Positions 1 to 64,000 of a stretch of DNA of 64,000 nucleotides are shown here, piece by piece. Each line of letters opens with the position of its first letter. The first letter of the stretch is position 1. The position numbers and the translations under genes were made by a program. Under the pieces are notes generated by a model. That model worked only from the letters and a program-made list of their open reading frames with translations. It was not told the DNA's origin and searched no databases. Origin of the DNA: Echinococcus granulosus (lineage: Eukaryota > Platyhelminthes > Cestoda > Cyclophyllidea > Taeniidae); assembly GCF_000524195.1 (NCBI RefSeq), contig NW_020170494.1, positions 14,977-78,976 of the forward strand. Direction: 5' to 3'.

Positions 1-1095
1 TGTGACAGGGTTTCTACCTACGTCGATCATCTAAGGAACATTGGTAACTAATTCCCACATTGTAGAGCGATGTTGATCAATTCCGGCTAGAGCAAATCGC
101 GCTTAAGGTCAAAACATCAGCTAAGAAAATTTAGCTCCTAACGAATTAAATTAGGAATGCCGTAGCATCAAATCAAAGCCCCCCGGCATTCCTTCAAGTT
201 GCATACCCGCCTGTGCAGACCTTTTCGACCTCCCAGGATTCGGCTTTCAGGCTGATTGGATGCAGCCTTGCCCTCCAACAACAACCTTTTCCGTGCGCCT
301 ATAGCAAAGCTACTTTTAGGCTCGACCGCCCCATGGCATCTTCAGGTACAATTCATATAATGTATGACTACACAGCCTTCGGGGGAGGTGGGCATGCTAC
401 CGTGGAGAATCACGCCCCTCTTTCTGAGGGGCTCACCCGCCCTCGGATGGCTAAATGCCACAGCACCCAAATTGCATGATCCAAATTCACCCAAGTATCT
501 CAATCAAATGGCGAAATAGTTGCTCGAAATCTTAATTCCACAAAGGCAGACCACAACTTATTAAATAGTGCAGCGCAAACGAACCCCTTCAAAGTGTGCT
601 TGCTGCGTACCTTCTGTAAAACTAGACCCGAACGTTGTTAATGTTGCTATTGCCATTGTTGACATCATTATCGTCGATATTTCAGTAGAACGCCACCATC
701 ATCCAATTATTACTTTTTACAGCCTACTCATCAGGAGGTGAGAAAACACGTTCGATACATTGGGTACAATATAAATACAATTTTGGGAAGAAGAGAAAGA
801 AGGGATCATGGGCACGCTGGCTCCCCTTAGGTTGGAGGGACAAATGTTGATTAGGTGTCACGTGACTCAGATGACCGCAGTGCCAGTGCACGCGGCACGG
901 GAGGAGGCAGGCTTGTGCCTAGCCTTATGCATAGTCCGTGAGTTCACGTGTTAATGCGTGTCATTTTCCGGAGGCTAATGGTTAAAAGGGAATGGGACTG
1001 AGAGCAAGCGAAACAAACGGGTTTAGGCGACATGATTGCTGCGAGGTGAGGGGAGAAAGGAGAGTGGCATCCTCAAATGTGTTAGAGGAAGAGGA
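1..1095. other. Region downstream of SMAD4, no gene seen
   Basis: No coding exon, RNA gene or repeat was recognised. The stretch lies immediately downstream of the SMAD4 stop codon on the minus strand, so its right part should be SMAD4 3'UTR. I could not place a canonical AATAAA poly(A) signal with confidence. The short open frame at 213-479 on the plus strand has no family resemblance. Confidence 0.5.
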
Positions 1096-4000
1096 TCAGC
1101 GTTTTGCCAGGTGTTGCGGTGGCTGTTGCAATTGATTCTGGTAGTAGAAGAAATGTCGCGTCGGCTTTAAGTCATTCAATGGCATTGCTTGCAAAACCTC
1201 GTCCAGTAGTTGCAGTGGTCTAAAAATGGAACAGTAAAGGTAGATATGAGCGCTCCTTCCTTCAACAAGTGCCACTATAATGATTTAATGGAAGTGAAGA
1301 CTATGCTCTACAGAGCGCTTTTAGATGCTACTATGACGTCAAACTCCGGTTCTGAGGCGGTCAGATTTACGCATCTTCTTCGTCAACACGTCGATCTCTA
1401 ACATGGATGTTATTGTTTTTGAATGAATCCAAAATCGAACGGAAAACCATGAACTGGGAAGGGTGTTTTTGTTAGGGGCAAGATAAAACAGCGCGGTAAA
1501 CCGTCAACTGTTACCATTATCATTACCCCCGTGCCTTGACTAGGCAGCACCTCTGCTAACAAGGAAAGCTAGTAGCCTGTGATTTATCTACTGCCAGATT
1601 AGGGCAGACGGCGCTACCTTATCTGCATCCATCCCTCCAGATAACATGAAATGTCGCAAAAAGGGAAGAAAAATTGGGTGTCATTGGGACTTGCAAGAAA
1701 GTGACCGACAGAAAATTAAACCAGACCAAACAAAGGGGTAGCTCAATTTTTGAAAGAATTTAACGGATAGCAAAATGCGAGGTTAATTGGAATGCATTCA
1801 ACCATGCAAGCCTTTCAAATTTGGTAATGGCGAAAGAAGCATAGCACCTTAAATTACTAGCCGAGGGTTTTATTTTTAACCAAAGGTCAAAATGACTTCC
1901 ACGCTTCAAGCAATTTAGCCAACGATAGGATTGCCTCAAAGTGGCATCCCATATATGCCGATTTTTACTTAGAAATGAAGTTACAAAATATCAGTCTTGC
2001 AGAAAATCATCCCGCACAATAAAGTAAACTGTAGCTATTTCCTTCATTTCAAGAATAACCTGCGCCTAGTTTATTGCTTCAAACTTTAGTTAATCTGGTT
2101 TTAACACGGTTTGGCTCAACCAGTTGCCATAAATTGCCAAAACAAACACATCACATAGACGTGACGCTGGTGAGGAGCGTGCAAATGTTAACATTAGACG
2201 AGAAAATTTGATTGACCAGTAAGCACGTGACCTGCCCAATTAACTGCACAAGCTGTGGGAGTTTTAGGTAAATGGGCAGTGCAGACCAGTGAATTAACAA
2301 TGATAAAAAACGAGATAGTCCAATGTTAATGAATTTTTCAAGGACTAAATTACCCCAAGAAATCGCATGACATCAAGGAAAGACCCACCCAGGCTAAGTT
2401 TTCCAATGACAAAAGGGAGGATTTAAGGAGGTGGGAAGGTGAGTCAAAATGCATAGTGCAAAATAGAAGTCCATCTAACACATATTTTGAGGCTTATGGA
2501 ATCCGAAAAATTGAGCATTTGTAATACCTGTGAAGTTGGATTTCAATCCAACAGGGAGTCTCCTTAATGTCGTGGCGGGGATAGTCCGGACCCCAGCCCT
2601 TGACGAAACTGAGACGAAGGTTACAGAGTCGACGGAAGTCGTCCACGCCTACCCCGGCGGCTTCGCATGTGCCCATTGGCGCAGTGGCGGCAGCGGCAGC
2701 GGCAGAGGCAGCAGCCGCTGCATCGGCCACCGCGCCCATCTGCATGGAACCCGCCACCGCAGCGGCCTGACGCATCGCCGCCGCCTGTGTCATGTGGGCC
2801 AGATGACGCATCTGTTCGTGGCACTGACGTATGTCGAACACCTGCAATAGCAATGCGAGGGTTATACGCTTGCACGATCACGAATACACACGCGCATGCA
2901 CACATCCTTGGCTGTTTGAAAGAAACTAAAAATGGGAAGATTCGTACAAACCATTACAAGAATCCCAGCATTTGTAGCACCATTTCGATTCCAAATGGGC
3001 AATGCAAATTGCAAACGAGACGCGCCTGACAAGCGCTTGGAACGAAGTGGTAAGCTGGTGCCTCTTAATGCTAGCACAGAGAACTAGGGATTGGAACAAT
3101 TCATATTCATTCAGCCACATTTGACTGCAAGACTGGAAATAAGGCTAGAATTCACGCGAAATCCAACAGATTGTTTTGGGATCACAAAATACCTGTTCAC
3201 TGTTCACATGTCCCTTGGTTGCACCCAATACTAACCTGGAAAGTGGATGAAAATGAACATCTCCAAAACGCAATGACGGGGACGCAGACTAGTAAGGACC
3301 ACGGAAATGAGCAAGTGGTAGCTTGGTTTAAAAGTATTTTAAGTTGGGTAGCGGATTGTTAATAACGATCGATTCGAAATCTTCACATAGAGCCACTGGT
3401 GAAAGGACGAGGACAACCTTAGGGAAAACAAGCGGTTCTATGCGCGAAAACGGTTTTGGGTTTCAGTAACCTAATTCTCAAAATCAATATTCAACCATAA
3501 ATGACGCTAGTGTTTAAATGCAACGACACAAGTGAAGACAGTCCGATGGTTGATGCACTCCACCTCCGTCCACTCACATGTGGACTTGACTATAGCATTG
3601 GAATGTGCTGAGACAATGACGCACTAGCTCGTCTGGCTAAAATTCATGCTTCAGGTGTGTTCGTGCGAAATTAAACGCATCGTAGACATGTTTAAACATT
3701 CAAATTCAAACGCTTCTACTCACACTTAACGCGTTTACTACCAGCGCCACGCATACGTGCCATGTATTTTTACGCTTGGTTACTCCAAATTGTGCCACAA
3801 ACGGATTGGTTGAGGCAATGAAAAAGACATATGACAGTCTTGGTCTGAGGAGAACTTAATTCTTTTTAGTTTTGAGCATCACAATTTGTATCAGTAACAG
3901 ACCTGAGCTTTGGCGGCCAAATTCTATCCAGGAGTCTAGGAGACAAATATATTGTGAGCAACTTATGTAGCAGTTACGTGCGCAAAATCCCACTCTGTCT

Positions 4001-7000
4001 CTGAACATAAAATGCGAATGTCTATTCAGAAATAGGTATTTTTGTTGAAGCTCCAAGAAGGAAAACCATGGCGCTGTTACAAGTAAATAACTTGATGTTT
4101 GGTTACAGAAAATCCATTAATTTCGCTGGTCAAGGAGTCCCGCTTCCTCATTGCTCCAGAAACAACCAGCATACCTACTATAATTATATCTTCAAAGGGA
4201 AAAAAGAGGTCCTACATGCAGAAAGCCCATCGTGTGTGCAAAAATAAGTTAGATCTGACAAATGACATCCAGTTGGCAATGTCGCCAGTCAGTAGACCGA
4301 TTAAAGGAAATGGGCTGTGATCCCGGACTCCCTTTCCCATGGGTGAGGAAATACAGCAAAAAGCACAACGTCGCTCGCTTCAAAACAACAGCAGCAGTCC
4401 TGCCAATTGCGAGGAGGCCAGCTGCAACACCGGTTAAGGCGGGATGCGAACAACTGGGCAGGTCTGGACGCGTGCCGGACATTAGTCCACGATGCCTTGA
4501 ACCCGGGGCATGTAAACGCACGAGAAAGCAGCAAGAGGGGGAGTGACGTACGTACGCACGACCTAAAAGTACAAGAGCTCGCGGGCGCACGCACACGTGG
4601 GCGATCGACACTCGGCGAAGCGTCGGTGGTAGTCGCCATGTTTACGCCTAATCCTCGCGGCACGACTCCACATTTTTTGTTCAAGTACTCTGCAGCGATC
4701 GGCTGGATGATTTATGCAAAGCCTGTTTGCGGAAATGGTCCTGCATGTACGTGTATACACATACACGCGTACCGATCTCTGAGCAGCAACGCCTTTGATC
4801 CACTGAACAAACATCCTTCCCCCCACTCCACTTTTATCCACGTCTGTCCCTGATTCGGTTCGGCACATCTTTTCCCTAAGAGGTACGGCCATCGTCAATG
4901 GTAATGAAAGTAAAAAAAATCTAACAGAACATAACGTAAATAGTAACTATGCGTTCACTTTTCAAGCATGCAATTACCATATACCCTTGAGATTCGGCCA
5001 CCATATTACTGGTATATCAGCCTTTTTGAGTTAATAATACACTTACTCCCAGACTGACATAAGTTACGCCGCCTGGAATAACTTGAGCGCTACAACACGA
5101 TGAGAGCAGACCTCATGAGAGATACTCAGCCATCCTGTGGAAAGATGAACAAATTACAGTCGGACACCTCCACCCTCTGGGTTGCAACACACAAAGGAAT
5201 GAAGTCCAGGGCGCTTCGTGAAAGGGTAGCGAAAAAAAGGCATCTGAGTCCATTTGCTTGAATGCATGGTGAACCGCGATGGAATAGCTCACCTTAATGT
5301 AAGCACCGGGATAAATTTTGTGCACAGCATCACCCGGTGCCCTGCCTGCCTCGCGGTCAAGGTAGTAGCTTTGTACAAAGATGGAGAACTCGGAGAGACA
5401 GCGGATCCAGACGTCACCTTCGCCCACTATGTCTAGCTCCACGCCCTTCCCAATGTAGAGACGCGACTTCTCCGACTGCTCCGACCTAAAGAAATGGACA
5501 CAAGTAGGAAGCCCAGCGGTTAGTGGAGCAAAAGCTGGCAGTGAAGGCGAACTGTTTGGACAAACTGTTCATCATTGCAATTATTCACTTTAGAGACTAA
5601 GGAAAGTGAGCTTCAACCCGGCTGGGAGCTATTTTAATGCACATACGTTTCAGAATAAGCCGACTTCTGACAGCCCACTTTCCGTGACATTACCTTGCGT
5701 AATGTGCAACCCGAAATGAAGCCCGTACCAGGAAGATTAATCGAAAATCAGTAAGAGCGCTAAATAAGTGCCTTATTTTGATTTAAAGCACACCCAGAGA
5801 AGGCAATCAAAAGACATGGCTACGTTTAAATGAACAGAGCAAAAACAATTAAGTGGTTGTGTTTTGGAACAAGAAACAAACTCAGTCGAGTGATAAAATA
5901 TCCAGGGTTGTATCAAAGACGTTTATGTGCATGTGTAGGCGGAGTTAGACGAGAGCCTGAAGAAACACTATACTCGCGCTTTCTTGGTCCATTCTGATAG
6001 CAACCCGCAATGACATTTGATTTATGACTAAAAGGCGGCGCCGCCGCAAAGGAAAGAATGCACAGCTCCGGCGTAATAATGGTAGTGGTGGTTATGGTAG
6101 CAGCGCAGTCAAAATGAAGGATAGCAAGCACAAATGCTCAATCCAGTATTAAAAGCTTGCATGCGGACCCAAATGACGCTTTGTAAAAAGCGAAAAAATT
6201 GAATAAATGTTTTCGATTGCATCCACTATGCAATTAAAAAAGTGCTTTACTTCAACATTCAACCGTAAAGATGCTATTTAGAAATGTGTACTCGTGGAGA
6301 AGACCTTTACTACAGCGTGACTCTATGTCACCCTAAGCAATGAAGTTGGGTAGCCTAACGTACCTAACAAGAGCGGCGTGTGTGGAGACAAATCGACAAC
6401 AGAAAAGAACACATGATGCTACTAACAAATGAAAAGGCACCAAAAGCAGAAGAAGAATAATTATAAACTGTGCATCTACACATGACTACCTAGCAATGCC
6501 ACCACATGTTGCTGTTTTTGCAACTAGGAGTAACTCCTTACATTCATGCCTTCACTATGAAGGGAAGGCACAGAGTCTCCCACATATTTCTGCATAATGT
6601 GAGACAAAAGAATTTGGGTTATTATCTACCTTCAGAATTTAGCGTTTATTATGCTTAGAATTCAGGAAATCCAACCTAATTTCTGCGCCAAATACAAGTG
6701 AATGCCTAGCGAGAAAAATAAATTTTAAGAGTCTGTAGAGGAAAATAACAAAACTGTAGTCCTTCCTCTAAGTCGAGAGCACGAACATTAACTTGATTGC
6801 AACAATAGTTCCGTGTGAAAAAAAAGGCAAGCCTCTCCTTTTTGCTTAATCGGCTTGCCTCGACGGATTCAAACTAACAGCGTCACGCGTAGTCCATAGG
6901 TGGGCACAAGTCGATCACGATGGGTAATTAATCTCATTACAGAAGAAGGCATTAAAAACCAACATTCGCTAGGGGCATGCAAGTGTCGGCACAATGGGCG

Positions 7001-10000
7001 TGTGAATAGAGCACGAGTCTTGGCCTACCACGCAGGCCCAGCGAGTGGCGGCAGGGCAGACGAGACCAGTCGGGTAGGACATCTGAGCAGAGCGCATTGA
7101 AATCTGTGTTTACACACGCACACACCCACGTACACCCAAAACCAATCACACCCGTGCGTATGCACCTAGAGAAGTGCCCACCCTTTAATACATAGACAAA
7201 AGGATTTGGTCCATTGGGTCGCGATTTTCGGCTGCGCAGTAAAGTACACTTCTGATGCTACTGCTACAAATAATCATGGCCGATCGTTAAGGTCGTTTCC
7301 GCTAGGAAAAAAAGCCTGCAAATCATAGGTGGTGGTCTGCCATTCAGTTAAGCGGCCCATTCGTTCAGTAACTTATTAGCAAAAACTCAAAATCGATGTG
7401 TAAAAATGAAGTTTTGAATTTCAAAATAAAGATTAAGATGGTTCTGTGAGAGGTTAATAAGTCACACCATCAAACAGAACACTCATTTACTCTAAAAAAC
7501 TCGTTCTTAAGTACCCTAACGCACAAATATGATTCCCACTAAATTAAGATGAGAATTCATTTGTGTAATCAAGGAGTCGGAAAGCGGGTCAATAATGTGA
7601 AATCGCATCAAGGTGTAATCCTTTTCAGATGAAAGAGAAACTGAGGAAAAGGCAAAACAGAACAGCACATAACTGATGGTTCATTCACAAAAAAGGAATG
7701 AGCAGCCACGCGCTGACATGGAAGCCTGGTCAAAAGGCCTTCCCAGACTCCATAACGCGGACATGAAGCCAGTGTGCATCAATTAACCGTCCAACCCACC
7801 CTCGAGAGATTTTGACAATTGAACATAACCTCCCATCCCCACCAATCCCCTTACATTAGCAGGGGACAAAGTAGTAGGGAACTCAATCCGAGAAAAAGCG
7901 AAAGGAGGATTGAGGATAGAAGGAGACCCACCTGTGCACGTTGGATAGCTGGCCCAGACAGAAGCGATTTCGGCTGGAGGGGTCGGTATAGCCGTCCACA
8001 ATTACTCGTGTGTAGTGACTGGGCACCTTGAACAACTCGCCCACCTGCTGATCCAACTCGAAGTAGGCTATGTTGCACCAGTACTCCGGCGGCCTCTGTG
8101 TTGTCAATTGCGAGGGCTGCGGTGGGCAAAAAAGTTGACGGATAACCGAGTTTCATTATCATGAGCACTGATCCGCCGATCACAATATTGAGCCAGTCCC
8201 AATTGAACAAAACATGGGAAAGCGAGACAAGAAAGTGGGAGCAGTAAGTATTTCGATCGACAAGGACAATAAACAAGCCTCACCGTTTTGAGCGCTCCCC
8301 AGTAAAAAAAGCTACTGACGCCTCCACAGCAATGTGCGAGAATGACGGCAATCAAATCTATGCTTGAATTTGCCACGCGACCGGATTAGTGGGCTCTGTT
8401 CACTGGTGAAATCCATGACGGCTATCAATCTAGTCACAAGTCCGTGCACGAAGAAAAGTTGATTAAAAGTTTTGATGCACAGGATCAAAAGCACAAGAAC
8501 ACAGTTAAACACGCAGCGGTCGTCATTTGATTAACGTCAGATTTCCTTCGCTGACATTTACGCAAAACATTCATGAAAGATCCGTTGGCGACACAACCCA
8601 GAATGTTCCAATTCAAATAAATCGAGAAACTAGAATGCCGTAACTTTCCGATGTTCCTTAAGTGTCAAAATAGGAAAATTAGACGATATGCGAATCCATC
8701 ACGATTTAAATACCCTTTTTAAATATTTACTCAGTCTTTTTACGAATTTCTCACATCTCTCACCTATTTTGAAAATGATAAAGTAAGAGGAAAAATGCTC
8801 GTATCAAAGCAGATTTTGTAAAGCATAAGGCATTGGGAATATGCATGATTGCTGGGCCAAATATGAACTAAAAAACGCGAGAACGGAAGAAAAACACGTT
8901 GAGACCTATTTGGAGGCGTTCCATAAAGGGACTTTGATGTAATCACTTCCGCCTGCAAAACACCAAGATACCCGCGTATTCCTGGCTAAACCTAGGCGAG
9001 GCGACCAACTGGAAACAAACAACTAGTTCAAGCGGAGCCCTACACACCACCGCGGCCAATTGGCATTTAGATTTATTATTTGGCTTTCAAAAAACATTCC
9101 GACGCGGTTGAAATCTGTGGCAATTTGTAAAAAAACAGGGATGAATGAGAGTGTTCACCCGTGAGATGGGAAAAAGAGGCGCCGTTTTGTTGCGCTGAGC
9201 GTCCATAACGTCTGATGATGGACAGCAAATTATTTGCGTAAATAATATGTATAGGGCGTGTACAGCCTCAAACACAGGACTTCTAGCGCTGAGAACCGAA
9301 TTTCCTGAATCCCAAAGTGAATAAACGGTGTGAGTGTAACCGATGAGGATTAGATGCAGAGGAAGTGAAAACCAACAAACTAAACCCAAATAGCGTAACG
9401 GCCATGGAGTTTCAGACCCTCTGCGAAACTATACCGCGATAGAGCTATCAGAGGCAGACGTTTGAAAATAGTCAGAATTTATAGGCTCCACATGGCCAAA
9501 TTGGAGGAAAGAGGGTATATTAGAATAAGTCTCCCCTCTAAAGGGAATAGGCAATAGTGACCGAACCTACCGGTGAAGATAATGGCATAATTCTTAGTGA
9601 AAGTGATTTGGCCTCACCCGACCATTCCAACAGCCATGTTAATACATGGGTGAATGAAACATTTAACAAAATAGATGAATCTGTATGTATTGTAAGAAGC
9701 GGAAGCTTTGTAGCAAAACAGTGGTACAGACCTCAAACGTTTTGCTACATTGATGATGAATCACCATTGAAGATGACATCTTTGAGGAAATCTGATCTAG
9801 GGAGGAACTCAGAATTCAGCATATGCTTTGCAAGAAAGTTTGCCCGAACTCAAGCCCATTACTAACAGAAGGCCTAGTTCAATACTATGAGCAAATCAGT
9901 AACTGAAACAGGCATCACACCGTTGGTCAGTAACGCAATGTCAGGACGAATGCATTGATGAGAATGCGCAAACATGAATTTCTCGTGGCAGTTAGGGAGC

Positions 10001-13000
10001 GAGGTTGGAAGAGCCGCGAGTCATGCTGGAAGACACGTCAAGGAAAAGATTGAGGGTAGCTGGTCTAAATAACAAAAGTACGTCATATGACGAACGAAAA
10101 TATCATGATAGAGACGCTGGCGTTGATTACTAACCTGCGTTGTCTGAAGTGAACCCTGATATTAAACAACCAGGACGGATTCAAGGTGTGTGATCCAACT
10201 CTAGTACCGACCAAGGCTGTTACATTATAGCGTAATTTTAAGATCGCCAGCTGAGATCTACGCTCGTAATGTTACACTATGGACTTTGAAGCTGCTTTCC
10301 GGGGTTTTTATTTAAATAAAGCTAGCAGAATCAATAGCCTGTTTTCACAGGAGCGTCGATCACAGAGCGAAATTGTAGTGCAATCACTCCTACTGCAGTG
10401 AGCCATCACTACGCTTACTAACCCGTGCGGTGTTGTGCAGTGTAAATACCGACTTACTGCGTTGCCCGCCTTTGGCAACGGCACATTGGAACAGAGAATG
10501 TAGAGGCGAATATTCGTCGAGTCGACAATTTGCAACACCAAGGCCCTCCCCAACCTCCCTCTTAGGCAAACCAGCAGCGCACAACATGTGATGTTTTTGA
10601 TTAATCACGTGAGATTTCGTGTCCAGTGTTCAGATCGCTTCTGTGCCAATGGTGGTGGCTACGTCAGACCGGGCTTAAGCCACTCTCTCCTGACAAGTAG
10701 ACCCATCAGAGCTGGCTCACATGCCAAGCTCTCACGTTAAGGCAGAAGTGGAAAAAATGGGTAATGAAGACCGGTCTTTAAGCTACTTCGCCTTCATTCA
10801 GATACTCCGGTCTTGCTCATTACACATACTGAAAGCGCTGAAGACAAACGTCTGGACTAGCTAACAAAGAGGGAAGGTAAAGGTATGGTGAGCAATTTAT
10901 CACATTTGCGTCTGGACTTCGAGCAATCGAGTGGCACGAAAGTGAGAGCTATGGATCACAGAGGTCTGTTCCATGGAAGGTAATTTATCGTCCCAACGCT
11001 TACATTCCATGTTCGAGTTAAATTTTATTACGTGGGTATGCAAGACAGTAGGTTTCTTCAAACATAAGCCAGTATCAATGAAAGTGAAGAAAGGATTCCA
11101 GGAAATCATGCGTTCCTACAAATTAGCATCCAGCATAAAATCTTGCTGTATTAAACTAAAACAGGCTAATCATAGCAAAAGAGGGCAACCAAATCACCAC
11201 TGAGGCAGACAAAGGTGTTGAAAATCTGAGAATCGTAAGAAGCAGTATGTCCATACACAAATTTAACACATGAGCCGGAAAAGACGAAGAAATTGGAGCA
11301 TGTTATGTGAAATCAAGGTCACGCAGACTTCAAGAGCTGAAGAATGAATGCAAGTGAGCTGTTCCCTCCACTTCTGGAAACTTACCAACATCGCTAATTA
11401 AAGCAGCGGCAGATATCGGTATTAGGGTCAGAGGGAGGCGTGCACACCACTGGAAGCCGTCAGATAAGAACAGGGTGGGCAGATAGATAAACTGGCAATG
11501 AATGCGCCGGCAACTCCTACCCCGTCTCAAAACATGAACACAGGTTGAAAACCAGTTGCAAGACATTATTGGCATCGTGCCGGTACATATGCTTGAAGGA
11601 TATAAAGGCGAACCTAAATGGAGCGTGAAATTAAAAGCCGGCCCGAATTCGAGTGCCGAGGAAACCACAGGGGGGAGGGATCGCTGGTCAACGGAAGGAA
11701 CATTAACAAATGCAAGTTGGATGGTTGGGGTAAGTATATACAAACACTAAAATTCACCCCGAAACATTTCGATCGGATCGGTTTTCAACGCGAATGAGAT
11801 GGTGACTTCCATGAGTAGTGGGGCACGCAGTCTAGTAATTAAGCGGCTCGAGAACCGCACACCTATTCACCTTAGGGCGATCGTGAATGGGGTTTGTCAA
11901 GAGGAATTTAACGATGACAAGACACTAAACAAATCAAGAGGACGAACAAAATGAATGGTTTATATTGATTCAGGCTGACAAATAAACAAAGTCGACACTT
12001 TGTTGGAGTGAATTCGCTATGAAAAAAATCCACACAGCCCCTGCTTAGTGTTTCGATCTGATGCAGCCAATAGGCATAAGCCCTAAAGATGGAGACAAGG
12101 CATGTGAAAATCAGACTTGAAGTACAAACCACCGTTACTCAGAAAATAATGAGTAACGCACTCCGAGGAATAATTGGTTACATGGATTTTTCAGGTTATA
12201 AATGCGTACGTGGAAACTTAATACAAGAAACGAAATGGGAACTTACAATTATTTGCTGAGGAACAAAAGGATTAGGAAGCTTGTTTATGCCTTCTCTGAA
12301 TTTTAAGAGCAAGTGCTAAGGTATCGGAAGAGTAATAAAAATAATTTAAGGGATGAACTATGAAAATCACGCTCATCTTACGCCGCTGCCCTCCCTTTCC
12401 TCAATTAGAGCATTATACATCAAAAGTCACTGAGCAAACGATGGTTGGCCAGACTCAGAGTTACGTCACATGACTCCAAATTGCTGATAGGATTGTGAAA
12501 AAAATTGACGCGAATATAAAACGACTGAATCAGTACCAGAGCCTGAAAATAACACTACACCCACCTGCAGACTCCCGCTAGGAGGCGGGTTTGGTGGGAG
12601 CATGGGAGGAGGCTGTCCACCCGGTGCACCACCACCACCACCCCATCCACCACCAAGAGGGGCAGTGGAAGATGAGGAGACAGGCTGTTGTTGCTGCGAT
12701 GCGCGTCCATAGCTGCTGCTGCTGCTACCAGCAGTAAACGCTGACTGTCCATTGTTGGTGCCGCCGCTGCCACCGGAGCACTGGCTGGGATACAGGACAG
12801 GTGCCGGAGCACCCCCCGACGCGGCTATTGGATCAAGGAGGGCCGCGGTCTCCGCTGCATCGAGCGCTACGGCGGAGGCCTCGTCAGTACTGGAAGTAGG
12901 GTGCAAAGCTGGAAGCGCTTGCACCGGTGGCGGTCGAGGGGGAGGCGGAGCAGAATGTGTGCCCACACCGCTGCCACCGGCAGCCACAGCGGCCGCGAAG

Positions 13001-16000
13001 GTGGCGTTAGCGTTGCTGACCCATTGCATGAGGTTTAGCAGATTCGCTGTTGCCGCGTCGACGTTTTCCAGAGACAGGGGATTGGGTGTTGTTGTGGCGG
13101 AGGCGACGGTGGAAGTTGGCTGCTGCTGATGTGCGGGCTCGTAGGCGATTGTACTGTTCTTTGTCTGCTCTGGCTTAATACCCCCAGACAAGGTGGGGAC
13201 GCCTAAAATGAAGGCAAGAAACTGCTGTACAATCTTTACTTCCAACAGAATAACATTTCGAGGTTGAAGCGATTTTCCGGAGGTGTAATTGATCAAGTAA
13301 GTGGGGACAAGTGTATTAAAAATTACAAACACAGAATCACGACCTTGCGATGACCCCAAGGCTGCACTACGAAGGCTATCGGACATTTTGAGGTTATTTT
13401 GCAGCAGGTAAAAATTATCAGATAAATTAATCCAGCCTTAGATATGCGTGATGGGTTTCTGGGGAGATCGTGAATTTTGCGACAAAATCAGGCCTGTAAA
13501 AACTATTTCTTGGCGAGCAAACGCCTTCAAGTTTAGATTGAGTAGAGAAAACCATCTCCATCAATGGTTCGAGTGGCGATGAAAAAGGATGGCTATGAAT
13601 AGCGATACAAAGAGTCGGACTTAGATTATACGGTAAGCTAAGAATGGGACGTATACGCGGTTTTAATCTTTGTCAGCGCACGAAAACAGCCAGGAAGCAA
13701 GATGGATAGCGGTGAAAGTGAAATGGGTTTGAAGGGGAGCAGCGAATATTGATCAAGCGCGATGTGCATCATCAGCGTGTGTTTTGGAGCGCACGTATGC
13801 GAGCACAGGCATGCATGAATGCGTGCATCTAATCGAATTCTGTCACTTGAATGCGCACCGCCACCACCATATCACGCCTTCGGTCTTTCCGAGCAGCGCG
13901 CACTGCCTACCCCTGCTGGCTCACGCACACGGGCATAAAAATGTGCGTGCATGCATGCGCTTTCACTGAAAAAGAAGTCTGGCATTTCATGTTCCTCCGC
14001 TCTAGCGGGCTCTCATTAATTAATCAGCCGACCAGCGGTCGACAGCCTCTTGATAAAGTGCACTCAGGTCCTGAGCACCCCTTCAAAACGGCCGTGCAAC
14101 AAAAACCGAAGTTGCATCACAGCAGCAACCGTTATGCCCTCTCCCCAGGTCACGGGTGGTTGAGTGCCACTGCTCTACTCAGCTAGTTCAGGATTTTGAC
14201 TTCACAATTTAATGACGGTAAAAAAAAGCATCCACGAGTATCATGACTCTAATTGTTGTATTGTTACGTGAGCTACTGCCCGTTTGTTTTTGACATACAG
14301 AGGTGTTAGAGTGAGAATTAAAAGAGAATTATAGCACTGTGGCAATGAATAATCTGTCATCTACTTCGAAGTCGTTATTTTTAGTAGCTATAGTGACGTA
14401 GGCAAATTTCTAGGTGCATTAACCGGGGTGTTGTCAAGGCAATTTGGTTCCAGATTAAACAACAGACAAAAACTTCATAAATTTTTCTCAAAAGCACTGA
14501 TACAGCATCGTAAATAGTCCTGCTCTACATCAATTGTAGCCCCGCTGAGGATACATCGTATGGGTGACATTCGCACATCGTTAAACTGATGTACTCTTAA
14601 ATTCCCTATTTAGGTATTAAAAAGGCTTTCAAAACGTCACCAAGTTGACACACCCCGTTCGCAACACCATCGTAACGGGGGAGTAAGTTTCTATTCGTGA
14701 TGTTTTGTCACAGAAAAATGGACAGATAGCAAAGTGGTAGTTAGAATCAAATATCACATATTAACATCACTTTGAGAGATTCTAAATTGATTGAAGAAGA
14801 GCAAGAGAACCGATTGGGAAGTGATAAACGAGGGCTACCACAATCGACATTTCAACTAGACTAGGGCAAAAGACAAGAAGACTCCACCCGCAAGCATCGA
14901 CTGGGCATCAGAGTGAAAACAATCTACATGCTTACATATTTAGTCAAATGACCGACAAACAGTACATGCATAAACGAACGCAAAACCTCGTGATTAGAAC
15001 ATGATTCTTTTACATTTGTATTCCACTGAAAGTAGGGTTATACGGATTTAAAAAGCCGCAGGCTAATGGAAAAAAGGCCTAGACCGTTCCAAAGGACCAG
15101 CGCAAATCAAGACAGAAGTCATTTCCAAATATCCTCAAAACAAGAAACATTTCCCAAAACCGCAATACCATGTGAGTCATAATTGCCGCCTATCTTCACT
15201 ATTTGGAAAGTAACAAATACATCTTTCACGTTCAGTAGAACAGTCGTAGATTTAAAATATATGAAAGTAGAAAAGACCCGTTCTGGTGCTCAGTTTGAAC
15301 CTCTGGAACACGGATTTTGATTAACAGTTGTGGTACAATTATTAAATATCTTCAGATAGATGATAAGCTCATGATCTAAAGGGATAGCAGAGTCAACAAC
15401 AGAATGTAGAATCAACATGTCGAAGGTAGCAAATTCATCTAAGTAAAAGGATACCTCAATTAAACAATAGGTGAATGAAAGACCAGAGCACTAACACTAT
15501 GGCAACGGGGATTAGCGATTCTATACAAAGTTCTAAATTTCTCCAATCACCCGGATAACGCGAACCACAAAAAACGGATAAAGTAAAACTCACCTCTGAC
15601 ATGGAAGAATTGGGGCTTAGAAATGAGGTTTTGTAAATGCATGATGAACGGGGATTCTATAGCAAGCGTAAACAACCGCCAGCGCACCAATGTTTTTTTT
15701 TGTTTTAATACCACAAAACATTTAATAACGCGCAAATACCACATCAGGTGCTTAAACAAATGTAATTAGTCACAAACCTTGAAAATATGGCCAAAACTCA
15801 CATAGAGGACTTTCGTCGAGAAGAGACTGAACGCTGAGTCGCAGCGTTGAGGCGGGATGGCTGGTGTCAGGGTGTTGCAGTTCGCTGCTATGACGCCTCT
15901 GCTTATTCAAGACTTCTTCTTCCTCAACTCCTGAAGCCAGGTTATGTACGCGCGTACAAGCAACCTTACCCTTGCGTCTCTCAACAGGGGGACTGAGAGC

Positions 16001-16542
16001 CAGCGACGAGATGTCGAGAGCGGAGGAGACGGTGCGCTCGTAGTGATAGGGGTTGACGCACACCCAGTCAAGCTTCTTGTCAAACCCGAAGTGGCAAAAA
16101 GGCAGGTGACGCAGCTCCGTTTTGTGGGCATCCGACCACCGCCAGAGTCGAGCGTAAATGAGATGAGGAAAGCACTTCCGACCAGCAATCTAAAAAGCGC
16201 ATCAGAGGTGGAAAAAGATTAGTCTACCTGCATTCGACTGTCGAGGGTTCGCTGGATGGTCACGCAGCTGGTCTGTGTGGCTCCATTGCTAGTCACCGCG
16301 GCGATGAGCGCATCCAGCTCGTCCCTGCGATCCTTCAGCTTCTTAATGAGACTTTCGATAGCAAATTTGGAAAACTCCTCCGACTCGCCACCCTTCCGGT
16401 GACACATGAGGCTGTGCACGATGTTCATACAGGCGTCTGAAGAGGTCGATGTGTTTACTGCCAGATGACCGCGGGATTGAGTTATTGAGCGACTTTGAGA
16501 ATGGCTAGGTTCATGGTCTGTACCGAGAATCTTCATAACCAT
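1096..16542 (-). CDS. SMAD4: Co-SMAD transcription factor (SMAD4), 7 exons
   Basis: Common-mediator SMAD of TGF-beta/BMP signalling; it partners receptor-activated SMADs and carries them to DNA in the nucleus. Exons, in coding order: 16542-16228, 16189-15802, 13202-12565, 8095-7932, 5485-5293, 2841-2528, 1219-1096. All junctions are GT-AG with matching phase, giving 711 residues (human about 550). MH1 occupies about residues 36-175. Its zinc ligands C93, C137, C149 and H154 are visible, as is the DNA-hairpin region around R109-K110. A long Gly/Pro/Ser/Gln/Ala-rich linker (exon 3) follows. MH2 starts at PPEYWC and contains [21 protein letters not shown] and [10 protein letters not shown]. The co-SMAD-specific Ala-rich insertion is at about 580-625. 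The C-terminus lacks the SSXS motif of receptor SMADs, as expected. An in-frame TAG lies upstream of the chosen ATG. An alternative exon-2 donor at 15969 would shorten the protein to 655 residues. Confidence 0.95.
8096..12564 (-). other. SMAD4 intron 3 (4.5 kb)
   Basis: The largest intron of the SMAD4 gene, bounded by gtgggt at 12564 and cacag at 8096. It contains no recognisable exon or repeat. A 102-codon ATG-initiated plus-strand frame at 9557-9865 has no family resemblance and is not called as a gene. The other large SMAD4 introns (1220-2527, 2842-5292, 5486-7931, 13203-15801) also hold nothing I recognise, apart from GC-richer patches near 4400-4900 and 13780-14160. Confidence 0.8.
16190..16227 (-). 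other. SMAD4 intron 1, 38 bp mini-intron
   Basis: The donor gtagac at 16227 and the acceptor tttttag ending at 16190 enclose only 38 bp. The intron splits the MH1 domain between Q105 and I106. Removing it restores the conserved MH1 sequence from the CVTIQRTL motif through AGRK. Phase is 0 on both sides. Confidence 0.9.
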
Positions 16543-19478
16543 TGAGTGTGATGATAGACAAGCGGTAGTTGCCTACACATCCAAAAAATAAGCAGCAAAA
16601 TTTGGTACTCTCGAACTAATCACATTTGCGCAAATACCAGCCCAACTGATCAATGCAATAAAGTACCTTACCCACAAAAACTCATAGGCATTGCAGCAGT
16701 AAACAGAATAAATCCCTATCAACCTGTGAAAAGAGCAGAAGAGGGTTCAAAAATAGTACTGTGTGAGATAATGAATGGGATCACCAGTAAATGAATGCAG
16801 GCTAAGTAGAAGCGGCAGGCAGGAATGAATCATTCGGCTACCAATTAGCCAAAACCACCTTGAATAAGCTATTCAATATTCCCTAACAATGCGGAACCAA
16901 TGAAAATACCATAAAGAAATAAAAACGAAGGAGCTACCAGCCGCAAATAAAATCTGGAAAAGTGACAAGGGCACAAAGAGTTATGATCCATTAGTAAACG
17001 AAGTAATTAGAGCTTAGCATATCAAAGAAGCGTTGCAAAAGTTTTATTTAAAGTCTACTCACTGTACTACTGAAAAATGTGATTAGCTATCTAAATGCAC
17101 TGCATAAAGTTTTCGGTAACAAATAACTGTCCCAAGTAAGTTAGTATACCTAGTGCAGAGCAGACGCCGAAGTATCGTTTGCTCAAAATTATATTTCTAA
17201 GGCATTCAAATACAACAATTTATTAAAACACGTAAAGGAATAAAAGCAACTCACATCTAAGACCATCATCGAAAATGGCGCACTACCACACAACCAAGGG
17301 GTCTATATTCACTTATAATCCGTGGCTGTGATTTGTTAATAGGGTTGCCATCATTTTCATTATTTTTTAGGCCTCTTTTGTTACTAGAAGGGACAAATCT
17401 GGAAAAATTAAAATCACTAGGTCATTATGACTCAATATTGTAAATCCTGCTTCTGCATTATATCATCTAATGATTTGTATTTCGTTGTATACAATTGATT
17501 TCTAATATCAACTGAAAGTGCCCTGATTTACCAACACCGTAACGTTTATCAAACTCAGTGTTTGGTCATGTTTAACAACCATGAAGACTTCACATTTTGT
17601 TGTAAAATATCTCATTGAATGTGCCTCTACTGACCAAATTGTACATTTACTTTGATAGCCCAGGTTTTGTATCAGCGTACGTTTTCCCTTTTGCCATGGG
17701 AACATTGTATTATACACGATTGTCATGTCTCCTTTCGTCTTTAGGGAGAGTGAGGGAAGCTACAGCTATACTAAGGGCGAATGTGTAATTTTGATGCACA
17801 GAAGAGATGGGGGCTAGTGGCTTATCCCCTGAGGCCATGCTTTAGAGCAGAATCACAGAAGTGCCTTGAGTGACTTTGGTTCCAAAACCAAGGGTTCGAC
17901 AATTAACTAAAGCATGGCATTCATAGTAATTTAAGGAGATGTGGGAGAATATGCATTACCAATGTGCGGAATATTTAATAAGCTACAAGCATGGCCCGCA
18001 GGCTATACCGCAGAGCGGAAGTACACTCCTCTGGACTTAAGTCCCCATACAGTCACACTTAGCTTTAGCACATATATAAAGGAGAAAATATATTCATTTT
18101 AAGACTTGCGTTCGTCTTAATTAGGTTTTTGAGGATTTCAAAATGGTCATTTGGCTCTTTTTTAAACGTTGATCTTCAGTACCAGCATATTTTTAGAATG
18201 TATTGTGGTGTAAATAATTCTTTCCAAAGCAATTTACTTATCCACCTAGCTTCAATATTTTTCTTGATTAGCTTAGTTCTATTCGCACGTAATAGAGAAA
18301 AAGACTTGAAGTTAGTGCAGTGATTTAAATTGACTCCCGCATGGCCTATAACTACCAGATTAGAAAACAATCGTACGGCAGGTATATGCCTTTGGAAGAG
18401 CATTGGAGAGATGCGTTGCGACTGAAATAGGGCAAGAAAATTTAACACGATTTAACATGAACTTAAAAATAAGGGCGATTGTCTTTTATTAACAGCTGGT
18501 ATTTTTGTATGTTGTTCAGAAGGATTGTAGTTCTTACTTTTCAGCAACGTTGTTTATGCCATGCTAATACATTAAGAGGAAGGGGTTCTTTATCTCGGAG
18601 ATATTGGACGTCGCTTTGTCACAGTGGTATACAGTGGTCGATTTAAAGCTCTAAGCGTGCAGGTTTTCATTTATTTCTATTTGATGGTAACTGTTTGTAG
18701 TTATTCCCCTTGGCTAATGTAATTAAACTTGGAGAGTTCCTAATAGAAATGCAAGTAAGACGTGACGGTTACGACATGGACTACTTTCTGACACTGAATT
18801 ATCTTCGTTTTAAAAAGCATGCTCCCATTTAAGAAAACAAATCATTCATGTATATTTTACCGAGAATCGGAAAACGACTTAAAAAGTGGAATCATAGGGG
18901 GTTGTACAACCGTAAAAGATCATAAATGTTTCCCTCTCATTAGTCTCTTTTCTACCAAAGATTGCATATTCGTTATGGTTTTATTTAAATATTATTACAA
19001 AATCGAAGTTGGGCCTCCAATGTGCTGTGCGACCAACACCAAATAAGTAGCCGGCGTAAGCATTAACCCCTGCCTCGGATACAGAAGCTCACTCCCTCCA
19101 CCCTATTCAAATGCCCATCATGAAGCTGTCCCTCGGGTCCTTGGGCAGATTCACTCCTCGATGATCAGCTTCGCTGTGGATAGAAAAGGTACTGCATGTC
19201 ACTTTTAGTAATTTCAGTTGGATCATTTTAGGTACCATGAATGCCCTGACACCCACGTGATTTTGACTTTGCAAAGGCATCTAACATAGCCACTAAAAAA
19301 CCTGATTTTTACCTTAAAAATAATTCATATACAAGAAAAATAAATTAAGTCTTAACAGACGGGCAAGTTTAGTGCAGAACCAGAACACAGTAACGGCCAG
19401 GTATCGCACGATTACACGTCAGAGCACATAGAAGATTGTCAAAATTTCGGTACCAAGTTCTAGCTGGTCTATCAGTGC
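16543..19478. other. Intergenic, SMAD4 upstream / forkhead downstream
   Basis: No coding exon was recognised. The left part should carry the SMAD4 promoter and any 5'UTR, and the right part the 3'UTR of the forkhead gene. A degenerate LTR-like segment at 17569-17764 is listed separately. Short open frames (17508-17726, 18129-18323, 18176-18448, 18819-19046) resemble nothing I know. Confidence 0.5.
17569..17764 (+). repeat. Degenerate solo LTR of the TRIM family (probable)
   Basis: The last ~40 bp resemble the 3' end of the TRIM LTR at 32954-33151: both share tttcgtctt-agggag and end in GCTACA. Counting back about one LTR length reaches a TG, so the segment would be 196 bp against 198 bp for the intact LTR. 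The left half is too diverged to align by eye, so the left boundary is uncertain. No matching primer site or second LTR was found nearby. Confidence 0.45.
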
Positions 19479-22400
19479 TCACATTTGCGGCGGTGGTGGT
19501 AGCAGTGGTGGCTGCGATTCGTGGTGCTGTGGTGCCCGGGGGAAGTGGGAGGTGGCAGAGGAGGTAGCGGTGGGATGCGAATGGCACTCCTTGTACTGCA
19601 ATTTCTTCTTGCGACTGCGCCCGGAACGCGGTCGAACGCGCTGTTCGTCGACAAATTTGCGGCAGCGTCGTATGGAGGAGCCATTCTCAAACATGCCAGT
19701 GGCGCCTTCGTGCAGAGTCCAGTAGGCGCCCTTGCCTGTCTCCCCGGGAGGTCGTGGTACCTTCGTGAAACAGTCGTTGAAGGAGAGGGCGTGGCGAACT
19801 GAGTTCTGCCATCTGCAACCGAGGACATACATGAGCCTCTTTCCTCCATTTCTACCGAAGAAATTCGTCGCTCTTCCCTTGATTATGATTACATCTGCCA
19901 GTCACCTCAGAAGTAGGTCCATCTTCTTCTAGGCGTGAGTGATTTTAAGGAAATGTTTTCGTGTGATTTTGTAGGACGAAAAATAAGAGGACCTTTATTT
20001 TAGATTAAAAAATAATTGATCCAAACATGTTCACGAAGCATTGACAAGTTTAAATACAGAGTAAAAGTGAATGTGCAACTTTTAATGAGTAGTCTAGCAT
20101 TTTAAGGACAACTTGGAATTAGAAAAGGGCAAGTGGTTCGTTGAAAAGGTTGACGAACTTTCATGTACATTTCCTGCAACTTCGTCAGGTTTGTTTGTGC
20201 ACGCAACTATTAATTGACCTAGCTGCGGCTACATGAGAGTAGCAAAAAGCCACCATCTAAAGGATTTCCCCTTTAAAACAAAGTGAATGGAAGCAAGATC
20301 GCTTTAAGGGTTTTAGGTGCTTTGAAATGGCAACTGAATAGCTGTATTTAGCGGAGATATTCGATTTTATTACAGCCCTTAAGTAGTTACCATCGTTGGA
20401 ATGGAATCCTTCAATCAGTGGACATTGGATAGCTTCGTTCCAGGTGAATAGTTCTTTAACATTTCGCGCTGTTGTCACTGAAAAATACATCTTTGAAAAT
20501 GGTACCACTTTTATTTACAATGCGGTTGTACAGAATCGCTTTGAAAAATCGAGATGTAGTATGGCAAAGACACTTTGGAAAAGTATTTATGCATTTTGAG
20601 ACATTTAAATCGTAAGAACATTCAAGCTGAAACTGCATAAAGTAAGGTCCGTTGCTGTTTAGACTCACAGCAATTCTTTATTCTGTTTAGTGGCTCAAAA
20701 TGAGGCTAAATGGGCTACGGTAACAATTAAGTGGTCGGTTCAAGCATACAGGAGAGCCTTACCGCTTCAACAACGCAACGCTAACTATGATGGCAGTTTT
20801 GAAGCCTATCCAAACATTCTAGCAACATAGAAATGAACATATATGCAGACAATCCGGATTGTGTTTAGGCTTTTTAAGCTCCTTAAAAATTAACATAGAT
20901 ATTGGGGTACTTTCCTCGGTAAAATGGGACTTGAAGTTCCATCTAGTTACGCATTCTGGAGTCGCTTCTATTGCAAGGCATCTAGCTATGCTGTAATAGC
21001 TCACGACATCGCCAAAATCTCAGTCCCGAAAAACCGGTGGAGAACCAAAAGTTGACTGAACAAGGTGAGGAGAACAGGAAGATGGAATAAATAGGGACTG
21101 CAATTTTCGGTACACGCAGATGATCTGATTTACTACGGATAGGGAGGTTTCCTGTCAGTCGGCTAAACGGAGCGCTGGACCTAGTGACATCACAGAGCGT
21201 GTGTATCGAGCTTGCGACGCGCACACGGGCTTAGAGTAGCATAGCTGAGGGGTGAAGGGGTGGAGGGGAAGGTAGTTTACGACTTCACTACGCACGCACG
21301 TGGAGATGGCGGTGAGGCAGGGAGGCGAGGGTGTGAGTACAGGCACTGGTGAGACCCTTTGACAAGGCGAACACAGCCTGTTCGAGCACCTGGCTGACAT
21401 GGCAGATGTAACGATTTCACGCGCTGACTTCTTATTGGGCCTACGAGTTTTATCCAATCATGTAAGAGCACTCGGCAAGGAGTAGCACAGTATTTTGGCT
21501 CAGCCAAAGCGAGCACAATGCAATCAATTAAGGGTATAATTTTTGTGGAAGACCTAACGCCGTAATAGCGATTTGTTAAAAACATATATTTAATTCACAA
21601 ATGCAGATTCCCGTAGCAGCATTTCCCATAACTTTGACGACAGAGGTATATTTAAGCGACCCAAATTGGATACAAAGGAATTTTATAACTTCTATTTCCT
21701 AAAAGCTAATTTAAAGCAAGCTAGTCACACGTCTAATTTGCCACTGTATCGGCAATAACGTACAAAATGTCTTGCAGTATCTTAAATGAAACCGAAATAT
21801 TTGAATAATGTCACTTAACTGCAATGGAATACTTTGACAAAAAAAGTCGTTTCGAACGCATACTAGTCTCAAAGGGAGATGAAGTCCAGATCCGTTAATC
21901 TATTTTTAACAGTGGAACACCTAAATTTGCTCCAAAATTTGCAAATCAAAGGTGAATTAAATGCCCGAATTAGGAATTTTGGGTTCATCTTTTGTTCTAT
22001 TCTGCATGAATCGCATGCCCAGATTCAACAAGTTAAACCTTTAAACTCTGTGTTTTGCATGTATATTTCAACGAGATTGATGTGAGCACGATGGGAAAAT
22101 TATTTTAAATCATGCAAGGGAAGTAGATCACCCATCGCGAATAACGATGTATAAACAAGACTTTGGGATGGAATAATGCCAATTATGGTAAATAAGCTAC
22201 TTTGGTAGCAAGCACATTATTTAGCAGTGGTATTGGACTGTGGTTCCGGATAGAAAGCGCGTTGAATAACCTCCCACGCCCTTGTAATTACCAACACTCT
22301 AGAAAAACGATAAACACAGTGACTCACCGCTTAGTATTCTTTCTGTAGTACGCGAAATGGTTCATAATCCAGGCGTAGATTTCACTCAGCGTAGCTCTCT

Positions 22401-23046
22401 TCTCCTTATTCGACATCATCGCGGAGACAATGAGAGTGATGTAGGAGAAGGGAGGTTTCATACTTCCATCCAACTGATACTCCACTATCTTTGGTTGTGC
22501 GAGTCCCCCACACACAATAGGCACGGGGGGCACCTCCACTGCACTTACTCCCATACTCATCCCCTCAAAGGAATTTGGATGCTGAAGCTGATTGTGCTGG
22601 TGAGAATTATGCTGCTGTTGAGGTTCCACTTGCTCATAGATCCGCTGCTGCTGTTGTTGCTCGGAGTATCGAGCATCTGCGTAGTTGTAGTCAGAATGTG
22701 GAATGTCGGTCGAAACACCACCCCAAGGAGACTGTTCCGTAGCCTGCGGCCAAATATATGCGGGAAGAGAAGATTCGTACTGAATGTAGTTGGGATAGAT
22801 GGGTGGTTGTGCATCAGGAGTCGATGTAGTGTATGGAGGGTAGTAGGGTGGTTCTCCCTCCCCCACCCCTAGACTTGTATGTTGAGGCAGAACTGGCAGA
22901 CTGGTGGCCATGGAAGCTGTGTCGTTGACGTTTCCACTGATGGCGGTGGTGGTGGTGGTAACGGCAGTGGAGGGGATTTGTTGAGCGTCCGAGAATTCGG
23001 TGTATTGAGGGAAATAGTAGTTTGAGCTCGAGGTGTGAGTAAACAT
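19479..23046 (-). CDS. Forkhead-box transcription factor, FoxA-like, 2 exons
   Basis: Nuclear DNA-binding regulator. Exon 1 is 23046-22328 and exon 2 is 19812-19479, with a phase-2 GT-AG intron of 2515 bp; the protein is 350 residues. The winged-helix domain spans about residues 197-293: [10 protein letters not shown], then [33 protein letters not shown], and MFENGSS followed by IRRCRKF. LSEIYxWIM and HxLSFNDCF favour FoxA, but the wing is divergent and the subfamily is not certain. The N-terminal half is rich in Tyr, Pro, Thr and Gln, with runs of five and three Gln, as in transactivation regions. The C-terminus after the domain is short, with a basic RSGRSRKKK stretch and a Pro-rich tail. 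The intron cuts the DNA-binding domain just before WQNS. An in-frame ATG at 23121 would add 25 residues, but a CCAAT box only 12 bp upstream of it favours 23046. Confidence 0.88.
19813..22327 (-). other. Forkhead gene intron (2.5 kb)
   Basis: The donor gtgagt at 22327 and the acceptor ttgcag ending at 19813 bound the only intron of the forkhead gene. Overlapping minus-strand frames at 21155-21585 and others inside it have no family resemblance. I see no repeat or RNA gene in it. Confidence 0.8.
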
Positions 23047-23132
23047 GGTCAGAGAGAAGAGTAAACCTCTGTCACCACCCTCGAACCGAGTGTTGGAGGC
23101 CTCAAGTGTGCGCACACGCATTCTCCTCTCAG

Positions 23133-23137
23133 CCAAT
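23133..23137 (-). promoter_or_regulatory. Inverted CCAAT box upstream of the forkhead gene
   Basis: The minus strand reads CTGATTGGCT here, an inverted CCAAT box in good context, 87 bp upstream of the ATG chosen for the forkhead gene. CCAAT boxes usually sit 60-100 bp before a transcription start. This would place the start near 23050-23070 and is the main reason for preferring the ATG at 23046. No clear TATA box is seen. Confidence 0.4.
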
Positions 23138-23139
23138 CA

Positions 23140-26100
23140 GATGTCAGTGCGCGGTGCTTTGCGCGTGGTCTCAACTAGGTAGGTGGGGGCTTGTGCGCGT
23201 GTTTCATCATTGAAGGATGGATTGTACTTGTGTTTGCTTACCTAAAGCGATTCATTGTTGTTCGGAAGTGTTGACGTAAGGTAAGAAAATCTGAGATATA
23301 AGAGAATTATTTAATAAAATACACAGCGATATTTCATGATGTCCGAAATTGTGATTGTTTTCTTAGTGCCCGAGCAATACATTATGCTTTCTAGTTACAA
23401 TTTTTTGCTACACCAAATGAAGAAGATGCCCACTGCAATGCATCACTTTTAAAGTGGAAACTACAAATCTACTGCTGAGAGCAACTATTAGTGTCCAATA
23501 ATTTACACTAAACATTTGAAGCTTTGAACTTCCAGGAATTTCTAAAACAAGGTTTTTAAAGTGCGCACATGAAAATGGAAAGACATCAATATAAGAACAA
23601 TAAACACATATAGGTCATGACAACGCGGAAATAAACTTAACAAAGGTGGCAACTAATGAACTTGTGAGACAACGCTATGCGCCTCAGGACAATTGGTATA
23701 CTTGAATGGGACTTTTGTGGTTTGAATCGACTGACTGGACGTAAAAATTTCTCAAAACCTACTACTTTCACTGGCATATTTTATGTGACACTGTGGTTTC
23801 TAGGAGGATTCCCGTTTGATTTGAGCAGATAGTTTATGGTATTCTGATTAAGATTAAATTTGCACTTTGAGTCGCATCGCGGCATAAGTTTGGTTAATTA
23901 GTATAAAATTACTCTCCTAATATTGCCTCTGTTTATTTGTAGATTTGATGCAAACATCCTGACCATCCGATCCCGTTAGTCGGTTTGGGTCCAATTCCAG
24001 TGATTAGAAAGAAATTCTAGGTGACACTGAGGAATTGCAAAACTTGAAATTTCCTGGAAAACTCCTTCATGTGCACGAGTTATCCTTTATTTTCTACAAA
24101 GAAAAAGGTGAATAGCTTGAGACCCTGATTAAAAAAGGAAATCAAGCATAGTACTTAATAAATATCATTTGATAACCAAGTAGACTGTTAGGTTTACCAA
24201 GTTTTCCTTCGATTTGGTTATTGGTTTTGTCATCCTAATAGCTGTTTTTAATCAAAGTTAAACAATTATTATGTTTCCCAAACCGCTCTTCCAGACATTC
24301 CCAACATACAAATAAGTAGCATATTGGGATGAGTTTTGTCCAGCTATCCCGAAATCGCGCTACTCAATTATTAGTTTCCGAGGCTCCGATCAGTAAAACG
24401 TCCCCCTGACAAAAGATCGTGACTTGTTCCAACTTTTCTGCGGGGTTGCTTCCACTAATTTGAGTCTTCTGTTTCTCAAGACACCCGAGACTCCTTCTGC
24501 ACTGCCATATTATCCCAAGCTCCATAGTAAGTAGGAGCCTCAATCGTTGTGACATTTACGATTGCGATTTTTGCATTCAAGTTTGGCAGTGATGAGCCAA
24601 TAGTATTTCAAGACTTTTTCCTGTTACGTGACGCAAGCTTTCATTAAAACTCACAATACCATCATGACTTCGATGCAGTAGTTGATTCCGCGTAAAGTTT
24701 GGCCCTGAACTGAACACTTCATTATCGTTTAGTGCCTGACATAAGGCAGGATCACAGAAGGAACTCCTTTGTTGATCACAATACGGAATAGGTGGGGACT
24801 TTTCTAGAGACCAGCGGCCCAAAAAGTATCTTCGGTATCACCGATGGGCTTGGTTTACACTTACCTGATTTCATTTAGTGTGGACCTAAGCAACAGTTTA
24901 GCCCAATTGCCCAACCTCCGAATCAACTGATATTCTGTGTTTGTTTTACGCGTAACGAAATTTCATGGTGGTATGCAAACAAGAACCTATTATGATTAAA
25001 TAAAGCAGCAAAAAAAGAAGAGCTTCTTTTTGACCAAGTTTGGGAGGAAATGTCGGACACTCCTGGAGTTTGTATTAACAAGGCCTGGAAATAAACTCCC
25101 TACTTTGAAATTGACATTAATTTGCTCTGATATGCATATCGAAATTCATTTCGGCTGGAGAAAGTGCCGGTCCTTATGCAATGGTCCGTAAGCTCCCAAA
25201 AATAACACTAATATTTAAAACATAACGGAAAATTGGTCGAAACAAGGTGATTTATATATGTTAGGAGAAATGCTACCAATAAACAATTTGCTTATTAAAT
25301 GGCTCATTTCTTTGCAAATCTCATGCAAAGGCTTAATATGTATCGTTTTCATCCACTTCCTTGCATTTCAGGAACACAAAAGGTGTTTAGTGGCACATAT
25401 TTACCTGGACTGTACAGGAATGTATGTGAATTAGCGCTTTTTTGAGTAAATTAAACCATGATGTAAAACTAAAAAGTTACTATGAAACATGTAGTGATGA
25501 ATTATCAGTAGCAAGCCCTACTGCGAGAATTCCAGCTGACAATTTTAGTAGGTTCTTAACCCATCACGAGTGACACATCTTGCAAAATCACATCAAGCGG
25601 CCAGTGGGTGCATAATGCCAACACTAGTCGCTACCCTCTGCAAATATGCGTACACTGATGCCAAAATCCCAAGCACATAAGAAGTGGAAATTGAAGAAAC
25701 ATTGTTACAGAAACAGATAATGCAGTACTGCCTTACTAATGCCCTAGTGAAATGGTTATAAATGGCACATCTTGTTTTCCCATATGACTGCACTACAGAC
25801 GTTAGCACATGCGTAACCTCTTCCATTTACAATGCAGACAAACAACGGGGACCAGCTGAAAATTTTCTTAGAATCTCTTGGTAATGCAGAGGAAGAGGTA
25901 ATTAATGGTCTTTGCAGATGGCCAAACACTCCTCACTGGTTACGCGGATTCAGATGTGCCAGGCTCATCACTAATATAATCCGTGAAACTAAAGTGGACC
26001 GTATAATCTTGCATAGTCTTGCTTTTTTTGAACAATAACTGTAACTTGTTCTACAGACAGTTTATTTGAAAGGCCATTCAAGGATTGCGAGGCGGGGATA

Positions 26101-27781
26101 CAAAAATAGTGAGTGGTCTCAAACTGCCCTTAGAAATACTGCCATCCACGTGGGTCAAAACAGTGAAACGTACCGTGAACTTCGGTTGATCATGTGAATT
26201 TGAAAAGCTGTAGTAGGTCACCAACTCCTAACACACATACCATGCGACACGTATTTTAATATGTGCACTTTTTTCATTTGAAAGGCTGGCAGTGTATTCA
26301 GCTGAGTTTTGCATTATCTTTGAAGGGGTGAGAGGTTGATAGCAGCTTCCACAAATAATTTGTTTCTGATTGCCATTTGATCCAGTGAGAAATCATTTGC
26401 CTAGTGAATGGTGTTCCCGTATGTGTCCAGTACCAACAGTGATTAAAAAAAAGGACGGTAAATTCAAACAGACACATGAACATGTTTGGCATGAGTCGCA
26501 TGAGTGCCAATCCCCCTCTTTAAAAAAAAAATAAATTAAACAAACGGACATTCCAATTCTATCAGAATTGTGATTAGCCTTCGGTATCGAGGTTCTTTGT
26601 TGCTGTAAGTATCAATTTACACATCTTTAATGGCGTCAAAAAATCTCCTCACAAACTTATAAAATGTCAGCTTTTCTCGAGAGGCGTCCAACTCAAAGAG
26701 ATTTTCAAAATCTTCACTGCAGTGTTTGACCAGAAGAGTGAGGGGGAAGTTCATTTGGGACTAAGCTGACGCTAAGATGTTGCGGCACCACTTGGTGTGG
26801 AGAAGCAACATTTCAAGACCAGGAACTATCATTCACTGTGGGATAAACCTTCACGTTGGGGGATAAACTCAAAAAGTAGACCTTCATAAACCCTTTATTT
26901 GCCCAAGAGGAATTATGAACCGTAGAACCAATTTGGGATTTATGGGTGGGGGCATACACTACGTTGAAAGCAAATCACCCGAGCATTAATATCTTCTGAT
27001 GAACCGCATCCGATAAGTGAAAATCAAGACAGGTAAAATTATTATTTCCTCTACTTTGAATAAAACCAAACGCCACCGATCCTCTGGTCAGATGCCTGTA
27101 GGTTAAACGTGCTAGAGGGAATTCTGATTCATTCACTTCACTTCAAGGCCATAATCACACCACCGACGGTTGCACAACATTTGGCAAGTCAAAAACGGAG
27201 TGAAATTAGTTACTGAACTACAACTTGCACGAAGAAGACCCAAACTGAGGACAGCAAATACTACGTAACGTAGCTGGCAAGGGCAATGTCTAACCTAGAG
27301 TGACGCAGACGCCAGAGAACTTGTAGGATGTTCTAGCCCATTGTCACCGACGTGACCCGGCAAAATCCAGATCTATATGAACAAATCTGTTAAAACTGCA
27401 GTGGTTGTTCAACCGATGCCATTACCGAAGGCGTTATATAGTCTTAAGATTACTAGCGTGCATGTGAGCATAAACACTCTTGAGAGGCAGCCGTGAAATA
27501 ACTCCGCGATGGGAATCCTAAAAGAGAGGAGAGCTAAGCATCCAAAAACACCGTTAAATCAGTTTTTACTTCAAGCACATGCGTGAGTTTCTCCAGACAG
27601 GTGCGTTAGTTCAACCATGCCTTTCGTTCCTTAATACCGTCGACAGGTCTGTCATGGTAGAGTACAAGCATTGGGGGTTCAGCTAGAATTAGTCGAGAAT
27701 CAAAAAACCGAAACCACCGTAAAACTGCAATTGAACAAAATTTGGTGTACATCAAAGATATGCATTTGGAATCTGACCTTT
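23140..27781. other. Intergenic, 4.6 kb, no recognised gene
   Basis: This lies between the forkhead gene promoter and the 3' end of the pyroglutamyl-peptidase gene. Open frames of 60-80 codons occur on the minus strand at 24364-24555 and 24577-24822 and on the plus strand at 25832-26038. None has a motif I recognise, and none shows convincing splice sites joining it to a neighbour. Short A-runs occur near 26520. I see no tRNA, rRNA or structured repeat. Confidence 0.5.
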
Positions 27782-28829
27782 TTAAAGATAATCTGCAAGG
27801 GAAGAAGAAATCGGTATATCACAATTTTTACATAGAATAATTATCAAAAGAAGTAGAAAGTCACCGAGGTAGTCCGCAGTAAAGACATCTGATATCGTCG
27901 GGACATGAACGAATAGGGTCCGATTTGGGTCTTTTTCAAGGGAACTAAAAAGGACAAAAAAAGAAATTATGCAAAAACTGATTCACTGTGCATCACTCTG
28001 CGAATGAAGATAGCAAATATTGTTAGAACTTTGAATTCGTTGACCCAATGAGATTTTTTTAACTTAGAAGTGGAAAAGTTTTTGAAAAGTATTAACTTGG
28101 GGAGAACAAGCCACTTACCGCCAATAAATATAGCCGCAAAGGAAACAACCGGGATCCGTTGAAATACCACACTTGAATCCACGAGACTGAAGGAGGACAC
28201 AGGGCTCATCCAGCGAGAGCTTTGTGCAGATCTGCTCATGACACAAGGGTTGACAGGGAAGACAACCATCATCTGTCATAGTGTAGGGTCCAAACCCCGA
28301 CTGATTTTCTAGACTAATCTTCGAGGCCGAGGGGTCAACACCGACATGAATAACTAGGTTCTGAACGAGGAAACATTAAAAAATTGCGAAACTGAGGCAC
28401 CCAAAAAGCTCTGCACCCATTGTATCTTTCAATACCCTAATCATATATACCAATCCTACATAAAGAGATGCAAAGGTTACATTTACGACCATTTGTATAG
28501 ATGCTATAAATTTTCATGCATAAATTTAGTGCAAAAAACCGTATGCCAAAATAAATAGCCAATGTCCCTAGCTTATTTGCATCTACAAACTCAAATACAA
28601 CGAAACAAACCGGTTTGAGTTCATCCCATATATGGGAGACGGCCTTATCCGCCGCCTGATATGAAACCTCGATATTTGGCAAAACGACAAGTTCAGGAGA
28701 ACATTTGGCCTGAGATCTAATTTCTTCCCATTTGCATTGCAAATTCAGGACGGCGGTAGTGCTACTGTTCACCGAGATACCATCAAAGGGACCAAAACCG
28801 GTAACGACGACTCTTGCTTGATTATCCAT
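27782..28829 (-). CDS. PGPEP1: Pyroglutamyl-peptidase I (peptidase family C15), 3 exons
   Basis: Cytosolic cysteine peptidase that removes N-terminal pyroglutamate from peptides. Exons: 28829-28611, 28360-28119, 27944-27782; introns of 250 and 174 bp; phases 0 and 2. The product is 207 residues, close to the ~209 of animal enzymes. Residues 8-15 (VVTGFGPF) are the family's N-terminal signature. The catalytic triad fits E91 (ISLENQ), C148 (FLCGY) and H167 (FVHVP). The open frame extends upstream without an ATG; the first in-frame Met (MDNQARV) gives the family's usual start. The extreme C-terminus is hydrophobic and unlike the family. A possible extra donor at 27899 spliced to an acceptor just after 27791 would give a shorter tail that also ends at the same TAA. 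The gene is head-to-head with RPL5. Confidence 0.93.
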
Positions 28830-29899
28830 ATCAGCCGAGAGCTCGAAGCCGGACGGCAAGTGACCTTTATCATGGTGTAAAACAATTAGTACTATTGAAA
28901 ATATTTACCGTGATATGCAGTTAAACGTGCCCAAAATATTATAAAGTTGGATAGTAAAGAGTTGTGGGTGTCAGTAGGAGAAGATCTTTTTCTACCAGTT
29001 CGCCTAAATTAGTTAACGAAAAATAAATATTTAATTAATTTTATTTATGCCAATACTCAAATACAAACGAAATGCCCCAGCGGCTATCAAAATTTGAATG
29101 TGTTCGACAAGATTCCAACCCTCTTATGTAAAATCAGCAGGAATACATAAGAATGCAAAACTCGATGCAGGTGAAGAAATAAACTTGGAGAAGCCTTGAG
29201 GATCGAAGGTATAACATTGTCTATCAAAAAGGTCTAATATGAACTGCTAAGTAGAGACATTCCGACAGGTAAGCTAATGCTTATGCACGTTACAGAAGTG
29301 CTATGCGGGTACTTTTATGTAGGGCGAGACTTGCGGGTCTTCTCTTTTCTGTTCCTAGTGCTCTTAAAACAACCAGGTTGACTTAATTTCGACGTATTTA
29401 TTAGAGGGAAGTGGCGAGGGAAACAAGTGCAAAGTTTAGAGGGGGGGACTGCAATTGCCCTCAATCGTAGAAGACGCCGACTCTGTCATCAGATTCAAAG
29501 TGTCACCTTGCCACCTCTCTGAAAGGCACGTCAAAACAATATAGGTATTACATATATAGGGTTGCCGGCAATATTGTGTGAAAAAAAGGTATCGGCAAAT
29601 CTTTTGGCTGCAACTTAGAAATCCACCTGGCTAATACAATTTGCCGGCTTTAAAAAGACATTTACATTCGGCGCACATAAAAAATGAAGAATTATCCGTA
29701 TCCTACATCCACCTTCTTAAAAGCTCCTACCCATCTACTAAACCGATCATCACAAGAAATTACAAATAAGTACTTTAAAAGATTTAAATGTTTTGTGCGG
29801 CAGGGAAGTTTTCAGGGGCAAATTTGGTGTTTAATTGACTGCCTATTACTTTTTAAATCAGCTGTCCGTGCATTTGGCGAATCACTTGAGCCTGCTAGT
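28830..29899. other. Divergent intergenic region PGPEP1 / RPL5
   Basis: About 1.07 kb separates the two start codons, which point away from each other, so both promoters must lie here unless the genes have distant 5' exons. I found no convincing TATA box for either gene. The open frame on the plus strand at 29684-29968 runs across the proposed RPL5 start exon and is not a gene in its own right. Confidence 0.5.
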
Positions 29900-31006
29900 A
29901 TGGTATGGGCGTGGTTGTCATACCGCGTTGTCTTGTCACTTCTAACAATGCTTCGTTTGTTTCGTTAGTGTTTTTTAGCTTTTTGCGTCCATGTATGGGC
30001 TATACTGTTTGCGATGTTGTGTCTAAACCACGTTTTTTCTGTCTGTAGGGTCTCGTAAAAGTTACGAAGAATAAAGCGTATTTCAAGCGTTTCCAGGTCA
30101 AGTTTCGTAGGCGCCGTGAGGGCAAGACTGATTATTACGCCCGAAAACGTCTTATTTGGCAGGACAAAAACAAGTATAATACACCTAAGTACAGGTTTGT
30201 TGTCCGATTCACGAACAAGGATATTGTGTGTCAGGTAACTTCTGATATCATTTTAATTCTTAAAGATAATATATGCCTGTATGGATGGCGATCGTGTTGT
30301 GGCTACCGCTTATTCTCATGAGTTGCCTCGCTACGGTGTGAAAATCGGTCTTACTAACTATTCCGCCGCTTATTGTACGGGTCTTCTCCTGGCCCGCCGC
30401 GTTCTCAAGAAGCTGAAGTTGGATGGCTTGTATCAGGGTCAGACTGAGGTTAATGGCGAAAATTATCTTGTTGAGTCCAAAGAGAAACGGGGAGCGTTTA
30501 AGTGTTTCTTAGATGTTGGCCTTCGTCGTACTTCCTCCGGCGCGAACATTTTCGGAGCCCTCAAGGTAACAGCTTTTTTTTTATATACGTTATAGGGAGC
30601 CGTTGATGGCGGTTTGAACATACCCCACAGCTCGAAACGATTTCCAGGAAATGATCCCGAATCCGGAGAGTATAATGCAGAGGCTCACCGTGCTCGTATA
30701 TTCGGTCAGCACATTGCCGAATACATGCGTTCATTAAAGGAAGAAAGTGAGGAGGCCTACAGACGCCAGTTTGGTGCTTATTTGAAGCTCGGCATTGAGG
30801 CGGATGACATAGAACCCATGTACCAGAAAGCTCACGCTGCCATTCGTGAAGATCCTTCGTACACGAAGAAGGAGAGGGCCGAAGTGAAGCATCGGCGTTT
30901 TAATAGAAAGAAGTTGACCCTTAAGGCGCGTCGCGAACGCGTACGCCAAAAGAAAGCGCAATTCCTATCTCAACTTCAGAAGGATTTGGCTGTTGTTGGG
31001 GCTTAA
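29900..31006 (+). CDS. RPL5: 60S ribosomal protein L5 (uL18), 4 exons
   Basis: Large-subunit protein that binds 5S rRNA and is part of the central protuberance. Exons: 29900-29902 (ATG only), 30049-30234, 30266-30565, 30596-31006; 299 residues (human 297). The start region [19 protein letters not shown], then [50 protein letters not shown] and KRFPG follow the family almost residue by residue. The basic C-terminus carries the expected Lys/Arg-rich helix. Introns 2 and 3 are only 31 and 30 bp. The start exon is inferred from ATG immediately followed by GTATGG at 29903, matching the intron after the initiator Met in human RPL5. Trans-splicing of a leader ending in AUG onto the acceptor at 30048 would yield the same protein. 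Confidence 0.96.
30235..30265 (+). other. RPL5 mini-intron of 31 bp
   Basis: The donor gtaact follows the codons for IVCQ, and the acceptor ends in aaag before IIYACMDGD. Phase is 0 on both sides. Removing it reproduces the conserved uL18 sequence without a gap. Confidence 0.93.
30566..30595 (+). other. RPL5 mini-intron of 30 bp
   Basis: The donor gtaaca and the acceptor ttatag enclose 30 bp, including a run of nine T. The flanking codons join to FGALK-GAVDGG, as in all uL18 proteins, with phase 0. Confidence 0.95.
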
Positions 31007-32061
31007 AGTATATTGATATTAAGCTAGGAAACCATTTTTTCTCAGAAACAATCTGTTTGCAGTTCATTCCGCTTTAGGGGTGGGGGGTGGCAGCTTTCGA
31101 GTATCTTGCTGTGACGACTTAATCCTGGTGAGGTGTTCCTCCTCATTGTGAACGTTCTTCCCTTGGGAATTCGTCATGTGGTGGGTTCTGCCGTGATGTC
31201 GCACACGGTTTTGCGAGGTTTTGCCGTGAGTTCTCGTATAAACTAGTGCGTTGGTTCGAAGCCGCTCCAGGGAGTGATTGTGCGGTTTTTGAGATTTTTA
31301 GATGAGCTATTTTGTCAACTTGTGGTTTCTTTCGCAATCATTAAGTCTGTTTTTCTGGAGTTGCTGATCGGACTTCAGGTGTGGAGGGGGTGGAGCACCT
31401 TGCAATGCGTGGGATGCTAGAGGCGGTGTGGGAAGGTAGTAATGCTACGGGATTACGCATGGTTGGGTGCTCATGCAGTTAGGTTTTTTGTGGTGGGCTT
31501 TATGCCTGTGCTCGGTGTTTACACAGAGTGGAGTTTGTTTGATAAACGGCAAGATCATCCCGGAGTTCACAGGTGATCAGGGGGTTGCTCTTTGCCTCAT
31601 CCGTTTTGCGGGGAATGCGGCAACGTGGCGGTACGATTCCGCATGTTCTTAGTGGACTGCGAGATGAATAAGCAATTGGGATGTGCAATATCCTCTCAAA
31701 ATGGATCGGGGATGTTAAAGCTGAGTAGCTGAGAGTGGCTTTGTGGAGGTGCCCGATCCAGGGTGCAGCCACTTTAGTGAGGATGGGGATGATGCGTAAG
31801 CTCCTGTTCATTTCACAGCCTTTATGCTTTTTTGAAGTAGAGGTATAAAAGTTTACTCCATCACACAAAGCCTTGGCCTGACTTTATGACAGCAAGTAGT
31901 TTCTGTTAAACTTAGTCTAGGTTATCATAAACCTGAATGAGGTTCTTTAGTTTCATTTTCTCGTGGGAAATGGTTACTAATAAAGTGCCAATAAGCGGCA
32001 TGTCGTAGGTCGTTTTTGCAAAGGTCACCAGATACTTGTGAACTCTCGACTTGCCGGGAAA
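31007..32061. other. RPL5 downstream region, no gene seen
   Basis: RPL5 3' flank with a G-rich patch near 31075-31095. No poly(A) signal of the AATAAA type was placed. The open frames at 31143-31337, 31467-31652 and 31500-31868 have no recognised motif. The region ends at the older TRIM element. Confidence 0.5.
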
Positions 32062-32953
32062 TGTACCACTTTGATAGATTTTTCAATTCGACGTTTGGCT
32101 GCACGGGTACTTTGGTATTTCCAGATTGTACATCCGCTAGGTGAGCTGACCTTCGGGCTATGCTAGCAGTCTCTTGACCCCCCTATACGTTAGTGGTATT
32201 TACTGCCATAATGCTGTGGCTTTCTGCGACTTTAGGGGACGCCTACAGCGTTACATTGATAGTAACGTCAAGCGAACCTTATGCCCCTAACAGAGGGGCA
32301 AGAATTAACGTCTGCTTTTGGCGTTTTCCCTAATTCCGTATTCTGCAAGAATGCTATTATCGACTGAAGCTTCATCAGTCTCAACTTATTTTGAAAAGTT
32401 AACTACAGAGCCGTCTGCGGTACCTGCATAAACACGACAAAAGAGTACGCAAGCATTCCCTCTTCCACGTCTTCACAAACTGAGTGGAATTCAGGCAGGT
32501 GTGTGGATGGACAGCACTGAAATGAAAATAAAGTAACAAGGGGAAATAGACGTGAAACCTTATATTCGGAAGACTATTCCGTCCAGTCGGTTATTGAGTG
32601 GCCACCAGTGCCCTTACGACGCGGAGTATCCTCGTATTCGATCATTATTCGGTCTTTAGAAGTAAAAAGGTATCTCATTACCCTTTTATCAATACAATTC
32701 TTAAAGAGGACAAAAATTCAGACGCTATAAATTCGTGGTGATCCATCAGTGAAGCTGAGTCTAAAAGCATCCACAAAGGTATGCAAATTCGGTGGTTCGC
32801 AGGTAGTTTTTTAATATAGCAAACTACATTTTGGTAAGTAGCATGAAAGACTGACCAGTAGGAATGTTGGGAACAACGCTCAAAAAAAAGGAGAGGGTCA
32901 TCTAATTTTTTTGTGGTCTGGTTAATTCCGGCAATTAAAGGTGCCCAGATTAC

Positions 32954-33151
32954 TGTAATACGATAGTGGTTTATCCTTCGGTTCTGGTGAGGCGCCACTT
33001 TTGTACTTCGAACTAGCCCCCTTGTACCTCGCTGGGTGGGCTGGCCTTTTGGGCCATGCCAATTGCCCAGACACCTTCTCCATGCTAAATATATATATTT
33101 TGCGCGAGTATTGTGTCTTCTTTCGTCTTCAGGGAGTCTCGGGACGCTACA
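32954..33151 (+). repeat. 5' LTR of the younger TRIM
   Basis: 198 bp, TG...CA bounded, matching the copy at 33745-33942 in length and sequence. The Met-initiated frames that begin near the middle of both LTRs encode similar short peptides only because the DNA is repeated. Confidence 0.92.
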
Positions 33152-33155
33152 TTCG

Positions 33156-33174
33156 TGGCAGCAGAAAGCGAACC
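33156..33174 (+). other. Probable tRNA primer-binding site of the TRIM
   Basis: TGGCAGCAGAAAGCGAACC starts 4 bp after the 5' LTR. Its reverse complement begins GGTTCG and ends in CCA, which is what a tRNA T-arm plus acceptor 3' end looks like. The older copy keeps AAGCGAACC at the equivalent position, about 32270-32278. The tRNA species was not determined. Confidence 0.7.
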
Positions 33175-33726
33175 CGATCTTAAAGGCCGTGTATCCTGAT
33201 TTTCCACTTCTGTTTGATAAGCCTTAGTGGAGCGGAAGAAGTACATATGCTACGAATGGGAGAATGGTGATGACCCCAAACAGAAGGGTTGATGTTGACG
33301 TCTACCTTCGGCATCTCTCCCAGTCCCGTGTTCTGCAGAAAAGCTATTAACAACTGAAGCTACACTAGCCGTGAAACATCTGGAAGTTTCGTTACGGATT
33401 TTCCCTACCGTCCCCATGGACCTGTTTCAAATCTTGCACTTCCTTACTCAAATCCGCCTTTAGGCCAGTGTTCCTGCATCTACCTGTGGACAAGCATTAT
33501 AGCCGGCGTAGTTCCCCGTCCTGAATCAAATCCCTAAATCGGACGAAACCCTAGATCCAGTCAAGCCGCCAAGAGGGATCAGCGACGTTGAGGTCAAGTA
33601 TCCCCTCAGTTGCGCATTAATTTGGTGACTGGCACGGTCGGCTCGTGGGTGTTTCTTTACTGCACCGACTACGTTGTAATGGCTGACACGGGGGGTTGAC
33701 CTGCGGGAGCGCCGGGGACGACGCTC

Positions 33727-33741
33727 AAAAGAGGAGGGAGG
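33727..33741 (+). other. Polypurine tract of the TRIM
   Basis: AAAAGAGGAGGGAGG lies 3 bp before the 3' LTR, the standard position for plus-strand priming in LTR elements. The older copy has the equivalent purine run at 32882-32898 in the same local context (acgctcaaaa precedes both). Confidence 0.85.
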
Positions 33742-33744
33742 CTA

Positions 33745-33942
33745 TGTAATACGATAGTGGTTTATCCCTTGGTTCTGGTGAGGCGCCACTTTTGTACTTT
33801 GAATTAGCCCCCTTGTACCTCGCTGGGTGGGCTGGTTTTTTGGGCCATGCCAATAGCCCAGACACCTTCTCCGTGCTAAACGTATGTATTCTGCGCGAGT
33901 ATTGTGTCTTCTTTCGTCTTCAGGGAGTCTCGGGACGCTACA
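33745..33942 (+). repeat. 3' LTR of the younger TRIM
   Basis: Second 198-bp copy of the LTR. It is followed directly by TTAC, the same four bases that precede the 5' LTR. Confidence 0.92.
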
Positions 33943-34587
33943 TTACACTACCACTGAGTGATTTAACCCCTGGTCCCTATCGGTATCCGATCAGCACTCC
34001 CCTGGTTAGTGGTATATTTTCTGTCACACTATCTTGGCTTCCTACGACTTCAGAGAGGACTCAAGGTGCTACAATAGTTCTCCAAGACAGTCAAGAGGAT
34101 TCAGCGACCCATTCAAGGCTGATGGACCATTGATGACCAATTAGAGCTACTGTTGTAATCAAACCACTACGTGTTATCATCCTTAAATCAATCATAGTAG
34201 AAGAGTAGCTGGAAATGCGCCATAAAACCGATCAGGGTACCAACATGGCGGCAAAATGGTGAAGTTGTCACAAGTTTGTAGTATTTTATCGTAGTAAGCT
34301 CTGTTGTATTAACAAAAAATTTCGACAGTAGGGACTACCTAACTTTTACCAAGAAGAATACTCGTTTGCCGATTCTGTAGCAGATTGCAAGAAAGGCCCT
34401 GCATAATCCTAACTCCTCCAACATATCCAAAATTTCAAGACATGAGCAAAAGTAAAATTAATTTTTTTAAAATTAATATTTCGTGAGACACAGCAAAAGT
34501 TGAAGCAAATGAATATTAAATGTTTTATTTCGTTTCAATGCGGCAGCATACTCGTACCTCACGGCGATTAGTGCGCACTTTTTCGAA

Positions 34588-37500
34588 ATGCTTATAGTCT
34601 TCATAGTGCTGCCTATCATTGGGATATGCTATTTTGTGCCCATATTCTGTGCAATATTTCCAAAGGCTGCTATTCCGCTTATATACTTGCACTATCGTGA
34701 GTATCGATCCCAATTAAAGTCCTTAATGGGTCATATGATCGTATTATTGCATTTTAAAACCACAACGCGCAGGTTTAGCATTGTGGTGTATGTATGGTGA
34801 ATTTTATTCTAACATTTTTGCTCTGTACAGTATTGCTTAATAAAAATTTGCTGCAGTTTGATAAAAGCTTTGTAACTACTTTATTGCGTAGTGTTTTGAC
34901 TCAATTTGTAGTGCAGATCTCTCGAAACCAAAATTTCAGCGACTTCTCTTCGTTCGGAGTTTTGAGTGATGCTGCATCTGATTTTTTTATTAAATCAGAC
35001 TTTGATGGAACTTTTCTTGGAACATGGCAAGTTCGATTAAAATTTTTGCTTTTTTGGTAACATAAGGCGTACGCTGCCATTTTAGCCCCATAAATTGCAT
35101 CGTGATCGAAGAAACATATTTGCTTCTTACTATAGCCTGCACACGCTTGATTCCTAATTTAAAATTAAACGACTCGAATGAATGAACACATCTGTCTTTG
35201 TAGGCATATTCGACCCAATGCAACAGATGATTTTGTTGGGCAGAGATACGGTGCGGTCAATGCAGGTGATATCAAAGACAGAGCCCCTATTTTCTTATAT
35301 CTCCACGGCATGGCATTTAATAGGGCTTATCCGCACCGAGTTGAAGTATACAAACTCTTATCTCGCCTCGGATATCACGTCATGACTATTGATTATAGGG
35401 GTTGGTTGCTAACCTCCTTTTTTCCAATCATTTAACTCTCGATAGCTCCGACCACTTTAATTTTTTCTAGTTTCTGAAAAGTTAATGCAATAAATGTGTC
35501 TTAATATTTTTAGGAAGAAAGCATTTTGACAAAAAATTTACATGGATTATCGCAGATTTGTTTGTTTGGTTATGTATAATTCTGCTAGAGAGGCCTTAAC
35601 AAAATGCTCCATATGTAAGATGTTGAATTATTTGTAGAGTAGTAAAACACTTATAGTAATAAGTACTGTTTAGTAGGGTTTCGTCGGCCCGATTATTACA
35701 AATACGGTCTTTTTAAGTGTTTTAACGAATTTTAACGGAAAAATTGCTATTAAATGGCTACTTACACCTCCTACTTATTTCAAAACTCGGGATAGTTGGA
35801 GTCTCGATTTACCAAAACTGCCTATATCAAGATAGAGAATATTGGAAGTAAATGACTTAAACCATGTTGATTATTGGCATCGTCAATTTTGGTTTGCGCT
35901 TCTTGACGGTGTGGTTGCATCTTGAGTGCTTTTCTCACACTTGTTATAAACTCTAGATTTGTTTTAACTTAAGGCGTCTCCTATACGTATGCACAAAAAC
36001 GACTTCTGGTGATGCTTTTCTACAGGTTTTGGAAACTCAGGTGGTTCGCCGCAGGGTGAAGCAGACATTGTCGCAGACGCTATCTCCCTCCTGCGCTACG
36101 CCCGTAGTGTGGCACCCCACTCGCCCGTATTTGTCTGGGGCAGCTCTCTTGGAACTGGGTAAGCCTGTCTTCCTTGCGTGTTAAAGCTTTTTCCATTTAC
36201 CTCGGTGAGAATGGTTAACACACGCGCCCACACTCGAACTCAATGAGTAACTCGTAAATAACCCATTGAAGAGAATGAGTATTGGCTATATCACTTAAAT
36301 ATCACATAGATTAAGAAGTGTTTGAAAATTAGATCCTTTTTTAGATTTGCTATAAAGACCATGGCTTATATGACAAAACAGAATAAGAAGTTTTGTTTAA
36401 AAATTAAAAATTTGAGTGTGTAACAAGGAATAAGTTTGTTTAATAGCTTATTGGCTAATGGACCTCTGTGGTAAAACAAAGAGCACAACCTTAAATAAGG
36501 AAAATAAATCTTGTGACATTTATAACAGAAGCATATGAAAGGTTAGTGATCCACTACATCAGGCTACTCACACTATTGTTCACTCGGAGTAAGGATGAAT
36601 AGCGCATTAAATTCAAAGTAATTATACTACAGAAAGTGTTACTTAATAGACAATAGAGAACGCAATGCTGCTGCTTCGACCAATGCACTTGAAAATGCAA
36701 GTACATGGGTTTCTGCATTACAATGCAAAACATGTGTGGTTGAAGTAGCTAAAGTATTCATATTAAGATTTCAGTAATCTGATTTAACAGAACCAAAAGT
36801 GCCAAGTTTTTATACGTATGAACAGTGAAGAGACGCAAATCCATGAATGTCCCTTCTACGCTGGTGGTGGGAATTACCGGCAGTAGCAGTTGATGGAATC
36901 TTATTATATGTGTATTTTTTTCACAAGTTCTAATTTAATCATGACAAAACTTTTGGGATGAACACTTAAAGTCCATTTGTAAGAGTGAAACCAAAAAATT
37001 TACGGTTCCCAGTAATTGTGACCACAGATGAAGGAGTTACGAACTGATGCTACTTTTAACATCAAGGATATCAGAGTGAGTTTACCCACGGACATATCAT
37101 ATATTATTGGACCAAATTAATGTGCACTAATTTGTTTTCTCGAAATGGCTTAGCAAGTATGTAACTTAATTTCAATTTTTAGTTTACAAGGAATGACTCA
37201 TCCCATGCTTTTAATTTCAACCCAAGTGCCCATTTCGCATTTTAACTATACTATCCACTAAAAGACTAATACTTCCTAAAATCTCTTATTGAAAAGGATG
37301 TCCATAAACGTTAAAATGATGCTGACACCGCTTTGTATAAATTCGGGTATTTTTATGCAAGAGACGTGGAACTGGTCGCAAACTATGCAATTTAGTGAAT
37401 GTGATGTGTGCAGTTCTTGTAGCAAGTATTACAATATTTTTAGGCTAATTTAGTGAAAACGACAGTTGGATGCATGCACATTGTTGGTAAGACACTTATA

Positions 37501-40500
37501 ATAGGTTGCTCCATACTGGATATCGAACAAGTTATTTTTGGGTCACAGTTGGCCATGTTTGTATATTTTGAGGCTCCAATCCAAGTAACGCCTAAGTGCT
37601 TTAAACAACTTCTTTAAAATGATACTTAATCCGAAGATCTTTCAAAGACATGTTTTTCAATAAGTTTTTACAAGGGAATCCTCTACCAGTGAAAGCTTTC
37701 GCATTAACTCATTCAGTGCCTGCTGTTGAGAGGTTTGTATAAGCGATACCGGTGTGGAGTTGTGGTGTAGTTTTCTAAGCAGTCCAGAAATTAGGTTTTT
37801 GTCTGTCTAATGGTCCTACTAGAATAAAGACATACTTTGAAATTATTCCCTATCTGCTCTCTGAACTGTCTATTTGAAGCACAGGCTTCAAATGGAGGGA
37901 AGTTTTAAATGCAAACATGGATATGCAATTATTGTGTAAGATTGTCAAGTTCCTATTATATCATTGATGTTAATTCTCACTAAAATTTATAACTTTAATT
38001 TACCTCGTTTAATAAACTGAAGATCGGTAATTTAATAGGTAGATTTGGACGTGGAAGGGAAAATTGGACGCTGAGGAATCTTAAGAGCTGAAAATCGCAT
38101 AGCTGCGAGCCCAAGACCTTGCCCACGTATTAAATACACTGAGCGAGGACTTGCCTTTCGTACTTATTTTTATTAAAACCCAGAGAAGCATACCACTACT
38201 AAATAAATGACTCAAAATACATATCAGCCTGATTAATCGCGATTACAAAAAGAATAAAGCCTCTAAGTGAATATTTTTCAAAATTGTGTTGATAAATAAA
38301 ACAGCCCTTCTGAGTTTTCCTGTTTCAAGAATTTGATCGCAGTCCTCTCAGAAAGTGTGCTCCTTAGCCTATACGTGGATTGAGTAGTCTGGTAAAGTTA
38401 TCATTATTTAAGTTAAGGTGAAGTAAATGCGTGCCATGGCCAGCCAGAATGTTAATAAAACAGAAGTAGAAGACTATAAAGTACAACTTCCGGGTAATAT
38501 TTTGCCCTTAAATGGACAAATTTAGTTCCCTTGATTTTATTTTTATGACACATACTTATGGACAAAAAATGGGGAGTGTAAAATTATCATTAAAGTCTAT
38601 AGTTCAGCCTTTAATTTAATCATTGAAAATAAATTTTAACGAGAGGCTAGTCCCTTTCCAATCATTGAACATCCTTTGGAGACAGATGGTTGAACATTAA
38701 CCCTTCAATAAATAATGCAATAAAAAGTAGCATTGGGGGACATTTATTAGCTTTTTTTCATCTAAATTTCTTACATTAATTAAAGAATGGCTAACCACTA
38801 AGCGTAGGTACTTATGGGAACGAAAAGCATGTGTCTCTTTTAATGATTAATGAGGGCAGCAGGATAGGTAAGACAAAGCAACTTCATAATTAAAGATGGG
38901 TCGAAAATGACGTAAGTCTTTTAACCTCAGGGATTGCCTGCCTATGGATTAACGATGACAGGATGTTGGCTCAAAAGAGAGAGGGTACTCAAAGCTCTTC
39001 AAAATCGGCTTTGCTTTATACCATAAATGGCGGTCACCACACCAGCGAAAAACAATCATATAAGGATTCCGAAATGCTCATCTCAGAGAGAGGCGTGACT
39101 GCTATAAATAGCCACCTATGGCAATCCACGACGCACTCTGGATTCCAGAACACCGGACTGAATATTAGGTTATGCTTAAAATTTCCGTCGTTCACCTTTA
39201 GTGAGTAGATCCTAAATCCTATCTAGGCTGCAGTAATTTGAAAGTGTGCAGAATCTTGTGCAGTCTGATTTACACCAATTTTGCGCAATTAAAATCCAAC
39301 TCAAACAAAGCCAAATGCGAGTATTTTAATGCTTTCCATATCGGTACAATACCCTGTTATCCTTGTTGGCGTCTCAATAACAAGGTGATAATAGTGTTTT
39401 TAAGAAATGAAACGCTTCTCCAAAAGTAACTTCCACCACAAGTACACTTGATGATATAAAACTGTAAAAGATGATCTACCGTATATTTTTGCTTTTCTCG
39501 GAAACTAACTTTTATGTCAGGCTCATAGCAAACCTAAAAAAGCAGAAATTCATACAAAACTACATATCTGCTCCATTTTTACAGCTAAATTTCAAACGAA
39601 CTGATCTGCATTGCAAGAGTTCATACATTTTTCTGCGATTCTTGGTAAAATAGTCAACTTATTAAAAAGTGAAACCATTCACGGTCCTCTGACGCATTTT
39701 ATCTATCGAACAACCTTGCAGATGCCCTCTTCGCTTTTGTTTCAACGTTGAAAACCTTTCCTTGCTGGCGTCTGTTACTTCAAATGATATAGCTGAATGC
39801 TTCATCAATATTTTATGCAATAAATGTTAGAAAGGGACCTAATAGGAACTCAAATATCATTGAAGTAAACGTAATTAATCCATATTTACTTCAACCACTC
39901 TGAGAGCAATCATGTTAACTCGAACTCATAATAAAAGGGAAGTTATTTTGCTGATAATTGACAGATCCAGTACAATCATGTGATGCATTTAGGCGAAAGA
40001 GTAAAACTAGTTGCTAGTCAGTAAAACTGCTCATTATTTTTGGGGCATTGGTAGGTTTACATTAATGGAATTTATCGCCAGGAATGGTGTTTTGTCGCAA
40101 ATTAACTCCCTTACTAAAAATTTTTGAAATTTTTCCGTGGAAATTGATAGTTGTTTTGTTGACACCCATCTGATGCATTCAAATCTGTGAATGTCTGTTT
40201 TATTTTCAAGCTCTCTCACTGATATGAATAAGGGATGTGCAGATTTAATCCAAGTAAGCATGTTGCTCCTGTACAGCAAAGCGTGATACATTAATACCTA
40301 CATAAATTGTAGGACTCTTTATAAAATTTCTGATACAAAGTCTCAGCATTCGCTGAGATAGGTGTGATCTACCGTCAACAGATTAAGGTGCCTGTGTTGA
40401 AATCAAAACTGATTTTTTTCCTCTGAAGGCAATGATTGTCACGCGGCCAGTCCTATCATTGTGAATGTTATGTCACAAGAGCGGAGCAAAATACCATGAA

Positions 40501-43500
40501 TAAAACAAATTTTGGCAAACATTACGAATGCGAAAAGTAAAAATGACCTTATCAGAAGACGAGAATTTTCAAACCCGTCAAAAATCAAAATCTTTAACCT
40601 CTATCACTTACTGCACTGAGAAACGATATTTCAGCAGAAGAAGTTGTTATGGTTAATAGAGCTCGAAATAATTGTCTTTATTTTTAAGGATTGCAGGATC
40701 GATGGTGAGGGTAATCAACGAGACGGGTGGTGTTCGTCCACCGGAGGGAATTGTGCTGGATGCGCCCTTTACCAACATGCTGGCTGCTGCATACCACTCA
40801 CCGCAGGGCAAGGTAAGTTTGCCCCACTCCCTTCGCAACGGCAATATTTTCACTGTTGCATCGCAGTTTAGTGTATCCTGAATATTCATAAGTATGAAAC
40901 ATCTGAGGGGGTTTTCTACAGTACATATCCTTTTACCGACCGCTGTAAATTGTTCGGCGTGAGGCTCCTAAGACATTCCAACCCTGAAGGATGAGCGAAC
41001 TGGGAACTTAGCGCCTTGGCTTTAGCATAGCTTGGGAAGTTAATTTACAGAACCTATCAGTCAAGAGGGAGATAAGCAATGAGTGGCATGACACTCTTTG
41101 ACGTAAATAGCCAAAAAATTGCAGTTTTTGTGAAATGGTCCTACATGCACACGCAATCTGGTCATTTCTTCTAATGTGTAATCGGGACTAAACATTTAAA
41201 GTATGGAGAAATGCCTCTCGATTGGTTATTATTGACGGGTCTATTTATTTATCTCACCAAAGATAACGTTTACATAATTAACCGTAGCGACATTAAGATT
41301 AATTAGGCTCATTTTAGTAAAGTTAGCTGTCCATGACATGCTCTGATCTAACGTAAAGATTTGCAGGATCTTTAAAGTCCTCAAAACATTAGAATGTCTT
41401 TTCCAAACAGTATTTTTAAGCAATAAGTGATACCTTGTGGCATTAACTGGGAATGCTCTGGAGCTGCCGATTCCTAGTAACGGCCATTTGCCCAATCGGA
41501 ACCCTTTAAAACAGATAAACTACTGGAAAAGTAATAAACCACATTAAATAATCAGATTTGGTGGCGTAGTAATTATTTTCACTTGTCATCTCAGGACCAG
41601 AACATGTACAGTTACAAATAATACCTGATTATTGCGTTTTTTTGGGATCTTTGGATGACTTCTGCATGGCTTCCAATGATTTTACCAGGAAATAGAGCTG
41701 AACTTCAAAAACGTTTCCAATTTTAGATCATTCAAAGTATGGGAATACTTAACTTCTTCCCATGTGTGCTTATAAAATACTCCAACGCCTATTAGGAAAT
41801 TACTGCCAGTGGTTAGGTGGTGCAAGGAATTCATAGTCTGTGGTCTAACTCTTGGAAAAAGATGCCTGGAATTAATTTGCTTACTGAAAAACTGTATTTC
41901 AAATTACGAATAATGTAGGGCATTTGAACAATTCCAATAGAAAGATCGTTTACTGTTTAATAAAATGCACACTGAACAGTAAAGCGAACCAATGTGTGGG
42001 CACACATTTACCGCGGTTCACTTGGGCATACAACATTTATCACCTCCAGCCCTTAGTCACAGTAGTCGGATTTGGTCTACGCAGCCAAAGCATATCTGGG
42101 AGGATTTCCTCTCCCCACATATGCTACTGGCAATAGAATGGACTCTGCGATTAACGTACTTCAAAACTTTTTTCAGTTGGTTGGCGACACCTATGCAACA
42201 TATTTCAATTTGCTTGTTTTAAAATATTAAAATGATGTATCGGAAGTAGCCTATTAAAGCAAAACCCTCTTCTCAATAAAATTGCTTATCATAAAAGCAA
42301 AACTTTTGATTGTTCCTGATTCTTTATATCTGTAAAGCACATTTAAAGCTGGCGTTGAACTGATGTGGTGAATTTTTGGCGACTTTCTGGTTTGTATAGC
42401 TATGTACAAAAGGTATCCATGGGACAATAAATTTAACATTAAAGAATCGTTGGAGAGAACTTTTTCAAAGTGGATCTGGCTGGATGCATTTTTCATTTCC
42501 TTTTGGCTAAGAATGGCGTGCATTGTAATATTCAAGCGTATATTTTGACATTTTGACTAATTTGAATTGTGAAACTACGGAATTGCTGGGAAGGAAGTAA
42601 GGGTGGTCTGGATATTAGTGCATTTAGTGCTACCAAATTTTCCTCTATTAGTGAGTTATGTACATCCTACAGAAACATAAAATTTGCGCCACACCACGTG
42701 CCAATTAAATAGATCCTACCTCATTAATCAGAACTGTGATTACAGTGGGCTTCTCTTTTTTTAGGTCATGAGAGTTGTTGTGGCTCTGAGGCATCTTCTA
42801 AAGCATATCTTCGACTCCTTGAATATCGCCTACGACTCCGAAACAAAGTGAGTCGCTCACCTTAGCGTCAGAGCAACCGAACTGACGTTTTCCATTTTTG
42901 AACAAAGCCATATTTTCACTCTAATGAATTGCCCTTTAGACCACGATATTACAGCTGACTGATATAAAAGTCAGTAGCTCACTCCATCTTTCTGGCAAAG
43001 CTAATCAAGTATTTATGGACAACCATAAAATTATGGTATTAAGTCCTTATCATGTGACCTAAAAATTACTTGTATTGAAGAGTGTATGCTTGGCAACGTA
43101 GGTAATCAAACTGAATCGACTGCAGTCTTTCTGTTGAATCCTGAGAGAAAATCAAAGATGGTGCGAAGTTGAATTTTGAAAACAACATTTTTCATCGAAA
43201 GACATCCCAAATTTTATAATTGCTTTGATGAGGATATAGCACTATTGTGGCTGTTGAAAGTGGGAGTGTTACTTACTAGATAATCCCACTTTTAAATTTG
43301 TATTTGAATTGGTTTTTTAAAGATATTGGCAGCACGACTTCTTTTAAAACACTGACAACTAAACAGAACCAGACTTATTCTGATTGGGTTTGAATTTTGA
43401 CCTAAATAAACGCTTCACAGTTTAAGGTGTGTTAATTGTGGAGATTTTAACAGTTTATACTGGAAATGATAATTATAAACCTCAACTTTTCCTCACAGAG

Positions 43501-46500
43501 ATCCTATTTGCATTCCAGACCTACTGATGCTCTGCCTACCAAATGCACAAAATTAGCATTCTTTGCTAATCGACTAACAGTAGGTACAAAAGTATTTCAT
43601 GATGAGAAGTTATGGTACTGTAAAGTGGCGCCATTCTGTCACTTGACGGGATTGCGCCAGAGTTCAAAACACTCAGGCCAGAAGGAATCAGCCACTTTGG
43701 GTGACTTTTTCTTCCAATTAAGTTATGCTGTAGTTAATATGCGACTATCCAATGCGTCGATACATAGGTCCTGCTAATACCAAAAAAGAATAACCAATTA
43801 AGTGCTTTAATCCAAATAGATTCTTCCATGTGAATTGCCCCAGAGATATAAATCATGCCTACTTTCTTTTAAGCTTCCAACTGGCGAAATGCCCCATTCT
43901 CATTCTACATTCCGCTGACGATGGGGTTGTACCCATTCAACTTGGTCACACGGTATGTTTTTTGCGTCATGCGTCAAGGATCTTTGTTTTGTCTAATAAT
44001 CTTCTAACCTTTATTAGTTTGATGAAGTCACAATTTCTTAGTTTAGTGGAGATACTCTTTATACGCACGTGAAACGCAAAGGCATTGATATCCACTTTAG
44101 GTGGTAGAAAAAAGCAGCAAATGTGTCGCTAAACGATTCTGTGAACGTATCTCTCTGATTAATTGTTTATCCTCTTTCCGTAGTATTGTTTTTTGATCTA
44201 CTAGTAACTTAATAAATTCACAAAATTTATGAATGAATGCAGAGGAGAATTATGTTCCAACTTCAATTTTTAAGGTTTGCAAATAAACACAGCCGACTTC
44301 AACATTCGTCTTTTTGAGTGAAAATGAGGCAATAATAGCAAATAACGCACTTTCTTACGTAAGCTTAACTATCTAGAAGCCTAGAGCCATTCATATTGAA
44401 TGACATTTTGCGGACGAAAGAAACAAATAAAGTGATAAAATTTTATTTTGTTTTATGAAAGCGAATTGCACCAAACAGTGATAATTGTAAGAAGCATTTT
44501 ACATTATTGTTATCATCACAAATGGCAACAGGAGATCAGGGCCAATGCTACTTTAATCTCATTTGAAACTTAGCTGTCCAACGTTGACATTTGGTGACAG
44601 AAAACCCGATGCAACGTTAGCGTTCGCAATGGATTCAAAATAGCATGTTTTCATATGGTACACGTCAATCACCACAACATGCAAAAAAGGTGAGAATACA
44701 TGTACGCCCAGATTTTGCTACCTAGTAGTGTGAGAGAATGCAGTTTGGAGACTAGGCCAATTGAAAATACTTAAATGATGATCTCACCCTCCATTAACAC
44801 AATTGGCAGACCTGTGAGTGTAATAAACACTTTGCTCCTAACACTTATTTAATGAGAATCGTAAAATTTGAGAGTTAGTAATTAGAAATAGTCACTGAAA
44901 TAGCAGCCCCTTATAGTGATTTTGATGAGGTCTTGTATGCATAGACAGAAAAGTTAACTGGAATGAGCTTGATGATAGTCACGGCGACCTTTTTGCGCTC
45001 TACGAGGTCAGTAAGGCGAGATTGATTTTCCTGGCGTTAAACACGCTTAGCGGGCTGCACCTTCAGTTTATAACAAACAAGTTTCATTATCACAGGTGTA
45101 TGACCTTGTTTTGTACTTCCCTTGCCCACAAATATGTCATTTTATGTTAACCGATATATATACTTTAATGAAAATGGATTTTATGTAGCCATGATTAGTC
45201 TAAGATCGCCGACGTTTCGATTTTAATCCTGTTCTATGGGTTTGAAGATCTACAAAACACTGAAGAAGGCCAAAATTGATGTAACATTCAAGAACTTGGG
45301 ATTCCAAGGCTTCGGCCACGATAGGAACCATGAATATCCTGGTATTCCGCGTCTAATTCGGTAAGTACAAATGGGCAGGTATTTGGACAATCATAAGATG
45401 AAAATGATGTGTGAATTTAATGCGAAACTAGAAGTATTTGTCAAATGAGTTAGCACGATTGCGCAAATATAAACAATAAATTATGAGCATGAACGTTCAC
45501 GTACAATATCAAGCATTCAAGTAAATCTTTGCAGAGTCTTTAACAAATTTATATGCTATGTAGTGAGCTTACTATGATAAAAATGTTTTGCAATGGCAAT
45601 GGAGTTCGGTAGATAACTATTGAATGAGTCACTTAAACATCAGATTTGAATTAATTCACTGAAAACTATTTGCATCTCTTATTCATCTTTACCTTTTGGT
45701 ATATTTTCCCATGTTCGGGACGTTGGTACAAGCTTGACCGACATCGTAACTACACTTTTCTAGATTTTGTCGCCCACTGCCAATGGTAGTTGATTTGATC
45801 ACCCATCATCTTTTGCGAACACTGTAAACGCCTGTCTGATTGTTGGCTGACTAAAATTCCAACAAAATATTGCTTCCTACTTCGCATTGCTTAAAAATTG
45901 CGGCTCTGCCAATCCCCCTGCAGTAGTAATTGATGAACCACTTTTTTGGGATCCGTTTCCTTTATTATACACACAAATCCATGTGAGCCCTAATGGACCT
46001 TACGAAAATGATCCTCAACCTGTTTCGAAGGCGAGAAGTGGGTTGTACATTGAGCTATACGTGGCTGGATTTAAAATTAAGCAGACAAGTCCATGCACTT
46101 ACCTTAAGCAGAATCATTTCCTTTAGTTTTAAAGTGAAGGATAGTGCACATTGGAGCATTATGAAGTCAGGGCTGTATGGAGCAAAATTAAGGCCTAATT
46201 TGGAAAAAACGTATCCCAAAATTGGGCAGCGCACACATGTTTGGTTTTAATTTAGCTATGAAAAAAATTATGTGCACTTTATTTCATCAATTAAACTTAA
46301 ATCATTCTAAATAAACCAATTTGAAGGGGTTTTAAAATCCACAAAACAATGTACTATGGTTCCTTTCATACATGGAGGAAGTGGGAAGGAATAGTGTTTG
46401 AACTGAATGGATTTCTTGGTTATTAGGATGAGGCAACTGTCTCTTTGACCTAATTAGCCTGTCTTTTCGTCTGCCTTGCAGTGACTTTGTCAACCGTGCG

Positions 46501-46518
46501 ATTTCAATGCCCAAATGA
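34588..46518 (+). CDS. ABHD12: ABHD12-type membrane serine hydrolase, 9 exons
   Basis: Alpha/beta-hydrolase of the ABHD12 family; the vertebrate enzyme is a membrane lysophosphatidylserine lipase. Exons: 34588-34696, 34831-35026, 35204-35400, 36026-36158, 40689-40812, 42765-42847, 43874-43952, 45248-45360, 46482-46518; all phases match, giving 356 residues. An N-terminal hydrophobic membrane segment is at about 1-25. LYLHG (oxyanion region) is at 133-137 and DYRGFGNSGG at about 165-174. The nucleophile is S208 in GSSLG, the Asp is D296/D297 in HSADDGVVP and the His is H331 in GFGHD. Intron 2 appears to use a GC donor at 35027. The donor at 35401 (gttggt) is weak. The first ATG follows an open frame without Met, so an extra 5' exon is possible. 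Human ABHD12 is about 40 residues longer, mainly at the N-terminus. Confidence 0.92.
35027..35203 (+). other. GC-AG intron in the ABHD12-type gene
   Basis: The donor reads TG|GCAAGT and the acceptor TTTGTAG|G. Splicing here gives GTW-HIRP, which fits the GVWHTVP motif of ABHD12 proteins. A GT donor at 35056 also keeps frame but inserts ten extra residues after the Trp. Confidence 0.7.
36159..40688 (+). other. ABHD12-type gene intron 4 (4.5 kb)
   Basis: Bounded by gtaagc at 36159 and ttttaag ending at 40688. It contains no recognised exon, repeat or RNA gene. The acceptor is set at the first AG (40688) rather than the nearby ttgcag at 40696, because only the former keeps frame and yields GTGIAGSMV. 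Confidence 0.82.
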
Positions 46519-48860
46519 AAGGCTGTTGCGATTCCACGAAACTCATTTATGCGCCATTTATCCCATTCTTTCCTCTACCAGCGTTGCATCAAAGTCTGTT
46601 TGCTAAAACATTCGGTCGAAGAGAAAACGAATGTACTAAACCAACCATATTTTATATCAAATGAAGATTTTAGGAGGCGTGTTTTTGGCTCTTGCATTAT
46701 TTGGGGAGGGAAAGCAGTTGATTCCAAAATTCACCTAATGTTAAATCGGATGGGAGCTGATTAGAGAACGACCACATTTCCTTAAGAGGAGATAAAGATT
46801 ATGTAAAAAGGTATCTTAAGCGTCTGCTTTGCTTTAAAGGCTCTGCGAAGTACTGGCACATCAGTCCAAACTAATTTAACTTGATCACTCGCTTTTTCAT
46901 TCGAGTATGTCACACTTCAGAGCAATTTTGAAAGCGCGTGCATGCTTTTTATAGTTAATTACCTATCCTAGTAGAACATTTTTTGATTGTGGCGGAGCTT
47001 GTTTAGGGGGTTGATGTCTCCCAGGTGCGATTTAATTAAGAGAAATAAACTATTAAAGGGGGAGGGGAAGTTTTTGTGGAAAGGAGTGTGACAGTGTGGG
47101 GTATGCTGGGTTTATCTTACAGAAGAAACAAAATCCGACTTAAACTGCAGAATATTTATTACTTTTTACAGAAACGGCACGTGCAGACATCCGTTCTAAT
47201 AGTTGATGTAATCCATGGAGCTTATATAAAATTTTTTTAGAAATAATGTTGATAATATCGGTAACTGTCCATTGTACCAGATTTTAGCCAAATCGAATGG
47301 TGGATATATGCTTCCGAAATTGAAATCGAAATGGATTCCATCTTTTGATGGTCAACTAGGTCACTAAATACTTGGAGTTGGAAGTTTACCAATACCAGCT
47401 AACGCTATTGCAATGCACTGTTTGAAATGAGTTTTGAATTATAGAAGAGGAAAGCCCTGCATTCCTGTCTGCGCTTCAATAGCTGTCACCATGGCAATCT
47501 TGCAGTTTATGCCAATCACGTAGGACAGAATATGAAGTTTACTTGCACCACAATATGACGCAAAGCACTGCTAACTTTGTAATATTTTGACGTGGTGACG
47601 CACCGTTGACAGTCGCACGAGCCAAAGAATGAGGGTCATTGGGTGCTTCATACTTCATTAAAATTTGGATGTTAAAGATCTAATGGCTTTTAAACTCGTA
47701 TTTGTCAAAACAAATGATCTGAAACCCAAATAAAAGATTTCCAAAGGTTTAAATGGACTATAATTGAAGGGTAAATAAATGCCGATGACTGTGTCTTCTC
47801 ATATTTGTAAGTTTAGTCTTGAGGTTAGTGCGTTAGAGCCCCTCCCAAGCCAAGTGGACGGGCTATCTGCACACTGCACGCTAAAAAGTGCCCATTTTAG
47901 GTACTCCAATTGACAGATCGCATAAACAAAGGGCAAATGAGCTAGACATCTACGTCCATTTTCTGTGAGCATACATTTAAAATAGGAAAGAAACGCACTT
48001 TTGCATTGCTCAGTATATTGAAATAACAGCACATAAAAAGTAAAGAGACGCCCATAGTTAACTGCTCGACTTTAAATACCAGCACAAAGTTTACTTAAAT
48101 TTTAGTCTGTTCTGGGCCTTTACTGCGTACTTGCCAAAACGCAAGCCTTAATTCTTGAATCACAAATGGAGCGGAGTGAACTGTTTGGATGGTTATTTAG
48201 CTTATTGTGGTCAAGAATCTAGTTCAGTATTTGACAACCTTTCTAGAGAGAGTAGATAAAGAAATAAAGAAATTGATGGGCCAGTCATTCGAAAAGTTTA
48301 TTCGGAAAGAGTGAGAGATATTTAAAACTTCCTATGGAAAAGGTAAATTGCAGTTAAATGACAGAAGGGCTGCACCAACCAGGTACTCTTGATCTTAATC
48401 TTCAGCACTTCTGCGCATCGATATGATGAATGTAAAAACTATCATAATCCTTTTAAATATATTTAGGAAAATGCATAGAGATTGGTTTTACACCAGGAGT
48501 ATGCTGGTGAAGGCATCTATTGGCAATTCCCCTAACGTTTTTACTGACTGTTAAATACGGTAAGCAAGATCCACGAATAAACACAATCTTGGTCTTGTAA
48601 AAGTGTGCTTCTTTCAAAGTTATGCATTGTCTGTTGGGCTCACCTACTAGCATGCTTGAGCATTATGCATGTGCAGCCCCACAAATGTTCAAAAAGTGAG
48701 ATAGTCCACTGTCTTTACTTAAATAATTTAAGTAGCTATTGTGGTGAAGTCAGTGATAAAATGTGAAGCACAGTAGTCAACTAAAAGCATACAATAACTG
48801 CTAAGTTTAATCGGCTAGGACTTGGTTTAAAGTAGTCTGTAGAAGTAAGGACGATCCGCT
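46519..48860. other. Convergent intergenic region, no gene seen
   Basis: This lies between the stop codons of the hydrolase (plus) and the lysyl oxidase (minus), so it must hold both 3'UTRs. The frames at 46549-46764, 47799-48032 and 48453-48653 show no family features. There is a G-rich patch near 47060-47110. Confidence 0.5.
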
Positions 48861-51800
48861 CTACAGAAGTTCAAATGGATGTACTATTTTACAACCATAG
48901 AAACGTCCCCAATTGCCACGGTACTGCATCTTACAGGTGACGGCATTATTGAAGTAGTTGCTTTCAGGAACCAAGTAATGCGGGTTGTAGGTAACCTGTG
49001 GAGAAAACGATAAAATTCAATTACATATGACTGTTATTTGGCGTGTGCAAATGGTGCTCGGACCCCTTGTAAACAAAAAAGAAAACAAATGCAACGCTCA
49101 ATATGCATTATTAATAGCTAGTTCGACTCACAACATATTCTATTTTAAGCTAGTAATCAAACGCACTTCATGACTTGCTAGAATGAATATTGTGCAACGG
49201 TTATTGATACAGATGAAACTTCTCAGATTGTAATTATGAATAAAAAAGGAGAATTTCGTTATTTACTTATGCTAAGCCGTGTTCTTCTTTGATGATCTAT
49301 CAAAGGTATATAATTATCTTTATAGTACCGTAGTTTCTGGCAAACTATCAATTACCTTTATTCGTTAAATTAGAGAGGATTTAATTATATCACCTGGTAA
49401 GTGTAATCACCGACTGGAAGATCGGTGATATCAACCCACTGGCAATCGTAGTTGAAGAAGTACTCGTCCTGACATCCTGGACTAATACCTAGTGCATAAA
49501 TACATTCATTTAAGTACATTTTATTTTTTTCTATCCCAAGTAGGTCTAAAAATCATTGCATTAATTCAGTGCAAATTTAATTTAATCTGTTTGTTCATCA
49601 ATTTATTCGCAGCGAAGGAAAATTCAATAGCTAAAATTTTGTTTTAACAGTACATGGATTTGTAAGCATTAAATCAGACTCTACTTCTCTATTAAATTGG
49701 TGCAAAATTTCGTAGCCGACGAATTTGCTTGTTTGGTTCTACATTTAGGATCTAAACCACTCACAAATTCGAATGCCTTAACGTGTGTGCATATGCAAAC
49801 ACTTCATTTACACACCCACCTTGCTTCCCCTTGGTGTCCATTACATTACTGCAGAAGAAATGCTTCGTGACGTTTTTTTCGCAGTGGTTGTCCTCCAGAC
49901 AGAAGCTCGCCTTGTGCCCGTAGGAGACGAGACGTTCCATTATGTCAATAACCTCGTAACTACCGAACACTTTCATGCTGTGGTAGTGCCTAATGGGGCA
50001 TAGAAGACGATCGTCTTTCCATAACATTCAAATTGGCGAATATTTAGAATAACGTGTGGAATGCGTTTCCGTCTAAATAAGTTAATCCCCCATACCTAAT
50101 GCAAAAGATTGATAAGGAGATCAGTCAGACGTTCGTTCTTAGATTCAAATTATAAATATTTTTGCGTAATTATACACTTAGATTTTGATGTCTATTTTAC
50201 GTAAAGGTGATGTCAGATTTTGGCTCCCATTTTTGTATCAGAGAGATACAAATAAGTTTGCCCAGCTGCTTCACGTGCGAACTAGCATTTGAATAAGTTA
50301 AATTACGTATAAACGTGAACAGCATTAGCAGAGGTTGTTTTACTCCTCCAGTGAATATCTTATGGCTTTCTTGCAGGATACTTGCGTCTTGAATTGACAA
50401 TTAAAAGTCCACTGTGGCATGGCGTTGGTTGTTTTCCGTAGAAATAAGCCAATTTTTCTAACAATTTGGGCACTGAATGACGGGATATATGCCTGTGGGT
50501 TCACTAGGTATTTGCGGTATTATTGTAACACAGAACTGAAAACTGATGGAAAACGGGGATGCATTACTGTGTAATCACGTTTATTTTGAGAGGCAAACAG
50601 CCTTGAATGCGTACGGTTCAAATAAAATATTGCAATTTCATGCATCACCTACTATGTCACATTTCTTCGGCTAGAAGTTGCATTCTATAGACAAAATATA
50701 TCAATTACTTTTTGCTCTAGGATCGCAAGCTTGTCAATTTTTAGAATAAATTCATAAAACCTACCCAAAGCTTGGCCGAATGAATGAGTAGTAGTATGGA
50801 GATAGGGAAATTAATATTTATGATTGATGTAGAGTGAATAGATTATTCAGGCCTAGTGGATTTGTCCAAGAGGCAATAGAGATAGAAAAATGACTTACGC
50901 ATGGCACGGGTGCCATTCCCAGTGTTCGGGTATGAGGGCGGGCAGAAAAGGCGCCATCCCGACGTTCTTTGTGATCGAAGAAAAGCGAATCAGAGTTCGT
51001 GTATCCCAATAGTATCGCCCTTTTATGGTGAAATGAAATAGTTACATCCTAACCATTCAAGGACCAATAATGCAATTTCAGTCAATTCAAGGCCAATCCG
51101 GTCGTATGCCAGAAGATTAAGCAATTTAGTAATGTTGTTTGCTTAAAGGAAATAAGTACAATCAAAGGTTCAAAAGGTGACAAAATCTGCAAGAGGTATG
51201 CGTGTTTCTTTTACCCATTTAAAAGTTATTGACTTCAGCCTATTTACGTGGCTGCGTTTCAGGTTATCTGCTAGCTCATCCCATTGTTTAGAAATCTAGC
51301 TAGTCCTAATAAAGGGGATCTATTTTGCTTGAATTTTACCGAGACTTACCGGGATTGTTGGCGATGTAGGTGTAGACACTGTCTGGGAAGCAGTGCTCTT
51401 CAAGTGCACACTGCAAATGCCACAGTCGAAGTCTTTGAATGTGCACTGAATTCTCCAGTTGCTCAATGTCCGATGTGAGATCCGGTAACTCTGAAGAGGC
51501 GAGTTAACAGAGTTAAAAAACAATAAGGTTTGCTGCCTCTTCCCCAGCCAATCTGTCAACTGAACCTCAATTCGACTGTCAAGGTTAAGGGTGTATAGGT
51601 GAGCGATCTGATTTACCATCGGTTAGAAAAGCGTTAAATTTACCCGCTTAATAAGACAATTTTTTTCTTCCATTCGCGAATGTACACTAGAAATTCACTA
51701 TTTAGCTATTCTTTTCTCCATTGCCCACGAACCAAATTAGTCAAAAAAAGCTTTTAATTCAAACATAGATTTTCAATTTGTATTAATCCTAATTATACAG

Positions 51801-54800
51801 GAAGCTTATTCCATCCATCTATAAATGATCTCAAAGCATTCCTCTCCACTGTTAATCAAAATGATTGGGTGAGACACCAGTATCTACAAAAAATCGTTAG
51901 CTGGTGGCTATGACCCCTTACTATCTTGACAGGCAACGGCAACTGCTTTTGTTGATTTGCATTTGACACCGTTCGGGTCCACGTAGTGTTTGCACTGGTC
52001 AAGACTGGTCTCGTTGCCAAAGCAATGTCCAATAATGGCCACATGCTTCATTGCAGGAAAGACATCACTCACCAAAGGGATCTGGAAGAGAGCATTTACA
52101 AGTGCTTCAATACTGAGAGGCGTATGCGCACCGAGAACGTGTATAGCATATAAGAACGCTAAATAAAACATGCGAAAGGCACACAAAAGAAAAAAGTGGA
52201 ATCAGAACATAATTAAGAGATTTTTCTTGAAGTATGATCTTTGTCACTTCAGGATACTTATTCTAGGCATTTGCCAAAATAATCAGTTCCTTGTTTTCAC
52301 AACTTACTATTACTTTTTTCTGCATTGAATGAAGAATTTATTTTATACATCTTCCTTTATATTCGAACGCCTCCCTCTTTTACAATAGATAAGCTGAGCA
52401 CAGCGAAAAAACAGACATATGGAGGGTATAAACTAGACTAGGGTTGAAGATTATACATGAGATAAAATTCAAGCTTGGTAAAATGTCAAATGTGGGATTG
52501 GTAGAGATCATAACAAGGACATAGCCAGGGCTGGCACTGAAGGTTCCAGTGAAATCAGTCTCAGTAAAAAACTGACCAAGCTCTAAATTGAGAGCCCTAA
52601 GAGATTGAATGCTTAGATCGAATCTGTCGAAATTGTTTTCGAAACCACAATGCAATTTTCATTTTACAAAAAAAATAATTGACAGAAGCGATAAACTTAG
52701 CGTTTCTGTTATCCACAGTAAAAGTTAGGACTCTAACTTTGTAAAGGGCCGACCTTACAACTTACTATCCCGTGGTTAGAGAAACAGTGCATTTTACAGA
52801 CCAGCACCCAGAGTTTTAAATTGGGTTAAATCTACAGAATGAAAGTAGAAACAGTGTTTTACTTCTTCCTAAACTGTATATCGTCTGAGAAAAATTTAAG
52901 CGAGTCTTATAATGCAGTCAACATATATTGGTTGCTTACATTCTTAAAGCAAATGGCAAATGTCGTTTAGTCTACTGGCAAGGCATCTAACTTGATAGCG
53001 AAAATGCTGCTTGGAAAACCAAACAATGTCGTGTTCATTAAAATCTTTCTGATGACACCGATTAGGCGAAGGCTCTCGTTCGACATATCAAAAAGTCTTT
53101 GAAGCCCTTAAGAGAAAATGCAGCGGTTTATTGCGGTGCCAAAGCAATCCCAGAGCTTAGATGTTTTCAGTCATGCCACTACCTGAAAAATTTGATCGAT
53201 AAAATCAGATATAATTTCCCCATTGTCAAGGCAGCGGCAGCTTTATTAAATAAATCTAAACTTTTCTTGCGGTGATCGTCAAAATTAGACTGTTTTGGAC
53301 CTAATTTGATAAATTTGTCACCATAACTAGCTTTCCAGTTCTATCAGGAATAATTTCCACCTTTATCAGCTTGGTATGACGAATTTAGAAAGCATGTCTT
53401 TGATAATTTGCCGTTGGGATCGGTACCTGAATGACCAGTAGGCCATGGTAGGAGTTTTTACAGTAATGACGAAAACAGGTTCATTGGCAAAGGTTATAAC
53501 AAAACGCGGACGCTTCGGAATGGTCTAATAAATATCCGTAAATTCTGCTGACCCGAAGCATCTGGCTAATACTTGACCAAGAGGCAGATGGCTGAGGTTA
53601 TTACCGTCAGCAATATGCCGCTACTTTTGGTTTATCTGTCAGACTGCTTATTAATTTCAAGAACTAGTTCAGTTAATGTACCTCAAAGCAACTCGTGTGT
53701 CTACCATCCTCTCGTCTAATGTCACTTCAAGTTCGCCGGCCTACGATTGCGTCTCTTGTGTCATAGCAAATTAAAGCAGAAGTCAAAAGCCACATTTAGA
53801 CCGCTTTTTGAGCAGTTTGTTGACTACGATTTGAGTGCCGCGACAATATATTGCATAGAAATGAGCTATCATGTGCTCAACAATTTTTACGGCTTCAGAA
53901 TTTGTAAAATGATGCGTAAATTAAAATATTATAGACCGCATAAGGTTTCAAATCCATCAAAGAAGTTGTACTTATTTTATGACCATAATTCAAGGTCTCG
54001 CAGTTAAATAAAACCTAATTTTAGATCTGTCCGAGATATAAATGCAGCTTATGGTTTACCACCAGAACCTTTTAATACTGCAAAAATGTCTTGTATAGTT
54101 CTTATTTTGAGCAAAATAATTCTTTGCAATATTACTGGAGGAAGGCCTGAATTACCGTGGAGGGTGAGATGGAATCCTACCTCAACAGGGTGCGACTGTG
54201 ATAAACACCAACAGATTTACTATTTATTCTTGATTACCTACAATTACAGTGGCCCCGGAAAATAAGACCAAACAGACTCGCCTCTGCAATGCGTCCACCG
54301 ATACCAGAGTTAGTTTGTTTGCAAGCGACGATTGCGTCCATTGTGGTGAAGTCGTCTGGACAGAGGGCTCCAGCCTCGCCGTCTTTCGGTTGAATGATGA
54401 GAATCTGCGCGTCATCCACTGCTTGCGTGGTGTTTAGTTCCTTCACCTGGTATAAACCACTCGTGCCTCTGTTCTTTAGCCTGAATGAAACCTACAACAA
54501 GTTGCCGCTTTGAGCTGGATGGCATTGACTTTCCATTTTTTTATTATATAAATAATACCATCCAATTCCCCGTTATTAGGTAATCTAAGAATGCGGATAC
54601 AACATCCCGGGAAAGTCCGAGAACTGCATTTCAAGCTATTGTCTTCCCTAATATAATGCAGCGCTTAATGTAATGTAATCACGCAATTACTTAAATTCAA
54701 ACAAAAATATGCCTAAAGAATAGGGGTTCCTAACAAACATAAAAAACCAACATTCAAAAGGCATAAACGGGCCTTCATAACTTCAAGCTGTACACCTGCT

Positions 54801-57800
54801 GTTCAAATATCCATCTTGATAACTTTCCATAATTACTGACATGTCTCAACAACAAAAAATAAATCTACTTCGCATCACCTGTGGTTTACTGATGGTGTAT
54901 TAAGGGGCAAAACATTATGCAAATGTGGACCAACCTGCACTTGAATGCGTTTGAGGGGTAATAATTTGATTTTACTAAGCACCCTAAAGTGTGTTATGCA
55001 AATCGGTTCAAAATCAGAATTCGCCAAAGTTCGTGTGTCTTCCACTGCGAAAATTGAAATTATGTTAAAAATCAAGCATGACTGTCAATCCTAGACTAAA
55101 ACGGCAAAATTCTTGTCAGTGCAATTAAGGTATTAGAAACGATAGATGAAGCTAATAAAACTAAAAGAAAATAATAATAAGAAACGGAAAATTAATAAGA
55201 CATATCTTTATTGGTTAATAACTGCATTTAGTTTAAATTTATAAGCCATCTTAATGAAAAAGGATAGGTAAGAAACCTATCACAATAATAGTTAAAGCAT
55301 CTGAAAAGGAACATTGGGAAGAAGAGGCTTCCACATCAATTGAGACAGCTTTTTCTATTTTAATGAATAAAACGCTGATTTTGGCGAATTTGAGTTTAAT
55401 CAAGTTGGTTGAAACCTCAAAAGTACATGAGTAGTAGAAGAACATACATCCTCACCAACCCACCTTGGCGAGCTTTTCGAGCTCCTCCCTGGTGTAGTCC
55501 AGCCGGAGGGGATTCCAAGAGATTTTGGCGCGTGGACTGGTGTCCTGTGCGCACTGCACGCCCGCGTCCTCGTGCTCCGCGCAGTCGTGACGCGCCCAGC
55601 CGTCGAATTTGCAGTCAATCAGACGTGTCTCATTCCCGAGGCACCGCACGTTGTCCATAAAGTAGTTACCTGACACATTGCAATCGCCTGTTAGTTTCTG
55701 TTTTATTTAACGTCGTAATGCTACACGGATATCCCCACGCACTTCCAACGTTTGACCCCTTCTCACAATGCATTGTCCCAAGTCTTTTGACCTCGATCGA
55801 AGGCTTCACCGTTGTAAGTCAGTGATAGCAACATTTATATTCCGTTTAGAGGCAGGGGGTGAATTAATTTGGTATTTTGAGTATTTGCTATAGCAGACAC
55901 CAAAGCCTCCCTTCCTCACTTTTGATTTAGACGTTCCTTGTGATCTGAGTGACCTCAATATTCTCAGTTGCATCCCACATAGGAAATGCTAACACTGTCT
56001 TTCTCTGTCGCTGGTTTACATAAAGTCCTATTATATGTTGACCCTTTATAATGATCCAGTCTTACGATCTGCCGTTAATCAGAAGGGGAGCCTAGAGCAT
56101 GTGACCTTTTTGTGAATGCCCACGAAGCGTCCCAGAGACCTTCCCCAAGTTGAATTCCATACCGATCTCTAGGACTTGTAATTAAAAAAGGAATTTAGTC
56201 CTATGTTAGATGAATGTATAGTCAAAAACTGTGCTTTTTCATAAACTGCTAATGGATTTCTTCAAAATGTGGGATTATATCACCAGTTTCCTGAACGAAA
56301 AGACGACTAATGTAATTTGGTGAATTAATGCATTATCAACGGACCTTAGTACTTTTGACAAATTAACAAGACAGTAATGGAAAAAACATGTAAACTTAAG
56401 GGACTGTCAATGATTTTTACATTGGCCACTGAGCATCAATAAAAGTTATGAAATTGCAGGAACATTACGGCGGCATTATATACGTACGCTTTACCGGAGT
56501 CGCTTGGATTATTAGCAGTAAAGCACCAAATTTTTAATGACTGTCTCAAAGAAGGGTGCGTGTAAATATGCTTTAGCGCAACGACAAATAGCTACTACCT
56601 TAATTTTTCGGCCACGAACAAATCTGAGTAGCTTATTGCCAGTCCCTCGAGACCAGCGGTGTATCTGGTGTTTTGTTAATACCTCCGGGTCGAATAATTT
56701 GGAACATTGAGTAGTGGGCATAAAATAACCCATTTTAATTGCTTTTTGAAAGATCTTTTGCAAAAAACAATAATTGGAGTGCATTGAGCTTATTTTGAAA
56801 AGGTGATTTATGTTTAAGAACTTGATATTTTACAGCACTTAACCAAAAAAGAACTGATTCCAAGTTGTACCATACATTATTATCAAAAAACTTTCATTAA
56901 TTTATAAAGGATATAAACTAAGGACAGAAAAAAGCACTTTTTGTAAATTTGGACCCAGAGGCCTCATGATTTGACAGCTGCATTCTTGACCTGCGTCACA
57001 TTACCCCCTATGGTTTTAGTATCCTGATACTCAAATGGAAAGCTACCCAATGCCATAATTTTAAAATACTAAAGAGTCACCCTAAAGAACATTAAATTTT
57101 GAATATGTCCTCTGGAATAATCAGTATGAACACTCCCGCTTCGTTCATGCCCAATGCCTGAATCACTAAATGTTCAGTTTGTCTACATGCCTTTCAACGA
57201 AAAGAAAGCATGTCTTAAGAGTAGTGAGTCCTAGCGCTGAAAAGATAGTCACTCGAAATATAGGGTGATCACTCCCTTTCAATTCTTGCATGGAGACCTA
57301 TTAAATCTTCACCTGCAGCAGGATTATGGCGTAAAAAGATCAGAGTTTGCACAATGCCTGATATATATAATTGAATTAAATATCTAGCCCCTTATATATG
57401 ACCACCAATCAAAAAGGTGTGATCATATTTACAATTTCTTTTTTTTACTACGTTGTCATCTAGATTATTTTGCAGCCATTATTCATTGACTTGAGTCAGT
57501 ATTGCTGCGCCACTTCATACCTAAACCCTAGAAAGCTTTTCAGTGAAATCTGAAAGGTATGCATCATTACCTAAAACCGTCAAGAAAGGGAAGCCGAGAA
57601 GGGGGAAGAGAGACAAGGAGCATTAGCTGGTACTTACGTCCACTAACAGAATGAAATTTGTTGCGCTTGAGAGCACGCACAGCAAAGCCTAGTCCGAGTT
57701 GGCGGCAGACCACGTTTGCCTCACGGATGGACCAGTTATCGTCGCAGACGCGGCCCCACGCGTAGCCGCGATACACCGCCACTGTACCTGAGGCAAAGTT

Positions 57801-57914
57801 GTCTCCGTCCAGGAGTTTCAGATCGCCATCCACCGGCTTCTTGATCGCGCCCGCCGACACATCTACTAAGGTTGTCGCCGACAGCAGCAACAGTAGTGAC
57901 AGGATAGCGTTCAT
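48861..57914 (-). CDS. Secreted lysyl oxidase-like enzyme, two SRCR domains plus LOX domain, 9 exons
   Basis: Copper amine oxidase that oxidises lysines of collagen-type matrix proteins for cross-linking. Exons: 57914-57638, 55669-55464, 54446-54305, 52104-51922, 51490-51350, 51019-50899, 49989-49820, 49488-49394, 48995-48861; 489 residues. A signal peptide covers residues 1 to about 20. SRCR1 has Cys 57, 70, 102, 112, 122, 132; SRCR2 has Cys 190, 203, 236, 246, 257, 267. The LOX domain starts near LPDLTSD (271). Copper ligands H356, H358 and H360 lie in WHPCHAHYHSM. The LTQ cofactor pair is K383 ([10 protein letters not shown]) and Y423 ([12 protein letters not shown]). Ten Cys in the LOX domain match the family. 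It corresponds to a LOXL with two SRCR domains; LOXL2-4 of vertebrates have four. The exon 4 acceptor (52105) has a poor pyrimidine tract; a better-looking one at 52082 breaks the frame. Confidence 0.94.
52105..54304 (-). other. LOXL intron 3 (2.2 kb)
   Basis: Donor gtatcg at 54304, acceptor before 52104. An unbroken plus-strand frame of 69 codons without a Met (53066-53275) and another at 53747-54007 occur inside it. Neither is recognisable, so no gene is called. The other LOXL introns (55670-57637, 54447-55463, 51491-51921, 49990-50898) also hold nothing identified. Confidence 0.7.
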
Positions 57915-57955
57915 TGTATCAGTTAACCAGTGCCTACCACTTCGAGGTCGGCGCC

Positions 57956-57962
57956 TTTTATA
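57956..57962 (-). promoter_or_regulatory. TATA box of the LOXL gene
   Basis: The minus strand reads CTATAAAAGGCGCC, a near-ideal TATA box, 42 bp upstream of the ATG. With the usual ~30-bp spacing the transcript would start near 57930, leaving a 5'UTR of about 15 nt. A trans-spliced leader could also replace that short 5' end. Confidence 0.75.
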
Positions 57963-60900
57963 GCGCTTTCTGCCTATGCTAATTGATAGTCCGAGGTGGT
58001 GATTATTATTCTGCTGAATGGTGTGGCAATATAATCTTATTCTACTATTTTGGCATTAATCCAGCGGTTCAAAATGTACAGAGGGTGAATGTGCAGACAA
58101 CAAGCTACTGGATTTGGCTTCAAAAGGGCCAATTCACATTTCTAAATTACTTGATTCAATTTGATTAAATGTGAATAATCGTACCCGGAGCATTAAAACA
58201 AAAAATAAAAGAACTTGTTCATCCTTTAAGGAATAAGCTAATTGCGAAGTAAAACAAGTTGGCGATGGTGCGATCAGCTACCCAATTAAAATTGAATTTC
58301 TTGAGGCAGTTGGGATTGAAGGTACGAAATTACCACCGATCTCTAGTCTAATTACAAATGAGCACACCTAGGGATGCTTGATACAATTTAGACTTATGCA
58401 ATTAAAGTGAGGGAGGTCGCAATTTTTAAGTTAATTCTAGTCAAGTGTTCGGTTAAGCTCTTCCAGCGCGCTTTGAGTTTAGTGGCCTACATTATGCAAA
58501 CACATCACCAGTCGGATTTGCATATTGCAGTTGTGCCGATGATCGTATAAGTTTATATAAATTGATGATATAATGCGTCCTTTGTAAATAAGCCCTGAAG
58601 ACATATGATTTGGATTCTTTCGAGCAATACAGGCAACGCCTACCAGTTCATTGTGTTAATCATTATTTTTGGATCAAATAGATAGCAAAAAACATTTATT
58701 TTACTTTGTGTGAGTAGATAGAGTGGATTTAAGTTTGATTGTTAAAAGGAGTAGACTTGAAGATATAGGAAGGTTTCTACCCACAACCTCACTTTGATAA
58801 AACGATATTTTCGTCCCACAAACATTGGTAGCATTTCGCAACAAATACACGAGTTTCAGCCTTACTAAACTTATGGCCAAGAAAAGGTAAGGTTACTCAC
58901 CTTTTTAAGGGGTAGAGAGTATCAGGACAAAAAACATACAGATTAAGATTGTTTTTAAACCAGTATGCGTACGCCAAAACAAAATTCGACATTTGATTCA
59001 TTAATTCCTCCCAGTACGCCATGTGCCACCTCAAGTAAATGTGATCGGAAACGTCCTGATAAAATACAGAGTGTGAACCGGTCCCTTAACCACCGTTCCA
59101 CATCCTTTTGACCAATTTCATTTTCATGCATTTGTAATTGGTAATTTAAAAAGTTTCTTCTATAATCCCTTCTCTGCGCATCTAAACAATCCTAGGCAGT
59201 GGTAGATCACTTATTTGGAACACCTATTTGCGGGTTTGATACATCCGTCAATGGTAAAATTTTCAAAGCAAAAGTTTTTTGGAAATTCGGATTAGTAATC
59301 GCTTGAAACTGTGATGCTTGTAGGTCTCTCTGCTGGTGACGTACCAATTTCACTTGATTCTGAGAACTTTACTAACGAACCTTGTACCAAGTACAACAGT
59401 TACAGTGGAGCAGACTGGCTAATGATATGGGTAAGATGAAAATACAAATAAATATGTCGATATAATACTTTACTCGAATTTATAGGGGTCTGAAAAGTGA
59501 ACGTGATTGTCTGTATGCATTGCGAAACACAGATATGTGTCTACCTACCAGTACTTCCCATCATCTTTCTTGCTACTTTTCTCTTATTCTGGGGCCTCGC
59601 ATTATAAATTCCCGCATTGGTCTTGGTTTCAAATACGCAGAAACTTGTCAGCAAAATATTGCGGCATCTGAAAAATGTGCAGCAGCAGAACGGGCTACCA
59701 CGTAATGGTTTACGTGGTGTAATTCTAGCAACAGATCCCTTAAGGATGGATTCAACACCTTTAGAACAACTCTCAATTTATGCACTGATTTGAGATTATA
59801 GTATTAGGAACTTAGCCTTTGGTGATGCTTAGCGTAGACGATGAAGATATGGGTATATTCCCAAATCAAATAGGAAGGGAAAATCCTAAAAGCATGCATG
59901 AACAGACAAAAGCGCCTCCAAAATCTATCTAGCAATTCTTTCAAGCACTAAAAGGGGTAATTTTGTTCATCCCCCTTTCTTAAGATTATACATTTGCATA
60001 CGAAACAAAAGCTGGGATGGAAATTTAGGCGAGTAGATGTTGTACTTTCAGGAAAAAAGGCACTGCCGAACCAAATCCCGTTTTCAAGAGTTATGAATGG
60101 TAGTGGCGATCATTTACAAGCGATAAGACTATTTTAAGAATCCTTCCAGGATTAAATAATTTTTAATATAAAAACCCACTTGAATTGACTTAGTCCTTTT
60201 TAATATGACCAATTTCCCTTAGTCACTTTGAAAAATATCGACTCACACAATCGTAAATACATTAAGTCCACCAGCACACAGCTGTCACCCGATAACTTAC
60301 TCTAACATGAAACGTGTGACATTCGCCATCCTCTCAGCACGCCTGCTTTTGATGAGCCACTCGTCTCTCAAATGCCCAGGCAAGGCATGAGAAGTTTGCA
60401 AAGAATAAGAAGCACAAATTTAGCTACATTGAACTGTTGGGGTATTTTGATTGCCTTGATCTCCATTATCATGCCGTGGAACTTCATAGCCTACACAAAT
60501 TTGAAGAACTTGGCATGGGAGATTACTTTGATTTCTTTCGTTGAAGTAGTGCACACTGTGTTCCACTTCCCCATGTAGCTTCCTCGACAACCAAACGGTG
60601 TAATCCCGCACTCTGAAATTAGCACAACATCTTGCTTTCTCATTTAAACATTCCAAAAATTTGAGGTGTTTAAATGCAGTTAATTTTTTGACCTCAAATG
60701 TTATTTATGGTATCGTCGGTTGTACAGAGCTATCTGCATTTTGAACGCATCATTTTAATTTCTATACAATCCACGTGACCAGCGCAAGAGACAAGTACAC
60801 CATTTTCAAACTATATTTGAGTATTTACAGTTGGCTTAAACTAATGATGCGGTTGGACGATCCGAGGGAACAGATTCCAGCATTCAAATAATTCATGCTA

Positions 60901-62834
60901 CCCACCAGAGTTCACTATTCATACCTTTCCTTTTCAAAAATCCCTATAAGTAAAAAGTCAGTCGATGCCGTTTGCTTGATCACGCAATTTTCGCCATAAA
61001 TGATAGTAGTATCTGACCCAAGCTGTAGCAAAACAGAAGTGAAGTGTTTTAATCCTAACCCTAATTTGTTTAAAGCAACTGAAGAGACTTTTGCGGACCA
61101 TCGTTTGTATGAAACTGAGCAATAAATGAGGAGCAGATGTCGTTTAAGGCCATTAGCGGAGCCGGAAAGCAAACAAGAGATTTATAAGTGTCCAAAGTGA
61201 CCAGACCAGACAGTTTTCATCTAAGCTGGTGACTTGAGAGAGGTTCAATAACTATTTATTCGTTAAGCGGTGAAAGCTCCAGATTAACATTAAGATTGTA
61301 GGTATTTTTGAATTTGAATTGAATGTTTTAAAACCATGCACCTCGCTATAGAATCCTCCTTAATGAAGAGTTTTTCTGCATTACCAGATCTTTTACTCTT
61401 GACTGATAGCCTTAGTTACTTGGACAGCTGCCTCTGTCGGTTGCACTTGTAATCAGAGATTTGAGGAGAGGTTGTAAATTTGCAGATGCCAGTACATCAT
61501 CGAGAGGTTATGGAGAAGTGGCTCAATCAAATCACTCTTGTATTACAATCAAATTTACTCTTCTTAAACGATCTAAATTAGCATACTACGTCTTCATTTT
61601 AGGAAAGGTTGAAGTTAGAACCATAAATATATGAGTGACCTAGATAAGAGGCAGAACGGACAAAGTGGGTAAAATTGCCTTTCGCTTAACATAGAAAACC
61701 AAGCTTTGGGCGCATTAAAAGATAAGCAGTCTAGATAGAAATTTCTCATATTCATTGCAAATACTCTAAGGCAATTTATTCATCATTTTAAAGCCAGGTC
61801 AATTTTGGAGTAGAAGTGTTACACAGGGAGGCATTTGCTGTTCTCAGGAACCGGGACATGATCCACTAACTCAAGGGGCGGCTGGTCAGAACCCACATTC
61901 AACTTCGTTATACTCTCATTCAATTGTCTCAACACAAATCTATGTAAAATTGCTCAAAAGGTCATTCATCGTAAAGCAATGTTTGTTTAATTTTTTAAGT
62001 GTAGACTATAAGACGGAATGAAAACTACTTTTGGGAATTTGCATGACAAGTCGGCAGGCCACGAATCTGGAAACCAACGTAAAAACTTAACTTAAAACCA
62101 ATTGCAGAGGTCTTTTCAATCTAATTTATTGGAATTTTTGTATCTAAAAGGCATTTAAAAAAGTTAGTAAAAAATTTATGCTGGCAACTATTTAGTGTTA
62201 ACTTTATTTTTACCCTGCAAACCCGTCCAGGCCTCAAAAATTTTTGTCTCATCAATGCAAGAAGGCGAATCCTTACACCATCGGGATTCATTCTTTAACA
62301 GTTTATCTATGGCGTATTTGTGCTTCCGAAAGTTGACCGCAAGGACTTTATTACACATGTTCTAAACTTCTCCAGCTTGTCAAAAATTGATTTGAAAATT
62401 CAACACCCCCCAAATTAATGTATTGTCTTGTGGCATTTGTCATAGAAGTTAATTCCCCTTAAATACTAGTTTTTCAACAACCACTTTGATGGATTATGGA
62501 TTGCACACAGGACATAATGGGAGAGAGATACTATGAAGCATTTGGCTAAATTGCCGTAAGCAGTTGCCAGTGCTCATACAAACATAAACTCATCCGAAGC
62601 AATTCCTTTTATCAGCCCTTTTTCCTTTAAAAACATTGACATGCAAAATAGCATTAAAAGTGTTCCAATGAACCGTGTCATCTAAGCTCCATAAAATGGA
62701 TGGGTCTCTATTCCGAAATAACTACTCTGTGATTGGTTCCTGGGGAAGAACAAATTTATTTGAAACGTATTTTTTCAAGAGGATCGACACACTCAAAAGT
62801 TATTGGCCAAAAGCATTTACTATCCCCCTTTAAG
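57963..62834. other. Intergenic, 4.9 kb, no recognised gene
   Basis: This separates the divergent LOXL and small secreted protein genes, with a TATA box at each edge. The frames at 59520-59705, 60372-60578, 60420-60656 and 60915-61172 have no recognisable domain. No repeat or RNA gene was seen. Confidence 0.5.
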
Positions 62835-62842
62835 TATATATA
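62835..62842 (+). promoter_or_regulatory. TATA box of the small secreted protein gene
   Basis: TATATATA followed by GAGGCC lies 46 bp upstream of the ATG at 62881. It would place the transcription start near 62865, giving a 5'UTR of roughly 15 nt, the same compact layout as the LOXL promoter. Confidence 0.65.
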
Positions 62843-62880
62843 GAGGCCTCGGCTCTTAGCTAGAACGAGAAAGGGTGACT

Positions 62881-63853
62881 ATGGCAAGGTATGCTCAGTT
62901 TACTCCTTATTTTCTGCTTACTTATCTACCGTTTAAAGACCAAAGTTACTGTATGAGTTAACACTCATTGAAGTTATTATGAATAATGGACACAGGCTAA
63001 AACCTAATAATAATTTTACGACTCTTAGACAAACCCCAATATTACTAAAATAATTAGAGCATTACTTTGTAGCTGTAGCCGAAGTCGTTTGCATCCTCAG
63101 AAAGGCTCTTGAATAATAAAAGTTTAGATTGTCCTAAAATTACGCCAAATTACTAAGCTATCAGCTAGATGGTTAGGCATGGGTAAAGCTCGCATAACAT
63201 AAATGATACATGCGTTGCCTCATCGAGCCATGTGCTTTTTTTCGAGAGTGCAGACAATTCTTGTCGATCCTTTACATCTTAATGGCGAGGTTGCTGATTA
63301 TTTGATAAACAGTTAAGGGGAAATCCTAAGTGGTCAACAGAACAATGCGTTTAGATCTCGCACTTAAGTCCAATATGGGGCAATTATTTATCAAACATAC
63401 ATCTGTTTTTTTGCCACTAATTACTGATGTCACAACTTTCTTACCCTTTTAGCGATTTTAGAATGGGCTACACCTCATTCACCCTGTTCGCCGCAATCCT
63501 CCTCCTTGTCAGCCTCAAGTCAGCGCCCATCAAGGCCGAAAGACACAGCTTCTTTGATGGGAGCGGTGAGAAAGAATCCGACTGCTCTGAAGTGCTTCGC
63601 CATATCGACATGCTTGTGAGACAGTACAGTGCCGCCATCGCATCTGAAGCACACCGAGGTATGCTACGGCCATTGACCACGATGGCACTTCCAAAATGAA
63701 CGTACGGGATTCTAACAATTTTTGGGTTCCCATGAGTAGGAGGGATGATTTTCCTTTAAACAAAGTCAAACAAAGGACTTGCTTTTCGTTACAGATAATT
63801 TTGATGAACCCTTCAGGCTCAGCCGCCGTCGCTTCACTCGTCCCACGGGTTGA
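62881..63853 (+). CDS. Small secreted protein of unknown family (possible prohormone), 3 exons
   Basis: I do not recognise this protein. Exons: 62881-62888 (ATG GCA AG), 63453-63658, 63795-63853, joined by GT-AG introns with matching phase (2, then 1); 90 residues. A hydrophobic signal peptide covers about residues 7-31 (TLFAAILLLVSL core, then PIKA). The mature part has one Cys (C47), a probable amphipathic helix (SEVLRHIDMLVRQYSAAI, 48-65) and a C-terminal tail FRLSRRRFTRPTG ending on Gly. Exon 1 and the TATA box upstream support a real gene. The RRR followed by a peptide ending in Gly at the stop codon is the layout of an amidated neuropeptide precursor, but I match it to no known family. 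An in-frame internal ATG at 63463 is an alternative start that also keeps the signal peptide. Confidence 0.7.
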
Positions 63854-64000
63854 GGAAAATCACCATACTTTGGCCTCTTTTGTGTCTAGTTTATGGCTTT
63901 TGTCTATAATAAGTAATGGTTAATTGATAATATTGCGGCTTTTTATTTGAATAATCTGCCCGTAAAACTCCTATCATGCAAACTACACTATGAACTCGAG
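63854..64000. other. 3' flank of the small secreted protein gene
   Basis: Short AT-rich stretch to the window edge, presumably 3'UTR. No canonical AATAAA was found; AATAAT-like variants occur. Confidence 0.4.

Follow-up and report, generated by a model that had tools for sequence, protein, structure and literature searches.

The window analysed here, a 64,000-nucleotide stretch of the Echinococcus granulosus genome, contains exons of the ribosomal protein gene RPL5 on the forward strand (30049-31003; Pfam Ribosomal_L5e and Ribosomal_L18_c), which end ~1.06 kb upstream of a repetitive element lying on the same strand. Exons with Pfam matches to MH1, forkhead and SRCR domains were found on the reverse strand at 16222-16572, 22327-23136, 51911-52201 and 57570-58055, the SRCR match at 51911-52201 falling below the curated cut-off. 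ARAGORN detected no tRNA gene in the whole window, and no Rfam family reached the gathering threshold there. A preliminary description had placed two nested, non-coding terminal-repeat retrotransposons in miniature (TRIMs) at 32062-34073. The features now assigned to this interval are collected in Table 1. As had been stated, neither copy appears to code for protein: Pfam found no family in the 2 open reading frames touching the elements. An Rfam search of 32040-34100 returned nothing up to an E-value of 1.

Table 1. Features of the two nested elements, in order along the window.
Feature	Position	Strand	Remarks
Outer ta-TRIM, two segments	32062-32953 and 33947-34073	+	Decayed; element parts in the same order as in the inner copy
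Outer 5' LTR	32062..32255	+	194 bp, TG...CA; z 8.0 against the young 3' LTR
Outer internal region	32256..32900	+	645 bp; lacks ~85 bp near 32282
Outer primer site, decayed, TAGTAACGT	32260..32268	+	4 bp past the LTR; 5/9 bases of TGGCAGCGG kept
~150-bp segment of old copies	32413..32563	+	In 7/7 aligned old copies, in 0/5 scorable younger copies
Outer polypurine tract	32882..32897	+	3 bp before the 3' LTR; well kept
Outer 3' LTR, left part	32901..32953	+	53 bp, assigned by position, not by sequence
Target site duplication of inner element, left	32950..32953	+	TTAC, 4 bp
Inner ta-TRIM, whole	32954-33942	+	~1 kb, non-coding
Inner 5' LTR	32954..33151	+	198 bp, TG...CA; AATATA present
Inner spacer and primer-binding-site-like sequence	33152-33164	+	TTCG + TGGCAGCAG
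Inner internal region	33152..33744	+	593 bp, non-coding; without the ~150-bp segment seen in old copies
Inner primer binding site	33156..33164	+	TGGCAGCAG; 4 bp (TTCG) past the 5' LTR
Inner polypurine tract	33727..33741	+	15 nt; ends 3 bp before the 3' LTR
Inner 3' LTR	33745..33942	+	198 bp, TG...CA; AATATA lost
Target site duplication of inner element, right	33943..33946	+	TTAC, 4 bp
Outer 3' LTR, right part	33947..34073	+	127 bp, homologous; ends CA

The anatomy originally proposed for the inner copy was confirmed: the paired TG/CA long terminal repeats (LTRs), the TTAC flanks, a primer site in the expected position and the purine tract are all present. TRIMs of the ta-TRIM family are known from taeniid tapeworms (Koziol et al. 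2015, PMC4558846), and the inner element matches this published family, from which it is one primer-site base apart; the suggestion that the nest belongs to a taeniid TRIM family stands. The Echinococcus ta-TRIM described in PMC4558846 shares with the inner copy 198-bp LTRs with the same ends, a primer site 4 bp past the LTR, a purine tract of 15 nt that stops 3 bp short of the 3' LTR and an internal region of ~590 bp, and with the copies examined here 4-bp duplications, the U5 sequence and many solo LTRs. The published U5 primer TGTGTCTTCTTTCGTNTTCAGGGAG (PMC4558846) is found in both inner LTRs. This match and the 4-bp duplications point to the genus Echinococcus; of the other primers in that E. 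multilocularis study, one for a gene matches with 1 mismatch and the locus-8 LTR primer has no exact match, which makes the E. multilocularis reference an improbable source. The Taenia ta-TRIM has a similar general plan, with ~50% identity to Echinococcus copies reported; target duplications are given as 5 bp in Taenia and mainly 4 bp in E. multilocularis (PMC4558846), and those found here are mostly 4 bp.

We searched the genome from which the window was taken (103.6 Mb, 272 contigs). A 32-mer from U5, allowing up to 3 mismatches, occurred at 718 places (346 forward, 372 reverse), and the reversed pattern, used as a control on the same genome, at 0; as had been expected, the genome does contain further copies bearing these LTR ends. 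The LTR search, in which 40 of 1506 candidates were scored, gave 40 places matched over the full or near-full length at 94-100%, with 7 more matches beside 5 of them; the internal-region search, with 40 of 818 candidates scored, gave 40 matches at 91-100%. Neither viral contigs nor the prokaryote genome collection contained an exact match to the published U5 primer pattern. For closer study, 6-kb loci were collected around exact U5 matches, taking 40 of 95 merged places in contig order; the set comprises 39 distinct loci, since L016 and L017 are duplicates, and it is biased to young copies because it was chosen by exact U5 match. Six of these loci hold full-length copies (L010, L016, L021, L034, L039 and L046, with LTR-pair divergences of 3.0, 6.6, 5.6, 6.1, 6.1 and 6.6%, respectively), three retain a single LTR together with part of the internal region (L012, L015 and L024), and the remainder are mostly solo LTRs. 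Short target duplications, which the preliminary description had advised looking for, recur at other insertions: besides the inner copy, 27 of the 39 distinct loci have a 4- or 5-bp duplication (25/39 a perfect 4 bp, 2/39 5 bp), the other 12/39 having none or 3 bp.

Several individual loci were also noted. The full copy with the 3.0% LTR divergence occupies positions 2241-3034 of L010. L016 and L017 (G000:C128:71260-77260 and 142060-148060) show the same ta-TRIM, accompanied at equal offsets by the same neighbouring relic, 70.8 kb apart, and therefore this contig holds either a segmental duplication or an assembly duplicate. At L055 (G000:C266:1390500-1391800), three head-to-tail LTRs lie within 550 bp (362-904), the middle one broken at position 141, and there is in addition an inverted LTR at 1076-1269; the array could have arisen by nesting or from LTRs in tandem. 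At L054 (G000:C245:658800-659900; 364-742), a young LTR has inserted immediately next to the end of an older one and is flanked on each side by CTAA. Within the window itself, a further decayed LTR fragment lies at 17706-17764 (+), matching the U5 end of the inner LTR at 76%.

Comparison with these copies shows where the inner element has changed. Its primer site differs by one base from TGGCAGCGG, which 7 of 8 other copies carry, while the eighth, L016, differs at another base. The hexamer AATATA is found in 33 of 42 listed LTRs (a tally that omits the 5' LTR of L016 and the LTRs of L020, L030, L031 and L036), so the inner 3' LTR, which lacks it, is the changed one, and we rejected the idea that it preserves the ancestral state. 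With an altered primer site and a 3' LTR without AATATA, the inner copy is likely to be unable to move now.

In PMC4558846, the ta-TRIM primer site is reported to be complementary to a Leu tRNA. The inner primer site has the published position, and the search for a matching tRNA gene gave only tRNA-like leads, none of them confirmed by ARAGORN on 4 fetched stretches or by Rfam on 3 of the 4. In other copies, the primer site is directly preceded by TGG, the complement of the tRNA CCA end, and L057 contains a tRNA-like sequence ending CCGCTGACA. A primer site longer than the published one, as the TGG and the L057 sequence might imply, is not claimed, because neither program confirmed a tRNA gene.

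The young ta-TRIM was likely copied through RNA and integrated by enzymes of another retrotransposon. Going by the published biology of the family, the 5' LTR would drive transcription, a tRNA at the primer site would start reverse transcription, synthesis of the second strand would begin from the purine tract, and the cDNA would be joined to a 4-bp staggered cut by an integrase acting in trans. Transcription of ta-TRIMs from the LTR in germinative cells has been published (PMC4558846), as has a candidate autonomous partner, lennie, which codes for Pol and is reported to have the first 8 LTR bases of ta-TRIM, its primer tRNA and its usual 4-bp duplication length (PMC4558846). The genome searched here contains 26 reverse-transcriptase-like matches, none of them on the contig of the window.

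The sequence surrounding the inner element was assessed by global alignment against dinucleotide shuffles. The outer 5' and 3' LTRs aligned with the young 3' LTR at z = 8.0 and z = 5.1, respectively, and the outer with the inner internal region at z = 5.8, the two internal regions being ~45% different. The outer segments are accordingly homologous to the family of the inner copy, as had been proposed, and the outer internal region has a segment in common with six other old copies. The outer 5' LTR retains TG...CA ends and the 3' LTR reads TC...CA; ~85 bp following the primer site (near 32282), present in the other nine aligned copies, are missing. The outer copy has no visible target duplication (GAAA before, ATAG after); duplications so old may be erased, and the copy is accordingly filed by homology as a decayed relative rather than as an intact member of the family. 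When the outer 5' LTR was used as the query, the genome search recovered no place other than its own (1 candidate). Being both split and decayed (in its primer site, in the TC start of its 3' LTR and by the insertion), the outer copy is likely to be immobile now.

The insertion point was originally placed inside the older 3' LTR, and this position stands, with the qualification that part of this LTR is assigned by position rather than by sequence. The outer 3' LTR starts at 32901, is broken at 32953 and picks up again at 33947-34073, the 127 bp on the right being homologous. Taken alone, the 53 bp on the left, out of 180, score no better than letter shuffles (p = 0.36 when compared with the outer 5' LTR and 0.67 with the young LTR), and they were placed from the 3-bp distance to the purine tract and from a 54-nt alignment with the outer 5' LTR that continues across the junction and its TTAC (p = 0.0035, letter shuffles). 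The unrecognisable left part could also mean that the outer pieces are two unrelated ta-TRIM remnants, or a recombination chimera, which flank the young copy by chance. Such an origin would account for the absence of a duplication around the outer copy and for the distance between its LTRs, which in a MAFFT alignment are p 0.44 apart, nearly as far as from the inner LTRs (0.46-0.47). However, LTR, primer site, internal region, purine tract and LTR follow one another in the right order, orientation and spacing, the outer internal region can be aligned over its length with six further old copies, and the alignment with the outer 5' LTR carries on across the junction; we regard this explanation as unlikely.

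Unequal crossing-over between tandem copies, which PMC4558846 proposes for clustered ta-TRIMs, is a different route to the same arrangement. Tandem clusters are reported in that paper, and close direct LTR pairs occur elsewhere in our set (L022 and L026). Against it, the LTR ends of the inner copy are complete and the 4-bp duplication around them is perfect, and the two internal regions differ by the ~45% noted above, compared with highly similar tandem copies in PMC4558846; we consider crossing-over extremely improbable here. The reading we adopt, and hold to be very probable, is that a young ta-TRIM (32954-33942) inserted into the probable 3' LTR of an older ta-TRIM of a longer type (32062-32953 and 33947-34073).

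The order of events is given by the interruption itself: the old 3' LTR is broken, and the inner copy is complete, between two perfectly matching TTAC flanks. Both LTR pairs were aligned, as the preliminary description had advised. The inner pair shows 12 differences (11 transitions, 1 transversion), or 6.1% (p = 0.061, K2P 0.064), which equals the published E. multilocularis minimum; the 3.0% of L010 is below the published range of 6.1-22.9% (PMC4558846). At the intron rate of 7.1e-9 per site per year given in PMC4558846, the inner copy is ~4-5 million years old (about 4.5). Divergence of the outer pair varied with gap costs from 0.27 to 0.44 over all 8 alignment settings: in 4/8 settings, which gave 0.35-0.44, it was at least 2 SD below shuffled pairs, and in the other 4/8, which gave 0.27-0.39, it did not clear shuffled pairs by 2 SD. 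The age of the outer copy is therefore loose, and nothing finer than "several times older than the inner" was kept. From this LTR divergence we infer that the outer insertion took place several times earlier than the inner one. It may, with a wide margin, predate the split of E. multilocularis and T. solium, because the informative range of outer divergence exceeds the 30.3% intron divergence between these species (PMC4558846). At least two separate rounds of insertion at this site are supported, which is the part of the earlier claim of "at least two bursts" that stands; two discrete bursts do not follow, because copies of intermediate divergence exist, with LTRs at 75-89% to the inner LTR.

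The outer internal region matched 20 other places at 66-88% (all 21 candidates were scored, one being itself), and under relaxed scoring 17 of the 39 loci contained other family sequence besides the focal copy; the same scan on reversed sequence gave 0 hits. We aligned the outer copy with the six other old copies having long internal matches (L019, L020, L031, L037, L040 and L043). All seven contain 133-151 bases at 32413-32563, the segment that the younger copies lack. In the three young copies of this alignment, the corresponding place holds 10 bases in the inner copy, 11 in L034 and 0 in L010, the last of which is not a witness because its deletion is wider; in L039, L046 and L053 the alignment passes this place with no added length. 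Absence of the segment is thus seen in 5/5 scorable younger copies (inner, L034, L039, L046 and L053). Three young copies, L010, L016 and L021, were left unscored for internal deletions at or bordering the segment (internal lengths 396, 396 and 485), L010 still being kept in the alignment. The internal region of L046 measures 693 bp; an insertion there was rejected, as the surplus consists of 100 N, a gap or withheld stretch. Of the old relics, those in L003, L009, L016 and L036 stop short of spanning the segment, those in L026 and L029, outside the alignment, match it, and those in L011 and L032 do so marginally only (E 0.006). Since L053, an intermediate copy (81%), is already without the segment, its loss predates L053.

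Internal distances among the old copies averaged p 0.455 (21 pairs), a value that depends on the alignment, and those between the old copies and the inner copy and L034 p 0.394. Old LTR matches in L019 (387-488), L026 (1453-1571), L031 (3312-3403) and L039 (3220-3322) start at position 70-97 of the young LTR and miss U3; the old promoter region may have been different or may simply have decayed. A selected core of ~60 bp in the old copies (32501-32563, 78-88% identity) was considered and dropped, as its conservation was not above permutation (p 0.38, sliding, 7 aligned). Nor do we claim that old relics are enriched near young copies: 18 were counted in 222 kb of flanks versus 2 in 84 kb (binomial p 0.058), the latter being made up of the 64-kb window, chosen for having one, and 20 kb of arbitrary genome with 0 relics.

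The finding new to this analysis is that the outer copy belongs to an older generation of ta-TRIMs. A description of an archaic, longer ta-TRIM type was not found in the literature searched, including PMC5327563, PMC10850878 and the text of PMC4558846 (without its figures and supplements). Full-length ta-TRIM copies are reported in PMC4558846 to diverge pairwise by up to >60%, and given this value its authors may have had old copies in their set.

The nest also raises the possibility that ta-TRIMs prefer inserting into older ta-TRIMs, so that the arrangement reflects a targeting rule. Three nests were seen, and a second LTR match lay close to 5 of the 40 scored copies in the LTR search. The first nest is that of the window. 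The second, L037, at a locus not chosen for nesting, is a young solo LTR with a TGAT duplication inside an old copy, whose alignment runs in register through the junction. In the third, L053, a young solo LTR flanked by a CAAT duplication has landed in the 3' LTR belonging to the 81% copy. However, L053 was fetched because it looked nested, the window was likewise selected for nesting, and the LTR search may favour two-LTR regions because its candidates were ranked in a first look. Among the 39 distinct loci, 1 clear nest (L037) and 1 possible nest (L039, on one side only) were seen, against 1.42 expected from old-relic coverage of the flanks (3.6%) or 1.56 when all other family sequence (4.0%) is counted. 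In a stricter junction test, 7/45 sites had a family hit within 150 bp, which in 3 cases was part of the same element, versus 48/900 control windows, and junction-spanning hits occurred at 0/45 versus 18/900; this test also counts against targeting, yet it is too strict, having missed the nests in the window and in L037. As nesting is no commoner than relic coverage predicts, self-targeting is not supported, and we consider it very unlikely; observed and expected nests agree, so the nest needs no targeting rule.

The ta-TRIM family is already known, and the nest is mainly a clear example of it. What it adds is an order in time: an old, longer generation lies beneath a young one, the two parted by the ~150-bp internal segment. 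We tentatively put forward, with slightly less than even confidence, a wider proposal, in which taeniid genomes would hold a largely unrecognised archaic layer of ta-TRIMs, ~150 bp longer than the modern ones and at ~55-70% identity, inserted before the split of Echinococcus and Taenia. The modern, stem-cell-expressed ta-TRIMs would then derive from it by loss of the segment, this nest would cut through both layers, and the outer copy would still lie beside RPL5 in Taenia. The RPL5 exons are a useful anchor for locating orthologs, and a shared insertion beside them would offer a concrete test of when ta-TRIMs arose in taeniids. The results further suggest that searches tuned to young copies may undercount ta-TRIMs in genomes that are said to be poor in mobile elements.
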